Source: Thalassobacillus devorans MSP14 | GTDB lineage: Bacteria > Bacillota > Bacilli > Bacillales > Halobacillaceae | Direction: 5' to 3' | Length of the DNA: 64,000 bases | Assembly (NCBI RefSeq): GCF_000496835.1 | Contig: NZ_KI543236.1 | Coordinates: 990,589 to 1,054,588 of the forward strand | In this document: piece by piece, positions 1 to 64,000 of the stretch | Numbering within the stretch: the stretch's first letter is position 1 | Layout: every line of letters starts with the position of its first letter | The notes under the pieces: model-generated | What the model was told of the DNA's origin: nothing | The model's database searches: none | The model's input: the letters and a program-made list of their open reading frames with translations, nothing else | Made by a program: the position numbers and the translations under genes

Positions 1-36
1 TTAACTGTAATATCAAACAATGAGATTTAACAGTTC
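1..36. repeat. Right end of a long palindromic repeat (copy R1, partial)
   Basis: The segment CAATGAGATTTAACAG near position 18 recurs at the right end of the larger repeat that ends near 5320, with flanking A/T-rich sequence in the same order. The rest of this copy would lie to the left of the window. It therefore probably marks the end of another member of the repeat family described at 2728-5320, 23904-24478 and 28556-28983. Confidence 0.6.
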
Positions 37-103
37 TTTTTTAATTTTAGAACCATGTAATACACCTTTCCTGCATAGAATGGAACAAGGAAGGTGATTG
101 GAT

Positions 104-370
104 ATGATGATTTCAGAATTACAAATGAAGGATATCATCGCCATGGAAACAGGTGAACGCCTTGGCCAGATTGCTGATTTGGATATAGATGTCGATAATG
201 GGAAAGTGGTTGCCATTGTCATTACACTGAAAGGAAAAATGATGGGGTTGTTTGGAAAAGATGAAGAAGCAGTGATCCCGTGGGACCAGATTATCAACAT
301 CGGGACCGATGTTATATTAGTGAAGAAACCTTTTGCGCTGCCGCCTCAATCGACAAATAAGATAGAATAA
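104..370 (+). CDS. ylmC: YlmC/YmxH family PRC-barrel protein
   Basis: A PRC-barrel protein of 88 residues related to B. subtilis YlmC/YmxH; the molecular role of this family is poorly known. The strong beta pattern and the conserved stretch GLFGKDEEAVIPW near residues 45-60 are typical. I choose ATG 104 because AAGGAAGGTG at 88-97 is spaced correctly for it, whereas the in-frame TTG at 98 lies too close to the ribosome site. It opens the ylmC-pgeF-ylmE-sepF-ylmG block and in Bacillus follows sigE/sigG. A CATAGAAT stretch at 74-81 resembles a sporulation sigma -10 box, but no convincing -35 is visible. Confidence 0.85.
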   Translation: MMISELQMKDIIAMETGERLGQIADLDIDVDNGKVVAIVITLKGKMMGLFGKDEEAVIPWDQIINIGTDVILVKKPFALPPQSTNKIE

Positions 371-433
371 TGGGGTTAGAAGAAGAAATATGACTGGTTC
401 TGTGGTAAAATATAGGGCAACTGAGGTGGTAAC

Positions 434-1255
434 ATGACAGAACCATTGAAACAACAAAACGATTCTCTGTTAGCTATACAGGACTGGGAGCAGGACCAGG
501 CGCTTACAGCGGGCTTTTCAACCAGGTATGGCGGGGTCAGCAGGCCTCCTTTCGCGGATTTCAACCAGGGCCTGCATGTGAATGATCGCGAAGCGGATGT
601 CATCAGTAACCGGGATCGCCTGGCTGCTTCTACTGATATTCCATTAAAAAGATGGGTGATTGGAGAACAGGTCCATGGGACAGAAGTAGCTGTCGTTCAA
701 GAGAAAGATGCAGGTAAAGGAGCTTTTCGCCTGGATTCTTCGATTGAGGGGTGCGATGGACTCATCACCAATACGCCTGGACTGTTATTGGCAGCTTTTT
801 TTGCTGATTGTGTACCATTATACTTTTACGCCCCACATGCAGGATGGGTCGGTATTGCACATGCAGGCTGGAAAGGCTCTGTGAATGGAATGGCTGCGTC
901 GATGGTGAAAGCCCTTCAAACACAGGGTGTATCCGCTGACGAAATAAGGGCAGTCATCGGTCCATGTATCAGCAGAAAACATTACGAAGTGGATCAACGT
1001 GTAGTAGACAACATAGAGGGTAAATATATGAATAAAGTCACCGACCCCCTTCAAGATGGAAAATTTCTGATGAATTTGAGAGAATTGAATCGGCTGATTT
1101 TATTGGATGCAGGTGTAAAGGAAACATCCATCCATGTTACCGGGCATTGTACATACGAGCAGGAAGACGTATTTTTTTCCCATCGCCGTGATTGCGGGAA
1201 AACAGGCCGGATGCTTGGGTTTATAGGCTTTACAGATGGAAAAGGAGACGTGTAG
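434..1255 (+). CDS. pgeF: Purine nucleoside phosphorylase YlmD (PgeF, DUF152/laccase-domain family)
   Basis: Encodes 273 residues of the YlmD/YfiH family, zinc enzymes shown elsewhere to act on purine nucleosides and, in Gram-negatives, to remove a wrong residue from peptidoglycan precursors (PgeF). Visible family motifs are EQVHGTEV, IAHAGWKGSVNG, IGPCISRKHYEV and the C-terminal HCTYEQEDVFFSHRRDCG, which hold the zinc-binding His and Cys residues. The ATG has a GAGGTGG site 4 nt upstream. TGG-TAAAAT at 403-411 could be an extended -10 for a private promoter, but this is weak. Its stop lies just before ylmE, whose ribosome site is inside this gene's end. Confidence 0.92.
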   Translation: MTEPLKQQNDSLLAIQDWEQDQALTAGFSTRYGGVSRPPFADFNQGLHVNDREADVISNRDRLAASTDIPLKRWVIGEQVHGTEVAVVQEKDAGKGAFRLDSSIEGCDGLITNTPGLLLAAFFADCVPLYFYAPHAGWVGIAHAGWKGSVNGMAASMVKALQTQGVSADEIRAVIGPCISRKHYEVDQRVVDNIEGKYMNKVTDPLQDGKFLMNLRELNRLILLDAGVKETSIHVTGHCTYEQEDVFFSHRRDCGKTGRMLGFIGFTDGKGDV

Positions 1256-1256
1256 C

Positions 1257-1925
1257 ATGAGTGTGGAAGCAAATTGGCAGGAAGTTCAAACTAACATAGA
1301 GCAGGCATGTGGTAATTGTGGACGGGATTTGAAAGAAGTTACAGTTGTGGCAGTTACGAAATACGTAACGATAGAGAGGGCGAGAGAAGCCTTATCTGCA
1401 GGTATCACTCATCTCGGTGAAAACAGAATGAAAGGTTTCAAGGAAAAGTACGAAGCCATTGGGAATGATGCCACATGGCATTTCATCGGGTCACTACAGT
1501 CCAGGAAGGTAAAGGAAATCATCAATGATGTTGACTATATTCATTCGTTGGATCGAAAATCTTTGGCGAAGGAAATTGACAAACGTGCCGATAGTCCCGT
1601 CTCGTGTTTTCTGCAGGTGAATGTCACCGGTGAAGAATCTAAGCATGGGATGGCACTGGATGAAGTGGAAGGGTTCATCGAGTGGCTGGAGGACTATCCT
1701 AATGTCAGGGTGATCGGATTGATGACCATGGCTCCCCACGTAGAGGATGAAGAGACACTGAGAGGCACTTTTCGTAAATTACGCGCAATGCGTGACAGGA
1801 TAAGGGACAAGCAGTTTCCGCATGCCCCATGTCAGGAGTTATCCATGGGAATGAGTAATGATTACAAGCTGGCAATTGAAGAAGGTGCTACCTTCATACG
1901 GCTTGGCTCCAGCCTGGTGGGCTGA
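1257..1925 (+). CDS. ylmE: YggS/PLPBP family pyridoxal-phosphate homeostasis protein
   Basis: A 222-residue single-domain alanine-racemase-fold protein that binds pyridoxal 5'-phosphate and helps regulate free PLP and amino-acid pools; it has no known catalytic turnover. The PLP lysine is K35 in VVAVTKYV, followed by HLGENRMKGF, WHFIGSLQSRKVK and the phosphate-binding C-terminal SMGMSNDYKLAIEEG. An upstream in-frame ATG at 1236 lies inside pgeF. I prefer ATG 1257, which has AAAGGAG at 1241-1247 and starts 1 nt after the pgeF stop. It sits directly before sepF, as in most Firmicutes division clusters. Confidence 0.93.
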   Translation: MSVEANWQEVQTNIEQACGNCGRDLKEVTVVAVTKYVTIERAREALSAGITHLGENRMKGFKEKYEAIGNDATWHFIGSLQSRKVKEIINDVDYIHSLDRKSLAKEIDKRADSPVSCFLQVNVTGEESKHGMALDEVEGFIEWLEDYPNVRVIGLMTMAPHVEDEETLRGTFRKLRAMRDRIRDKQFPHAPCQELSMGMSNDYKLAIEEGATFIRLGSSLVG

Positions 1926-1949
1926 TAACTATGAAAGAGGTGATCATGA

Positions 1950-2396
1950 ATGAGTATGAAAAATAAGTTCAAATCATTTTTCACACTAGATGATGAATAT
2001 GAATATATGGAGGAAGAAATGGAAGATACCAATACCAATCAGCCGGCTAATCAGCAGCAAAGTTTTCCTGAGCAAAAGACAAAGAACGTAGTCAGTTTAA
2101 AAAGCGCTCAATCCTCATCAAGGATGATGTTGTGTGAGCCCCGCAACTATAATGAGGCCCAGGATATCGCCGATCACCTTGTAAACCGTCGCGCGGTAGT
2201 GATCAATCTGCAGCGGGTGGATCACCAGCAGGCGAAGCGGATTGTGGATTTTTTAAGCGGTACGGTTTATGCTATTGGAGGGGATATCCAGAAGCTCGGT
2301 ATGCAAACTTTTCTGTGCACTCCGGATAACGTTGAGATATCCGGTTCGATTTCAGAAATTCTTGAGCAGGAAGATGATCTAGACAAAAGGTGGTAA
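1950..2396 (+). CDS. sepF: Cell division protein SepF
   Basis: SepF is a membrane-associated FtsZ anchor that forms rings bundling FtsZ filaments at the division septum. The 148-residue sequence shows the usual plan: a short amphipathic N terminus ([13 protein letters not shown]), an acidic, Gln/Asn-rich linker up to about residue 45, and the folded SepF domain containing [23 protein letters not shown] and [12 protein letters not shown]. The chosen ATG follows GAGGTGAT with normal spacing; an out-of-frame ATG at 1946 is not used. It lies 24 nt after ylmE and 4 nt before ylmG, so the block is very probably co-transcribed. Confidence 0.95.
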
Positions 2397-2400
2397 AGAA

Positions 2401-2664
2401 ATGCAGCAACTATTCGTTTTATTGACCAATGCTATCCAAATTTACAGCTGGGCATTAATTATTTATATTTTCATGTCCTGGTTCCCCGGAGCCAGAGAGT
2501 CGTCGATTGGGAAATTTCTGACTAAAATATGTGAACCATTTTTAGAACCGTTCCGACGTATTATTCCTCCGCTTGGAATGATTGATATTTCCCCAATTGT
2601 AGCTATTTTAGTGTTGAACTTTGCAAACATGGGGCTTCGTGAACTATACATGATGCTTTTGTAA
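2401..2664 (+). CDS. ylmG: YggT family membrane protein YlmG
   Basis: An 87-residue membrane protein with two hydrophobic segments (about residues 4-25 and 62-82) linked by the conserved loop [30 protein letters not shown], the signature of the YggT/YlmG family. Family members affect division and chromosome or nucleoid organisation in bacteria and plastids; the biochemical function is unknown. The AAAGGTGG site lies 6 nt before the ATG. A terminator follows at once, so this is the last gene of the first ylm transcript. In B. subtilis ylmH follows directly; here about 2.7 kb of repeat plus intron intervenes. Confidence 0.93.
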
Positions 2665-2688
2665 GAGATATCATAATAATTGGGAAGT

Positions 2689-2716
2689 AAAGCTGCCATT
2701 GGCGGCTTTATTTTTG
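2689..2716 (+). terminator. Rho-independent terminator after ylmG
   Basis: AAAGCTGCC / GGCGGCTTT form a 9-bp stem with one G-U pair and a 3-nt loop, followed by ATTTTT. It ends the ylmC-ylmG transcript just before the repeat region. Confidence 0.75.
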
Positions 2717-2871
2717 CTTTTTTATTGACTCGTTAAACGACGTTTTGTTTTTTTCATAAGAAGCTTATTCAATAATAGGGCCGGATTATGGAAGACTCAG
2801 TTTCAAAGTAATTCGGGTTCGTTACCGAGACAGGGGAAAGGGGGGCTGGGAAACGATTCGCTTTCCAGCTG

Positions 2872-2992
2872 CATCGCCTAGACACTCGCGACATAAGCAG
2901 TCCATCAACGGGAAGAAAGAACACTTCCCTTTTGCTGTTCTGCTTATGCGTGTCGTGTCTCCCAAGGCGATTACGCATTCGTTTCTTTCCTG
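2872..2992. repeat. 121-nt cruciform insert, copy 1
   Basis: This segment differs from 28689-28809 at one base out of 121. It is a nested hairpin: CGCCT..AGGCG outside, then CGACATAAGCAG with CTGCTTATGCGTGTCG, then GGGAAG with CTTCCC inside. In both copies it interrupts the common palindrome and is bordered by CTTTCC on each side, like a 6-bp target duplication. Confidence 0.8.
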
Positions 2993-3264
2993 TGGGGGAG
3001 GCTCACCGTTTCCCCGCCACCTTATCCATATTTTGACGAACGAACCCTACGTTGTAAGAAAATATCTTCCACATTTACTGCATGAAAAGCTCAATGATTC
3101 AGCACATAAGCTCTTTTCAGCTGTTAAGATGGTGGTTCCGCATATCGATGTTTCCGTTAGTCTTACAAACGCAAGGAGGGCCGGGAAATTGCGAGACTCC
3201 AATGGGAGGATAGGACATGGTGAGATCCCGCAAGGCTTTAGCCTGAGGAAGCTCACCGTCCGCC

Positions 3265-5192
3265 GCGTGCCTAGCAAGCCGTTAATTGCTTATTGGTGAA
3301 AGTCCAATCCGAGTAAGTGCCAAGACGCTCGGTAGCTGACAGGTAACTGGTAGAGAAATCTTACGGTTAGAGCCCTGTGCCAGCAAACGAACAGATCGTA
3401 ACATTAAGTGAATCCTGCCGCTTCGTCAAGAGCACCTGCTCATGCAGGACAAGGAGAAGTCGAACCCCGGGCGTACGGGTGAAGACCATGGAAGATACGA
3501 AGACCTTGGAAACAGTATTGAAGAATCTCCCGGAGTAGAGGGAGCGATATGTTCGGAAAGGAATTAACGGAACTAGGGAGACCCTCCTCATCACTTCGAA
3601 AGAAGTAAAGCAGAAACCTATAAGTGCGGAAAAGCATGAAATGGCGGATGGATGAGAGGGAGTCGGAGGAGGTCATAGTACCTACAATGACTACGACAAC
3701 ATAACGTAGTCTAGGAAAGGACCTCTACTTTGTTCATATGTCAGAAGGAGGTAAGAGTCAGTGAATGTCAAGAAAATGACTAACTACACCAATAAAGTAA
3801 AAGCTCGAGAACTCTGGAAGACGTTATATCTTTGTGCCAAGGAAAGTCCTACACGTAGATTTCATGCACTATATGACAAGATTTATCGTCCTGATATTTT
3901 ATGGGAAGCATGGCAACGAGTGAGGCGCAAGAAAGGTGGTGGAGGCATCGATGGCCAGACAATCCAAGAGATTGTCGAGGACTATGGAGAGAAAAAGTTT
4001 CTCAATGAACTTTACCTGGAGTTAAAGGATAAAAAGTATCATCCAAGTCCGGTTCTGCGAACCTACATTCCGAAGGATGATGGAAAGAAGCGTCCCTTAG
4101 GAATTCCAACCATTAAAGACCGTGTGGTACAGATGGCGACGAAATTGGTGATTGAACCGATATTCGAAGCTGATTTCCATGATTGTTCGTTTGGTTTTCG
4201 ACCGAGAAAGAATGCCCATCAAGCCATGGCGAAAATTCGGAAAGCTAGTAAGAAAAGTTTTTGGGTAGTCGACGTCGATATCCAAGGCTATTTCGATAAC
4301 ATCAACCAAGAAAAATTGATGAAACTAGTGGAGCAACGAATTAACGATAGAAGGGTATTAAAACTTATCCGTAAATGGCTGGACGCAGGGGTAATGGAAG
4401 AAGGAAATGTAAGAAACCCTGTCACGGGCACACCGCAAGGTGGGGTGATTTCCCCTCTCCTCGCAAATATCTATCTAAATACGATGGACCAATTATGGGA
4501 GAAAAAGTTCAGTCATTTAGGAGAGATCATCCGTTATGCGGATGACTTCGTCATCATGTGTAAGACCAAACAACAAGCACTGGAGAGCATTCGTGTCATA
4601 CAGGCAATTATGGGGAAACTGGACCTATCACTGAACACCAAGAAATCAAAGCTCGTTAACATCTGGAATGATATCGATGGCTTTGACTTTCTAGGATTCC
4701 ATAACCGCAAATTACCGATTCGAAGAAAAGGTAGGCCGACCTTATATGTCATGAGTCATTTCCCAAAACGAAAAGCCATGAAGAGAATGCGCGCTAAAAT
4801 CAAAGCGTTCACGGAACCAAGAGGTAAACTACAGCTCGACATCCGTGAACTAGTCGATGGTTTGAACCGAAGGTTGCAGGGGTTTAAGAACTACTACCTC
4901 ATATCTTCAATCGCCAAGAAGTGGCTGAAGCGTATCGACTGGTATGTACTTAAACGTCTAGCCTTATTTAACAATAAGAAAAGGCAACGCAATAACCTTC
5001 AGGGTCATATGGACGAGGTTACAAATCAAGTCAAACATAGCTTAGTGAAATTAGCTGATTAAGGCCCCGTAAAGCCAAAGAAAGAAGAACATCGGAAAGC
5101 CGTATGAGGGAGAACCTCACGTACGGTTTGATGAGGGGGAGCTGAAAGTAAAGGGGGAGGAACTCCCCTTTAAAATCAGTTCTCTACTCTAC
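3265..5192 (+). mobile_element. Group II intron with reverse transcriptase ORF
   Basis: A 1928-nt self-splicing retroelement. The 5' end reads GCGTG (consensus GUGYG) and the 3' end is AC (consensus AY). Joining 3264 to 5193 gives CGTCCGCC/CATGGAAAGCGAG, exactly the sequence of uninterrupted copy R4 at 28857-28876. The 5' exon CCGTCCGCC (3256-3264) can pair with GGCGGATGG at 3643-3651 (one G-U pair), a good IBS1-EBS1 candidate. Domain V is visible at 5098-5129 (AGCCGTATG...GTACGGTTT with an AGC triad) and a domain VI-like hairpin follows (AGGGGGAGGAACTCCCCTT). The RT frame is open, so the element may be active. It lies in a palindrome, which recalls class C introns, but I cannot assign the class. 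Confidence 0.9.
3761..5062 (+). CDS. Group II intron reverse transcriptase/maturase (LtrA-like)
   Basis: A 433-residue intron-encoded protein starting at GTG 3761 behind AAGGAGG (3745-3751). It contains the RT blocks in order: [43 protein letters not shown] with the first catalytic Asp, [28 protein letters not shown] with the YADD active site, and [10 protein letters not shown], followed by a basic maturase domain X ([15 protein letters not shown].. [13 protein letters not shown]). No HNH endonuclease domain is present after domain X, which is common in the shorter intron proteins that use nicked or hairpin DNA as target. It would help splicing and carry out retrohoming of the intron that contains it. 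No frameshift is visible. Confidence 0.97.
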
Positions 5193-5363
5193 CATGGAAA
5201 GCGAGTGATTTCCCGGCCCTCCAAACCGTTACTATCGTAACGGAAACAATGTATCTTGAAACTGAGTCTTCAGCAATTGGGAGCTTATCTGGAAAATCAA
5301 CAATGAGATTTAACAGAGCATTTTTTAACAAGAGATGATTTTTGAGGGAGGGGAGAGATAACA

Positions 5364-6137
5364 ATGGATATTTATCAGCATTTTCGAAAAGAAGAACAGC
5401 CATTCATCGATCAAGTACTTTCCTGGCAAGAAGAAGTGGGGCGCAGTTACCAAAGTAAATTGACAGATTTTCTGGATCCTCGCGAACAATTCATTTTTGA
5501 AAGTCTGCTGGGCAATCATCCTGACTTCACCTGGAAACTGTACGGGGGTGCGGAAGGTTCCGAGCGGAAAAGAGGACTCCTGGCTCCATATTATGAACAA
5601 ATCCAGCCAGAACAGTTTGACTTGACTCTCCTGGAGGCTTCTTATCCAGCCAAGTTTGTTACCTTGACCCATCCTGACGTACTCGGTGCCTTCATGAGTT
5701 TAGGTATAAAACGGAAGAAGCTCGGTGATCTGATTGTCCATGATGGAGTCGTTCAGATTATCGTTGCCAGTGAAATTGCAGATTATGTACGTATGAATCT
5801 TGAAGGGATAAAAAAAGCCACTGTGCATTTTCAGGAAATACCTTTTGACCGCCTGCTAGAAGACAATGAACAATGGGAGGAGTTAGATACTACCGTTTCA
5901 TCTTTGCGGCTGGATACACTCATTAAAGAAATTTACCGTATGTCCCGTCAAAAGGCTTCGGTATTCATTGAAAAAGGACAGGTGAAAGTGAACTTCCGAA
6001 TCGTCGAAGACGCCTCATTCAAGCTGGAAGCAGGAGATATGATTTCCATCAGGGGAAAAGGAAGAAGCAAGCTGATAGAGGTACTGGGCACCACAAAAAA
6101 AGATAAGTACAAAGTAATCATCTCCCGTTTAAAATAA
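5364..6137 (+). CDS. ylmH: S4-domain RNA-binding protein YlmH
   Basis: A 257-residue protein with a C-terminal S4 RNA-binding domain (about residues 180-245, LRLDTLIKEIYRMSRQKASVFIEKGQVKVN split over the alpha-L motif) and the family N-terminal domain beginning MDIYQHFRKEEQPFIDQV. YlmH homologues act at the ribosome, with links to rescue of stalled 50S subunits beside RqcH and to division clusters. GGGAGGGGAGAG precedes the ATG. In B. subtilis it directly follows ylmG; here it starts 43 nt after repeat R2 and is cut off from the ylm terminator, so it needs its own promoter. I do not see a convincing one. Gene rqcH is 18 kb downstream. Confidence 0.92.
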   Translation: MDIYQHFRKEEQPFIDQVLSWQEEVGRSYQSKLTDFLDPREQFIFESLLGNHPDFTWKLYGGAEGSERKRGLLAPYYEQIQPEQFDLTLLEASYPAKFVTLTHPDVLGAFMSLGIKRKKLGDLIVHDGVVQIIVASEIADYVRMNLEGIKKATVHFQEIPFDRLLEDNEQWEELDTTVSSLRLDTLIKEIYRMSRQKASVFIEKGQVKVNFRIVEDASFKLEAGDMISIRGKGRSKLIEVLGTTKKDKYKVIISRLK

Positions 6138-6181
6138 ACCGTTGTACAAGCAGGAATCGACCAACTTTTGTCGAAATGGAA

Positions 6182-6187
6182 TATAAT
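6182..6187 (+). promoter_or_regulatory. Probable -10 box of the divIVA promoter
   Basis: TATAAT at 6182-6187 is a perfect sigma-A -10 box, 44 nt ahead of the divIVA start. The best -35 candidate, TCGACC at 6157-6162, is weak and 19 nt away, so only the -10 box is listed. Confidence 0.45.
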
Positions 6188-6225
6188 TCGAAATAATGAC
6201 CGATACTTTTGAGGAGGTGGCTGGT

Positions 6226-6741
6226 GTGCCATTAACACCACTGGATATTCATAATAAAGAATTCACACGCGGTTTTCGAGGTTATGATGAAGATGAAGTC
6301 AATGAATTTCTTGAGCAGGTTATCAAAGATTATGAGATGGTGAATCGTGATAAAAAAGCGCTCGAAGAGAAAGTGGAGCAATTGAATGAGCGTCTGGGGC
6401 ATTTCAATAATATCGAGACTACGCTCAATAAATCCATTCTGGTGGCTCAGGAGACGGCAGAAGAAGTGAAAAGCAATGCCAGTAAAGAGTCTAAACTGAT
6501 TATAAAAGAAGCAGAAAAGAATGCCGATCGCATCATTAATGAAGCTCTTCAAAAATCCCATCGGATTGCTATGGAAGTGGAAGAGCTGAAAAAACAGGCC
6601 AAGGTGTTCAGGACCCGTCTGCGTATGCTTGTAGAAGCACAATTGGATATGATTGATACAGACGACTGGGATCATTTGTTTGATACAGATATCGATGACT
6701 CGACAGAAGTGGATAAAGAGATGGTGGAAAATAAATCTTGA
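6226..6741 (+). CDS. divIVA: Cell division initiation / polar scaffold protein DivIVA
   Basis: DivIVA is a coiled-coil scaffold that binds curved membrane at septa and poles and recruits MinJ, RacA and other partners. I take GTG 6226, which follows GAGGAGGTGG (6211-6220) and gives the canonical N terminus MPLTPLDIHNKEF with F17 and R18, the residues that insert into membrane in B. subtilis. An in-frame ATG at 6196 lies upstream of the ribosome site. The protein is 171 residues: a DivIVA N-terminal domain (1-60), a long heptad-rich coiled coil (about 60-145) and an acidic tail DTDDWDHLFDTDIDD. Its stop codon overlaps the -35 box of the ileS promoter. Confidence 0.96.
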   Translation: MPLTPLDIHNKEFTRGFRGYDEDEVNEFLEQVIKDYEMVNRDKKALEEKVEQLNERLGHFNNIETTLNKSILVAQETAEEVKSNASKESKLIIKEAEKNADRIINEALQKSHRIAMEVEELKKQAKVFRTRLRMLVEAQLDMIDTDDWDHLFDTDIDDSTEVDKEMVENKS

Positions 6742-6766
6742 CGAAAACAGCAATATTACATATAAT
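6738..6766 (+). promoter_or_regulatory. Sigma-A promoter of the ileS T-box transcript
   Basis: TTGACG (6738-6743), a 17-nt spacer and TATAAT (6761-6766) form a near-consensus promoter. The -35 box overlaps the divIVA stop codon. Transcription would begin near 6773, just before the T-box leader. Confidence 0.85.
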
Positions 6767-6799
6767 TCATTAACATGAAATAATTCCAAAAAAAGAATA

Positions 6800-7056
6800 A
6801 TAGACCAGTCGAACGATGACAGGGAGAGTACACAAGCCCGCATGCAGTATGAGCGATTCAGGGATGGTGAAAGCCTGAAGCAGCGACTTGATGGAAGATC
6901 ACCCTCGAGTTTTCCATTCGAAAAGTGGTGAGTAGAAATGGGCGCTTTATCTACGTTACAGATCAACAGAGCGGAATCGGCATATGACAGGCCGGTTCTA
7001 CAAGGGTGGTACCGCGAGATCCTCTCGTCCCTTCCAGGGATAAGAGGGTCTTTTTT
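6800..7056 (+). promoter_or_regulatory. T-box riboswitch (isoleucine) with terminator
   Basis: The T-box sequence GGGTGGTACCGCG (7004-7016), which pairs with the uncharged tRNA acceptor end, is followed by a terminator hairpin (about 7017-7049) and TTTTTT. Upstream is a stem I with the AGGGAGAGTA motif. The likely specifier codon is ATC (Ile) at 6898-6900, in agreement with the downstream ileS. Uncharged tRNA-Ile would stabilise the antiterminator and allow transcription of ileS. Confidence 0.95.
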
Positions 7057-7150
7057 ATACTTTAAGAAAGTTTAACTGTTTTAAAGGATTAAAGTATAAG
7101 AAAAACTTAGGCTTTCGCCATAAGGACTTGGCGACAAGTCAAGTTTTTCT
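7056..7150. repeat. 95-nt double-hairpin element, copy 1 (ileS leader)
   Basis: Starts in the U-tract of the T-box terminator. The first hairpin has 10-bp perfect arms TATACTTTAA / TTAAAGTATA. The second has AGAAAAACTT / AAGTTTTTCT outside and GGCTTTCGCC / GGCGACAAGTC inside. The final 60 nt match 12360-12419 with two changes, both of which keep base pairing through G-U. Its second hairpin ends in a U-run and could itself stop or slow polymerase. It sits 43 nt before the ileS start. Confidence 0.85.
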
Positions 7151-7193
7151 ATTATTATTTTGCAATACTTACAAACTGAAGGAGGAAGCAGCA

Positions 7194-9950
7194 GTGAACT
7201 ATAAAGATACATTACGGATGCCTAAAACCGAGTTTCCAATGCGGGGAAACCTTCCGAACCGTGAGCCGAAGATGCAGGAACGGTGGGAGGAAATGAATAT
7301 ATATGAGAAAGTACAACAACGTACCGAAGGGCGTCCCTTGTTTGTCCTTCATGACGGCCCTCCATACGCTAATGGTGACTTGCATATGGGGCATGCCCTT
7401 AATAAGTCCCTGAAGGATTTCATCGTCAGGTATAAATCCATGGCCGGATACCATGCGCCATATGTTCCAGGCTGGGATACACACGGACTTCCGATTGAAA
7501 CAGCACTGACAAAGAAAAAGAAAGTGGATCGTAAAAAGATGTCCATTGCGGAATTCCGTCAAAAGTGTGCGGACTATGCAATGGGACAGCTGGATAACCA
7601 GCGGAAAGAATTCAAACGTATGGGGGTTCGCGGCGATTGGGATAACCCATACGTGACGTTGAATAAAGATTATGAAGCAGAACAGATCAAAGTATTTGGA
7701 GAAATGGCTAAAAAAGGCTATATCTACAAAGGATTGAAGCCTGTTTATTGGTCTCCTTCATCCGAGTCAGCGCTTGCAGAGGCTGAAATCGAGTACCAGG
7801 ACAAACGGTCGCCGTCCATTTATGTCTCTTTCTATGTGAAAGATGGCAAAAGCTTGTTTGACGGAGATGAAAAATTCATCATCTGGACCACAACGCCTTG
7901 GACTATTCCTTCTAATCTGGCGATCGCTTTGAATCCGGCTTACAACTACGTAGTCGTAAAAGCCGGCGACAATAAATTTGTCATCGCTGAAGATTTGCTT
8001 GAAGACGTTGCTGAGAAGCTGGAATGGGAGTCGCACGAGGTTGTGAAGACATTTAAAGGAAAAGAAGCAGAACATGTTACGACCCAGCATCCATTCTATG
8101 ATCGTGAATCCCTTGTCATTCTTGGTGATCATGTTACTACAGATGGTGGCACCGGCTGTGTCCATACCGCTCCCGGCCACGGGGAAGATGACTTCTGGGT
8201 AGGAAAGCAATATGGCCTGGAGGTGCTTTGCCCGGTTGATGATAAAGGCGTATTTACTGAAGAAGCTCCAGGTTTTGAAGGCATGTTCTACGATAAAGCA
8301 AACAAGCCGATTACAGAAAAATTGACCGAAGCAGGAGCATTGGAAAAATTGGAATTCATCACGCACTCCTACCCGCATGACTGGAGAACGAAAAAGCCGA
8401 CGATTTTCCGTGCTACAGATCAGTGGTTCGCTTCCATCAAAGATTTCCGTGAAACATTATTAGAGGAAATCAACAACGTCAAATGGGTACCTCGCTGGGG
8501 TGAAACACGACTTTACAATATGGTACGTGACCGTGAAGACTGGTGTATTTCCCGTCAGCGTACCTGGGGAGTGCCGATTCCTGTTTTTTACGGAGAAGAT
8601 GGAACACCGATTATTACAGATGAAACGATCGACCATGTCGCAGGATTGTTTCGGGAACACGGTTCCAATGTTTGGTTCGAGCGCGAGGCGAAGGATTTGC
8701 TTCCGGAAGGCTTCACTTCCGAACATAGCCCGAACGGCGAATTCACCAAAGAAGAAGACATCATGGATGTCTGGTTTGATTCCGGTTCGTCGCACCAGGC
8801 AGTGTTGCACCAGCGTCCGGAACTTCAGCGTCCTGCAGATCTGTATTTAGAGGGTTCTGATCAATACCGTGGCTGGTTCAACTCTTCCTTGTCTACTTCT
8901 GTAGCTGTGACAGGAAAAGCACCATTCAAAGGAATCTTAAGTCACGGGTTTGCTTTGGATGGCCAGGGCCGTAAGATGAGTAAATCGATCGGTAACGTTA
9001 TCCTTCCTGACAAGGTCACAAAGCAGCTGGGCGCAGAAATCATCCGTTTGTGGGTGGCAAGCTCTGATTACCAGGCAGATGTGAGAGTTTCCGATGATAT
9101 CCTGAAACAAGTTTCCGAAGTTTATCGTAAAATCCGTAATACGTTCCGTTTCCTGCTTGGGAACCTTCATGATTTCGATCCTGCTGCCGACCGTGTACCT
9201 GAGGACCAGTTGGAAGAAGTGGATCGTTATATGAAAATGCGTTTGAACAGCCTGGTTAAAAAAGTGCGGGAAGCTTATGATAACTATGAATTCAATGTGA
9301 TCTACCATCAGGTTCATAACTTCTGTACGATTGATCTGAGCTCGTTTTACCTGGATTTCGCCAAAGATATCCTGTATATCGAAGCACCTGATCATCCACG
9401 GAGAAGAAGCATCCAGACTGTCTACTATGAAACGCTGACGGCATTAGTTAAACTGCTGGCACCAATCATTCCACATACAACTGATGAAGTATGGGAATAC
9501 CTGCCAGGTGTAAGCGAGGAAAGTGTCCAGCTGACAGATATGCCGGAAGAAGTAGCCGTAATCGACAGCCAGGAGCTTAAGGCCAAATGGGATCACTTCA
9601 TGGAAGTGAGAGATGATGTGCTAAAAGCTCTAGAAGAGGCACGTAACGAAAAAGTCATTGGTAAGTCCCTGGAAGCCCGGGTGACGATTGTACCGAAAGA
9701 TGAGCAGACACAGCGCGTGTTGAAAAATATCGAACACCTCCACCAGCTTTTGATAGTCTCAGAAGCAGAGGTAGCATTATCACATCCGGATGCAAAAGCA
9801 TATGAGCATGTCGACGTTTATGTCGAGAAGCATGAAGGGGAAAAATGTGAACGCTGCTGGGTCGCTTCTGATGATGTAGGAGAAGACGACGAGCATCCGG
9901 AATTGTGTGTCCGCTGTGCTACTGTCGTAAAAGAACATTACCAAGGTTAA
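7194..9950 (+). CDS. ileS: Isoleucyl-tRNA synthetase
   Basis: Class I synthetase that charges tRNA-Ile and edits Val-tRNA-Ile in the cytoplasm. I take GTG 7194 behind GGAGGAA; this gives [19 protein letters not shown], the usual start, whereas the in-frame ATG at 7128 lies in the leader repeat. The 918-residue protein has the HIGH-type motif [17 protein letters not shown] near residue 50, the editing domain ([27 protein letters not shown]), [15 protein letters not shown] ([10 protein letters not shown]) near residue 595, and a C-terminal zinc finger (CERCW..CVRC). A terminator follows. The small gene ylyA, found between ileS and lspA in B. subtilis, is absent. Confidence 0.98.
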
Positions 9951-9962
9951 TGGTTTACTTTG

Positions 9963-9999
9963 AAGTCGTGTGCAACACACCAGCTGCACACGACTTTTT
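9963..9999 (+). terminator. Rho-independent terminator after ileS
   Basis: AAGTCGTGTGCA and TGCACACGACTT form a perfect 12-bp stem, followed by TTTA TTT. Confidence 0.92.
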
Positions 10000-10069
10000 A
10001 TTTAGGATTATTTATCGATAATAATATTATGTAAACAAATATAAGTGGTTATCTTTTTTAGTGAAAATT

Positions 10070-10079
10070 ATGGTACAAT
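10070..10079 (+). promoter_or_regulatory. Extended -10 promoter of lspA-ylyB
   Basis: TATGGTACAAT holds an extended -10 element (TG-G-TACAAT, -10 at 10074-10079), about 34 nt ahead of the lspA start. The -35 region is weak. Confidence 0.55.
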
Positions 10080-10112
10080 GAAAAAATCGAATAATTATTT
10101 TGGAGGAAGACT

Positions 10113-10586
10113 ATGGTTTGGTATTACATATTAGCAAGCTTTATCATCGTCATTGATCAATGGACAAAATGGCTGGTCGTCAAAAATATGTATATCGGGG
10201 AAAGTATTCCTGTGATTGAAAACTTTTTTTACCTGACTTCACATCGGAATCGTGGGGCTGCCTGGGGGATATTGCAGGGACAGATGATCTTTTTTTATGT
10301 TATCACCCTTGTCGTCATCGGGGTGATCCTTTACTACTTGCACCAATATGGTAAACAATACAAATTAGGGGGCATTGCCCTCGCATTGTTATTGGCAGGA
10401 GCCATCGGGAATTTCATCGACCGGCTGCTTAGAAAAGAAGTCGTCGACTTTTTGGATTTTATTATCTTTACATACGATTATCCCATCTTCAATATCGCAG
10501 ACTCCTCCCTGGTAGTCGGTGTCATTTTAGTGATGATCGCATCCTTTTTGGATGAACGTAAGAAGAAGGAGAGTACCCAATCGTGA
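10113..10586 (+). CDS. lspA: Lipoprotein signal peptidase (signal peptidase II)
   Basis: An aspartic protease in the cytoplasmic membrane that removes signal peptides from prolipoproteins such as DppE in this window. The 157-residue sequence has four hydrophobic segments and the conserved catalytic aspartates D103 (GNFIDRL) and D130 (FNIADSS), plus the N-terminal DQWTK and HRNRGAAWG motifs. GGAGGAAG lies 5 nt before the ATG. The gene overlaps ylyB by 4 nt, so both are translated from one message. Confidence 0.96.
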   Translation: MVWYYILASFIIVIDQWTKWLVVKNMYIGESIPVIENFFYLTSHRNRGAAWGILQGQMIFFYVITLVVIGVILYYLHQYGKQYKLGGIALALLLAGAIGNFIDRLLRKEVVDFLDFIIFTYDYPIFNIADSSLVVGVILVMIASFLDERKKKESTQS

Positions 10587-11491
10587 GTAATCATTATCAG
10601 GTAAGTGAACAGGATACAGGCAATCGGATTGATAAATTGGTAACAGAAATAGACCCTTCCGCTTCAAGGACACAGGTACAGAGCTGGATTAAAGACGGTC
10701 ACCTGCTTGTGGGCGGGGAACAAGTGAAAAGCAATTATAAAGTCCAGGAAAATGATGAGATTACCTGGGAAGTCCCAGAGCCGGAACCTTTAAAAATTGA
10801 AGCGGAAGCTATTCCTCTTGATGTCGTGTATGAGGATAAGGATATCATTGTGGTCAACAAGCCCCGGGGAATGGTGGTACACCCTTCGTCCGGCCATCCC
10901 AATGGGACGTTGGTCAATGCCCTTCTGCATCATTGCGATGACTTGTCCGGGATCAATGGAGTCACCAGACCAGGGATCGTCCATCGGATCGACAAAGATA
11001 CCAGCGGCCTGTTGATGGTAGCTAAAAATGATCATGCCCATCAATCACTGGCGGAACAATTAGCGAATAAAACGACCGACAGAAAATATGAAGCGATTGT
11101 CCATGGAGAAATCGCTCATGAATATGGCACGATTGAAGCACCGATAGGAAGGGATCATAAAGACCGGCAGTCCATGGCTGTGGTAGAAGAAGGCAAGCCG
11201 GCTGTCACGCATTTTAAGGTACTCGAGCTATTCAAAGATTTCACCCATGTGGAATGTGTACTCGAGACAGGGCGGACCCATCAAATCCGTGTTCATATGA
11301 AATATATCAATCATCCCCTTGCTGGTGATCCAAAATATGGACCGCGTAAATCGCTGCCTATTGATGGTCAGGCACTTCATGCCCGCACGCTGGGATTCAA
11401 CCATCCGGTAACGAACGAGCGAATGGATTTTCATGTCGAACCACCAGAAGATTTCAAAAAAATGCTCGAACTTGTGAAAAAACGCAGTTGA
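10583..11491 (+). CDS. ylyB: RluA/RluD-family 23S rRNA pseudouridine synthase
   Basis: A 302-residue pseudouridine synthase starting at GTG 10583 inside the lspA stop. An N-terminal S4 domain (about residues 14-70) is followed by the RluA catalytic fold with the motif HRIDKDTSGL, in which D137 is the expected catalytic Asp, and later TGRTHQIRVHM. By family it modifies uridines in large-subunit rRNA; the exact site is inferred from RluD and not shown here. The last codons overlap the -35 box of the pyr promoter. Confidence 0.93.
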   Translation: MSNHYQVSEQDTGNRIDKLVTEIDPSASRTQVQSWIKDGHLLVGGEQVKSNYKVQENDEITWEVPEPEPLKIEAEAIPLDVVYEDKDIIVVNKPRGMVVHPSSGHPNGTLVNALLHHCDDLSGINGVTRPGIVHRIDKDTSGLLMVAKNDHAHQSLAEQLANKTTDRKYEAIVHGEIAHEYGTIEAPIGRDHKDRQSMAVVEEGKPAVTHFKVLELFKDFTHVECVLETGRTHQIRVHMKYINHPLAGDPKYGPRKSLPIDGQALHARTLGFNHPVTNERMDFHVEPPEDFKKMLELVKKRS

Positions 11492-11516
11492 CAAATAGAG
11501 CATCATTTGTGATAAT
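11488..11516 (+). promoter_or_regulatory. Sigma-A promoter of the pyr operon
   Basis: TTGACA (11488-11493), a 17-nt spacer and GATAAT (11511-11516). The -35 box is a perfect match and overlaps the stop codon of ylyB. The predicted start, near 11523, lies just before the first PyrR attenuator. Confidence 0.88.
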
Positions 11517-11535
11517 CAATTAAAGAATTCAATAA

Positions 11536-11636
11536 GACCTTTAAAGACAGTCCCGTGAGGCTGAAAAGGAAACGGATCATATTTACGTATGTGACTCATA
11601 CCCTTTTTCTGCCCTCACGCAGGAAAAGGGTTTTTT
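11536..11636 (+). promoter_or_regulatory. PyrR-dependent attenuator 1 (before pyrR)
   Basis: The PyrR binding loop CAGTCCCGTGAGGCTG (11548-11563) matches the family consensus and sits in a CCTTT..AAAGG anti-antiterminator stem. It is followed by a terminator, CCCTTTTTCTGC / GCAGGAAAAGGG (11601-11630), and TTTTTT. When UMP is plentiful PyrR binds the loop and favours termination. Confidence 0.94.
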
Positions 11637-11638
11637 AG

Positions 11639-12211
<573 letters not shown>

Positions 12212-12212
12212 C

Positions 12213-12325
12213 GAAGCACCTTTAAGTAAGTCCAGTGAGGCTTAAAAGGTCGCAAACCAGTACGTATCAAGCAATACAAAGATACGTCCACCTCTTTGCG
12301 GTTTTTTAAGCAAAGAGGTTTTTTT
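12213..12325 (+). promoter_or_regulatory. PyrR-dependent attenuator 2 (pyrR-pyrP)
   Basis: PyrR loop AAGTCCAGTGAGGCTT (12228-12243) inside an ACCTTTAAG / CTTAAAAGGT stem. The terminator is ACCTCTTTGC / GCAAAGAGGT (12289-12319) followed by seven T. The 95-nt double-hairpin repeat starts in this T-run. Confidence 0.94.
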
Positions 12326-12419
12326 ATACTTTAATAAATTTAACTTTGTTTAAAGGATTAAAGTATAAGAAAAACTTAGGCTTTCGCCATAAGGACTTGG
12401 CGATAAGCCAAGTTTTTCT
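12325..12419. repeat. 95-nt double-hairpin element, copy 2 (pyrP leader)
   Basis: Same element as at 7056-7150: TATACTTTAA / TTAAAGTATA arms, then AGAAAAACTT / AAGTTTTTCT enclosing GGCTTTCGCC / GGCGATAAGCC. The stems are more perfect here than in copy 1. As in copy 1, it begins in the U-run of an attenuator terminator and ends before the ribosome site, here 58 nt before the pyrP start. Confidence 0.85.
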
Positions 12420-12476
12420 AATTGTTAAAACGCAAGAGTAGATAAAAATGATAGGATTCAAAAGGAGGAAATGACA

Positions 12477-13868
12477 ATGAAATCAAATAACGCTGCATTA
12501 GATGTCAGAGAGGTTCCTGCCCTTCATAAATGGCTTACTTTAAGCTTACAGCACTTATTCGCCATGTTTGGTGCAACCATCCTTGTGCCATTTTTAACGG
12601 GATTATCACCATCCGTCGCATTAGTTTCCAGCGGGACTGGTACACTTGCTTATCTATTGATTACAAAAGGAAGGATTCCAGCCTATCTCGGTTCCAGTTT
12701 TGCCTTCATCGCCCCTGTAATAGCCGCAAGCTCAGCCAGTGGAATTCCCGGTGCCATGGTAGGCAGTTTCCTTGCCGGTCTTGTGTATGGGGTAGTGGCG
12801 CTTCTGATTACGATGTTCGGTACCAACTGGCTGATCAACTTATTACCTCCTGTCGTAGTGGGACCCGTCATCATCGTCATTGGTCTTGGCCTTGCCACGA
12901 CCGCCATCGACATGTCTATGTATGTACCAGGAATCGATGAGCAGGTATACAGCTCGAAACATTTCAGTGTCGCGTTAGTCACGCTGGCAATCACGATTAT
13001 TGCGTCCATCTTTTTTAAAGGATTCTTCAGCCTGCTGCCGATCCTTGTCGGTATCGTTGGCGGTTATGTATTCGGACTCTTTCGCGGAATTGTGGACACC
13101 TCAGAGATCAAAGCAGAGTGGGAAGCGATCACGTCGGCGGATTCCTTCGGTGGAGTACTTGGGGCAATCTTCCAGAAACCGGATTTCATTGTACCCTTCG
13201 TCGATTATTCCCCACTGGATGTTCTCAGTGTGGAAATCATCTTTATCATGGTACCGATCGCGCTGGTAACGATTGCTGAGCATATCGGGGATCAGATGGT
13301 ACTCTCAAAAGTCGTCGGGCGCAACTTCTTAAAAGAACCCGGCTTGAACAGATCAATCCTTGGAGATGGAACAGCAACTGTGATTGCTTCCCTCCTTGGT
13401 GGCCCGCCGAATACAACCTATGGTGAAAATATCGGCGTACTTGCAATTACGCGTGTCTTCAGTGTCTTCGTCATCGGAGGAGCCGCAGTCCTGGCTGTCC
13501 TGTTCGGATTCATCGGGATGAGTACCGCTGTGATCGGATCCATTCCATCTGCGGTCATGGGCGGTGTTTCCATCCTGCTGTTTGGTATCATCGCATCCAG
13601 CGGGCTCCGCATGCTGATTGACAATCAGGTTGATTTAGGAGAAAAGCGTAACCTGATCATTTCATCTGTCATACTTGTCATCGGAATTGGGGGAGCTTTC
13701 ATCCAGGTTACTGATAACGTTCAAATCGCCGGCATGGCACTTTCCGCACTTATCGGTGTCGTATTGAATGTCATTCTTCCAGGAAAAGAAAAGGCTCATG
13801 GAAATGGTAAGATGTTCAAAGATACAACGGTCAATAATAAAAAATCAAATGATGATAACGCCGCATAA
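12477..13868 (+). CDS. pyrP: Uracil permease (NCS2 family)
   Basis: A 463-residue polytopic membrane protein that imports uracil by proton symport. At least 12 hydrophobic segments are seen, together with the NCS2 pattern LQHLFAMFGATILVPFLTG near the N terminus and the substrate-site helix with EHIGDQMVLSKVVGR followed by GLNRSILGDGTAT and GGPPNTTYGENIG. I prefer ATG 12477, 8 nt after GGAGG; the ATG at 12471 directly touches the ribosome site. The hydrophilic tail NGKMFKDTTVNNKKSNDD is cytoplasmic. Flanked by attenuators 2 and 3, so its dose is separately tuned. Confidence 0.96.
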   Translation: MKSNNAALDVREVPALHKWLTLSLQHLFAMFGATILVPFLTGLSPSVALVSSGTGTLAYLLITKGRIPAYLGSSFAFIAPVIAASSASGIPGAMVGSFLAGLVYGVVALLITMFGTNWLINLLPPVVVGPVIIVIGLGLATTAIDMSMYVPGIDEQVYSSKHFSVALVTLAITIIASIFFKGFFSLLPILVGIVGGYVFGLFRGIVDTSEIKAEWEAITSADSFGGVLGAIFQKPDFIVPFVDYSPLDVLSVEIIFIMVPIALVTIAEHIGDQMVLSKVVGRNFLKEPGLNRSILGDGTATVIASLLGGPPNTTYGENIGVLAITRVFSVFVIGGAAVLAVLFGFIGMSTAVIGSIPSAVMGGVSILLFGIIASSGLRMLIDNQVDLGEKRNLIISSVILVIGIGGAFIQVTDNVQIAGMALSALIGVVLNVILPGKEKAHGNGKMFKDTTVNNKKSNDDNAA

Positions 13869-13879
13869 AGCGAACCATC

Positions 13880-13990
13880 ACACTTTTTAATAAAATCCCG
13901 TGAGATTTTAAAGGGTGTAGGGTTTGATTGATTTGTCATGTCTCCAGATGATGATGATTGAGCACCCCCGCACCCCGGGGGTGTTTTTTT
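13880..13990 (+). promoter_or_regulatory. PyrR-dependent attenuator 3 (pyrP-pyrB), variant binding loop
   Basis: The loop AAAATCCCGTGAGATTTT (13892-13909) keeps the UCC.GUGAG core, but the flanking stem is A-U instead of the usual AGU/GCU pairs, a compensated change. The outer stem CACTTTTTAA / TTAAAGGGTG pairs partly through G-U. The terminator is CACCCCCG / CGGGGGTG (13963-13983) followed by seven T. Confidence 0.88.
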
Positions 13991-14042
13991 ATACCCTGCT
14001 TATCCCTTTCGCATTAGAAAGTCAACTTGAGGAGGTCATGAC

Positions 14043-14921
14043 ATGAAGCATTTATTATCGATGGAAGACTTGACGGCCGAAGAAATCTATCGTTTGATCA
14101 GCCAGGCAGAAGCAATCGAACGAGGCGATGTTCCGGTATTTTCCAAACAATTATTTGCAGCAAATATTTTTTTAGAACCAAGTACCAGGACGAAAAATAG
14201 CTTTATTGTAGCAGAAAGGCGGTTGGGACTTGATGTCCTCGATGTTTCCGGGGATAGTTCAAGTTTGACAAAAGGGGAGTCTTTATATGATACTGTTAAA
14301 ACATTATACAGTATTTCTGCAAATTTATGCATTGTCCGTCACTCCAAAAATGGTATATTAAGAGAGATAGCAGCTCAGGTGGATGTGCCGATCATCAATG
14401 CTGGTGATGGGACCGGTCAGCATCCTACGCAATGCCTCTTGGACCTCTATACGATTTATCAGGAATTCAACACCTTCCAAGGGTTGAAAGTTGCCATCAT
14501 CGGTGACATCAAACATAGCAGGGTGGCGCGCTCTAATAGTGAAGCATTAAGGAAACTTGGAGCAGAAGTATATTATGTTTCCAGACCAGAGTGGCAGGAC
14601 AAAGAGATATCCGAAAACTATGTATCTATCGATGAGGCAGTCAAGCTTGCAGATGTCGTCATGCTGCTTCGCATCCAAAGGGAAAGACATGAAACCGCGG
14701 CCGATGAAAATAACTATCTGCACACCTGCGGGTTAACGAAGGATAGAGAAGCAAAAATGAATAAAAATTCAATTATTATGCATCCGGGTCCCTTTAATCG
14801 AGGGGTGGAAATCGCCAGTGAAGTGGTTGATTCACCAAAGTCCCGTATTTTCAAACAGATGACAAATGGCGTAACGATGCGTATGGCGATCATCCATGCA
14901 TTACTGAAGGAGGAAGTGTAA
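14043..14921 (+). CDS. pyrB: Aspartate carbamoyltransferase catalytic subunit
   Basis: Catalyses carbamoyl phosphate plus aspartate to carbamoyl aspartate, the committed step of pyrimidine synthesis. The 292-residue sequence carries the carbamoyl-phosphate site [10 protein letters not shown] near residue 43, DGTGQHPTQ, and [11 protein letters not shown] near the C terminus. No regulatory PyrI gene is present, as usual in Bacillus. GGAGG precedes the ATG. The TAA stop shares a base with the pyrC ATG. Confidence 0.97.
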
Positions 14922-16192
14922 TGAACCTATTAATTAAAAATGTAAAGCTTAGTAAAGGCGGGGAATGGTTGACCAGGGATATCCTGGTTGAGGGCAGCAC
15001 TGTTAAAAAAATTGATTCATCTATTGATATAGAGGCTGATAAAATCATTGAAGGCCAGGGGAAAATAGCAGCTCCCGGGCTGGTTGATGTACATATCCAT
15101 CTCCGCGAACCAGGCGGAGAAGCAAAAGAGACGATAGCTACCGGTACCCAAGCCGCAGCTAAAGGCGGATTTACAACAGTATGCGCCATGCCGAATACCA
15201 GACCCGTTCCTGATACTAAAGAAATATTGGATCGTCTGATGGAAAAAATCAATCAGGATGCAAAAGTTCGCGTTCTGCCCTATGCAGCGATAACAACGCG
15301 CCAGCTGGGAAAGGAAGTTGTCGATATGCCGTCCCTGTATGAAGCAGGAGCATTCGCTTTCACTGATGACGGCGTGGGGGTGCAGGAAGCCGGAAAGATG
15401 TTAGAGGCGATGACCCAGGCGGCCGACCATGGATATAGCATTGTTGCTCATTGCGAAGATAACAGCCTGATACAGGGAGGAGTTATCCATAAAGGTAAGA
15501 CAAGTGAGAAACTGGGTGTGCCTGGCATTCCATCGATATGTGAGTCCGTCCACATCGCGAGGGATGTCCTTATCGCTGAAGCAACCGGCTGCCATTACCA
15601 TGTCTGTCATGTAAGTACGAAAGAATCGGTTCGGGTCATCCGTGATGCCAAACGCGCAGGTATACGCGTCACAGCAGAAGTAACGCCCCATCACCTGTTA
15701 TTGAATGAAAATGATATCAAGCATGATGACGCCATGTTTAAAATGAATCCACCATTGCGTAGTGAAGAGGATCAACAGGCACTGCTGGATGGACTTTTGG
15801 ATGGGACAATCGATTGTATCGCCACGGATCACGCACCCCATACCGAGGAAGAAAAATCTCAGGGGCTGAAAGGGTCTCCGTTTGGAATCACAGGGCTGGA
15901 AACCGCATTTCCGTTGCTGTACACCCATCTGGTCCTGAAAAGAAAAATCAGTCTGGAGGAGTTGCTTGATCGTCTGAGCCGAGTACCTGCCGATGTTTTC
16001 GGTCTCCCATATGGAAGGCTGGAAGAAGGGGCAGTGGCGGACATTACACTGATTGACCTTGAAAAACGGGCAACAATCAATCGTCATGCCTTCGCGTCCA
16101 AAGGGAAGAACACCCCATTTCATGAATGGGAAGCAACAGGATGGCCGGCATGGACGATAGCAGAAGGAAAAATTGTTTGGGAGGACGAGTGA
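14921..16192 (+). CDS. pyrC: Dihydroorotase
   Basis: A 423-residue zinc amidohydrolase that closes carbamoyl aspartate to dihydroorotate. The metal motif is [10 protein letters not shown], with H58 and H60. It is followed by the class I pattern [12 protein letters not shown], a conserved metal-binding His in HCEDNSL and in CHVSTKES, and the catalytic Asp in [15 protein letters not shown]. Translationally coupled to pyrB by a one-base overlap and followed 1 nt later by pyrAA. Confidence 0.97.
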
Positions 16193-16193
16193 T

Positions 16194-17309
16194 ATGACTT
16201 TGAAACAGCTAGTACTTGAAGATGGCAGCTACTTTATTGGGGAAGGCTTCGGCAGTGACACCGAATCCATAGGAGAAATCGTCTTCAATACAGGAATGAC
16301 AGGATACCAGGAAATCATTTCAGACCCTTCCTATTGTGGGCAGATTGTAACTTTCACTTATCCATTGGTCGGGAACTATGGCATCAATCGGGATGATTTT
16401 GAATCCGTTGACCCGGCTATCTTAGGGGTTGTGGTGAAAGAGCATTGTGACACACCTTCTAATTTCCGCAGTGAAGAGACATTGGATCAATTTCTTGAAG
16501 CAAAAAACATTCCCGGGATTGCGGGGATCGATACGCGTAAGTTGACGAAAATCATCCGTCGTCACGGAACGATGAAAGCGATGATCACTTCCATGGACCG
16601 GTCGGTATCAGAAGTTCTGGAAATTCTTGATCAGACCACACTTCCTCAAGATCAGGTCAGCCAGGTTTCCACCATCAAACCATATGTAGTACCTGGGAGA
16701 GGATGCCGGATCGTTCTGATGGATTTTGGGATGAAGCACGGGATCTTAAGAGAACTTACGAAGCGGGACTGCCATGTCACCGTAGTACCATACAATACGA
16801 CAGCACAGGAAATCGAGCGGCTCAAGCCGGATGGCATTATGCTGACAAATGGCCCGGGAGATCCGAAGAACGTACCAGAAGCGATTGAGACAATCAAAGA
16901 ATTGATCAGCCAGATACCGATATTCGGGATATGCCTTGGTCATCAGTTGATTGCTCTGGCAAGCGGAGCGGACACAGCTAAGATGAAATTCGGCCACCGG
17001 GGCTCCAACCAGCCGGTCAAGGATTTAAAAAATGGCAAGACCTATATCACTTCACAAAACCATGGGTATTCCGTGAGCAGGGAATCGTTGGAAGCGACAG
17101 AACTGGAGCTTACCCAGATTTCATTGAATGATGAGTCAGTGGAAGGGCTGGCACACCGTGTACACCCGGTATTCACGGTTCAATATCATCCTGAAAGCTC
17201 ACCAGGCCCGGAAGATACAGAAAACCTATTTGATGAATTCCTTGAAAATATACAAGCCGATAAGAAGCAGCAGAAGGAGGAAGCCACATGCCTAAACGTA
17301 CAGATATAA
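16194..17309 (+). CDS. pyrAA: Carbamoyl-phosphate synthase small (glutaminase) subunit
   Basis: Supplies ammonia from glutamine to the large subunit PyrAB. The 371-residue protein has the CPSase small-chain N-terminal domain ([22 protein letters not shown]) and a C-terminal class I glutaminase with the nucleophile in [13 protein letters not shown] and the His-Glu pair in [14 protein letters not shown] start at ATG 16194, behind GGGAGGAC; an in-frame TTG at 16173 lies upstream of that site. The last 22 nt overlap pyrAB. Being in the pyr operon identifies it as the pyrimidine-specific rather than the arginine-specific isozyme. Confidence 0.97.
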
Positions 17310-20300
17310 ATAAAATTCTTGTTATTGGGTCAGGACCGATCATTATCGGTCAGGCCGCAGAGTTTGATTATTCCGGAACACAAGCATGTCAGGCTCTGAA
17401 AGAAGAAGGCTATGAAGTGATTCTGGCCAACTCGAATCCGGCTACGATCATGACGGACTATACTTTTGCAGACGAAGTATACATGGAGCCGCTTACCGTT
17501 GAATTCATGATGAAAATCATACGTAAAGAGCAGCCGGACGCTATTCTTCCTACGCTTGGCGGGCAGACAGGGCTCAACCTGGCGATGGAACTGAGTAAGA
17601 CGACGATCCTGCAGGATTACGACGTTGAACTGCTGGGTACCCGGATGGAAGCAATCGAACAGGCAGAAGATCGGGCAATGTTCCGCGATTTGATGCATGA
17701 ATTGAAGCAGCCGGTCCCTGAAAGCACGATTGTCAGTACAGTGGACGCCGCAGCAGCTTTTGCTCAGAAAATCGGCTATCCTGTCATTGTCCGGCCTGCG
17801 TACACCATGGGAGGCACTGGCGGCGGTATGTGCGACAACGAGAAAGAACTACGGGAAATCACCCGCAATGGTTTGTCGCTTTCTCCGGTTAATCAATGCC
17901 TGATTGAGAAAAATATCGCAGGATTCAAAGAAGTTGAATACGAAGTGATGCGGGATAAAAGCGACCATGCCATTGTTGTTTGTAACATGGAAAACTTTGA
18001 TCCGGTTGGCATCCATACCGGAGACTCGATAGTAGTCGCTCCTTCCCAGACATTGAGCGACCGGGAATACCAGATGCTGCGAAATGCTTCGTTGAAAATC
18101 ATCCGGGCACTCGGGATTGAGGGAGGCTGTAACGTTCAGCTGGCACTGGATCCGGACAGCTTTCAATATTATGTCATTGAGGTCAATCCAAGGGTCAGCC
18201 GCTCTTCGGCACTGGCTTCGAAAGCCACAGGCTATCCGATTGCGAAACTGGCGGCGAAAATCGCTGTCGGCCTGACCCTCGATGAAATTAAAAATCCAGT
18301 GACAGGAACAACCTACGCCTGCTTTGAGCCGGCTCTTGATTATGTAGTAACAAAAATTCCGCGCTGGCCTTTCGATAAATTCGCAAAAGGAAACCGGACG
18401 CTTGGTACTCAGATGAAAGCTACGGGTGAAATTATGGCTATCGGCCGAAACATTGAAGAATCATTGCTAAAAGGTGTCCGCTCGCTGGAAGGTAAAACAG
18501 AGGAGCTTTATCTGGCATATTTGGAAGAAGTACCCGAGGATGTACTCGATCAGCGTCTGGTAAACGCTGATGATGAACGTATTTTCGTGCTTGCGGAAGC
18601 ATTAAGGCGGAATCGTACGATTAAGGAACTGCATGAACTGACCGGTATCGATTTATTCTTCCTGAATAAGCTGAAGAAGCTGATCGAACTCGAACAAGTG
18701 ATCCAGACAGAAGGACTCGCCTATGAACCAATCAAAAAAGCGAAACAGCTGGGTTTCTCTGATGCTCAACTGGCCAGGCTGATTGGTGCTGATACCGATG
18801 AGGTGTACAATTACCGCCTGGAGCATCAAATCATGCCGGTATATAAAATGGTGGATACATGTGCAGGAGAATTCGCGTCGGAAACGCCATATTACTACAG
18901 CAGTTATGAAGACGAAAACGAGTCAGTCATTTCAGACCGTAAAAAAGTACTTGTTATCGGGTCTGGACCGATCCGGATTGGGCAAGGGGTAGAATTCGAC
19001 TATGCTACTGTTCATTCCGTTCTTGCATTGAAAGAAATGGGCTATGAAGCGATCATCATGAACAATAATCCGGAAACGGTGTCCACTGACTTCAGTGTTT
19101 CTGATAAGTTGTATTTCGAACCATTATCACTCGAAGATGTCATGCACGTCATTGAGTTAGAACAACCAGAAGGCGTAATCGTTCAATTCGGCGGCCAGAC
19201 AGCGATCAATCTCGTCGATGGTTTGAGCCGCCGCGGGGTGAAAATACTTGGCACCACGATGGAAGCAATCAATGAAACAGAAGACCGTGATTTATTTGAA
19301 CAGTTGCTGAACCGTCTTGAAATCGCTAAGCCTGGCGGAGAAAGTGTTACTAGCGTAGAAGAGGCTGTCCACACTGCACGGAATATCGGCTACCCGGTTG
19401 TGGTCCGGCCGTCCTATGTCCTTGGCGGAAGAGCGATGGAAATCGTTTATGGAGAAGCAGAACTGCTTTCCTATATGGAAGAAACGGTAAGGGATTACAG
19501 CGACCATCCGATTTTAGTCGATAAATATTTAACCGGTATGGAAATCGAGGTCGATGCAATCAGTGATGGCAATACTGTTGTTATTCCTGGCATCATGGAA
19601 CATATTGAGCGTGCAGGTGTCCACTCGGGCGACTCGATGGCGGTGTATCCATCACAGAGGCTCAGCAGTGAACTGAAGCAGCAATGTGTCGATGCCACCG
19701 TGAAAATCGCCAGAGAACTGAATATGCAGGGCTTGATCAATATTCAGTTTGTTGTAAATGACGATACAGCTTATGTTATAGAGGTCAATCCAAGAGCAAG
19801 CCGAACTGTACCATTTTTAAGTAAAATCACTGGAATTACGATGGCAAACCTGGCCACGAAAGCGATATTGGGTGAAAAATTGACGGATCTCGGTTATGAA
19901 ACAGGTATCGCTGGATCTCCAGAGGGTGTCTACGTCAAAGTACCGGTTTTCTCATTTGAAAAGCTGCGCAGTGTCGATACCACGCTGGGACCAGAAATGA
20001 AATCCACCGGTGAAGTCATCGGTTATGACCGAACCCTGGAAAAAGCTTTATACAAGGGGATGACAGCAGCTGGATTGAAGATACCGGTAGAAGGTTCCGT
20101 CCTGCTTACAGTTGCCGATAAAGATAAACAGGAAATGCTGGGAATTGCCCGTACCTTCCATGAGTTAGGGTTCCAGCTGTATGCCACAATCGGAACAGCT
20201 GATGCCATTCAATCGGCTGGTATCCCCGTCAAAACCGTCAGTAAAGTGGGTGCGACGGAAATGAATATCATCGATATCATCCAATCGGGCAAAGTGCAGT

Positions 20301-20484
20301 TTGTTGTCAATACACTTACCAAGGGACAGCAGTCACGCAGTGATGGCTTCCGTATCCGACGCACGGCGGTCGAGCACGGCATTGCCTGCCTTACCAGTCT
20401 GGATACTGCCAATGCCATTGTGGAGGTCATCGACTCCATGTCATTCACAGCAAGAGCGATCGGTAACCGAGAGGTGACCCTGAC

Positions 20485-20488
<4 letters not shown>
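17288..20488 (+). CDS. pyrAB: Carbamoyl-phosphate synthase large subunit
   Basis: A 1066-residue synthetase with the two homologous ATP-grasp halves (about 1-400 and 550-935), an oligomerisation region between them and a C-terminal MGS-like allosteric domain (from about 940). The repeated motifs [19 protein letters not shown] and [18 protein letters not shown] mark the two halves, and [15 protein letters not shown] / [12 protein letters not shown] the two ATP sites. AAGGAGG precedes the ATG, inside the end of pyrAA. Makes carbamoyl phosphate for PyrB. Confidence 0.98.
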
Positions 20489-22862
<2,374 letters not shown>

Positions 22863-22870
<8 letters not shown>

Positions 22871-23486
22871 ACCTACTGCAATCATTAAGGATTTGCTGGA
22901 TATTGGAGCGGTCCAGATCCGCCCTGACAATCCGTTTACATGGACTTCAGGAATAAAATCACCGATTTATTGTGACAATCGGCTGACCATGTCTTATCCG
23001 GAAGTTAGAAAGAAAATCAGAAATCTGTTTGTTGAACGTATCAGGGAAGTGAAACCAGCTATAGATGTGATTGCCGGCTGTGCAACAGCAGGTATTCCAC
23101 ATGCAGCTTTTATTGCTGATGCGATGGATGTTCCCATGGTTTATGTACGTTCCTCAGCTAAAAAGCACGGCAAAGGTAACCAGATTGAAGGGGTGATCCA
23201 CCCGGGAGATCGGGTGTTAGTGATCGAAGATTTGATTTCCACCGGCCAGTCATCGATCCAGTCAGCCGAAGCACTACGGGAGGCAGGGGCCGAAGTAGTA
23301 GAGGTAATGGCCATTTTCAGCTACGGACTTCCTGAAGCGAAGGAAGCATTTCAACAAGCAGGTTTCCACTATCAGACCTTGACGGGTTTTCCTGAACTAC
23401 TCAGCTATATGAAGGCAAATGGTCAACTCGATGAAAAAGCGGAAGCCAAACTTGAAAAGTGGCAGAAAGAACCCGCAGATTACTAA
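22863..23486 (+). CDS. pyrE: Orotate phosphoribosyltransferase
   Basis: A 207-residue type I phosphoribosyltransferase that joins orotate and PRPP to form OMP. The PRPP loop is VLVIEDLISTGQSS, and the dimer-loop lysines lie in RSSAKKHGKGNQIEG. It is the last enzyme gene of the operon. No clear terminator hairpin follows in the 140 nt before the next reading frame. Confidence 0.97.
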
Positions 23487-23628
23487 CGAAGGAAGGCCTG
23501 GGGGGCATAGACGGAGTATACTTGAACCATATCAACAGATAAGAATGAAACAGTAATGTTGTCACCTTGCGAATAACCAGGTACCATTGGTAGTATATGA
23601 ATAGTAACCTGAGCGATTATGGTGGTGC

Positions 23629-23901
23629 ATGATGAGATCACGAAAACATTCTTTTTTCATACTATCGAATGCCATTTTTGGCTTAATTACGTGTTTCGGC
23701 TACCTTTATGTATGGTTTACGTATGCGTTTATGGAAAGTATGCTATCCTTGCAGCCTTTAATGACATTGGTGTTCGCATTGGTCGTATTCTTTTTCTGGA
23801 ACAAGTGGCTACTCCGCAAAGAACGCAAGAAATATTGGCTGCAGGCTGTATTTTCCTACGCAGCCACAATCGTCGTCTTTATTTATTTTTTAACCAAATA
23901 A
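23629..23901 (+). CDS. Small hypothetical membrane protein
   Basis: A 90-residue reading frame I do not recognise. It has three hydrophobic stretches (about residues 8-28, 38-56 and 70-88), a positively charged start MMRSRKHS and a basic loop RKERKKYW between the second and third, so it looks like a small inner-membrane protein with cytosolic loops. The ribosome site is weak (GGTGGTG). The stop codon lies 2 nt before the left end of palindromic repeat R3, so the repeat may have trimmed a longer ancestral protein. An overlapping 102-residue frame from 23619 lacks membrane or other sensible character and I reject it. It lies where B. subtilis has the cysH cluster. Confidence 0.6.
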   Translation: MMRSRKHSFFILSNAIFGLITCFGYLYVWFTYAFMESMLSLQPLMTLVFALVVFFFWNKWLLRKERKKYWLQAVFSYAATIVVFIYFLTK

Positions 23902-23903
23902 AA

Positions 23904-24478
23904 GGCTCTGTTAAATCTCAGTGTTGATTTTAAAGATAAGCTTCCTATTGCTGAACACTCAGTTTCGAGATAGTGGGGTCCATTACCATAAGAGAAATGG
24001 GATGGTCTTGGAAACGACTCGCTTTCCTGCGGGGGATCTGGCAAGCTTCCTCGGGCTAAAGCCCTGCGGGATCTCGCCTAGCCCCTTCTCCCGCGGGAGT
24101 CTCGCCGTTTCCCTTCCCATCCAGCCAATTTTGTACTAAACGGACCCTCCTAATGAGAAAAGAGTATGCAACTAAACCTTTCATACTGAGGTATTTATTA
24201 AGGAAATAAAGGGAACGAAGTCTTCTTTCTATTATCCAGAGGCAGTTTTTACAAGTGTGATTTCGAGAAAATTTTATGGCAGAGGGTGGAGGGGAACGAT
24301 GAGACTCCTGTGGGAGCTGAGTGATAGGTGAGGCCCCGCAAGGCGAAGCCTGAGGAGACTCAGCACACGCCCACGGAAAGCGAATCGTTTCCCGGAGCCC
24401 CTAAACTCCAATAATATCTCGAAATCAAGTCTTCGACTTTTCGTCTCTTATAAAAAATCAACAACGTTTAACATAGCC
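23904..24478. repeat. Long palindromic repeat R3 between pyrE and rqcH
   Basis: The left end GGCTCTGTTAAA..GTTGATTTT and the right end AAAAATCAACAACG..TTTAACATAGCC are inverted copies of each other, as in a transposon-like element. Inside are two GC-rich palindromes. One (about 24008-24115) runs from GGAAACGACTCGCTTTCC to GCGGGAGTCTCGCCGTTTCC. The other (about 24290-24395) carries GTGAGGCCCCGCAAGGCGAAGCCTGAGGAGACTCA-type sequence split by loops and ends CACGGAAAGCGAATCG. It shares the core of R2 and R4 but lacks their 121-nt cruciform insert. No coding sequence is seen in this 600-nt gap. Confidence 0.8.
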
Positions 24479-24482
24479 AAAC

Positions 24483-24523
24483 AAAAAGGATGGTACTCCT
24501 TATTGGGAGGAACCATCCTTTTT
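24483..24523 (-). terminator. Terminator of rqcH, overlapping its last codons
   Basis: AAAAAGGATGGT (24483-24494) and ACCATCCTTTTT (24512-24523) make a perfect 12-bp stem with A- and T-tracts on both sides, so it could work in both directions. The rqcH stop codon (24500-24502) lies in the loop. Confidence 0.88.
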
Positions 24524-26221
24524 TAGTTTCTTGATATATGCCGGATCGGGAGTGACGAATAATGTTTGCTGGTTATCATAAATGACATAACCAGGTTTTG
24601 CTCCGGAAGGCTTTTTCACATGCCTGATCAACGTATAATCGACAGGGACGGAAGAAGACTGGGAAGATTTACTGAAATTAGCAGCAAGCTGTGCCGCTTC
24701 TAACAGCGTATCCTCCGAAGGGGCATTCGACCGGATCACTACGTGCGAACCAGGGATGTCTTTCGTATGAAGCCAGACATCATTTTTATTAGCCATACGG
24801 TTGGTCAAATATTCATTTTGCTTATTATTCCTGCCTACATAGATGGCCGTTCCATCACTGGCGGTGAAAGTTTCCGGTTCTGGTGCCTTCGGTTTCTTTT
24901 TACGTTTATTTGTCTGGGGTTTTTTCTTTAAATAACCTTCTTCGCGCAGTTCCTCTCTGATTTCTTCAATATCCTGCTCCCTGGCTTTTTCAACCTGCTG
25001 GATGAGCTGATCGAAATATTCGATTTCCGTTTCTGCTTTTTTGATTTCTTCTTGGACGACTTGCCTGGACTTTTTCATTTTTTGATAAGTCTGGAACAGA
25101 CTTTGGGCATTTTCGCTGGGTGTCTTATTCGGGTTCAGTTCGATTGTGATCGTTCGCTGTTCTGGATCATAATAGTCGACAACATCAACTTGTTTATCTC
25201 CCTGCTTTACCAGATGCAGGTGAGCCGTCAACAGTTCGCCCTCTTTCTGATAGTCATCGGCTTTTTCTGCTTTCTTTAATGTCTGTTGATGTTTTTTGAT
25301 TTTACGGATATTTTTTTCGCGTTCATTTTTCAAGAAACGGTACAAGTCACCAGCCTGTTGTTTGACGCGGTCACGTTCTGCTTTTCCAGAATAGTAGGAG
25401 TCCAGCATCGTACTGACCTGTTCGAATTCCTCTGCTTCCCCTTCTACTGTAGAAAGCGGCAGGACGTAAAATTGTTCTTTCTTACCATGATAAATTCGCG
25501 GCTGATAATCATGTTCTTTCAATTTTTGCTGGAATTGAAGGAAAGCTTCCTGATAAGCGTTAGCTGAGCCTAAGTGAGCCTGGTAGGCGAGTTCCTTTGT
25601 AATCAAGGGGGAACATCCCATCAGGACATCCAGCATTTGCCGGTCCATTTTTCCAGCATTGAAATCAAGCTTCCGGACGAAGGATTCCCCATTAAGATCT
25701 AATGGATTTACTTTTCCCTGCTCCGGAGGGAATTTATAGGGCTGGCCCGGCATGACCGTCCGGTACCTGTTCTGGGAAGGGGGAAGATGCTTGATGCTGT
25801 CAAGGATATGTCCTTTTTCTGCGTCTGCTAAAATAATGTTGCTATGTTTGCCCATCACTTCAATAATTAGGATTTTCGTTGTTTCATCTCCGAGTTCGTT
25901 CCTTGTTTTTACATGGAAACGTACAATCCGTTCCATATCTACCTGCTCGATTTTCTCGATGAACCCGCCGGTTAAATGCTTTCGAAGGAGCATACAAAAC
26001 ATCGGTGGTTCCTTCGGGTTATAATAGTTATCATCCGTCAAATGAAAACGGGCATAACTTGGATGTACAGATAATAGTAACGAATGGTTTTTCCGCTGGG
26101 ATCTTACCGTAAAAACCAGTTCGGTTTCTGTCGGCTGATAGATTTTCATAATTCTTCCTGTGGTAATAGTCTGTTCAAGTTCGTGGGTTACAGCTCGAGT
26201 TACTATTCCATCAAATGACAT
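24500..26221 (-). CDS. rqcH: Ribosome quality control protein RqcH (NFACT family)
   Basis: A 573-residue NEMF/Rqc2 homologue that binds obstructed 50S subunits and, with tRNA-Ala, adds C-terminal alanine tails marking nascent chains for ClpXP. An NFACT-N domain (1-200) is followed by helix-hairpin-helix and long coiled-coil segments (about 290-410), and the NFACT-R domain with DVWLHTKDIPGSHVVIRS near residues 485-502. The position of the conserved DR pair reads E97-R98 here (DMERIV). It is the only minus-strand gene in this part and is flanked by repeat R3 and an extended -10 promoter. YlmH, another 50S factor, is also in this window. Confidence 0.95.
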   Translation of the reverse strand: MSFDGIVTRAVTHELEQTITTGRIMKIYQPTETELVFTVRSQRKNHSLLLSVHPSYARFHLTDDNYYNPKEPPMFCMLLRKHLTGGFIEKIEQVDMERIVRFHVKTRNELGDETTKILIIEVMGKHSNIILADAEKGHILDSIKHLPPSQNRYRTVMPGQPYKFPPEQGKVNPLDLNGESFVRKLDFNAGKMDRQMLDVLMGCSPLITKELAYQAHLGSANAYQEAFLQFQQKLKEHDYQPRIYHGKKEQFYVLPLSTVEGEAEEFEQVSTMLDSYYSGKAERDRVKQQAGDLYRFLKNEREKNIRKIKKHQQTLKKAEKADDYQKEGELLTAHLHLVKQGDKQVDVVDYYDPEQRTITIELNPNKTPSENAQSLFQTYQKMKKSRQVVQEEIKKAETEIEYFDQLIQQVEKAREQDIEEIREELREEGYLKKKPQTNKRKKKPKAPEPETFTASDGTAIYVGRNNKQNEYLTNRMANKNDVWLHTKDIPGSHVVIRSNAPSEDTLLEAAQLAANFSKSSQSSSVPVDYTLIRHVKKPSGAKPGYVIYDNQQTLFVTPDPAYIKKLKKDGSSQ

Positions 26222-26245
26222 AGGGATTCACCTCTCAATGTTGCT

Positions 26246-26254
26246 AGTATAGCA
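26246..26254 (-). promoter_or_regulatory. Extended -10 promoter of rqcH
   Basis: On the minus strand TGC-TATACT gives an extended -10 (the -10 box at 26246-26251), about 25 nt ahead of the ATG. The -35 region is weak (TAGAGA at 18 nt). Confidence 0.6.
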
Positions 26255-26315
26255 TGTTTTCCCGAACCGTCTCTATCATCAGGCGTGTTTTTCATAGCCA
26301 TGAAGACGGTCTTTT

Positions 26316-26324
26316 TGTTAAAAT
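26316..26324 (+). promoter_or_regulatory. Candidate extended -10 promoter of yicC
   Basis: TGT-TAAAAT with -10 at 26319-26324, 43 nt before the yicC start, no clear -35 box. It diverges from the rqcH promoter. Confidence 0.35.
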
Positions 26325-26367
26325 GGTAACCAGAATGGAAACATATTGAGTTGACGGGTGTGATTTT

Positions 26368-27249
26368 ATGGTGAGAAGTATGACAGGGTATGGAAGAAAA
26401 ACAATGGAGTTGGGAGAAGCGCGGTTAAGCTTAGAAGTAAGATCCGTGAATCATCGTTTTTTGGATATTTCCACAAAAATGCCACGTACATTTTTATTCT
26501 TAGAAGATAAAATGAAAAAAGTGGTTCAGCAATCGATCCATAGAGGAAAAATTGATATTTTCCTAACCATAGAAGGTGAAGAACTGGGTAAGCGTGAATT
26601 GAAGCTTGACTGGGATTTAGCAGATCAATACTTGCGCCGTTTAAAAGAATTGAAGTCCCACTATGAATTGACTGGAGATCTCACGGTTGATATGGTAACT
26701 AAATTGGAAGACGTATTTCTTGTCCAGGAACAGGAGCAAGATGAAAATCATTGGGAACAACATGTGCTGTCCACCCTCGAGGCAGCTGTCTTCAAATTGT
26801 TGGAAATGAGAAAACGTGAAGGTGATGCCTTGAAGCATGATATGCTGAATCGCCTGTCGAATATCCGGCAAGTAGTCGATGGTCTCGCCGGGCGAAGAGA
26901 AGTGGTCATAGAGGCCTACCGGGAGAGGATCAAGCAGCGGATCGAGGAGTATGTCCAGGAACAACTGCACGTCGAAGATTCCCGCATTCTCCAGGAAGTG
27001 GCCTTGCTGGCTGAAAAAGGGGATATCACGGAAGAGATTACGCGGTTGTTTTCACATATGGAACAATTCGATGATACATTAGAGAAGCCGGATGCTATCG
27101 GGCGCCGTTTGGATTTCATTGTTCAGGAAATGCACCGGGAAGTAAATACCATCGGGTCAAAATCAAATGATGCCAAAATCAGTGAATGGGTGGTATTATT
27201 AAAAAGTGAGATTGAAAAAATCAAAGAACAGGTTCAAAATGTGGAATAA
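26368..27249 (+). CDS. yicC: YicC/YloC family endoribonuclease
   Basis: A 293-residue protein of the YicC-like family. E. coli YicC is reported to act as an endoribonuclease that promotes decay of a small RNA; the B. subtilis homologue is YloC. Conserved motifs are MVRSMTGYGR at the start, EVRSVNHRFLD, and the C-terminal block GRRLDFIVQEMHREVNTIGSKSND with the EMxRExNTxxSK signature. GACGGGTGTGAT precedes the ATG. It is followed by remA after a short hairpin. Confidence 0.93.
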   Translation: MVRSMTGYGRKTMELGEARLSLEVRSVNHRFLDISTKMPRTFLFLEDKMKKVVQQSIHRGKIDIFLTIEGEELGKRELKLDWDLADQYLRRLKELKSHYELTGDLTVDMVTKLEDVFLVQEQEQDENHWEQHVLSTLEAAVFKLLEMRKREGDALKHDMLNRLSNIRQVVDGLAGRREVVIEAYRERIKQRIEEYVQEQLHVEDSRILQEVALLAEKGDITEEITRLFSHMEQFDDTLEKPDAIGRRLDFIVQEMHREVNTIGSKSNDAKISEWVVLLKSEIEKIKEQVQNVE

Positions 27250-27265
27250 GTCAGAAAGCTATCGA

Positions 27266-27301
27266 TAATACTGCCAACGTGACGGTATTACATTGTTTTT
27301 C
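27266..27301 (+). terminator. Probable terminator after yicC
   Basis: TAATACTGCC and GACGGTATTA pair over 8-9 positions (with one G-U pair and one mismatch), loop AACGT, followed by CATTGTTTTT. Confidence 0.5.
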
Positions 27302-27364
27302 ATCAATGGTACGATGGAGCCGCCTCCTTCACCAGCTTGAAAAACACAACCAGGAATCATACAA

Positions 27365-27394
27365 TTTACACTGCTTGCATTTTTTCCTTATAAT
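27365..27394 (+). promoter_or_regulatory. Sigma-A promoter of remA-gmk-rpoZ
   Basis: TTTACA (27365-27370), an 18-nt spacer and TATAAT (27389-27394), 42 nt before the remA start. Confidence 0.7.
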
Positions 27395-27436
27395 ATAAGT
27401 AATGCAAAGAGAACGTGTCATGGAGGAGGAACTGTT

Positions 27437-28550
<1,114 letters not shown>

Positions 28551-28555
28551 GTTTT

Positions 28556-28983
28556 ACTCTGTAAAACGTTGTTGATTTTTCATAAGGTGCTTATTCAACA
28601 AAAGGGCCGGATTATGGAAGACTCAGTTTCAAGGTTCTTTACCATAAAAGCGTTAGGGGTGGCTTGGAAACTACTCGCTTTCCAGCTTCATCGCCTAGAC
28701 ACTCGCGACATAAGCAGTCCATCAACGGGAAGAAAGAACACTTCCCTTTTGCTGTTCTGCTTATGCGTGTCGTGTCTCCCAAGGCAATTACGCATTCGTT
28801 TCTTTCCTGCGGGGGACATGGTGAGATCCCGCAAGGCGAAGCCTGAGGAAGCTCACCGTCCGCCCATGGAAAGCGAGTGATTTCCCGGACCTCCAAACGC
28901 TCACCACCGTAACGGAAACAGTTTCTCTCGAAACTGAGCCTTCCATAAAAGGGAGTTTTAATTGTAAAATCAACATTAGAGCC
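28556..28983. repeat. Long palindromic repeat R4 between rpoZ and coaBC
   Basis: Begins ACTCTGTAAAACGTTGTTGATTTTT, the same as the complement of the R3 right end. Outer arms GGAAGACTCAGTTTC (28616-28630) and GAAACTGAGCCTTCC (28930-28944) pair except for one G-U. It contains the 121-nt cruciform insert (28689-28809) and the hairpin GGTGAG..GCTCACC (28820-28857). It is the uninterrupted version of the site that carries the group II intron in R2 (28857-28876). The right end is shortened after AATCAACA. Overlapping reading frames of 80-125 codons on both strands are products of the palindrome. Confidence 0.82.
28689..28809. repeat. 121-nt cruciform insert, copy 2
   Basis: Identical to 2872-2992 at 120 of 121 positions. 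See that entry for the stems. CTTTCC flanks it on both sides (28679-28683 plus neighbours on the left, 28802-28807 on the right). Confidence 0.8.
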
Positions 28984-29045
28984 TGGGTTTGAAAAGCGAA
29001 AGCGCACGTTTAACATTGGTACGTGACAGTGAAAATTTTTAGTAT

Positions 29046-29090
29046 GAAGGAAAGCCGCGCTAAGTACAGCATTGAGCGCGGCTTTCCTTC
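29046..29090 (+). terminator. Perfect 16-bp hairpin before coaBC
   Basis: GAAGGAAAGCCGCGCT (29046-29061) and its exact complement at 29075-29090, loop 13 nt. There is no T-tract right after it, so it may stop transcripts coming from rpoZ/R4 inefficiently or serve as an RNA-stabilising hairpin. Confidence 0.6.
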
Positions 29091-29131
29091 TAGTTAATTA
29101 ATCGACAAAGTAGTAAAGGGAGAAGATGGTT

Positions 29132-30328
29132 ATGCTCAAGGGAAAGCGGATTGTACTCGGTGTTTCCGGAGGAATCGCCGTTTATAAAGCGAGCGCATTA
29201 ACAAGCAAGCTGGTCCAGGCAGGCGCCGAAGTCAAAGTAGTCATGACAGAAAGTGCGGTGGAATTCGTTACGCCACTGACATTCCAGGCCTTGTCGCGCA
29301 ATCCAGTCTATACCGATACCTTCGATGAAAAAGACCCCCGCTATATTGCGCATATAGATCTTGCGGATTGGGCAGATTTATTTTTGATTGCACCAGCGAC
29401 TGCCAATATTATCGGTAAGCTTGCCAATGGAATCGCGGATGATATGCTTTCTACGACACTGCTTGCAACAGAAGCACCTGTCTATGTAGCACCAGCGATG
29501 AATGTACATATGTATGCACACCCTGCTGTCATCAAAAACATGACCACGCTGGATCAATGGGGCTACAAATTCATAGAACCAGGAGAAGGGTACCTTGCTT
29601 GTGGTTATGTGGGCAAAGGACGACTCGAAGAGCCGGAAACAATTGTCCAGGTATTAGATAATATCGATGCCCCTGGCTGGCTGCACGGAAAACGTGTGCT
29701 GATCACTGCAGGACCTACCAGGGAAAAAATCGATCCGGTCCGTTATTTCACAAACCCATCTTCCGGTAAAATGGGGTTTGCTTTAGCAGAAGAAGCAGCC
29801 AGGCTCGGTGCAGCGGTGACTTTGGTCGCAGGGCCCGTACAGCAAAAAACGCCCGCGGGGGTGAACCGGATTGATGTTACAACAGCAGAGGAAATGTACC
29901 AGGCAGTACTAGCTAATTACAAGGGTCAGGATATTGTCATTAAATCGGCTGCTGTCGCTGATTACCGTCCGGCAGTCACCTATGATAAAAAAATGAAAAA
30001 ACAACCTGGCGAATACGTTGTTGAAATGGAACGGACCAAAGATATACTGAAGAAGCTGGGAGAAGAGAAGGACCGCCAATTCCTCGTAGGTTTTGCAGCA
30101 GAAACGGACAACCCCGTCCCTTATGGGAAGGAAAAGCTTGAAAAGAAAAACCTGGATGCTATCGTGATTAATAATGTTGCTGATGAAGGGGCGGGGTTCG
30201 GCCATGATACGAATAGAGCGGTATACATCAATCATAAGTTCGAGGAAACAGAACTGCCGATGATGAGTAAAAAACAATTGGCACAAACCATATTCAACCA
30301 GATTAAGTTGGATTGGCCTCATGAGTAG
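29132..30328 (+). CDS. coaBC: Bifunctional phosphopantothenoylcysteine decarboxylase / phosphopantothenate-cysteine ligase
   Basis: A 398-residue fusion that adds Cys to phosphopantothenate (CoaB, C-terminal half) and decarboxylates the product (CoaC, FMN-dependent N-terminal half) in coenzyme A synthesis. CoaC motifs are VSGGIAVYK, PATANIIGKLANGIADD, PAMNVHMY and the catalytic Cys in LACGYVGKGRL. CoaB begins near residue 190 with VLITAGPTREKIDPVRY and contains NPSSGKMG and KSAAVADYRP. ATG 29132 is better spaced from AAAGGGAG than ATG 29126. The last 8 nt overlap priA. Confidence 0.96.
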   Translation: MLKGKRIVLGVSGGIAVYKASALTSKLVQAGAEVKVVMTESAVEFVTPLTFQALSRNPVYTDTFDEKDPRYIAHIDLADWADLFLIAPATANIIGKLANGIADDMLSTTLLATEAPVYVAPAMNVHMYAHPAVIKNMTTLDQWGYKFIEPGEGYLACGYVGKGRLEEPETIVQVLDNIDAPGWLHGKRVLITAGPTREKIDPVRYFTNPSSGKMGFALAEEAARLGAAVTLVAGPVQQKTPAGVNRIDVTTAEEMYQAVLANYKGQDIVIKSAAVADYRPAVTYDKKMKKQPGEYVVEMERTKDILKKLGEEKDRQFLVGFAAETDNPVPYGKEKLEKKNLDAIVINNVADEGAGFGHDTNRAVYINHKFEETELPMMSKKQLAQTIFNQIKLDWPHE

Positions 30329-32738
30329 TTTAGACATTGCCCGTGTCGTCGTCGATGTCCCGTCTTCACAGACCAACCGCCCCTTTGATTACCGAATTCC
30401 AGCTAAATATCAAGGTATCGTCCAGCCGGGTGTCCGGGTCATCGTTCCATTCGGCCCGCGTAAAGTAATGGGGTATGTCGTATCACTCACAGATGAAAGT
30501 GAGTTTGATAAACTGAAGCCTGTTTCCGATGTGCTGGACCTTACCCCGATTCTTACGGAGGAACTGATCAGGCTTGGAAAATGGCTGACGGAAAAGACGT
30601 TAAGCTTTTATATTTCCTCTTTCCAGGTTATGCTGCCACAAGTGCTTAAAGCGAAATATAGAAAAGAGTTATGGCGCCAGGATGAAGAGGTGCTGCCTGA
30701 AGCTTTAGAGCAGCTTTTCGCTGGCCGCGATGTGATTGATTTTGAAGAATTCGAGCAGGCGGGGATCAGTTATCACCAACTGCAGAAGACAATTCATGAT
30801 GGTCTCATTGATGTCCATTACGAGGTAAAAAGTAAGGAAACGAAGAAAACGACCAGAATGATACAGCCAGGAAAATCACCAGTGGAATTAGAAGAAGCGA
30901 CGATCGATTTGCCGAAGCAGGCAGTGAAGCAAAAAGAAATCGTACAATTTTTTGTCGATTATCCGGAACCTGTATCCCAAAAACATTTACTGCAAACGTT
31001 ATCGACTACCCGTGCATCCTTGAAACCCTTAATAGAAAAAGGGCTCATCGAGGAATTCAAACAGGAAGTATACAGAGACCCTTATCAAAATAGAGAATTC
31101 GAACGTACCGAGCCGTTTGCCCTGACAGAAGAACAGCAGGAAGCGATTGCCCCTGTCTTGGCCAGCATCGAAGAAGATCGTCATGAGGTGATGCTGCTGC
31201 ACGGCGTTACAGGAAGTGGTAAGACGGAAGTCTATCTGCAGTCGATACAGCAGGTGATTGATAAAGGCATGGAAGCAGTGATGCTCGTTCCTGAAATAGC
31301 GTTGACGCCACAAATGGTGGAGCGTTTTAAAGGGAGATTCGGCTCCAGGGTTGCTGTTATGCACAGTGCTTTATCAGCGGGAGAAAAATATGATGAATGG
31401 CGAAAAATACAGCGGAAAGAAGTGCAGGTGGTGGTGGGTGCCCGATCGGCCATCTTCGCTCCTTTTACGGATCTCGGTATTATCATTATTGATGAAGAGC
31501 ACGAAACAAGCTATAAACAGGAAGATCACCCCCGGTATCACGCGAGAGATGTGGCCATATACCGTAGTGAACACCATCAGTGCCCGGTCGTACTTGGGAG
31601 TGCAACACCTACCCTGGAAACCTTTGCCCGTGCTAAGAAAGGGAACTACCGGCTGCTTACACTCTCCAAACGGATGAACGATGCGACGATGCCGGAAGTA
31701 GAATTAGTCGACATGCGTGAAGAGCTGCATGCCGGAAACCGCTCGATGTTTTCCCGTGCATTGATGGAAAGCATGGAAGAGCGTTTGAGAAGAAAAGAGC
31801 AGGTGGTCCTGTTTTTGAACCGTCGCGGCTATTCGACATTCGTCATGTGCCGGGATTGCGGGTATGTCAGCGAGTGTCCCCACTGTGATATCGCACTCAC
31901 ATATCATCGCAGACAGGAAAGGTTAAAATGTCACTATTGTGGCTATGAGGAACCCCTGCCGGTCAGATGTCCGGAATGCGAAAGTGACTCAATCCGGTAT
32001 TTCGGTACAGGGACACAAAAAGTGGAGGAAAATCTGCAGCAATTGCTTCCGGAAGCAAGAGTCGTGCGGATGGATGTCGATACGACCAGAAGAAAAGGTG
32101 CTCACGAAAAGCTTCTTTCCCAATTCGGCCGGGGGGAAGCAGATATTTTACTAGGGACACAAATGATTGCCAAAGGGCTGGACTTTCAAAACGTAACCCT
32201 GGTAGGGGTGCTGACAGCAGATTCACTTTTGAATCTTCCTGATTTTCGCTCAGCGGAAAAAACGTTTCAGTTATTGACTCAGGTCAGCGGTCGGGCCGGG
32301 CGTCATTTGAAGCCAGGCGAAGTGATCGTACAGACTTATACACCGGAACACTACAGCATTGAGCTTGCCAGTCAGTATGATTACACCCGTTTTTTTAATC
32401 AGGAAATGAAACTTCGAAAGGCTTTTCAATATCCACCTTTTTATTTTTTGACGTTGATTACCGTTTCTCACCCTAATCAATTGAAAGCACAGGAAGTCAC
32501 CCAGAAAATATGCAAGTTTTTGAATGGTAAACTGTCAGATGGAGCCACGGTCCTCGGCCCGACCCCATCTGCACTTGCACGGATCAAAGATAGATATCGG
32601 TATCAATGCATGATAAAATACAAGCAAGAACCCGAGCAGCGGAAATTATTGAAAAAAGTACTGCATTATTATGATGAAGAAATCAGAAAGAATGAGCTGC
32701 AGATTTCGATAGACTTTCAACCATACCAGCTCATGTAA
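30321..32738 (+). CDS. priA: Primosomal protein N' (replication restart helicase PriA)
   Basis: An 805-residue 3'-5' helicase that reloads the replisome at collapsed forks. The N-terminal 3'-DNA-binding domain (about 1-105) is followed by the helicase core with Walker [12 protein letters not shown] near residue 295 and [12 protein letters not shown] near 390, then the zinc module with eight cysteines ([13 protein letters not shown].. CHYCG.. CPEC) near residues 510-555, and QVSGRAGR. Starts inside the coaBC stop. In B. subtilis def follows; here fmt does. Confidence 0.97.
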
Positions 32739-32755
32739 GAAGGGAGCCGCCAACC

Positions 32756-33703
32756 ATGACAAAAATCGCATTTATGGGAACACCTGATTTTGCCGTTCCC
32801 GTATTGGAACAATTAATCGCAGATAGATATGAAATCGTACTTGCCGTTTCACAGCCGGACCGGCCAAAAGGAAGAAAAAAGGTCATGACACCGCCGCCAG
32901 TAAAAACGGCCGCCGAAAAACATGGCATCTCTGTCTTTCAGCCGGAAAAAATCCGTGATGAATATGAGAAAGTGCTCGCTTATGAGCCTGACTTGATCGT
33001 TACTGCTGCCTTTGGCCAAATTTTACCGAAAGCGTTACTGGAAGCACCCAAACATGGCTGTATTAATGTACATGCCTCCTTACTTCCTGAGCTGCGTGGG
33101 GGTGCGCCGATCCATTATGCTATCCTGCAAGGGAAAGAAGAAACTGGCGTCACCATCATGTATATGGTTGAAAAACTGGATGCCGGCGATATTCTTTCTC
33201 AAATCAAAGTAGCGATCCAGGAAGAAGATCATGTCGGAACATTACATGACAAACTTGCTAAAGCTGGTGCTCAATTATTGCATGAGACACTTCCGGCACT
33301 GCTGGCTGGTGAGATCGAACCGAAGCGGCAGGATGAAGCGTTAGTCACCTTCGCATCCAATATTAAACGCGAGCAGGAGGAAATCGATTGGAACGCTGAC
33401 CAGGTGACCGTTTATAATCAGATCCGCGGGCTGCATCCATGGCCGGTTGCCTACACCCATTGGAGAGGGAGACCGATGAAAATATGGTGGGGGGAAAAAA
33501 CAAGTATCTCAGGTAACGGTGAGCCAGGTGTAATTGTAGATATCCAGGAAGATGGTTTTGTCGTTACCGCCGGTGATGGGAAAGGTCTTAAGATAACGGA
33601 ATTACAGCCAACAGGAAAAAAGCGGATGTCAGCAGTCGATTTTCTGAATGGAGCAGGAAGTCAGCTGGAACGAGGCGAAAAGTTAGGAAAAGGCAATGAG
33701 TAA
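32756..33703 (+). CDS. fmt: Methionyl-tRNA formyltransferase
   Basis: A 315-residue enzyme that formylates initiator Met-tRNA using 10-formyl-THF. The catalytic N-terminal domain has [22 protein letters not shown], and the Asn-His-Asp site in [21 protein letters not shown] and KLDAGDI. A C-terminal OB-like tRNA-binding domain follows. GAAGGGAGC precedes the ATG. The peptide deformylase gene def, normally directly upstream, is not in this window. Confidence 0.96.
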
Positions 33704-35045
33704 ATTTGCGCTACGGGAAACGGCCCTGGATCTGCTGACAAGAATCGGCGATCAAGGTGGATTCAGTCATGTTTTGATTGACCGGGCCATGAAAGAAGAA
33801 AAATTGTCAGAGCGTGATGGAGCTTTATTGACAGAAATTGTATATGGAACGTTGCAGCGCCGCAACCTGCTGGCCTATTATGTCGATGATAGGATCAAAG
33901 GAAAAAAAAAGGTGAAATCCTGGGTGAAATGGCTGCTTTATATGTCTGTTTATCAAATGCAGTTTTTGGATAAAGTTCCTGATCATGCGATTATCCATGA
34001 AGCCGTGGAAATTTCTAAAAAACGTGGACATAAAGGGATAGCATCCCTGGTAAATGGAGTATTACGGACTATTCAGCGGGAAGGTGTACCGGATACCAGT
34101 AAAATCGAGGATCCTGTCGAGAGATTAGCTGTCGAAACCAGCCACCCGGATTGGCTCGTTGGCAGTTGGGTGGATATGTATGGGCTGGAAACAACACGGG
34201 AGATGTGTAATACCAACCTGACACACAAAGTTGTCAGCGTCCGCGTCCAGCCAATGAAAGCCGACAGGGAGGAGGTCATGAGACAGTTGACCGATGACGG
34301 TTTTGAAGTGGAACCATCGAAACTTTCTCCTCAGGGAATTTTAATTCAGAAAGGCAACATACTAAAACATGGTTTCTTCAAAAGTGGCATCCTGACGATT
34401 CAGGATCAAAGTTCCATGCTGGTTGGCGAGATGATGGATGTGCAGCCGGGGATGGACGTGCTGGATGCCTGTAGTGCACCCGGCGGCAAAACCACCCATA
34501 TTGCCGAGAAAATGCAAAACGAAGGCAAGGTCATCGCTTATGACCTCCATGCCAAAAAGGCTAAATTGGTCTCCGAAAAAGCGAAACAGCTTGACCTTGA
34601 TATCATAGAAGCTGGACAGGCGGACAGCCGGGAGCTTGGCAGTAAACATGGAGTGGAAAGTTTCGATAGAATTCTATTGGACGCTCCTTGTTCAGGACTA
34701 GGCGTTCTACGCAGCAAACCGGACATCAAGTATCATAAGCAGGAACAGGATATATTGGTATTATCCTCGATCCAGGATGAACTGCTCGAAAGCATGGCGC
34801 CTCTTTTGAAGAAGGGTGGCAAGCTGGTGTATAGTACATGCACAGTGGACCAGCGCGAGAATGAGCAGGTCATTGAAAGGTTTTTAGACAATCACCCTGA
34901 ATATATCATTGATGCATCCTTCATCAAGAGTCTTCCGGATGCGCTGCAGAAGGCACCAGGACTAAGCGAATATGGGCTGCAGCTATTCCCGCAGCATTTT
35001 GATACCGATGGATTCTTTTTGACCAGGCTGAGAAGGATGGATTGA
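33696..35045 (+). CDS. rsmB: 16S rRNA m5C967 methyltransferase
   Basis: A 449-residue SAM-dependent methyltransferase with an N-terminal NusB-like RNA-binding domain (about 1-140) and a C-terminal Rossmann methylase. Motifs are [15 protein letters not shown] for [12 protein letters not shown] with one catalytic Cys, and [15 protein letters not shown] with the second. It overlaps fmt by 8 nt. In B. subtilis rlmN (yloN) follows; here prpC follows after 45 nt. Confidence 0.95.
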
Positions 35046-35090
35046 TTCAAAAATTTAGTAACTGAGCGTAACAGAAGACGAGGTGAAATG

Positions 35091-35849
35091 ATGAACGGTT
35101 ATTTTTTGACAGACCGGGGCCAGGTGCGAAATCATAACGAAGATGCCGGAGGCCTTTTTGTTAATGGCCGTTACCAGACGCTTGCGGTGGTAGCAGATGG
35201 AATGGGCGGTCATCGAGCGGGGGATGTGGCAAGTGAAATGGCTACCTCCTACTTACATAACCATTGGCAGAATGCTGATATAATATCATCACCAGACCAG
35301 GCCGAAGAGTGGCTGGAGCAAGCGATTCATTCCATTAACCATACGATTCTGGAGCATTCGAGGGCGAATGAGGAATGTAAAGGGATGGGTACCACCATCG
35401 TTGCAGCCATTTGTACGAATGATTTCGTCACTATCGCCCATATCGGAGACAGCAGATGTTATTTAGCTAATCATTATGGATTCCAGCAGGTGACGGAAGA
35501 CCATTCGCTGGTCAATGAGCTGGTCCGTTCCGGGCAGATAACGAAAGAGGATGCAGAGCAGCATCCGCGCAAAAATGTGTTATTGAAGGCGCTTGGCACG
35601 GAGCCGGACCTGACGATTGATGTTAAGACATTAGGCTGGGAACAGAATGACGTACTGATGCTATGCAGTGATGGGTTGACCAATAAACTGAATGACGAGG
35701 AATTGTTTGAGCTGGTGAAAAACCCACTGGAGCTGGAAGAAGCCGCGAACAAACTTATCCAAATTGCAAATGAGCGTGGCGGAGAAGATAACATCACCCT
35801 TGCTCTCGTCCATTATGACCACTCGAATGAGAAAGAGGGTGGCTCCTAA
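35091..35849 (+). CDS. prpC: PP2C-type Ser/Thr phosphatase PrpC
   Basis: A 252-residue metal-dependent phosphatase that reverses PrkC phosphorylation on proteins such as EF-G and GpsB-type targets. The PP2C metal motifs are RNHNEDAGG, VVADGMGGHRAGDVAS, AHIGDSRCYL, LCSDGLTN and GGEDNITLAL. ATG 35091 has better spacing to GAGGTGA than the ATG at 35088, but either is possible. Its stop codon overlaps the prkC ATG, so kinase and phosphatase are translationally coupled. Confidence 0.95.
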   Translation: MNGYFLTDRGQVRNHNEDAGGLFVNGRYQTLAVVADGMGGHRAGDVASEMATSYLHNHWQNADIISSPDQAEEWLEQAIHSINHTILEHSRANEECKGMGTTIVAAICTNDFVTIAHIGDSRCYLANHYGFQQVTEDHSLVNELVRSGQITKEDAEQHPRKNVLLKALGTEPDLTIDVKTLGWEQNDVLMLCSDGLTNKLNDEELFELVKNPLELEEAANKLIQIANERGGEDNITLALVHYDHSNEKEGGS

Positions 35850-37954
35850 TGCTGAACAACCGCCTGTTGAGCGAACGATATTTGATCAAAGAGACAATCG
35901 GCGGCGGCGGGATGGCAAATGTCTACCTGGGAAAAGATACCATTTTGAATCGCGATGTAGCAATTAAGGTACTACGGCTTGAATACGGGAATGACGAGGA
36001 ATTCATCGCCAGGTTTCACCGGGAAGCCCAATCGGCCACCAGTCTCTCCCATCCGAATATCGTAAATATCTACGATGTGGGCGAAGAAGATGATATCTAT
36101 TATATGGTCATGGAACACATTGACGGGATGACGTTGAAAAAATACATACAGCTTCATAGCCCCGTGGATGTGACTGCGGCTATAGATATTATGCAGCAGG
36201 TCTCTTCCGCCATCGCTCATGCGCATGATAACGAAATCGTCCATCGGGATATCAAACCGGAAAACATTCTGATCGACCATTACGGGCAAGTCAAAGTCAC
36301 AGACTTTGGGATAGCCATGGCTTTAAGTGCAACCGCATTGACACAGACCAATTCTATTCTCGGATCTGTTCATTATCTATCACCAGAACAGGCAAGAGGC
36401 GGGGTAGCAACAAAAAAATCAGATATTTATTCTATGGGAATAGTCATGTTCGAACTGTTGACCGGACGTCTTCCATTCTCAGGAGAATCGGCTGTCTCGG
36501 TAGCATTGAAGCATTTACAGAACGATACCCCTTCTTTGAAAAGGTGGAATCCGGATCTCCCTCAAAGTGTCGAAAATGTCGTGTTGAAAGCGACAGCTAA
36601 AGATCCGCTCCAACGTTATGCGAATGTGCATGAGATGGAAGATGACATGGCGACCGCATTGGATCCTGAACGGATGGATGAAGCCCCATTTGTAATCGAA
36701 GATGATTTGGATGAAAAAACGAAGGCGATACCAGTCATAACAAAAGAAGCATTCGAAAATAACCATAACGATGAAACGATTGTCCATACCAACGGCAAAA
36801 GCCATGCCACAAAGCCGGTCGAAGTGGTGGCGGATAAAAAACAGGACGAACCTGTTAATAAAAAAGAAAAGAAGAAGAAAAAGAAAGTCTGGCCATGGCT
36901 ATTGACGATATTCCTAGTGCTATTAGCTGCCGGGGCAGCAGCCTTATTCCTTGTTCCGGGATTACTGGAGCCAAAAGACGTCGAAATGATCGATGTAACA
37001 GGGATGGAGTATGAAGAAGCGTATAGTGAACTTAGAAATTTGAACCTTCAGGTAGAGAGAGAAACCGAGTTTTCAGATACAGTGGAAGAAGGATATGTAA
37101 TCAGAACTGATCCTGACAAGGGCGAAACGATCAAAGAGGGATCCACCGTCACTGTCTATTCCAGCGATGGTAAAGAAACGACTACGTTCGGGGATTATAT
37201 CGGCGATAATTTTGACCAGAAGAAAACGGAATTGGAAGCCAAAGGTTTTTCTGATATTCAGGGTTTTTCGAAGACCTCCAGCGAATACGAAAAAGGGACT
37301 ATCATAGATCAGTTTCCAGATGCCGGCCAGGAAGTGGTACCTGAAGATCAACGAATTGTGTTCACTGTCAGCTCTGGTCCTCCTCCTGTCGATTTGAAAT
37401 CTCTGACAGGATATACGCAGGCAGAAGCGGAGTCTTATTTAAAAGAAAACAACCTGAAAGTCGACGTACAGCAGGAATACTCGGATAGCTTTGGTAAAGG
37501 AAAGGTTATAAGGCAGGAACCTTCTTCAGGTACCGTGGTGCAAGGGTCGACCGTGACGATTGTTATCTCTATGGGACCCGAAGCCAAGCCGCGTACCCAC
37601 ACCGAAACGGTTATGGTAAAATATCAACCTCCTGAGGATGAAAAGCAAAACCAGGACAATCCGGAACAGGATGATGAGAATCCAGACGGTGAAAACCAGG
37701 ATGGCGAAAATCCAGACGGTGAAAACCAGGTTGATGAAAATAAAGACAACCCTCCAGAAGAAGAACCACCTGGACAGGAAGTGATCATTTATGTGCAAGA
37801 TAATGATTCAGACGGGGAAGAGGTATACCAAAAAGCGACCATTACGAAAGATACGGAATTCAAGATTGAAATGAGTATAGCTCCTGGTTCAGAGGCCAGT
37901 TATCGAGTTCTCCGTGACGGTGAAATCTACGAGGAACAGACGATTCAGTATTAG
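35849..37954 (+). CDS. prkC: Membrane Ser/Thr kinase PrkC with PASTA domains
   Basis: A 701-residue receptor kinase that senses muropeptides or lipid II and signals in stationary phase and spore germination. The kinase domain (about 10-270) has GGGGMANVYLG, the ATP lysine in VAIKVL, HRDIKPEN near 132 and DFG near 152. A basic juxtamembrane stretch precedes a single TM helix (346-370), then three PASTA repeats (about 374-578). An acidic Asn/Asp/Glu/Pro-rich linker (about 594-640), made of NPDGENQDGE-type repeats, precedes a 60-residue C-terminal beta domain. B. subtilis PrkC is about 50 residues shorter, mostly because it lacks this linker. Confidence 0.96.
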   Translation: MLNNRLLSERYLIKETIGGGGMANVYLGKDTILNRDVAIKVLRLEYGNDEEFIARFHREAQSATSLSHPNIVNIYDVGEEDDIYYMVMEHIDGMTLKKYIQLHSPVDVTAAIDIMQQVSSAIAHAHDNEIVHRDIKPENILIDHYGQVKVTDFGIAMALSATALTQTNSILGSVHYLSPEQARGGVATKKSDIYSMGIVMFELLTGRLPFSGESAVSVALKHLQNDTPSLKRWNPDLPQSVENVVLKATAKDPLQRYANVHEMEDDMATALDPERMDEAPFVIEDDLDEKTKAIPVITKEAFENNHNDETIVHTNGKSHATKPVEVVADKKQDEPVNKKEKKKKKKVWPWLLTIFLVLLAAGAAALFLVPGLLEPKDVEMIDVTGMEYEEAYSELRNLNLQVERETEFSDTVEEGYVIRTDPDKGETIKEGSTVTVYSSDGKETTTFGDYIGDNFDQKKTELEAKGFSDIQGFSKTSSEYEKGTIIDQFPDAGQEVVPEDQRIVFTVSSGPPPVDLKSLTGYTQAEAESYLKENNLKVDVQQEYSDSFGKGKVIRQEPSSGTVVQGSTVTIVISMGPEAKPRTHTETVMVKYQPPEDEKQNQDNPEQDDENPDGENQDGENPDGENQVDENKDNPPEEEPPGQEVIIYVQDNDSDGEEVYQKATITKDTEFKIEMSIAPGSEASYRVLRDGEIYEEQTIQY
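37679..37733. repeat. Short tandem repeat in prkC
   Basis: AATCCAGACGGTGAAAACCA occurs twice (37679-37698 and 37712-37731), with the related AGGATGGCGAA between them. It encodes the acidic NPDGENQ repeats of the extracellular linker and is a likely site for length variation between strains. Confidence 0.8.
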
Positions 37955-37966
37955 GATGGTGAAATA

Positions 37967-38842
37967 ATGCCGGTAGGAAAAATCACAAAAGCATTGAGTG
38001 GCTTCTATTATGTCTATTCCGAGGGGAAAGTGTATCAATGTAAAGGCAGAGGGGTGTTCCGTAAACAAAAGATCACCCCTTTGGTGGGGGATGAAGTCAC
38101 CTTTGAAGCGGATAACCAGAAAGAAGGATACGTCCTTTCGATCGAAAAACGCAAAAATGAATTAGTAAGGCCGCCCGTTGCGAATGTCGACCAGGCATTG
38201 ATCATGACCTCTGCGAAAGACCCGGCATTCAATCCTTTACTCCTGGATCGGTTTCTTGTGCTGGTGGAAGCTAATCGGATTGAACCATTGATTGTCATCT
38301 CAAAAGTAGACGGGTCGAAGGAAGAAGCAGATATACGCACTTATCAGGAGCTCTATCAGCAGGCCGGTTATACGGTCCTATTGACATCAAAGGAAAAAGA
38401 TATGGCGCTTGAGGAGATCCAATCACACTTCACAGGAAAAATCACGGTCGTTGCCGGCCAGTCAGGCGTCGGCAAGTCCACCTTGCTGAATCACCTGGAC
38501 CCGGAATTGGAAATCGAAACAAATGAGATTTCTGAAAGTCTTGGACGAGGGAAACACACCACCAGACATGTAGAATTATTTGAAATTGCCGGAGGATTAG
38601 TAGCGGACACCCCTGGTTTCAGCTCACTGGAATTCCAGGAGCTTGAAGAGGATCAGCTGCCGGAATGCTTCCCCGAGTTCAGGGAAGTCCAGCATTTATG
38701 CAAGTTCAGGGGATGTCTCCATAAAAAAGAACCGAAGTGCGCGGTGAAGGCTGGTGTTGATCATGGGGAAATAGCCAGTCAGCGCTACGAAAATTACTTG
38801 CAATTTTTAGAAGAAATACAAACGAGAAAGCCGAGGTATTGA
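37967..38842 (+). CDS. rsgA: Ribosome small-subunit-dependent GTPase RsgA (CpgA)
   Basis: A 291-residue circularly permuted GTPase that assists late 30S maturation. An N-terminal OB fold (1-65) is followed by the permuted G motifs SKVDGSKEE (G4), GQSGVGKSTLLN (G1) and DTPGFSS (G3), and the C-terminal zinc module CKFRGCLHKKEPKCAVK with a later His. GGTGAAATA precedes the ATG, 12 nt after prkC. The rpe start follows after 4 nt. Confidence 0.96.
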   Translation: MPVGKITKALSGFYYVYSEGKVYQCKGRGVFRKQKITPLVGDEVTFEADNQKEGYVLSIEKRKNELVRPPVANVDQALIMTSAKDPAFNPLLLDRFLVLVEANRIEPLIVISKVDGSKEEADIRTYQELYQQAGYTVLLTSKEKDMALEEIQSHFTGKITVVAGQSGVGKSTLLNHLDPELEIETNEISESLGRGKHTTRHVELFEIAGGLVADTPGFSSLEFQELEEDQLPECFPEFREVQHLCKFRGCLHKKEPKCAVKAGVDHGEIASQRYENYLQFLEEIQTRKPRY

Positions 38843-38846
38843 ATAG

Positions 38847-39497
38847 ATGACAAAAATAGCACCTTCTATATTATCCGCAGATTTTGCAAAACTGGGACAG
38901 GAAATTCAGGAAGTGGCAGACGGGGGAGCGGATTATATCCATATAGATGTCATGGATGGGCATTTTGTTCCTAACATCACGATCGGTCCTTTAATCGTGG
39001 ATGCTGTGCGTCCAGTTACTGACCTGCCTTTGGATGTCCATTTGATGATTGAGAATGCCGAACAATATATCGAAGCATTCGCTAAAGCGGGGGCTGATAT
39101 TATAACAGTACACCAGGAAGCTAATGTGCATTTGCACCGTACGATCCAGTTGATAAAAAGTCATGGAGTAAAAGCCGGTGTTGTCATCAACCCTGCTACA
39201 CCAGCTGAAACGATCAAACCAATTCTTTCGGATGTCGATCTTGTTTTACTAATGACAGTCAACCCTGGTTTCGGGGGCCAGTCATTCATTCAATCGGTAG
39301 TGCCGAAAATCCGGCAAATTGCCGACTGGAGAGATGAAATGGATCTCTCGTTTGAAATTGAAATTGACGGTGGGGTAAATGCAGAAACGGCTAAGACATG
39401 TGTCGATGCTGGCGCCGATGTTCTCGTTGCCGGAAGCGCCGTTTTTAATAAGGAAGACAGAAAAGCAGCCATTAATGCTATAAAGAATGCTTATTAA
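38847..39497 (+). CDS. rpe: Ribulose-phosphate 3-epimerase
   Basis: A 216-residue TIM-barrel metalloenzyme that interconverts ribulose 5-phosphate and xylulose 5-phosphate in the pentose phosphate pathway. It shows PSILSADF with the first catalytic residues, [30 protein letters not shown] and EIDGGVN for metal and phosphate binding. A terminator follows. Confidence 0.97.
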
Positions 39498-39507
39498 AAT
39501 TTCTCCA

Positions 39508-39530
39508 GCCGCACCTTGTGCGGCTGTTTT
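39508..39530 (+). terminator. Terminator between rpe and thiN
   Basis: AGCCGCAC / GTGCGGCT with loop CTT, followed by GTTTT. Short T-run, so probably partial. Confidence 0.7.
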
Positions 39531-39548
39531 CCGTTAGGAGTGTGGCAG

Positions 39549-40196
39549 ATGAAACGTATTGCAATTGTCGGCGGAGGGCCGAAACAGTATATTCCTGAAT
39601 TGAATGCACATCATGAAGCAGGAATGACCTGGGTCGGTGCCGACCAGGGAGCCGAAGTACTTTATGAACAAGGAATTCCGATGAAATTGGCAATCGGGGA
39701 TTTTGACTCGGTTTCGGAAGGCCGCCTTGGTGAAATAAAGGGATATGCAGCTGTTACGGAGGTCTATCCAGAGGAAAAAGATGATACCGACTTAGAACTG
39801 GCAATTAAAGCAGCGATTAAAGAACAGCCTGACGAAATTTATTTATTTGGGGTTACCGGCGGGCGGATCGACCATACCCTGGCTAATATCCATTTGCTTC
39901 ACCAGACGGAGCGGGCGGGCATCAAAGCAGTCATTATTGATAAGCAGAATCATATCGAACTGACTACCCCTGGAGAGCATCAGGTAATGAAGAATGACAG
40001 CTATCCATATATATCATTCATTCCCATGTCCTTGATTGTAGAGGAACTGACGCTTCAAGGTTTTTATTATCCCCTTGAAAATAAAAGCCTGCCAATCGGG
40101 TCGACTCTCTGTATGTCAAACAAGCTTGTTAAAGAATATGGTACTTTTTCATACAGCCAGGGCATACTATTGTTAATAAGGAGTCGAGATAGTTGA
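39549..40196 (+). CDS. thiN: Thiamine pyrophosphokinase
   Basis: A 215-residue enzyme that makes thiamine diphosphate from thiamine and ATP. Conserved motifs are IVGGGPKQYIPEL, GADQGAEVLYEQGI, AIGDFDSV, EEKDDTDLELAI and GVTGGRIDHTLANIHLL. I start at ATG 39549 behind TTAGGAGTG; a longer in-frame start at 39516 would lie in the terminator. The next gene is spoVM, the same order as in B. subtilis. Confidence 0.95.
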   Translation: MKRIAIVGGGPKQYIPELNAHHEAGMTWVGADQGAEVLYEQGIPMKLAIGDFDSVSEGRLGEIKGYAAVTEVYPEEKDDTDLELAIKAAIKEQPDEIYLFGVTGGRIDHTLANIHLLHQTERAGIKAVIIDKQNHIELTTPGEHQVMKNDSYPYISFIPMSLIVEELTLQGFYYPLENKSLPIGSTLCMSNKLVKEYGTFSYSQGILLLIRSRDS

Positions 40197-40214
40197 GCGC
40201 GCGCACCATACAGT
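40187..40214 (+). promoter_or_regulatory. Candidate sigma-E promoter of spoVM
   Basis: CATACAGT (40207-40214) closely fits the sigma-E -10 box, and AGATAGTT (40187-40194) is a loose match to the -35 box at a 12-nt spacing. B. subtilis spoVM is sigma-E controlled, which makes the match more credible. It overlaps the end of thiN. Confidence 0.45.
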
Positions 40215-40255
40215 TCATCTGCAAGTAGTGATTTGGGAAAGAGGAGGGGGACTCA

Positions 40256-40336
40256 TTGAAATTTTATACCATTAAACTCCCAAAATTCATTGGTGGCTTC
40301 GTAAGAGCTGTCATAGGAACCTTTAAAAAAGGGTAA
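40256..40336 (+). CDS. spoVM: Stage V sporulation protein M
   Basis: A 26-codon gene starting at TTG 40256 behind GAGGAGGGGG. The product, MKFYTIKLPKFIGGFVRAVI followed by GTFKKG, has the length and pattern of B. subtilis SpoVM (MKFYTIKLPKFLGGIVRAML...). This amphipathic helix recognises the convex forespore membrane and anchors SpoIVA for spore coat assembly. The conserved Pro9 is present. Position between thiN and rpmB agrees. It shows that the organism belongs to a spore-forming lineage. Confidence 0.96.
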   Translation: MKFYTIKLPKFIGGFVRAVIGTFKKG

Positions 40337-40337
40337 C

Positions 40338-40370
40338 AAAAAAAGCACCCCGGCGCAGGGTGCTTTTTTT
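40338..40370. terminator. Bidirectional terminator between spoVM and rpmB
   Basis: AAAAAAAGCACCC and GGGTGCTTTTTTT are perfect 13-nt complements around a 7-nt loop, so both converging transcripts can end here. Confidence 0.93.
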
Positions 40371-40448
40371 GTACTTTAAAAGTGTAAATGATTTCCCGTG
40401 TTAAAGTAAATGATATGCGCCGGAATCTTCAGGCGCAGTCCTGCGTAA

Positions 40449-40637
40449 TTATACGCGTGTTACTTTACCAGATTTAAGTGCACGGGCAGATACATAAACT
40501 TTTTTAGGCTTGCCGTCAACCAGAATGCGTACTTTTTGTACGTTAGCCTTGAAATTACGTTTATTAGCGTTCATTGCGTGTGAACGATTGTTACCTGAAG
40601 TAGTTTTGCGTCCTGTTACAACACATTTACGTCCCAT
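40449..40637 (-). CDS. rpmB: 50S ribosomal protein L28
   Basis: A 62-residue ribosomal protein, [20 protein letters not shown] at the start, with the L28 signature [16 protein letters not shown]. One Cys remains of the zinc-type pattern, so it is close to the zinc-independent form. GGAGGGAT precedes the ATG on the minus strand. It is transcribed towards spoVM and shares the terminator with it. A second hairpin TGCGCC / GGCGCA lies at 40416-40437. Confidence 0.97.
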
Positions 40638-40683
40638 GGTAATCCCTCCTAGTGCTTACAAATGTATCTTGAAATACTTATAC

Positions 40684-40712
40684 AATGTATCATAATGAAC
40701 AAGGGATTGCAA
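40684..40712 (-). promoter_or_regulatory. Sigma-A promoter of rpmB
   Basis: On the minus strand TTGCAA (40707-40712), a 17-nt spacer and TACATT (40684-40689), 47 nt before the rpmB start. Confidence 0.6.
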
Positions 40713-40853
40713 TAATTGCTGTTAAATTATATCAAGAATTTTCACTTGACAGAACGGAGTAATTAATCCAAAGTATTATAGGGGCAATCTTTAATCAACG
40801 GATGCCTTTACCAGATGAGGAGTTATGCGATAATCCTTACATACTTGAGAATG

Positions 40854-40862
40854 TGTTATAAT
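40854..40862 (+). promoter_or_regulatory. Extended -10 promoter of yloU-fakA
   Basis: TGT-TATAAT, with -10 at 40857-40862, 38 nt before the yloU start. TTACAT at 40837 could be a -35 at a short 14-nt spacing. Confidence 0.6.
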
Positions 40863-40899
40863 ATAGGGAATAAACTAACAGGGACGAAGGAGGATCATC

Positions 40900-41262
40900 A
40901 TGTCTGTTGATATGAATACCAAATATGGGCAAGTAACAATCAGTAACGAAGTTATTTCTACTATTGCAGGTGGAGCCGCAGTCGAATGCTACGGAATCGT
41001 AGGGATGGCTTCTAAAAGCCAGCTGCGTGATGGTATCGCGGAGATTCTCAGGAAAGAGAATTTTTCCAAAGGCGTGGTGGTCAGACAGGAAGAAGACACG
41101 CTGCATATTGATATGTACATTATCGTCAGCTACGGTACAAAGATTTCCGAAGTTGCGCATAACGTCCAGTCTCAAGTGAAATATACATTGAATAAGACAG
41201 TCGGATTATCCGTAAACTCTGTGAACATCTATATTCAGGGTGTTCGTGTTTCCGCTGAATAA
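40900..41262 (+). CDS. yloU: Asp23/Gls24 family envelope stress response protein YloU
   Basis: A 120-residue DUF322/Asp23 family protein. Family members are small, abundant and membrane-linked, and are connected with alkaline or envelope stress; the B. subtilis paralogues are YloU and YqhY. Conserved stretches are GQVTISNEVISTIAGGAAVECYG shortened by strain changes, and SVNIYIQGVRV at the end. GGAGGATCATC precedes the ATG. Always upstream of fakA, suggesting a link to fatty-acid or membrane control. Confidence 0.93.
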   Translation: MSVDMNTKYGQVTISNEVISTIAGGAAVECYGIVGMASKSQLRDGIAEILRKENFSKGVVVRQEEDTLHIDMYIIVSYGTKISEVAHNVQSQVKYTLNKTVGLSVNSVNIYIQGVRVSAE

Positions 41263-41307
41263 ACGAATCAATAAGACAAACTAGCAGATATAGAGGAGGA
41301 AGCAGGT

Positions 41308-42978
41308 GTGACGGTTAATATGTTGGACGGCAAAACGTTCGCAGAGATGGTGCTGGCAGGCGCTCAGCATCTGACTAACAATGCTGATATGATTGATGCA
41401 TTGAACGTCTTTCCCGTTCCTGATGGTGATACAGGTACGAATATGAATTTATCCATGACTTCAGGTGCCAATGAGGTAAGAAATGTTGAGAATAACCATA
41501 CTGGGGATGTAGCACAGGCCCTGGCGAAAGGTTTATTAATGGGAGCGCGTGGCAACTCAGGTGTCATTCTGTCTCAATTATTCCGTGGTTTTGGCAAAGA
41601 GCTTGCCCACAAAGAGTCATGTGATACAAAGGAGTTCGCCCAGGCGTTGCAGGCTGGAGTTGAAACTGCTTATAAGGCAGTCATGAAGCCGGTTGAAGGG
41701 ACGATTTTGACAGTAGCGAAAGAATCAGCAGAAGCAGCTGTCAAAATAGCTGAAAAAGAAGAAGATATGATCGTTTTTCTGGATGAAGTCTTGAAAGAGT
41801 CCAAAGCATCGTTGAAACGGACTCCGGATCTGCTTCCTGTCCTGAAGGAAGTAGGCGTTGTAGACAGCGGCGGACAGGGACTTGTAACGATCTATGAAGG
41901 CTTTCTTGCCAACCTGAAAGGGGAAACGCTACCTGAGCCTGCAAGTACTTCTTCTATGGATGAGATGGTTAATGCAGAACATCATAAACTTGCCCAGGAT
42001 TTTATGGAAACCGAAGATATAGAATTCGGTTACTGTACAGAGTTCATGGTTAAATTCGAGGAAGACAAGCTTAAGGAACATCCTTATGATGAAGATACAT
42101 TCCGCAATGAGTTGAGCGAAATGGGAGATTCTTTGCTTGTCGTATCAGATGATGAACTCATCAAAGTCCATGTTCATGTAGAATATCCGGGTGAGGCGAT
42201 GACACTTGGGCAGCGCTATGGAAGTCTTGTGAACATGAAAATCGAGAATATGCGCGAGCAGCATACTTCCATCGTCGGCGATAAAAAAGGGAATAAAAAG
42301 CAACAGCCGAAAGAAAAAGCGGATTACGGCATAATTACTGTATCCATGGGTGAGGGACTTAAAAAAATGTTCGAAAGCCTCGGCGCTACAGTGGTCATCC
42401 AGGGCGGACAGACAATGAATCCAAGCACGAAGGATATATCTGAAGCCGTGAGTCAGGCCCATGCGAAAAACGTTCTGATCCTGCCCAACAACAAAAATAT
42501 CGTGATGGCTGCCGAGCAGGCAGCCGATCTTGCTGAAGATAATGTTGCTGTCATCCCGAGCAAATCAATTCCTCAAGGGATGAGCGCTCTCCTGGCGTTC
42601 AACCCGGAAGCTGATCTTGAAACAAATAAGCAGGAAATGTCCGGAATGATGGGACATGTAAAAACAGGGCAGATCACCTATGCGGTGCGTGATACACAAA
42701 TTGACGGGATGACTATCGAAAAGGATCATTTCATGGGTATATTAGATGGCGATATCAAAGCTACGGATAAAGATAAAATCATCACTGTCGAGAAATTGCT
42801 CAATGAAATGATTGATGAAGATGAGGATGAAATTCTGACAGTTCTGACCGGGGAAGATGCGACCCAGGAAGAAATCGAAAAGATAGAATCCTTTATGGAA
42901 GAAAAATTCGAAGACATTGAAGTGGAAGTCCATCAAGGGGACCAGCCAATTTATTCTTTCATTTTTTCAGTAGAATAA
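41308..42978 (+). CDS. fakA: Fatty acid kinase catalytic subunit (DAK2 domain) FakA/YloV
   Basis: A 556-residue kinase that phosphorylates FakB-bound fatty acids so that exogenous fatty acids enter phospholipids. The N-terminal Dha kinase-like domain has FPVPDGDTGTNMNLS and GARGNSGVILSQL, a middle domain, and a C-terminal DegV-like domain. It starts with GTG 41308 behind GAGGAGGA. It lies one step from the plsX/fab genes in B. subtilis; here an accessory block and the dpp operon come between. Confidence 0.95.
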   Translation: MTVNMLDGKTFAEMVLAGAQHLTNNADMIDALNVFPVPDGDTGTNMNLSMTSGANEVRNVENNHTGDVAQALAKGLLMGARGNSGVILSQLFRGFGKELAHKESCDTKEFAQALQAGVETAYKAVMKPVEGTILTVAKESAEAAVKIAEKEEDMIVFLDEVLKESKASLKRTPDLLPVLKEVGVVDSGGQGLVTIYEGFLANLKGETLPEPASTSSMDEMVNAEHHKLAQDFMETEDIEFGYCTEFMVKFEEDKLKEHPYDEDTFRNELSEMGDSLLVVSDDELIKVHVHVEYPGEAMTLGQRYGSLVNMKIENMREQHTSIVGDKKGNKKQQPKEKADYGIITVSMGEGLKKMFESLGATVVIQGGQTMNPSTKDISEAVSQAHAKNVLILPNNKNIVMAAEQAADLAEDNVAVIPSKSIPQGMSALLAFNPEADLETNKQEMSGMMGHVKTGQITYAVRDTQIDGMTIEKDHFMGILDGDIKATDKDKIITVEKLLNEMIDEDEDEILTVLTGEDATQEEIEKIESFMEEKFEDIEVEVHQGDQPIYSFIFSVE

Positions 42979-42997
42979 TTAATGGTTCCCAAGCTCG

Positions 42998-43033
42998 AAA
43001 AGGTCTAAATCAAAATAGATTTAGATCTTTTTT
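42998..43033 (+). terminator. Terminator after fakA
   Basis: AAAAGGTCTAAATC and GATTTAGATCTTTT pair with one G-U over 14 positions, loop AAAATA, then further T residues. Confidence 0.88.
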
Positions 43034-43111
43034 CGATTTAATGATTTTATGTTTTTGTAGAAGAATATACGTGAATACTATTTACAAAATCATTCAGACA
43101 AAGGAGATATA

Positions 43112-44584
43112 ATGACACATATAAAAGAGATGGGATGGAATTTTGATAACAGTTATGCGCGTTTGCCGGACTCGTTTTACGAAAAAGCCGCTCCTGTCCC
43201 GGTTCATTCACCCGAGCTGGTCACCTTCAATAAGGCATTGGCAGAAACATTAGGATTGAATAGTGATTTATTGCAGACAAAAGAAGGGGTGGAAGTATTT
43301 GCTGGTAATCAGGTGCCCGCTCAGTCGTTTCCAATCGCCCAGGCTTATGCTGGTCATCAATTCGGCCATTTTACCATGTTGGGAGATGGACGTGCAGTAC
43401 TACTCGGTGAGCAGATAACACCCTCAGGAAAACGTTATGATGTTCAGCTTAAAGGATCAGGGCCCACCCCATTTTCCCGGAGAGGCGATGGACGGGCGAC
43501 GCTTGGACCGATGCTTCGGGAATATATCATCAGTGAATCGATGCATGCCCTTGGAATTCCTACTAATCGAAGTTTGGCTGTTATTACCACGGGAGAAACG
43601 GTCATAAGGGAGACCCCGCTGCCTGGGGCTGTATTAACCCGTGTGGCTGACAGCCATCTGCGCGTAGGGACATTTGAGTATGCGTTGAGACTGGGTGATA
43701 GGGAAAAACTTCAGACGCTTGCAGACTTTGCTATTGCGCGTCATTTTCCAGAACTAGAACAGGAACAATATAAAGAACGATATCTTACACTATTTGAAGA
43801 AGTGGTCAAACGGCAGGCTGAGCTGATAGCGAATTGGCAGCTGGTAGGGTTTATCCATGGAGTGATGAACACGGACAATATGACTATCAGTGGAGAAACG
43901 ATTGATTATGGACCCTGTGCGTTTATGGATGAATACCACCCTTCAACCGTATTCAGTTCAATCGATGTTCAAGGCCGTTATGCTTATCAGAATCAACCCG
44001 CCATCGGCCAATGGAACCTGGCACGATTTGCTGAATCTCTCGTACCGTTGATTCATGATAAGCCGGATCAGGCGGTTGAATTAGCTCAGGAGATTCTTGG
44101 CAAATATGAACACTGGTATCAACACCATTGGCTTAAGGGCATGCGAAAGAAACTGGGAATTCAAAATGATGAAGAGCATGATGAGGAGCTGGTGGAAGAT
44201 CTTCTCGGCATAATGAAGGAAAATCGTGCCGACTATACAAACACCTTCCGTGCTTTGACTTTAAATAAACCAGAGGATATAACGATGGCTGGGGCAGCCG
44301 AATTTAAGCATTGGTATGAACGTTGGCAGCAGAGGTTGGAAAGGCAGGAGATATCGAAGACTTCTGCTTATCAGTTGATGAAGGAAGTAAACCCTTCCAT
44401 TATCCCCCGAAACCATCGGGTAGAAGAGGCGCTTGAGGCTGCTGTAGATAAAGATGACTATAGCGTGATGAAAAAGCTTTTGGATGTCCTTTCCAATCCC
44501 TATGCCTATTCACAGGAACAAGAGGAATACACGACCCTGCCAGCACCATCCAGGCTCCCATACCGAACCTATTGCGGGACATGA
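43112..44584 (+). CDS. selO: Protein adenylyltransferase SelO (YdiU family)
   Basis: A 490-residue pseudokinase-fold enzyme that transfers AMP to Ser, Thr or Tyr of target proteins in redox stress, by homology with E. coli and human SelO. Motifs are [44 protein letters not shown] with the metal-binding Asn-Asp, and GPCAFMDEY. The C terminus is RTYCGT; the Cys stands where eukaryotic SelO has selenocysteine. AAGGAGAT precedes the ATG. TTGTAG at 43055 and TATTTA at 43079 could be a promoter. It is not in this place in B. subtilis, so it is an insertion into the fakA-sdaAB interval. Confidence 0.95.
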
Positions 44585-44612
44585 GACAGTGGAAAATCCA
44601 CTGTCTCTTTTA
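44583..44612 (+). terminator. Terminator after selO
   Basis: GAGACAGTGGA and TCCACTGTCTC form a perfect 11-bp stem, followed by TTTTATC. The stem begins inside the stop codon. Confidence 0.9.
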
Positions 44613-44666
44613 TCATAGTTTACGTGGCAGATGTTTCGGTAACATAGTGGTAAAGGAGGAATGATG

Positions 44667-45407
44667 ATGGAAGAAAGGAAAATCGCAATCGTAACCGGAG
44701 GAGCAAATGGTATTGGAGAAGCCATTGTTAATGCTTTTGTTAAGAAGGATTATACAGTCATACTTATTGATAAAGATGAAAAAAAGGGCAGGGAAGTTTG
44801 TAAAGGCTGGAAAGAAAACGGTTATCAGGCAGAATTTAAATGGTGTGATGTAAGCAATTACGAAGCAGTACAGAAGTTATTCAAGGAAATTGAAAACGAA
44901 TATGAACGAATTGACATTTTAGTGAATAATGCAGGAATTTCAAAATTCAAAGACTTTTGGGAGATGAGCGAACAAGACTGGAATGAAGTCATTTCTACTA
45001 ACCTAAGTAGTGTATTTTACTTAACCAGACAAGCTGCATTACTAATGAAGGAACAGGGGGGCAGCATTATCAATATTGCATCTACGAGAGCTTCGATGGC
45101 TGAACCGCATACAGAAGCCTACTCAGCAAGCAAGGGAGGAATCGTGGCACTCACTCATTCATTGGCAATGACATTGAGTGATTATTATATCCGTGTGAAC
45201 ATTATCAGTCCAGGCTGGATAGCAACGGAAAATTATCAGGACTTAAGTGAAGTCGACCATTTCCAGCACCCTTCCAAAAGAGTAGGAAGACCGGAGGATA
45301 TTGCAAGAGCCTGTGTTTTTCTAAGCCAGGAAGAAAATGATTTCATTAACGGAGAAAACATCGTCATTGACGGAGGAATGACCAGGAAAATGCTTTATGA
45401 ACATTAA
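44667..45407 (+). CDS. Short-chain dehydrogenase/reductase, substrate unknown
   Basis: A 246-residue classical SDR with the NAD(P) motif TGGANGIGE near residues 10-18, the NNAG motif, a catalytic Ser in NIASTRAS and the YSASK active site, and a C-terminal ING-ENIVIDGGM dimer region. The acidic residue after beta-2 (IDKDEKK) suggests a preference for NAD. The substrate cannot be read from the sequence. Three ATG codons lie in a row; 44667 has the best spacing to GGAGG. Its base composition is slightly more A/T-rich than the surrounding housekeeping genes, so it may have been acquired. Confidence 0.88.
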   Translation: MEERKIAIVTGGANGIGEAIVNAFVKKDYTVILIDKDEKKGREVCKGWKENGYQAEFKWCDVSNYEAVQKLFKEIENEYERIDILVNNAGISKFKDFWEMSEQDWNEVISTNLSSVFYLTRQAALLMKEQGGSIINIASTRASMAEPHTEAYSASKGGIVALTHSLAMTLSDYYIRVNIISPGWIATENYQDLSEVDHFQHPSKRVGRPEDIARACVFLSQEENDFINGENIVIDGGMTRKMLYEH

Positions 45408-45450
45408 GTGATGCATGAAAATGTTCTGGACTTATCGGGGAGGATCATGT

Positions 45451-45495
45451 AAAAGAAGCCCAGAGCTTATATACTCTGAGCTTCTTATATTTTTA
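45451..45495. terminator. Bidirectional terminator between the SDR and the permease
   Basis: AGAAGCCCAGAG and CTCTGAGCTTCT pair with one bulge around CTTATATA. A T-rich tail on the right and AAAA on the left allow both converging genes to end here. Confidence 0.85.
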
Positions 45496-45500
45496 ATATA

Positions 45501-46778
45501 TTAATGTCCGACTGATCGCATGACAAATTCGAATAGGAACATCATCGCGATGAATACGACCGGGAAAGATAGCTCCCTTTGTTTACCGATCGCCAGCTTT
45601 ACCAGTGGATAGGCGATGAATCCAAATGCCATCCCATCAGCAATCGAATAGGTGAACGGAATCATGACAATGATCAAAAATGCAGGCATCGTCTCTGATA
45701 GCTGATCCAGCTCGATATGTTTGATATTTTGGACCATTAAAGCTCCTACAATGATCAATATCGGGCTGATGGCAGTGGATGGCACCATTGAAATCCAGGG
45801 GATCAACAGTAACGTTGCCAGGAATAGGATCGCCATTGTGATAGCAGCACGGCCGGTTTTTCCTTTGGACGCTATGACGGCTGCACTTTCAGCAGAAGAA
45901 ACAGTCGGCGAAGTGCCTAAAAATCCGCTTGCCAGTGCAGAAAATGCTGTTGCCTGGTAGGCTCGTTTGAATTTACCTTCGTTTTTGAGCATGGCTAACT
46001 GACCATGGATCAAACCCATATTTTCAAATATCAGCACAATACTTAATGGGAAAACAGCCATCCAGAAGGTCAACGACCCGATGCCGGCAAAAGATGGGAT
46101 CCATACAAAAGAATCCATTTCCATTGAAATCCCTTTGCCAGGCTCACCGAGCAATCCAAAAAAGTAGCCAATCACTGTACCTATGATCATCGTCACCAGG
46201 AAGTTGCCGGGTACATTCCTCGTAAACAGAAAGATCCCGATAAATAATGTCAACAGGCTGGTGATCACCATTTCAGAAGATGGATTACCAAGCGCAATCA
46301 GGGAATGTTCTCCTCTGACGACCAATCCGCCTTTTTCAAGGCCGATCAATGTCAAAAACAATCCAAGGCCAACGGTGATCGCATGCTTCAGCGAGTCGGG
46401 AATCGCTTCTTTCAGCCACTCGCCAAGCTTTGTAAAAGCTGTCAAAAGAAATATCAAAGATGATACAATGACAACAGCAAGACCTTCCTGAAAGCTCATA
46501 CCCGTACCTTCAACAATCGTATACGCAAACAGGACATTGACCCCCATTCCCGGTATCAGTACCATCGGGGCATTGGCAAGCAATCCCATCAGTAACGTGC
46601 CGAAAAAGCTGGCCAGGATGGTAGCGACCATGGAATTTTCCACACCGATTCCGGCATCGTTCAAAATCGAACTGTTTACTGCTACGATGTATACAGTCGT
46701 GAAGTAGCCGATGAAACCAGCCAGTACGTCATTTTTCCACTGGGCAGCATCGATGTCATGTTTATGCTTGTTAAACAT
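45501..46778 (-). CDS. AzgA/PbuG-type purine (hypoxanthine/guanine) permease
   Basis: A 425-residue NCS2-like permease with 12 or more hydrophobic segments. GMGVNVLFAYTIV, the helix SAESAAVIASKGKTGRAA and ISPILIIVGALMV fit the AzgA/PbuG/PbuO branch, which imports hypoxanthine, guanine or adenine by proton symport. The exact purine is an inference. The start at 46778 (MFNKHKHDIDAAQWK) follows GAGGAGT on the minus strand. An in-frame extension to 46835 would run into the leader. There is no purine riboswitch in the short leader. Confidence 0.85.
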   Translation of the reverse strand: MFNKHKHDIDAAQWKNDVLAGFIGYFTTVYIVAVNSSILNDAGIGVENSMVATILASFFGTLLMGLLANAPMVLIPGMGVNVLFAYTIVEGTGMSFQEGLAVVIVSSLIFLLTAFTKLGEWLKEAIPDSLKHAITVGLGLFLTLIGLEKGGLVVRGEHSLIALGNPSSEMVITSLLTLFIGIFLFTRNVPGNFLVTMIIGTVIGYFFGLLGEPGKGISMEMDSFVWIPSFAGIGSLTFWMAVFPLSIVLIFENMGLIHGQLAMLKNEGKFKRAYQATAFSALASGFLGTSPTVSSAESAAVIASKGKTGRAAITMAILFLATLLLIPWISMVPSTAISPILIIVGALMVQNIKHIELDQLSETMPAFLIIVMIPFTYSIADGMAFGFIAYPLVKLAIGKQRELSFPVVFIAMMFLFEFVMRSVGH

Positions 46779-46843
46779 GGTGTACTCCTCTATAGAATTG
46801 TAGCCCTCTCCCACCCGGTTGTTCATGCAACCCACAAAATTAA

Positions 46844-46872
46844 ATTATAATACGTGATGTGTATTCTGGCAA
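46844..46872 (-). promoter_or_regulatory. Sigma-A promoter of the purine-type permease
   Basis: On the minus strand TTGCCA (46867-46872), a 17-nt spacer and TATAAT (46844-46849). The leader is about 58 nt and contains a small GGTTG / CAACC hairpin near 46818-46833. Confidence 0.82.
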
Positions 46873-47007
46873 ACTTATTATCTTTCAGGAAAAAATAGTA
46901 TGGAAACACCTGTTCAAGTAAACGGTTTCTCGCTAAAATAGAATAGGGTATAAGCTTATGTGAACGCTATACATAACTGCTTATCTCATGGAAGGGAAAG
47001 GTGACAT

Positions 47008-47670
47008 ATGAAATTCAAATCAGTTTTCGATATTATGGGTCCTGTCATGATCGGACCGTCCAGTTCGCATACAGCAGGAGCAGCGCGAATCGGACGTGCA
47101 GCCCGAAATCTCTTCGGCCGGGAGCCTAAATGGGCGGAAATCCATTTGTATGGTTCTTTTGCCAGAACATATAAGGGACACGGTACAGACGTCGCCATTG
47201 TTGGCGGACTGCTGGATTACGATACGCACGACACTAGAATAAGAGAGGCTTTAGAAACTGCTAAACAAAATGGGATCAAAATAAGGTTCCATGAAGAAGA
47301 TTCTCATACGGATCACCCCAACACGGCCAGGATCCGCATCGGTGACGATGATGGGGATCTGGAGCTTGTCGGTATTTCAATTGGTGGAGGAATGGCGGAA
47401 ATCACCGAGTTGAACGGTTTTGAATTACGCCTGTCTGGCGGCCATCCGGCAGTCTTGCTGATCCATAATGACAGATACGGGGCAATTGCTTCTGTAACGT
47501 CCATTCTGGCTCGCCATGAAATCAATATTGGCCATATGGAAGTCTCCCGGAAGCAGGAAGGACAGCAGGCATTAATGGTCATCGAAGTCGATCAGAATAT
47601 AGATGAAAGTATTTTGAAAGAGCTGGAAAGAGCCGACCATATCCTGCAAGTGGCTAAGATAGTCGATTAA
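47008..47670 (+). CDS. sdaAB: L-serine dehydratase beta subunit
   Basis: A 220-residue subunit of the iron-sulfur L-serine deaminase that turns serine into pyruvate and ammonia. The motif VMIGPSSSHTAGAARIGR is the serine-binding loop. A C-terminal ACT domain (from about residue 145, VLLIHNDRYGAIASVTSIL) may act as regulatory site. AAGGGAAAGG precedes the ATG. It is followed by the alpha subunit after 18 nt. Confidence 0.96.
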   Translation: MKFKSVFDIMGPVMIGPSSSHTAGAARIGRAARNLFGREPKWAEIHLYGSFARTYKGHGTDVAIVGGLLDYDTHDTRIREALETAKQNGIKIRFHEEDSHTDHPNTARIRIGDDDGDLELVGISIGGGMAEITELNGFELRLSGGHPAVLLIHNDRYGAIASVTSILARHEINIGHMEVSRKQEGQQALMVIEVDQNIDESILKELERADHILQVAKIVD

Positions 47671-47688
47671 TAGAAAGGGGCATGTATC

Positions 47689-48573
47689 ATGTTTCGTAAT
47701 GTAGCCGAACTCGTCGAAATGGCGGAAAGTGAAGGCATTCAAATATCAGAAGTGATGATTCGTCAGGAGATGGAAGTCAAAGAAAGAACCCGGGAAGAGG
47801 TTTTCGGGCAGATGGAACGTAACCTGGATGTCATGGAAAAAGCAGTCGAGGATGGCCTTAAAGGAGTGAAATCCCATAGTGGCCTGACAGGCGGCGATGC
47901 TGTACTTATCCAGGAATATATGAAAAACCATGAACCTTTATCAGGTACTATCCTGCTTGATGCGGTCAGTAAGGCGGTAGCGACAAATGAAGTGAATGCT
48001 GCCATGGGTACTATTTGCGCGACTCCGACAGCCGGTAGTGCCGGATGTGTGCCAGGAACGCTTTTTGCAGTAAAAAATAAATTAAATCCGACGAGAGAAC
48101 AAATGGTACGTTATCTTTTCACATCTGGGGCATTTGGATTCGTCGTGGCGAATAATGCTTCCATTTCCGGTGCTGCAGGAGGATGTCAGGCAGAAGTCGG
48201 ATCGGCGGCTGGAATGGCAGCTGCTGCAATTGTCGAGATGGCAGGTGGTACGCCATCACAATCGGCTGAAGCAATGGCAATTACATTAAAGAATATGCTT
48301 GGCCTCGTCTGTGATCCGGTTGCCGGCCTCGTGGAAGTACCATGTGTCAAACGTAATGCGATGGGAGCTTCTAATGCCGTTACAGCTGCTGATATGGCAT
48401 TAGCCGGCGTGACCAGCCGCATTCCTTGTGATGAAGTGATCGACGCGATGTACAAAATCGGGCAGACGATGCCGGTAGCATTGCGTGAGACAGCCCAGGG
48501 AGGGTTGGCGGCAACACCTACGGGAAGAGAACTAGAAGCGAAAGTGTACGGAATTTCTTTGAAGAAAGAGTGA
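47689..48573 (+). CDS. sdaAA: L-serine dehydratase alpha subunit
   Basis: The 294-residue catalytic subunit that carries the [4Fe-4S] cluster with SdaAB. Conserved cysteines lie in TICATPTAGSAGCVPG, VCDPVAGLVEVPCVKR and the C-terminal ITSRIPCDEV-like stretch. GAAAGGGGCATG-type ribosome site precedes the ATG. recG begins 4 nt after the stop. Confidence 0.96.
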   Translation: MFRNVAELVEMAESEGIQISEVMIRQEMEVKERTREEVFGQMERNLDVMEKAVEDGLKGVKSHSGLTGGDAVLIQEYMKNHEPLSGTILLDAVSKAVATNEVNAAMGTICATPTAGSAGCVPGTLFAVKNKLNPTREQMVRYLFTSGAFGFVVANNASISGAAGGCQAEVGSAAGMAAAAIVEMAGGTPSQSAEAMAITLKNMLGLVCDPVAGLVEVPCVKRNAMGASNAVTAADMALAGVTSRIPCDEVIDAMYKIGQTMPVALRETAQGGLAATPTGRELEAKVYGISLKKE

Positions 48574-48577
48574 TTAT

Positions 48578-50614
48578 GTGTTGACGCAACCAGTTTCCGA
48601 GGTGAACGGAGTAGGGGAGAAAGTAACAGAAACCCTGAATGAACTAGGTATATATACCATCGAAGACCTCATGTTCTATTTTCCCTATCGTTATGATACT
48701 TATGAGGTCAAACCGTTGACGGAACTAGTTCATGATGAAAAAGCGACCATCGAAGGGGAGGTCATTGGTGAACCTTCCCTTACTTTTTATGGTCGTAAGA
48801 AATCCCGGTTGACGATGACATTGCAGGTAGATCAATTTGCTGTGAAAGCAGTGATGTTCAACCGCGCGTTTGCAAAAAAACAAATCAATCCCGGCGACAT
48901 TATTACCGTGACGGGAAAGTGGGATCAGCATCGGCTGCAAATAACGGTCAGCCAGTATAAAAAGGGCCGGGCGGAGGAGCAAAACCCGATCCAGCCGGTC
49001 TATTCTTTAAAAGAAAGCATCACCATGAAAAAAATGCGGAAGCTGATCCACCAGGCACTGGAAGACTATGGGGAAGAAATCCGTGAAATCTTACCAGAGC
49101 ATTTGATGGAGAGCTACAAACTCCCGGAACGGTCGGCTGCTTTATGGCAAATGCACTACCCCGAAAGCAGGGAGTTATTAAAGCACGCCCGGAGAAGATT
49201 CACTTATGAAGAATTTCTGGTTTTTCAGCTTAAGATGCAGCTTTTACGTAAATTGAAACGGGAAGCAACAGAAGGAAATAGGCAGGCTTATGATAATGAT
49301 AAGCTGACAGACTTTGTGGACTCCTTTCCATTTGAACTCACGAAAGCGCAAAAGAAGTCGCTGGCAGAAATTTTAAAAGATATGAAATCTCCCCATCGCA
49401 TGAACAGGCTGTTGCAGGGTGATGTCGGTTCAGGGAAGACAGCAGTTGCTGCTATTGCCTTATATGCGGCTATTACAGCAGGGAACCAGGGTGCATTGAT
49501 GGTACCGACCGAAATACTGGCTGAACAGCACTTTGAATCGCTTCAGCAGATGTTCGGGGATCGGGTGAAGATTGTATTATTGACCGGATCTATTAAAGGA
49601 AAACAGCGAAAAGCAGTACTGGAGGAAATTAGTAACCAGGAGGCAGACATCATTGTAGGAACTCACGCCCTGATCCAGGATGAAGTGGTATTTTCCAATC
49701 TGGGATTGGTGATCGTCGATGAGCAGCACCGTTTCGGGGTCAATCAGCGGCGGACGTTAAGGGATAAAGGGCTGCATCCGGATGTACTATTCATGACTGC
49801 CACACCTATTCCCAGAACGCTTGCAATCACAGCCTTTGGAGATATGGATGTTTCTGTCATTGATGAAATGCCAGCCGGCCGAAAACCGGTTGAGACATAC
49901 TGGGTTAAAGGAGACATGATGGACCGGGTACTGCAATTCATTCATAAAGAAATCGCAAGCGGACACCAGGCTTATGTCATTTCTCCGTTGATTGAAGAAT
50001 CGGATAAACTGGATATCCAGAATGCAGTGGACCTTCATCACCAGTTGCAGACCTACTATGAACCGGATATTTCCGTAGGCCTGATGCATGGCCGGCTCCA
50101 TCAGGAAGAAAAAGAGGAAGTCATGCAGCAATTTGTCGATAATGACATACAGATTCTTGTATCCACCACTGTAGTAGAAGTAGGGGTCAATGTCCCAAAT
50201 GCGACTGTCATGGTGATTTACGACGCCGAACGATTCGGCCTCAGTCAACTACATCAGCTCAGAGGACGTGTCGGTCGCGGAGATGCTCAAAGTTATTGCA
50301 TTCTTTTAGCTGAACCGAAAGGTGAAATCGGTAAAGAACGGATGCGGATCATGACCGAAACGACAGATGGTTTCGAATTATCGGAGCAGGACCTCCAGCT
50401 GCGTGGTCCCGGTGATTTTTTCGGGAAGAAACAAAGCGGGGTACCCGAATTCAAAGTCGGTGATATGGTACATGACTATCGTGCGCTTGAGACGGCTCGA
50501 AAGGACGCCGCGGATATTATAGCGTCGAACCAGTTGGATACCGATGAAGCATGGAGTGCTTTACGGGGGATATTATATCGTGACGAAGCTTTACAAGGAG
50601 AAATACTAGATTAA
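48578..50614 (+). CDS. recG: ATP-dependent DNA helicase RecG
   Basis: A 678-residue branch-migration helicase for fork reversal and recombination repair. The N-terminal wedge (OB) domain (about 1-170) is followed by a superfamily 2 helicase core with Walker A GDVGSGKTAVAA near 283, DEQHRFGVNQR and the QLRGRVGRG motif. It starts with GTG 48578; TTG 48581 is an in-frame alternative, and the ribosome site AAAGAGTG is weak. In B. subtilis fapR follows; here the dpp-ykf operon intervenes. No obvious terminator follows. Confidence 0.96.
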   Translation: MLTQPVSEVNGVGEKVTETLNELGIYTIEDLMFYFPYRYDTYEVKPLTELVHDEKATIEGEVIGEPSLTFYGRKKSRLTMTLQVDQFAVKAVMFNRAFAKKQINPGDIITVTGKWDQHRLQITVSQYKKGRAEEQNPIQPVYSLKESITMKKMRKLIHQALEDYGEEIREILPEHLMESYKLPERSAALWQMHYPESRELLKHARRRFTYEEFLVFQLKMQLLRKLKREATEGNRQAYDNDKLTDFVDSFPFELTKAQKKSLAEILKDMKSPHRMNRLLQGDVGSGKTAVAAIALYAAITAGNQGALMVPTEILAEQHFESLQQMFGDRVKIVLLTGSIKGKQRKAVLEEISNQEADIIVGTHALIQDEVVFSNLGLVIVDEQHRFGVNQRRTLRDKGLHPDVLFMTATPIPRTLAITAFGDMDVSVIDEMPAGRKPVETYWVKGDMMDRVLQFIHKEIASGHQAYVISPLIEESDKLDIQNAVDLHHQLQTYYEPDISVGLMHGRLHQEEKEEVMQQFVDNDIQILVSTTVVEVGVNVPNATVMVIYDAERFGLSQLHQLRGRVGRGDAQSYCILLAEPKGEIGKERMRIMTETTDGFELSEQDLQLRGPGDFFGKKQSGVPEFKVGDMVHDYRALETARKDAADIIASNQLDTDEAWSALRGILYRDEALQGEILD

Positions 50615-50750
50615 CTGGAGATGAGGGTTGTTTCGGCACGGAGGCTGATCCACTATTTTGATTTTGCTATATGTTTACGTGGGTGAGACTTCGTTCCTGA
50701 AATGGCCCTTTTCTTTTCTTTCCTATGCGAACTTTCAGTGAACACTTTTA

Positions 50751-50764
50751 TGAAAGCGCTTACT
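50751..50764 (+). promoter_or_regulatory. Candidate cre site (CcpA) upstream of dppA
   Basis: TGAAAGCGCTTACT matches the consensus TGWNANCGNTNWCA at 13 of 14 positions. It is about 40 nt upstream of the dppA -35 box. Confidence 0.5.
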
Positions 50765-50800
50765 GAAAGAGAGTAAATTTCTACATATTTTTGAACTCCA

Positions 50801-50829
50801 TTGCTAATTCAGGAAATATTTGATAGAAT
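50801..50829 (+). promoter_or_regulatory. Sigma-A promoter of the dpp-ykf operon
   Basis: TTGCTA (50801-50806), a 17-nt spacer and TAGAAT (50824-50829). The likely start point, near 50836, lies inside the CodY box. Confidence 0.75.
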
Positions 50830-50841
50830 TTTAAGAAAATT
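50827..50841 (+). promoter_or_regulatory. CodY box on the dppA promoter
   Basis: AATTTTAAGAAAATT matches the CodY consensus AATTTTCWGAAAATT at 14 of 15 positions. It overlaps the -10 box and start point, a position that would block transcription. The B. subtilis dpp operon is also repressed by CodY. Confidence 0.88.
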
Positions 50842-50886
50842 CACCAAAAACTTAATAATTTAAACACCCAAAGGAGTGTTGCATCT

Positions 50887-51711
50887 ATGAAACTATTTCT
50901 TTCAGTGGACATGGAAGGAATAACCGGTCTGCCCGATTATACATACGTAGATTCATCGGAACTTAATTACGACCGGGCCCGACGCATTATGACAGAGGAA
51001 ACGAATTACGTCATCGAGGCGGCCAGGAAATTCGGCTGCAAAGATATTTTAGTGAATGACAGCCATTCGAAGATGAACAACCTGCTGATCGATGAGCTCC
51101 ATCCGGAAGCACATCTGATAACAGGGGATGTGAAACCGCTATCAATGGTACAAAGCCTGGATGATAGCTTTTCTGGGGCGATGTTCGTTGGATATCATGC
51201 AAGAGCTGGACAGCGCGGGGTAATGTCCCATTCGATGATTTTCGGAGTAAGGAATTTCTACATAAACGATGTCGAGGTAGGGGAACTTGGCTTTAACGCA
51301 TACGTTGCCGGATACTATGGTGTTCCCGTTTTATTAGTCGCGGGTGATGATTGTGCCGGACAGGAAGCTGAATCACTTATTCCAAACATAACGACAGCAG
51401 TTGTCAAAGAAACGATTTCCCGCTCAGCAGTCAAAAGTCTGACTCCATTGAAAGCTGGAGAACTATTACAGGAAAAAGTGACTGAAGCATTGAAAAAACG
51501 TCATCTGGTCAAACCCTTGACTCCGCCTGACAATCCCGTATTACGAATAGAATTTACCAATTACGGCCAGGCAGAATGGGCGAACCTGATGCCGAATACT
51601 GAAATTGAACCAGGCACCACAATTGTGAAATACCAGGCAAAAGATATCATAGAAGCTTATCAGGCGATGATCGTCATGACCGAACTGGCGATGCATACGT
51701 CTTTCAGCTAG
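50887..51711 (+). CDS. dppA: D-aminopeptidase DppA (M55 family)
   Basis: A 274-residue zinc peptidase that removes N-terminal D-amino acids (D-Ala-D-Ala, D-Ala-Gly-Gly), the same length as B. subtilis DppA. The zinc ligands are all present: D8 and E10 (SVDMEG), H60 (NDSHSK), H104 (GYHARAG) and E133 (VGELGFN). H115 (VMSHSM) is the proposed catalytic residue. AAAGGAGTG precedes the ATG. It opens the dpp-ykf operon and probably acts on imported murein peptides in the cytoplasm. Confidence 0.97.
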   Translation: MKLFLSVDMEGITGLPDYTYVDSSELNYDRARRIMTEETNYVIEAARKFGCKDILVNDSHSKMNNLLIDELHPEAHLITGDVKPLSMVQSLDDSFSGAMFVGYHARAGQRGVMSHSMIFGVRNFYINDVEVGELGFNAYVAGYYGVPVLLVAGDDCAGQEAESLIPNITTAVVKETISRSAVKSLTPLKAGELLQEKVTEALKKRHLVKPLTPPDNPVLRIEFTNYGQAEWANLMPNTEIEPGTTIVKYQAKDIIEAYQAMIVMTELAMHTSFS

Positions 51712-51724
51712 GGAGGGTGCCTGT

Positions 51725-52657
51725 ATGACGAAATACATAATGAAGCGATTTCTAATTATGATCGCAACTGTATTGATCATTGCGACACTTACATTCTTTT
51801 TAATGCATGCCATTCCTGGTTCTCCACTCAACCAGGAAAGGGGAACCAATGCAGCGGTCCAGGCAAACCTGGAAGCCCACTACCATTTGGATGAGCCATT
51901 ATTTGTCCAGTACCTGATCTACCTGAAATCTATTGCGACTCTGGACTTCGGGCCATCCATCAAACATCCGACCGAAACGGTCAATGACTTGCTGGGACGT
52001 GGATTTCCGATTTCTTTTGAGTTAGGAATTGTTACGGTCCTGGTGGCTCTTATATCCGGAATTATTCTAGGCGTGCTGGCAGCGCTCAAACATAACGGCA
52101 TTATCGACTATTTAGCGATGACCTTAGCTGTGCTGGGAATTTCAATCCCTAACTTTGTACTGGCAACACTGTTGATTCAAAAGCTCGCTGTCGATTGGGA
52201 AATTTTCCCTGCTGCGACCTGGTCCAGCCCGACTCATATGGTGCTGCCTACGCTGGCATTGGCTACAGGGCCGATGGCGATCATCGCCAGGCTGACCCGC
52301 TCCAGTATGCTGGAAGTGTTGACCCAGGATTATATTAAGACGGCGAAAGCAAAAGGCTTGAAACCATATAAAATCATTTTCAAACACGCCTTGAAGAATG
52401 CTTTGATGCCTGTTGTTACCATTCTTGGTACCTTATTAGCCGGTATCCTGACAGGGACGTTTGTCATTGAAAAAATATTCGCTATTCCTGGTATGGGAAG
52501 ATACTTCATCGAAGGCATTAACCAGCGGGATTATCCTCTGATTATGGGTACGACCGTATTCTACAGTTTTTTCTTAGTGTTTATGTTGTTCCTGGTCGAT
52601 ATTGCATACGGCCTGCTTGACCCTAGAATCAAAATGCATACAAAGGAAGGAGAATGA
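51725..52657 (+). CDS. dppB: Dipeptide ABC transporter permease DppB
   Basis: A 310-residue permease of the DppB/OppB type with six TM helices, the first at residues 7-30. The EAA loop for ATPase contact is TAKAKGLKPYKIIFKHALKNA shortened in places, near residues 205-225. GGAGGGTG precedes the ATG. It overlaps dppC by 4 nt. Confidence 0.95.
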   Translation: MTKYIMKRFLIMIATVLIIATLTFFLMHAIPGSPLNQERGTNAAVQANLEAHYHLDEPLFVQYLIYLKSIATLDFGPSIKHPTETVNDLLGRGFPISFELGIVTVLVALISGIILGVLAALKHNGIIDYLAMTLAVLGISIPNFVLATLLIQKLAVDWEIFPAATWSSPTHMVLPTLALATGPMAIIARLTRSSMLEVLTQDYIKTAKAKGLKPYKIIFKHALKNALMPVVTILGTLLAGILTGTFVIEKIFAIPGMGRYFIEGINQRDYPLIMGTTVFYSFFLVFMLFLVDIAYGLLDPRIKMHTKEGE

Positions 52658-53625
52658 GCATGAATCATCTTGCGGAAGAACAAAAGGCAAAGCATTCTCC
52701 TGCTGTCCATGATATTCCTGATGAATGGTTCAAACCCAAGGAAAAAAGCCAGAAAGACAGAGAAAAGGTTGTACGTCCCTCGTTATCCTACTGGCAGGAC
52801 GCCTGGAGGCGACTGGTCAAAAATAAACTGGCCATGGGCGGCCTGGTATTTTTGATATTTCTGGCTTTGCTGGCTATCTTTGGGCCGATTTTATCTCCCT
52901 ATACCGTTCAGAATGGTCCTTTGGCCGATCAGAATCAGCCACCTTCTGCCAGCCACTGGTTTGGTACAGATAACCTGGGCAGGGATGTATTTACAAGGAC
53001 CTGGTATGGTGCCCGGATTTCCTTGTTTGTCGGATTGATGGCCGCACTGATCGATTTCTTCATCGGAGTGGTGTATGGAGGCATTGCCGGTTATAAAGGA
53101 GGACGTACCGACAGCATGATGATGCGTATCATAGAAATCCTTTACGGATTGCCATATCTCCTGGTCGTCATTTTGCTTCTGGTTGTCATGGGGCCGAGTC
53201 TTTTGACCATCATCATCGCCCTCACAGTGACAGGATGGGTTGGAATGGCACGGATTGTACGCGGGCAGGTACTCCAGATCAAGAATTATGAATTCGTATT
53301 AGCTTCCCAGTCATTTGGGACGAAAACCTGGCGGATCATCAGGAAGAATTTGCTTCCTAACACGATGGGTCCAATTATCGTCCAAATGACATTGACCGTA
53401 CCTACAGCTATTTTTGCTGAAGCATTTTTGAGCTTCCTGGGTCTGGGAATCCAATCACCCTATGCCAGCTGGGGAGTAATGGCGAATGATGCGTTAGGGA
53501 CCATATTATCTGGACACTGGTGGAGACTGTTTTTCCCTGCTTTCTTCATATCTGCAACTATGTTTGCATTCAACGTACTTGGAGACGGGCTTCAGGATGC
53601 ACTGGATCCTAAGCTAAGGAGGTGA
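52654..53625 (+). CDS. dppC: Dipeptide ABC transporter permease DppC
   Basis: A 323-residue permease partner of DppB with a cytoplasmic N-terminal extension (about 1-55), an OppC-N type first helix and the EAA loop VLASQSFGTKTWRIIRKN. The motif FGTDNLGRDVFTRTWYG is typical for DppC/OppC. It starts inside the dppB stop; ATG 52660 is a possible alternative. Confidence 0.95.
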   Translation: MSMNHLAEEQKAKHSPAVHDIPDEWFKPKEKSQKDREKVVRPSLSYWQDAWRRLVKNKLAMGGLVFLIFLALLAIFGPILSPYTVQNGPLADQNQPPSASHWFGTDNLGRDVFTRTWYGARISLFVGLMAALIDFFIGVVYGGIAGYKGGRTDSMMMRIIEILYGLPYLLVVILLLVVMGPSLLTIIIALTVTGWVGMARIVRGQVLQIKNYEFVLASQSFGTKTWRIIRKNLLPNTMGPIIVQMTLTVPTAIFAEAFLSFLGLGIQSPYASWGVMANDALGTILSGHWWRLFFPAFFISATMFAFNVLGDGLQDALDPKLRR

Positions 53626-53630
53626 CAACA

Positions 53631-54626
53631 TTGGAAAAGTTACTGGAAGTGAAAGACCTTGAAGTTTCCTTTTTGACTTATGGAGGGGAAGTACAGGCCG
53701 TAAGAGGAGTCAGCTTTGACTTATATAAAGGTGAAACACTTGCGATAGTCGGGGAATCCGGCTGCGGAAAAAGCGTGACTGCCAGCTCGATTATGCGCTT
53801 GATTCCTCAACCGCCTGGCAGGATTACGAATGGAACGATTAAATTCAAAGACAAAGAGTTACGCCATCTTCCCGAAAAACAAATGCGAAAGATCAGGGGA
53901 GTGGATATATCCATGATCTTTCAGGACCCGATGACCGCATTGAATCCTACCCTGACAGTGGGTAACCAGCTGACCGAGGGACTGAAACAGCACACGGCCG
54001 TTTCTAACCGGCAAGCGAAACAAAAAGCGATAGAAATGCTGGAATTAGTAGGCATCCCGAATCCGGAAGAAAGGCTTGGTTTATATCCCCATCAATTCAG
54101 TGGAGGAATGAGGCAGCGTATCGTTATTGCGATGGCGCTGATCTGTGAACCAGAGCTATTGATTGCAGACGAACCGACAACTGCGCTGGATGTGACGATT
54201 CAGGCGCAAATTCTCGAACTGTTCGAGCGTATCCAGGAACAGACCGGGGTAGCGATCATCCTGATCACCCACGATTTAGGAGTAGTGGCTAAAATCGCCG
54301 ACAGGATCGCTGTTATGTATGCGGGTAAGGTTATCGAAGTCGGGACAAAAAAAGAAATCTTCTATCGCCCTCAGCACCCCTATACCAATGGCTTGTTGAC
54401 ATCTGTGCCGCGTTTGGACAGGCGGGAGGGTAAACTGATACCGATTGACGGGACTCCTCCGGATTTGTTTTCTCCACCAGTTGGATGTCCTTTTACAGCG
54501 AGATGCCCAAAAGCGATGGAAGTGTGCGAGCGGGTTTATCCGATGCAGACTGAGCTTAGCGAGACGCACCAGGTTGAGTGCTGGCTCCAGGATGAGCGGG
54601 CTAACAAATTGTTGGCTTCCAAGTGA
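53631..54626 (+). CDS. dppD: Dipeptide ABC transporter ATP-binding protein DppD
   Basis: A 331-residue ATPase. Walker A is GESGCGKSV near residue 42, the signature is FSGGMRQRI, Walker B is LLIADEPTTAL. The C-terminal oligopeptide/dipeptide extension has CPFTARCPKAMEVC, which in this family can bind an iron-sulfur cluster. I take TTG 53631, 8 nt after GGAGG (53618-53622), giving MEKLLEVKDL as in B. subtilis DppD. The in-frame GTG at 53622 is part of the ribosome site itself. Confidence 0.94.
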   Translation: MEKLLEVKDLEVSFLTYGGEVQAVRGVSFDLYKGETLAIVGESGCGKSVTASSIMRLIPQPPGRITNGTIKFKDKELRHLPEKQMRKIRGVDISMIFQDPMTALNPTLTVGNQLTEGLKQHTAVSNRQAKQKAIEMLELVGIPNPEERLGLYPHQFSGGMRQRIVIAMALICEPELLIADEPTTALDVTIQAQILELFERIQEQTGVAIILITHDLGVVAKIADRIAVMYAGKVIEVGTKKEIFYRPQHPYTNGLLTSVPRLDRREGKLIPIDGTPPDLFSPPVGCPFTARCPKAMEVCERVYPMQTELSETHQVECWLQDERANKLLASK

Positions 54627-54666
54627 AGCCTCAAGATAAATACATACCTAAAAGGGGGAACGTAAC

Positions 54667-56298
54667 ATGAAAAAATGGCTGACGATGTTTTTAGCCGTCA
54701 TGGTGGCAGTAGTTCTGTCTGCGTGTACGACAAGTGGCAGCTCTGGCAGTGACGAGGAGAAAGAAGGAGGAGGGGAAGCTTCAGGTGAGGAAAAGGTACT
54801 GAAGCTGAATAATGGGACAGAACCTACTTCCCTGGATCCTCCGATTGGTTTTGATTCCTATTCCTGGAATGTGTTGAACAACTTAATGGAAGGAATGACC
54901 AGGCTTGATGAATCCCATGAGCCTGCAGCAGCGACTGCAGAGAAATGGGAGATTTCAGAAGATGGAAAGGTATATACCTTCCATATTCGTGAGGATGCCA
55001 ACTGGTCCAATGGCGATCCCGTTACAGCGGGAGACTTTGAATTTGCCTGGAAGCGTCTGCTTGACCCTGAAACAGCATCTCCTGCAGCCTTCCTTGGGTA
55101 CTTCATTGAAGGAGGAGAAGCTTATAACACGGGAGAAGGCACAAGGGATGACGTGATGGTAGAAGCCGTGGATGAGAAAACGCTGAAAGTGACATTGAAA
55201 GCACCTACCGGGTATTTCCTTAATGTCATTTCCAACCCTGCATTTTTCCCAATCAATGAAAAAGTTCAAAAAGAAAATGAAGAGTGGTATGCAGAAGCTG
55301 ACACTTTTGTAGGAAACGGACCGTTCAAAATTGCTGAGTGGAAGCACGACAGCAAGCTGGTCATGGAAAAGAACGATGAGTACTGGGATGCAGAAACCGT
55401 CAAACTGGATAAGGTAGAGTGGGCAATGGTCAACGATACCAACACAGAATATCAAATGTATGAAAGCGGTGACCTGGATACCTCTGGTATTCCAAGCGAG
55501 ATGGCAGAACAACTGCTGGATAACGAAAATGTAGTGATTGAAGATCAGGCAGGCACGTATTTTTACCGCTTCAATGTCAACAAGGAACCGTTTACTAATG
55601 AAAAAATCCGTAAAGCGTTTGCGATGGCTGTCAACCAGCAGGATATCGTGGACTATGTAACCAAAAACAAGGAAGAACCGGCTTATGGCTTTGTATCCTA
55701 TGGTTTTACGGATCCAGCGGGCAATGATTTCCGTGAACAAAATGGCAAACTGGTTGAACATAATCCTGAAAAAGCCAAACAGCTATTGGAAGAAGGGATG
55801 AAAGAAGAAGGGTATGAAGAACTTCCTCCAGTCACATTGACCTATAATACCAGCGATTCCCATAAAGCAATTGCAGAGACGATCCAGAACATGTATAAAG
55901 AAAATCTTGGTATTGATATCACGCTTGAAAACACGGAGTGGAACGTGTTCTTACAGGATCAGAAAGATTTAAAGCATCAATTATCCAGAAGCTCATTCCT
56001 TGCTGACTATGCAGATCCGATCAATTTCCTGGAAAGCTTCACCACCAATTCTTCCATGAATCGTACTGGCTGGTCCAATGAGCAATACGACAAGCTGATC
56101 GCTAAAGCAAAGAACGAAGCAGATGAAGAGAAGCGTTTCGAATATATGTATGAAGCGGAAAAGATTTTATTTGAAGAAATGCCGATCTTCCCGATTCATT
56201 TCTACAACCAGGTTGTATTACAAAAAGATAAAGTGGAAAATATCGTCCGTCATCCAGTAGGGTACTTGGAATTAAAATGGGCAGATATCAAGCAATAG
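54667..56298 (+). CDS. dppE: Dipeptide-binding lipoprotein DppE
   Basis: A 543-residue solute-binding protein for the DppBCDF transporter, anchored in the outer leaflet of the membrane. The lipoprotein signal is MKKWLTMFLAVMVAVVLSAC with lipidated C20 after LSA, followed by a Ser/Gly/Glu-rich linker and an SBP_bac_5 domain (from about residue 40). LspA in this window would process it. AAAGGGGG precedes the ATG. A long hairpin behind it probably lowers expression of ykfA and the genes that follow. Confidence 0.95.
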   Translation: MKKWLTMFLAVMVAVVLSACTTSGSSGSDEEKEGGGEASGEEKVLKLNNGTEPTSLDPPIGFDSYSWNVLNNLMEGMTRLDESHEPAAATAEKWEISEDGKVYTFHIREDANWSNGDPVTAGDFEFAWKRLLDPETASPAAFLGYFIEGGEAYNTGEGTRDDVMVEAVDEKTLKVTLKAPTGYFLNVISNPAFFPINEKVQKENEEWYAEADTFVGNGPFKIAEWKHDSKLVMEKNDEYWDAETVKLDKVEWAMVNDTNTEYQMYESGDLDTSGIPSEMAEQLLDNENVVIEDQAGTYFYRFNVNKEPFTNEKIRKAFAMAVNQQDIVDYVTKNKEEPAYGFVSYGFTDPAGNDFREQNGKLVEHNPEKAKQLLEEGMKEEGYEELPPVTLTYNTSDSHKAIAETIQNMYKENLGIDITLENTEWNVFLQDQKDLKHQLSRSSFLADYADPINFLESFTTNSSMNRTGWSNEQYDKLIAKAKNEADEEKRFEYMYEAEKILFEEMPIFPIHFYNQVVLQKDKVENIVRHPVGYLELKWADIKQ

Positions 56299-56335
56299 AC
56301 AAAATGAAATAGTTCCTTATTAAAAAAACAGATTG

Positions 56336-56413
56336 AAAGAGGGACGGGGCAGGCGCCGATGGAAGCACGATCTAGTACCAGGTCAATGGCTGATCCTTGC
56401 TCTGTCCCTTTTT
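56336..56413 (+). terminator. Long-loop terminator or attenuating hairpin between dppE and ykfA
   Basis: AAAGAGGGACGGGGCA (56336-56351) and TGCTCTGTCCCTTTTT (56398-56413) pair over 16 positions with two or three G-U or mismatched pairs. The 46-nt loop can form further small stems. The T-run is part of the right arm. Confidence 0.6.
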
Positions 56414-56430
56414 ACATACGAAAGGCAGGT

Positions 56431-57357
56431 ATGAAGGTGTTGTTACCAAACCGTTTACATAAAGGGGATAAAATAGGCGTTATAGCACCAGCGAGCCCTC
56501 CGAATATTGATCAGATGTATCAGGCTGTCCCATTTATAGAATCCCTTGGTCTCGAGGTCGTTGTGGGAGATCATGTGAAAGATGTCCATGGCTACCTGGC
56601 AGGAAGAGATGAAGACCGATTGGCTGATGTTCATGACATGTTCCGCAACCCGGAAATCAAAGGGATTTTTTGTGCGGGTGGAGGTTACGGCACAGGACGG
56701 ATTGCCGGGAAGATTGATTACGAGCTGATAAAAGAAAATCCTAAACCTTTCTGGGGCTATAGCGATATCACGTTCTTACATACAGCGATACGTCAGCAGA
56801 CAGGGCTCGTCACCTTCCACGGGCCGATGCTCAGCTCGGATATCGGCAAAGACGATTTCCATGAGCAATCCAAGGATTTGTTCCATCAGCTATTCACCCC
56901 TACGAATCTCAACTATACGACCGCCTATTCCGAATTAATGATAATTTCTGAAGGTATCGCTTCAGGTGAGCTCGTTGGTGGAAATTTATCATTGCTGGTG
57001 AGTACGCTTCGAACTCCTTATGAATTGGACACAAAGGGGAAGTTATTGCTTATCGAGGATATTGACGAAGAACCGTACCGGATTGACGGTATGCTGAATC
57101 AACTGAAGTTAAGCGGAAAGCTTGATGAGGCGGCAGGTATTCTTGTTGGTGACTTCAAGAATGTTGAACCATCCAAGCGGAAAGAATCTCTCAGTCTTTC
57201 ACAAGTTTTAAATGAATACTTGAGCGACCTGAACAAGCCTGTAATAGCGGGTTTCAAAATTGGCCATTGCCAGCCTCATTTCGCTGTTCCACTCGGCGTA
57301 CAGGCTGAAATGTCAACAAAGAATTTATCCCTTATTATCGCTCCAGGAGTAAAATAA
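56431..57357 (+). CDS. ykfA: LD-carboxypeptidase YkfA (S66 family)
   Basis: A 308-residue cytoplasmic serine peptidase that removes the terminal D-Ala from murein tetrapeptides. The nucleophile is the Ser in FWGYSDITFLH near residue 108, with the Glu-His pair in LLIEDIDEEPYRID and FKIGHCQPHF. I take ATG 56431, behind AAAGGCAGG. A longer in-frame start at 56359 would lie in the loop of the upstream hairpin and adds 24 residues unlike the family. Confidence 0.93.
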   Translation: MKVLLPNRLHKGDKIGVIAPASPPNIDQMYQAVPFIESLGLEVVVGDHVKDVHGYLAGRDEDRLADVHDMFRNPEIKGIFCAGGGYGTGRIAGKIDYELIKENPKPFWGYSDITFLHTAIRQQTGLVTFHGPMLSSDIGKDDFHEQSKDLFHQLFTPTNLNYTTAYSELMIISEGIASGELVGGNLSLLVSTLRTPYELDTKGKLLLIEDIDEEPYRIDGMLNQLKLSGKLDEAAGILVGDFKNVEPSKRKESLSLSQVLNEYLSDLNKPVIAGFKIGHCQPHFAVPLGVQAEMSTKNLSLIIAPGVK

Positions 57358-57377
57358 ACCAAAAGAGGAGTGCTCCC

Positions 57378-58472
57378 ATGAAACTGCAATCTATAGAAAC
57401 TTTTCGAATATCCGCTCCCCTGCATACACCATTTAAAACTGCACTTCGGACGGTTACGGTAGCGGAAACGATCGCTGTCAAAGTATCCTGTGACAATGGT
57501 ACGGTGGGGTTCGGAGAAGCACCGCCAACTCATGTCATTACCGGAGAAAGCCTTGCAAGTATCGAGTCAGCAGTGAATGATATCATTGCTCCCCGTCTGG
57601 CAGGGATGTCGCTGCTGGAGCGGGAGAGAGTGTTTGAAAGGCTGCACGGGGTGTTGGTCGGCAATACAAGCGCCAAAGCAGCCATTGATATGGCTCTTTA
57701 CGACTGTATATCCCAGTACGCTGGCATGCCGCTCTATCAGTTTCTCGGAGGGTATCGGAACCAGTTAGAAACAGATTACACGGTCAGTGTCAATACGATG
57801 GAAGAAATGGCCGAAGACGCAGCCCGGTACATAAAGAATGGTTTTCATGCGTTGAAAGTGAAAGTGGGCAAAAATGATATTCATACCGATATTAAGCGGG
57901 TTCAAGCGGTGCGAGAAGCTGCCGGTAAAGATATCCTGATCCGACTCGATGCGAACCAGGGATGGAAACCGAAAGAAGCGGTATATGCAATCAGAAAAAT
58001 GGAAGATTCCGGCCTGGATATCGAACTTGTGGAACAGCCGGTAAAAGCGCATGATCTTGGTGGGTTAAAGCAAGTGAAGGAACAAGTGGATACACCTATA
58101 ATGGCAGATGAAAGCGTATTTTCATTGTATGATGCAAGGCAGGTATTAGAAACAGAAAGTGCAGACTTGATAAATATTAAACTGATGAAGAGTGGAGGCA
58201 TCTACCAGGCTCTGAAAATAGCGGCCATAGCAGATAGTTATGGGGTAGAATGCATGGCAGGAAGCATGATTGAAACTAAAATTGGTATTACTGCCGCCTG
58301 TCACTTTGCAGCCAGTCAAAAGAACGTGACCCGGTACGACTTTGATGCCCCTCTGATGCTTGCGGATGATGTGCTGGAAGGAGGCGTCGAGTATCGAGGA
58401 AAAGATATACATCTGTCCTCAGATACTGGTATGGGGATTAAGGAGATACGAAAGCAATTCGTCAAGAAATAA
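57378..58472 (+). CDS. ykfB: L-Ala-D/L-Glu epimerase YkfB
   Basis: A 364-residue enolase-superfamily enzyme that converts L-Ala-D-Glu into L-Ala-L-Glu, which normal peptidases can then cleave. The catalytic lysine pair is in ALKVKVG near residue 160, the metal ligands are in RLDANQGW, ELVEQPV and MADESVFS, and a second lysine lies in INIKLMKSGG near 268. AAGAGGAGTG precedes the ATG. It is placed between ykfA and ykfC as in B. subtilis. Confidence 0.95.
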   Translation: MKLQSIETFRISAPLHTPFKTALRTVTVAETIAVKVSCDNGTVGFGEAPPTHVITGESLASIESAVNDIIAPRLAGMSLLERERVFERLHGVLVGNTSAKAAIDMALYDCISQYAGMPLYQFLGGYRNQLETDYTVSVNTMEEMAEDAARYIKNGFHALKVKVGKNDIHTDIKRVQAVREAAGKDILIRLDANQGWKPKEAVYAIRKMEDSGLDIELVEQPVKAHDLGGLKQVKEQVDTPIMADESVFSLYDARQVLETESADLINIKLMKSGGIYQALKIAAIADSYGVECMAGSMIETKIGITAACHFAASQKNVTRYDFDAPLMLADDVLEGGVEYRGKDIHLSSDTGMGIKEIRKQFVKK

Positions 58473-58484
58473 GGAGGATATCTG

Positions 58485-59426
58485 ATGCTGGAAGAATCAT
58501 ATGAAAATTATATTGTCAATGTGACGGTAGCCACGGTTTGGACAGCTCCGATTTCACCAAGAGAACTGGATGAACCCGGGTTAGCCAATCCAGTGAGACT
58601 GGAGGAATGGCTGAAACGGCTGACCAAAGAGAAACGTTTGGAACTGTGTGACGAAAACCTGGTACAGTCTCAGCTTTTATATGGAGAGGAAGTAATGGTA
58701 ACAGATAAAAATAATGGCTGGGCCCATGTGATCATCCCCACTCAGCCCTCTAAGAAAGATGAGCGAGGTTATCCTGGCTGGGTTCCGCTTGCACAATTAC
58801 AACCCATTACAACCCAGCTATGGGAAACGGACAAAACAGCAGTAGTGACAAGCAAAAAGGCCATATTGACAGATGAAGCCGGAGAAACAATCCTTGTATT
58901 AAGCTATATGACGATGCTGCCTGTGCTTGGGATCCTTGAGGATTCAATCAAGGTTAATACACCCCATGGTCCCGCCTATATACGCGTGGCGGACTCGATC
59001 GTATTTGCTGAATCGCTGGGAATGAAAAAAGAGAGTGGGGGAAATATTGTCCGCCTCGGAGAAGCTTTTATCGGCCTGCCTTATTTTTGGGGCGGCATGA
59101 GTGCCTATGGCTATGACTGTTCAGGATTTACTTACAACATGCATAAAGCGGCAGGTTATCAAATCCCTAGAGATGCTTCCGATCAGTCTAAAGCAGGAGA
59201 AGAAATCTCTTTTGACCACCTCATGCCCGGCGATCTATTGTTTTTCGCTTATGAAGAAGGGCAAGGGAATATCCATCATGTCGGTATCTATTATGGTGAT
59301 GGAAAAATGCTTCATTCTCCAAGTACAGGAAAGGGGATTGAAGTCAGAGCACTAGCAGGAACAATTTATGAAAAAGAACTATGTGCAGCCAGACGCTACT
59401 GGCAGGAGACGGAGGAACCAGCATGA
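58485..59426 (+). CDS. ykfC: gamma-D-Glu-diamino acid endopeptidase YkfC (NlpC/P60)
   Basis: A 313-residue cysteine peptidase that cuts the D-Glu-diaminopimelate bond of free murein peptides and so provides L-Ala-D-Glu for YkfB. Two N-terminal SH3b-like domains (about 10-180) precede the NlpC/P60 domain with Cys in SAYGYDCSGFTYNM, and His in NIHHVGIYYGDGKMLHS. No signal peptide or lipobox is present, so it acts in the cytoplasm on imported peptides. AAGGAGGATAT precedes the ATG. The stop overlaps the dppF ATG. Confidence 0.95.
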   Translation: MLEESYENYIVNVTVATVWTAPISPRELDEPGLANPVRLEEWLKRLTKEKRLELCDENLVQSQLLYGEEVMVTDKNNGWAHVIIPTQPSKKDERGYPGWVPLAQLQPITTQLWETDKTAVVTSKKAILTDEAGETILVLSYMTMLPVLGILEDSIKVNTPHGPAYIRVADSIVFAESLGMKKESGGNIVRLGEAFIGLPYFWGGMSAYGYDCSGFTYNMHKAAGYQIPRDASDQSKAGEEISFDHLMPGDLLFFAYEEGQGNIHHVGIYYGDGKMLHSPSTGKGIEVRALAGTIYEKELCAARRYWQETEEPA

Positions 59427-60436
59427 GCAACAAAGTCATACTACAAGTGAATGAATTGAAAAAACACTTCAACCTTGGTAAAGGTCGTAATCTTAAGGCG
59501 GTAGATGATGTCAGTTTTGACGTCTACCAGGGAGAAACATTCGGTCTTGTCGGCGAATCTGGCTGCGGCAAATCTACCATCGGCAGAACGATTATGGGGT
59601 TATATAGCCGGACGGATGGCCAGGTAATCTATAATGGAAAAGATGTCCATGGACAGGGCGAAGAAGAAAAATTCAAGTTTTACCGGAATATGCAGATGAT
59701 TTTCCAGGATCCTTATGCCTCTTTGAATCCACGTTCTACCGTAGGAGAAATCATATCAGAACCAATGATTGTCCATAATTTATATCCCGATAAAAAGAAG
59801 CGGATGGAGCGAGTGTATCAATTGCTGGAAGAGGTAGGGTTGAATCGTGATCATGCTACCAGATATCCCCATGAATTCAGCGGTGGACAAAGGCAGCGGA
59901 TCGGAATTGCACGCGCGCTGGCACTGGACCCTGACTTTATCATTGCAGACGAACCAATTTCTGCTTTGGATGTTTCTGTACAAGCTCAAGTAGTGAATCT
60001 ATTAGAGAGATTACAAGAAGAAAAAGGGTTGACCTATCTATTCATTGCCCATGATTTATCCATGGTACGTCATATTTCAGACAGGATCGGAGTCATGTAC
60101 CTTGGCCACTTAGTAGAATTGACCGACAGTGACAGTCTTTATGAACACCCGAAACATCCTTACACGCAGGCATTATTATCTGCCATCCCGATACCTGATC
60201 CGGATGTGGAAGAGCGCAGGGAAAGAGTGATTTTGGAAGGGGAACTGCCCAGCCCGATCGATCCACCGAGCGGATGTGTGTTCCGCACCCGGTGCCCAAT
60301 GGCGATGGAAGCATGCGCAACGACAAAACCCGTCTGGCAGGCAGTGGATGACAAACATTTCGTTGCCTGTCATCTTTACAATGATGACATAAAAGACAAA
60401 ACACCGATAAAGCATAAACACAAACAATTGCATTAA
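59423..60436 (+). CDS. dppF: Dipeptide ABC transporter ATP-binding protein DppF/YkfD
   Basis: A 337-residue second ATPase of the transporter, pairing with DppD. Walker A is GESGCGKSTIG, the signature FSGGQRQRIG, Walker B FIIADEPISAL, and the C-terminal cysteines are CVFRTRCPMAMEAC. I use ATG 59423 behind GACGGAGGAA; an in-frame ATG at 59381 is deep in ykfC. In B. subtilis the matching gene, ykfD, also ends the ykf cluster, but there ykfABCD is separate from the end of dpp only by dppE. The order here implies one transcript. Confidence 0.94.
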   Translation: MSNKVILQVNELKKHFNLGKGRNLKAVDDVSFDVYQGETFGLVGESGCGKSTIGRTIMGLYSRTDGQVIYNGKDVHGQGEEEKFKFYRNMQMIFQDPYASLNPRSTVGEIISEPMIVHNLYPDKKKRMERVYQLLEEVGLNRDHATRYPHEFSGGQRQRIGIARALALDPDFIIADEPISALDVSVQAQVVNLLERLQEEKGLTYLFIAHDLSMVRHISDRIGVMYLGHLVELTDSDSLYEHPKHPYTQALLSAIPIPDPDVEERRERVILEGELPSPIDPPSGCVFRTRCPMAMEACATTKPVWQAVDDKHFVACHLYNDDIKDKTPIKHKHKQLH

Positions 60437-60458
60437 GTACAAAGGTTTTCACTATAAA

Positions 60459-60500
60459 TAAAGCTTGCAGAGGGCCACATGGTTTTTCTGCAAGCTTTTA
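60459..60500 (+). terminator. Terminator after dppF
   Basis: TAAAGCTTGCAGA and TCTGCAAGCTTTTA pair almost perfectly over 13 positions, followed by TTATT. Confidence 0.88.
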
Positions 60501-60584
60501 TTATTACTTTTGATAGCAGCGGGAAGTAATTACCTTTTTGAGTCAATATAATAGAGCACTCTTTCTTATCTTATCCCCTTACTC

Positions 60585-60613
60585 TTGCATTAGATTATTT
60601 GGTATTATATATT
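60585..60613 (+). promoter_or_regulatory. Sigma-A promoter of fapR-plsX-fabD-fabG
   Basis: TTGCAT (60585-60590), a 17-nt spacer and TATATT (60608-60613), about 43 nt before the fapR start. Confidence 0.72.
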
Positions 60614-60615
60614 AC

Positions 60616-60635
60616 TATTAGTACCTAGTCATAAT
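60616..60635 (+). promoter_or_regulatory. FapR operator
   Basis: TATTAGTACCTAGTCATAAT lies right after the -10 box. The left half TTAGTACC fits the FapR palindrome (TTAGTACCTGGTACTAA-type) exactly; the right half (GTCATAA) has drifted. Its place at the start point indicates autoregulation relieved by malonyl-CoA. Confidence 0.82.
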
Positions 60636-60655
60636 TCGGACGGTGGATGGCAAAT

Positions 60656-61237
60656 ATGAAAAAGGATAAACGAACACGTCAAAAAGAATTAAAAGAAACG
60701 ATCGACTCCACTCCATTCATTACAGATGAAGATCTGGCGAAAAAGTTCGGTGTCAGCATCCAGACGATCAGGCTTGACCGCATGGAACTTTCCATTCCGG
60801 AGTTAAGGGAACGGATTAAATCGGTAGCAAGAAATGAATGGAATGAAACGGTAAAAGCGTTACCGATCGAAGAAGTTATCGGTGAAATAGTAGATTTAGA
60901 GTTGGATCAACGGGCAATTTCTATATTGGATATCGATAGGGAGCATGTGTTTTCCCGGAATGATATTGCACGGGGACATCATTTATTCGCCCAGGCTAAT
61001 TCATTGGCGGTGGCCGTCATCAATGATGAACTGGCACTTACAGCCAAGGCGGAGATCCGTTTTACCCGCCAGGTGACAAAAGGAGAACGTGTCGTAGCAA
61101 AAGCCGCTGTCACCGGTGTTGATAGAAAAGGGCGGACCGTCGTCGAAGTGAATAGCTACGTAGAAAATGAAAAAGTGTTTTCCGGAGTGTTTGAAATGTT
61201 TCGTTCGAATGAACAGAGGGGGCAGGAACAGTCATGA
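60656..61237 (+). CDS. fapR: Fatty acid and phospholipid biosynthesis repressor FapR
   Basis: A 193-residue repressor of lipid synthesis genes, released from DNA by malonyl-CoA or malonyl-ACP. An N-terminal helix-turn-helix ([15 protein letters not shown]) is joined to a hot-dog effector domain containing [16 protein letters not shown] and [12 protein letters not shown] prefer ATG 60656, 9 nt after GGTGG; ATG 60647 directly touches that site. It overlaps plsX by 4 nt. Confidence 0.96.
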
Positions 61238-62241
61238 GAATCGCAATTGATGCAATGGGCGGAGATCATGCACCTGGCGAGATCGTCAAAGGTGCAATAG
61301 AAGCAGTAAAAGCTGATGCCAACCTTCAGATCACGCTAATTGGTGATGAAGAACAAATTCAGCCATTGGTAAAAGATACAAGTAATATAACCATTTTACA
61401 TACAAAAGAGAAAATAACCAGCGAGGATGAGCCTGTCCGTGCGGTCCGCCGAAAAAAACAGGCTTCCATGGTGCTGATGGCTCAGGAAGTGAAGGAAGGA
61501 AGGGCCGATGCATGCATTTCCGCTGGCAATACCGGAGCCTTGATGAGCGCCGGACTCTTTATGGTGGGGAGAATCAAAGGGATCGAAAGGCCGGCTTTGA
61601 GCCCGACGCTACCGACAGTTGACGGAAAAGGGTTCCTTTTGCTCGATGTTGGTGCCAATGTTGATGCTAAAGCACAGCATCTTGTCCAGTATGCCATCAT
61701 GGGCTCCATTTACTCAGAGAAAGTCAGAGGAATCAACAAACCGAGAGTAGGCTTGTTAAATGTCGGCACAGAAGATGGTAAAGGCAGTGAGCTTGCCAAA
61801 AAGGCCTTCACTCAATTGCAAGAAGCGCCGGTAGATTTTATCGGAAATGTCGAAGCACGTGACCTTCTCGAAGGCGTTGCTGATGTCGTGGTTACAGATG
61901 GTTTCAGTGGCAACATTGCTCTTAAAACCATAGAAGGAACTGCGCTTACGATGTTTGCTATGATAAAAGAAACCTTTATGTCGAACTTTAAAACAAAACT
62001 GGCAGCCGGTCTGGTGAAAAATGACTTGAAACAGCTGAAGGGTCAACTTGATTATTCGGAATATGGCGGTGCCGGATTATTCGGGCTGGCAGCCCCGGTG
62101 ATCAAAGCTCATGGATCATCTAATGCAAGAGCGGTTTTCAATGCGATTAAACAAGCTTCCCATATGGTGGAAGAAGATGTTACAACAAAAATAGCGGAAG
62201 CGGTAAAAAATATCCAGGAAACAGAGGAGGAAAAAGCATGA
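61234..62241 (+). CDS. plsX: Phosphate acyltransferase PlsX
   Basis: A 335-residue peripheral membrane enzyme that converts acyl-ACP to acyl-phosphate for phospholipid synthesis with PlsY. Conserved motifs are [54 protein letters not shown] and [20 protein letters not shown] precedes the ATG in the end of fapR. It overlaps fabD by 4 nt. Confidence 0.97.
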
Positions 62242-63176
62242 AACGTGTAGCTTTTATTTTTCCCGGCCAGGGATCCCAGGAAGTAGGAATGGGAAAAGCC
62301 TTGTATGAATCTTATGACGAAGTGAAAACATTATTTGATCAAGCGGATGATAAACTCGGTGTCTCCTTGACGAAGCTTATGTTCGAAGGACCGCAGGAGG
62401 AACTGACGAAAACAGAGCATGCCCAGCCGGCACTGTTAGTGAATAGTGCTTCCATTGTATCCCTCCTTAAAAAAGAAGGAATCGAACCAGTAATGACAGC
62501 CGGCCACAGCCTGGGTGAATACAGCGCGCTGGTTGCATCAGGAGCCTTAGAGCCACTCGAAGCAGCAAAACTGGTACAAAAGCGGGGCCAACTGATGGAA
62601 CATGCTTACCCAACCGGTAAGGGAGCAATGGCTGCGATTTTAGGTCTGGAGCAAGATTTTATCCAGGAAGTCCTGGATAAAATCGAAGGAGAAATTGTGG
62701 ATCTTGCGAATATTAACTGCCCTGGGCAAATTGTTATCTCCGGCAGCAAAGAAGGTGTAGATGAAGCATCTGAGCTATTAAAAGAAGCCGGGGCAAAACG
62801 AGTGCTTCCATTGAATGTCAGCGGTCCATTCCATTCCCGTCTGATGAAACCGGCCAGTGAAGATTTCTCTAAAGCATTGCAGGAGGCGGAGCTATCGGAT
62901 GCTGACCTTCCAGTTTATGCGAATGTCACGGCTGAAGCCGTACAGGACAAAAAAATGATCGAGGAGCTATTAGTTGAGCAACTCTATTCACCTGTCCGGT
63001 TCCAGGAAATCCTTGAAAAGTTTGTGGAACAGGATCTCGATGCCATCGTGGAAGTCGGACATGGTAAAGTATTGAGTGGATTGGTTCGTAAAGTAAAAAG
63101 GAGAATGAAGACGTTCCAAATTCAGGATCCAGAAACATTGCAAGCATTCATTGACTGGTATAAGGAGGATTCATAA
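62238..63176 (+). CDS. fabD: Malonyl-CoA:ACP transacylase
   Basis: A 312-residue enzyme that loads malonate onto acyl carrier protein. [12 protein letters not shown] near the N terminus, the nucleophile S91 in [10 protein letters not shown], and the catalytic His in GPFHSRLM near residue 198 are all present. GAGGAGGAAAA precedes the ATG. It overlaps fabG by one base. Confidence 0.97.
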
Positions 63177-63916
63177 TGCTCGAACATCAAGTTGCACTCG
63201 TAACCGGTGCTTCACGTGGAATTGGACGAGCGATCGCCCTGGAACTTGCTGATAAAGGTGCTGCCGTCGCTGTCAACTATGCAGGCAGTGAAGCAAAAGC
63301 ACAGGAAGTCGTAGAAGAAATCGAAGCTAATGGTGGAAAGGCGATCAAAATCCAGGCAGACGTATCAAAGGAAGCCGATGTGAAAGATATGGTCAAACAG
63401 ACGATTGAAGCTTTTGGTAGACTGGATATCCTGGTGAACAATGCTGGCATTGCAAAAGATAACCTGCTGATGCGCATGAAAGAAGAGGAATTCGACCAGG
63501 TGATTGACACCAATTTGAAGGGTGTATTTTTGACTACCAAAGCTGTTACCCGTCAAATGATGAAACAAAAAAGTGGGCGGATCATCAACATTGCGTCCAT
63601 CGTCGGTGTTTCCGGAAATCCCGGTCAGGCAAACTATGTAGCAGCCAAAGCGGGTGTCATCGGGATGACGAAGTCGAATGCAAAAGAATTGGCCACAAGA
63701 AATATCCTGGTCAATGCCGTAGCGCCTGGTTTTATCACTACGGACATGACTGATGAATTGTCCGAAGAACAACGGGAAGAAATGCTGAAAATGATTCCGT
63801 TAAACCGTTTGGGCGAAGCTAAGGATATCGCCAATGTGGTACGTTTCCTTGCTTCTGAAGACAGCAGCTATATGACAGGCCAGACAATTCATGTCGATGG
63901 CGGCATGGTAATGTAA
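63176..63916 (+). CDS. fabG: 3-oxoacyl-[ACP] reductase FabG
   Basis: A 246-residue SDR that reduces 3-oxoacyl-ACP with NADPH in fatty-acid elongation. It has TGASRGIG (residues 10-17), NNAG (88-91), catalytic S141, Y154 and K158, and the C-terminal [20 protein letters not shown] precedes the ATG. In Bacillus acpP follows; only its presumed promoter is inside the window. Confidence 0.97.
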
Positions 63917-63990
63917 GGATGGACCCGGTAAATTATTACCGGTTGAAATCATAAATGATGATTTATCTAGTTTTTCAATGGAATTTCTAC

Positions 63991-63996
63991 TATAAT
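63991..63996 (+). promoter_or_regulatory. Probable -10 box of a promoter for the gene downstream of fabG (expected acpP)
   Basis: TATAAT at the very end of the window, 75 nt after fabG. Before it, CCGGTAA / TTACCGG (63928-63945) forms a 7-bp hairpin without a T-run. In B. subtilis acpA has its own promoter here. Confidence 0.4.
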
Positions 63997-64000
63997 AACG

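Follow-up and report, generated by a model that had tools for sequence, protein, structure and literature searches.

The window, the whole stretch of 64,000 nucleotides from Thalassobacillus devorans MSP14 (contig NZ_KI543236.1) that was analysed, contains two copies of a 95-nt double-hairpin repeat, one 5' of ileS (TIGR00392) and the other 5' of a uracil permease-type gene (pyrP). Each copy lies directly after the terminator of a control switch, a T-box leader in the first case and a PyrR attenuator in the second. The features of the two sites are:

6807-7035, + strand: T-box leader (RF00230), host context only; Rfam
7018-7057, + strand: target of copy 1, the ileS T-box terminator hairpin (stem 7018-7050) and then a T-tract and A (7051-7057); stem scorer and Rfam
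7056-7098, + strand: hairpin 1 of copy 1, its outermost pairs drawing on the flanking TA; fold and covariation
7058-7152, + strand: copy 1 of the putative mobile element (TACTTT...CTAT); BLAST and covariance model, orthologous site empty in G001
7099-7150, + strand: hairpin 2 of copy 1, its base formed by an A-tract and a T-tract; fold and covariation
12215-12327, + strand: PyrR binding site (RF00515), host context only; Rfam
12291-12326, + strand: target of copy 2, the pyrP PyrR attenuator terminator hairpin (12291-12318) and then T7A; stem scorer and Rfam
12325-12367, + strand: hairpin 1 of copy 2; fold
12327-12421, + strand: copy 2 of the putative mobile element (TACTTT...CTAA); BLAST and covariance model, orthologous site empty in G001
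12368-12419, + strand: hairpin 2 of copy 2; fold

The target stem of copy 1 is GATCCTCTCGTCCCT/AGGGATAAGAGGGTC, with 7 nt between stem and element, and that of copy 2 is CCTCTTTGC/GCAAAGAGG, with 8 nt. The limits of the element, TACTTT...CTAA (CTAT at the end of copy 1), were set from empty sites and from reading the remaining copies. They place both copies two bases to the right of 7056-7150 and 12325-12419, where a sequence-only reading of the window had put them, and leave its length of 95 nt unchanged. That reading had recognised the double hairpins, which fold with z-scores of -6.8 and -9.0 (0 of 200 shuffles as good), and the 33-nt core, found twice in the window, averages 0.00 occurrences over 100 shuffled windows. 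It was also right about the T-box and PyrR context, now called by Rfam, and about a start in the T-run of a terminator and an end in a hairpin with a U-run. Both differences between the copies in hairpin 2 had been thought to keep pairing; this holds for T/C (GTC/GCC), where a G-U pair becomes G-C, and fails for C/T (GACAAG/GATAAG), which lies in an unpaired bulge of the fold.

The window also contains a group II intron (Rfam D1D4-4, Intron_gpII) at about 3267-5191, with bounds drawn by eye and an RT frame at about 3893-4981. The repeat that hosts this intron is present in intron-free form around 28566-28958, and a second RT of nearly equal score is located at G000:C1:1069017.

The repeat had been described from its two copies in the window, but it is a genome-wide family. 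A BLAST search of the 3.94-Mb genome identified at least 40 strong copies (40 of 93 candidates scored). A covariance model made from 24 of these, with 150 of 2352 candidates scored, gave 67 genome matches at E<=1e-3; at E<=1 the number rises to 87. The flanks of all 67 matches at E<=1e-3 were read; 20 weaker or partial matches were read as well and are outside all counts. The element is about 93-97 nt and consists of two adjacent hairpins. Copies L005 and L006 are 100% identical at unrelated loci, and many decayed copies are present in the genome. Separate models of the hairpins (R2 and R3) matched partial copies only, and no composite with a gene lying between the hairpins was apparent from them in this genome. 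At locus L029, the Rfam BsrC small RNA lies approximately 45 nt downstream of a copy.

Fifteen of the 67 matches are nested in a second repeat (CCCCCGACAAGCTTAAG...CTTAAGACCTCGAGGGGGTAGGCGCTGG), these being L025, L028, L030, L031, L033, L035, L039, L040, L077-L081, L088, and L094. At L077, L079, and L081 the entire composite of second repeat and element is absent from a congener, and the nested copies seem to multiply together with their host repeat. None of the 15 scored a terminator hairpin and they were excluded from the terminator counts, which are based on the remaining 52 non-nested copies.

Both hairpins are conserved as a fold. In a covariation set of 29 copies from 13 genera, with the structure drawn by hand on one copy, 93.5% of the cells pair and 11 of the 33 pairs have changed on both sides. 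This number is reached in 0 of 500 shuffles, and slid controls give 2-5. The covariation score is 0.121 versus 0.073 in shuffles, while for further pair types, a less telling measure, 46 of 500 shuffles reach the observed value. The replacement of TACTTTAA/TTAAAGTA by TACTATCA/TGATAGTA is one example of compensatory change, and in G171 hairpin 2 has been rebuilt. Copy 1 folds at -32.7 kcal/mol on the + strand versus -24.8 kcal/mol on the - strand. Cells with G-T outnumber those with A-C by 93 to 50 in the genome's own copies, which are not independent of one another, compared with 3 to 4 in 12 congener copies and 19 to 17 in 21 copies from other families. As the G-T excess is hardly seen beyond the own copies, this argues weakly at best for a strand preference.

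No terminal inverted repeats are present by inspection, the left end (TACTTTAAGAAAG...) being unmatched by the reverse complement of the right end (TTAGAAAAACTTG...). The layout of the right end, hairpin 2 - TTTTTCTAA|, is equal to that of the target, hairpin - TTTTTTTA|.

Within the consensus hairpin 2 there is a compact alternative hairpin, ACTTGGC-GACAA-GCCAAGT-TTTT, seen for example at 7126-7148 of the window. It is terminator-like and competes with the long stem (-12.1 versus -26.0 kcal/mol, calculated on fragments). The CTTGG..CCAAG core of this hairpin is found without mismatch in 17 of 52 own copies, 11 of 12 congener copies, and 17 of 41 other-family copies. In copies from G340, G281, and G310 (L168, L169, L170-L172, and L181) the linker that separates the hairpins co-varies by eye with the 3' end, in the pairs TAAG/CTAA, TGTG/CTCA, and AAGTG/TTTA. 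This co-change could represent a guide-like pairing for a 3' cut.

The element targets intrinsic terminators and their T-tracts in a fixed orientation. A terminator-like hairpin in the same orientation is directly upstream of 36 of the 52 non-nested copies, against 1 of 52 in a mirror control in which the downstream flank was read in mirror image; the score threshold of 10 was our own choice. A second scorer gave 37 of 52 versus 3 of 52. Among the 22 copies of at least 96 bits, 18 have a scored hairpin, and for two further copies in this class (L006 and L013) a hairpin is visible by eye in the ortholog of the congener. A stem was found for 45 of 64 own and congener copies, with a stem-to-element distance of 7-8 nt in 27 of the 45 and of 6-8 nt in 33. 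Intrinsic termination occurs at about 6-8 nt past the stem. Copies from other families have an upstream hairpin in 21 of 42 cases (mirror 4 of 42), 12 of these 21 being at 6-8 nt.

Of the last 8 nt before the element, at least 5 are T in 42 of the 52 own copies, in all 12 congener copies, and in 39 of 41 copies from other families, where the mirror figures are 13, 3, and 10. The T-tract is thus nearly constant at the targets and the hairpin is the rule without being absolute. The second scorer found no hairpin for 15 of the 52 own copies and for 21 of the 42 from other families, so that the T-tract is perhaps the more important of the two. A few copies (L118, L242, and L255) lie in polypyrimidine tracts that look like a ribosome site read on the complementary strand. 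All non-nested copies have one orientation relative to the T-tract, the left junction is often TTTA|TAC, and the nearest upstream frame of at least 80 aa is co-oriented with the element in 39 of 52 cases. In G538, one copy (L241, G538:C16) is directly behind hairpin 2 and the T-tract of another, decayed copy, so that a copy of the element can itself be a target.

Insertion is precise at the empty sites. Stretches of the closest congener, G001, amounting to approximately 800 kb were read, and 10 of the 52 sites were matched there with less than 300 nt between the flank matches. Six of these are empty in G001 (L001 at ileS, L004 at pyrP, L005, L006, L013, and L091) and four are filled (L008, L026, L036, and L090). 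Where G001 has CTTTTATAT|TGAAAAAA, this genome has TACTTT...CTAA at the bar. For L001 and L005 the sum of the two flanks is the empty site exactly. For L004, L006, L013, and L091 flanks and empty site are about 1 base apart, within the divergence of the genomes; the left flank of L006 is partly masked in this genome. The target-site duplication at the six sites is therefore 0-1 nt, and no gain or loss exceeds about one base. Target hairpins that remain intact 6-8 nt ahead of most elements agree with the empty sites. Two further sites (L034 and L106), with more than 1 kb extra in G001, and five nested copies with little match beyond their host repeat were left unclassed. Across the genus, the ileS site has a full copy in G002, decayed remnants in G003 and G004, and none in G001. 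The same terminator has therefore been hit repeatedly, or a copy has been lost there.

All five Thalassobacillus genomes carry the element, with 67 (this genome), 95, 101, 76, and 55 matches at E<=1e-3, and no match was found in 20 genomes from other genera of the same family. Across the order, matches at E<=1e-4 are present in 53 of 377 genomes, this genome included, and in 33 of 132 genera; copy numbers at this level are lower bounds, with 11 candidates scored per genome. In a phylum sample of 398, two match at E<=1e-6, this genome and G538, which belongs to another class. Plasmid and phage collections had no blastn match at E<=0.01, and two exact patterns searched in viral contigs had none. 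The spread over families is patchy. Together with near-identical copies within some genomes (three in G213 at 97-99%, two in G171 at 98.9%), this points to recent activity and horizontal spread.

Taken from sequence comparison, these features suggest that the element is probably a non-autonomous mobile DNA repeat, with the T-tracts of intrinsic terminators as its target and a single orientation of insertion. At this length it cannot encode an enzyme, which must be supplied in trans. This enzyme would cut T-rich DNA about 7-9 nt 3' of a hairpin. A single such activity, cutting at the target and at the right end of the element, could free the stretch between successive terminator-like sites, which would then be pasted behind another terminator. 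The fold joins both ends of the element and would suit transfer as folded single-stranded DNA, following an HUH/Y1-like logic. Such transfer is our preferred, if unproven, route, as it would account for both boundaries, the orientation, the tandem case, and the missing inverted repeats and target duplications. For the host, the original terminator would stay and a second terminator-like hairpin would be added behind it; in leaders such as that of ileS, the added hairpin would fall between attenuator and gene.

The candidates considered for the mobiliser were each missing from some carriers, in a survey where some assemblies are incomplete and the enzyme may have been lost since. Y1_Tnp occurs in 13 of the 16 carriers, the exceptions being G004, G340, and G281, and in 7 of 11 non-carriers. 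Group II RT is present in 11 of 16 carriers and 4 of 11 non-carriers. RVT_1 is found in 11 of 16 carriers, with no match in G001, G171, G230, G281, and G075. IS110 is found in 13 of 17 carriers and 2 of 8 non-carriers, being absent from G000, G003, G310, and G538. At 10 Y1 and 10 RT loci, a search for element-like ends gave chance-level matches only (E 1.8 and up). The T-tract and the -1 base of the element targets are more variable than expected for the targets of a Y1 transposase. One copy (L228, G213:C5) has a Y1 transposase-like gene within approximately 600 nt, both being on the same strand, and none was near the Y1 gene in the 8 other Y1 stretches examined.

A bolder form of the preferred reading, which we offer tentatively and as less likely than not, is that the integration machinery reads the termination site itself, placing the element at about the end point of the transcript. 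Both limits of the element would be points of this kind, given by the host terminator on the left and by its own terminator on the right, and the moving unit would be the DNA between two consecutive termination points. The enzyme would then be one that is explained by none of the four tested protein families.

An alternative route would be through RNA, the transcript of the element ending at its own terminator and being reverse-transcribed into terminator T-tracts by an RT acting in trans. This bacterial SINE-like case would be akin to the homing of group IIC introns, which insert at intrinsic terminators according to PMC4424553. The shared target class, 3' of intrinsic terminator hairpins, speaks for it, as do the 3' end of the element, which is about where its own transcript would stop, and the better + strand fold of copy 1 with the G-T excess of the own copies. 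A few copies that by eye are truncated on the left exactly at the T-tract (L021, L110, and in G001 L140:14830) fit as well. However, the five carriers listed above have no RVT_1 match, and one of them, G171 (assembly 92% complete), has two copies at 98.9% identity. Losses have no clear 5' bias by eye, L204 and L205 being without the 3' half and L206 and L208 having internal losses. The G-T excess is absent in the congener copies and slight in those of other families. A group IIC intron is moreover a ribozyme with an RT gene, whereas the element has 95 nt and occurs in carriers without an RVT_1 match; no Rfam group II match at the gathering threshold (domain V etc.) covers the element in the window and 60 loci. 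We consider this route unlikely.

It is more improbable still that the element is a selected back-up terminator or mRNA 3'-end stabiliser kept for host benefit, with mobility secondary. Hairpin 2 does end in TTTTTCTAA, compensatory changes keep the fold across families, and the co-orientation of the upstream frame in 39 of 52 cases would suit such a role. This is opposed by the patchy taxonomy, with none of the 20 same-family genomes of other genera having a match, by the many decayed copies and by the empty orthologous sites. An efficient terminator between an attenuator and its gene, as at ileS, should also hurt the host.

The position of the window copies had first suggested an undescribed add-on to riboswitch and T-box leaders, with random intergenic placement as the alternative. 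Neither is borne out. Placement is far from random, and with attenuators called by Rfam at the gathering threshold over the 52 loci, 48 copies are not behind one. The four that are lie behind two T-boxes (L001 and L018), a PyrR site (L004), and a SAM riboswitch (L090). When the proposed check for enrichment was run on the terminators of the same loci, 4 of the 37 with an element and 1 of the 35 without one proved to be attenuators, a non-significant excess on small numbers (Fisher p=0.36, odds ratio 4.1). As background, 140 kb of G001 were scanned with cmscan and yielded no RNA match. Attenuators include an intrinsic terminator and, as far as these data go, are hit for that reason. They are a small minority of the sites, with a modest preference at most given the small numbers, and the position behind two control switches is a by-product of terminator targeting. 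A copy or remnant at the ileS site in 4 of 5 genus genomes would fit a regulatory role, but in the closest relative neither the ileS nor the pyrP site holds a copy, and what is left in G003 and G004 is decayed, making this explanation very improbable.

Equally hard to credit is a classical MITE, derived by internal deletion from a DDE insertion sequence, for example one of the hairpin-targeting IS1182/IS1272 family: IS1272/TnSha1 does enter hairpins, many of them terminators, without target duplication, but according to PMC4923244 it has inverted repeats, cuts the stem and deletes part of it, and inserts in both orientations, whereas the element has no terminal inverted repeats, leaves the target hairpin whole, and is found in one orientation to the T-tract. 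Short length, repetition, and polymorphism between relatives are shared with DDE-derived MITEs, from which the absent inverted repeats and the duplication of only 0-1 nt at the six empty sites set the element apart.

Other known systems resemble the element in part. The ends of IS200/IS605-type elements, REP/RAYT, and Helitrons have no inverted repeats, no target duplication, and hairpins near the ends. An IS200/IS605-derived element would match in all three, but no Y1 gene with matching ends was found at the 10 Y1 loci and three carriers are without Y1. By analogy, the 3' hairpin followed by CTAA may be likened to a Helitron end. The consensus differs from REP/REPIN in having no GTAG or CGTC tag at the foot of the hairpin. 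EFAR of Enterococcus faecalis, which we take to be identical to Efa-1, targets stem-loops, deletes most of the target stem-loop on insertion, and varies widely in size. It is small with two adjacent stem-loops, like the element, which on this general description is set apart by keeping its target hairpin whole and its size nearly fixed. PMC3733652 counts EFAR among MITEs, and PMC2267715 has Efa-1 as a double-hairpin family.

The bcr1 family and similar repeats of the Bacillus cereus group are mobile and intergenic, have a TTTAT motif, and are suspected to use a mechanism like site-specific recombination (PMC6542083). Compared by description only, this motif recalls the left junction of the element, often TTTA|TAC. 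With 147-167 nt (table of PMC2267715), bcr1 is longer, and it is classed among MITEs, defined by inverted repeats in PMC3733652. Bhal-1 of B. halodurans, known here by description only, is a family of 74 nt in PMC2267715. Terminator hairpins as targets and small mobile repeats (bcr, EFAR, REP) are therefore already known. No description of a 95-nt double-hairpin element with precise, oriented, non-destructive insertion was found in the open-access literature searched; one in an older subscription journal is possible.

Small palindromic repeats are common in bacteria, and few have a target rule that is so readable, with fixed orientation, narrow spacing from the terminator stem, and precise blunt ends. 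If the preferred reading of a mobile DNA repeat is true, intrinsic terminators would be a safe harbour for a tiny parasite, and many transcription units, some attenuator leaders among them, would have gained a second terminator-like hairpin. Dozens of empty and filled pairs would be usable for tests of the mechanism, and the question posed would be which enzyme recognises a hairpin plus a T-tract.
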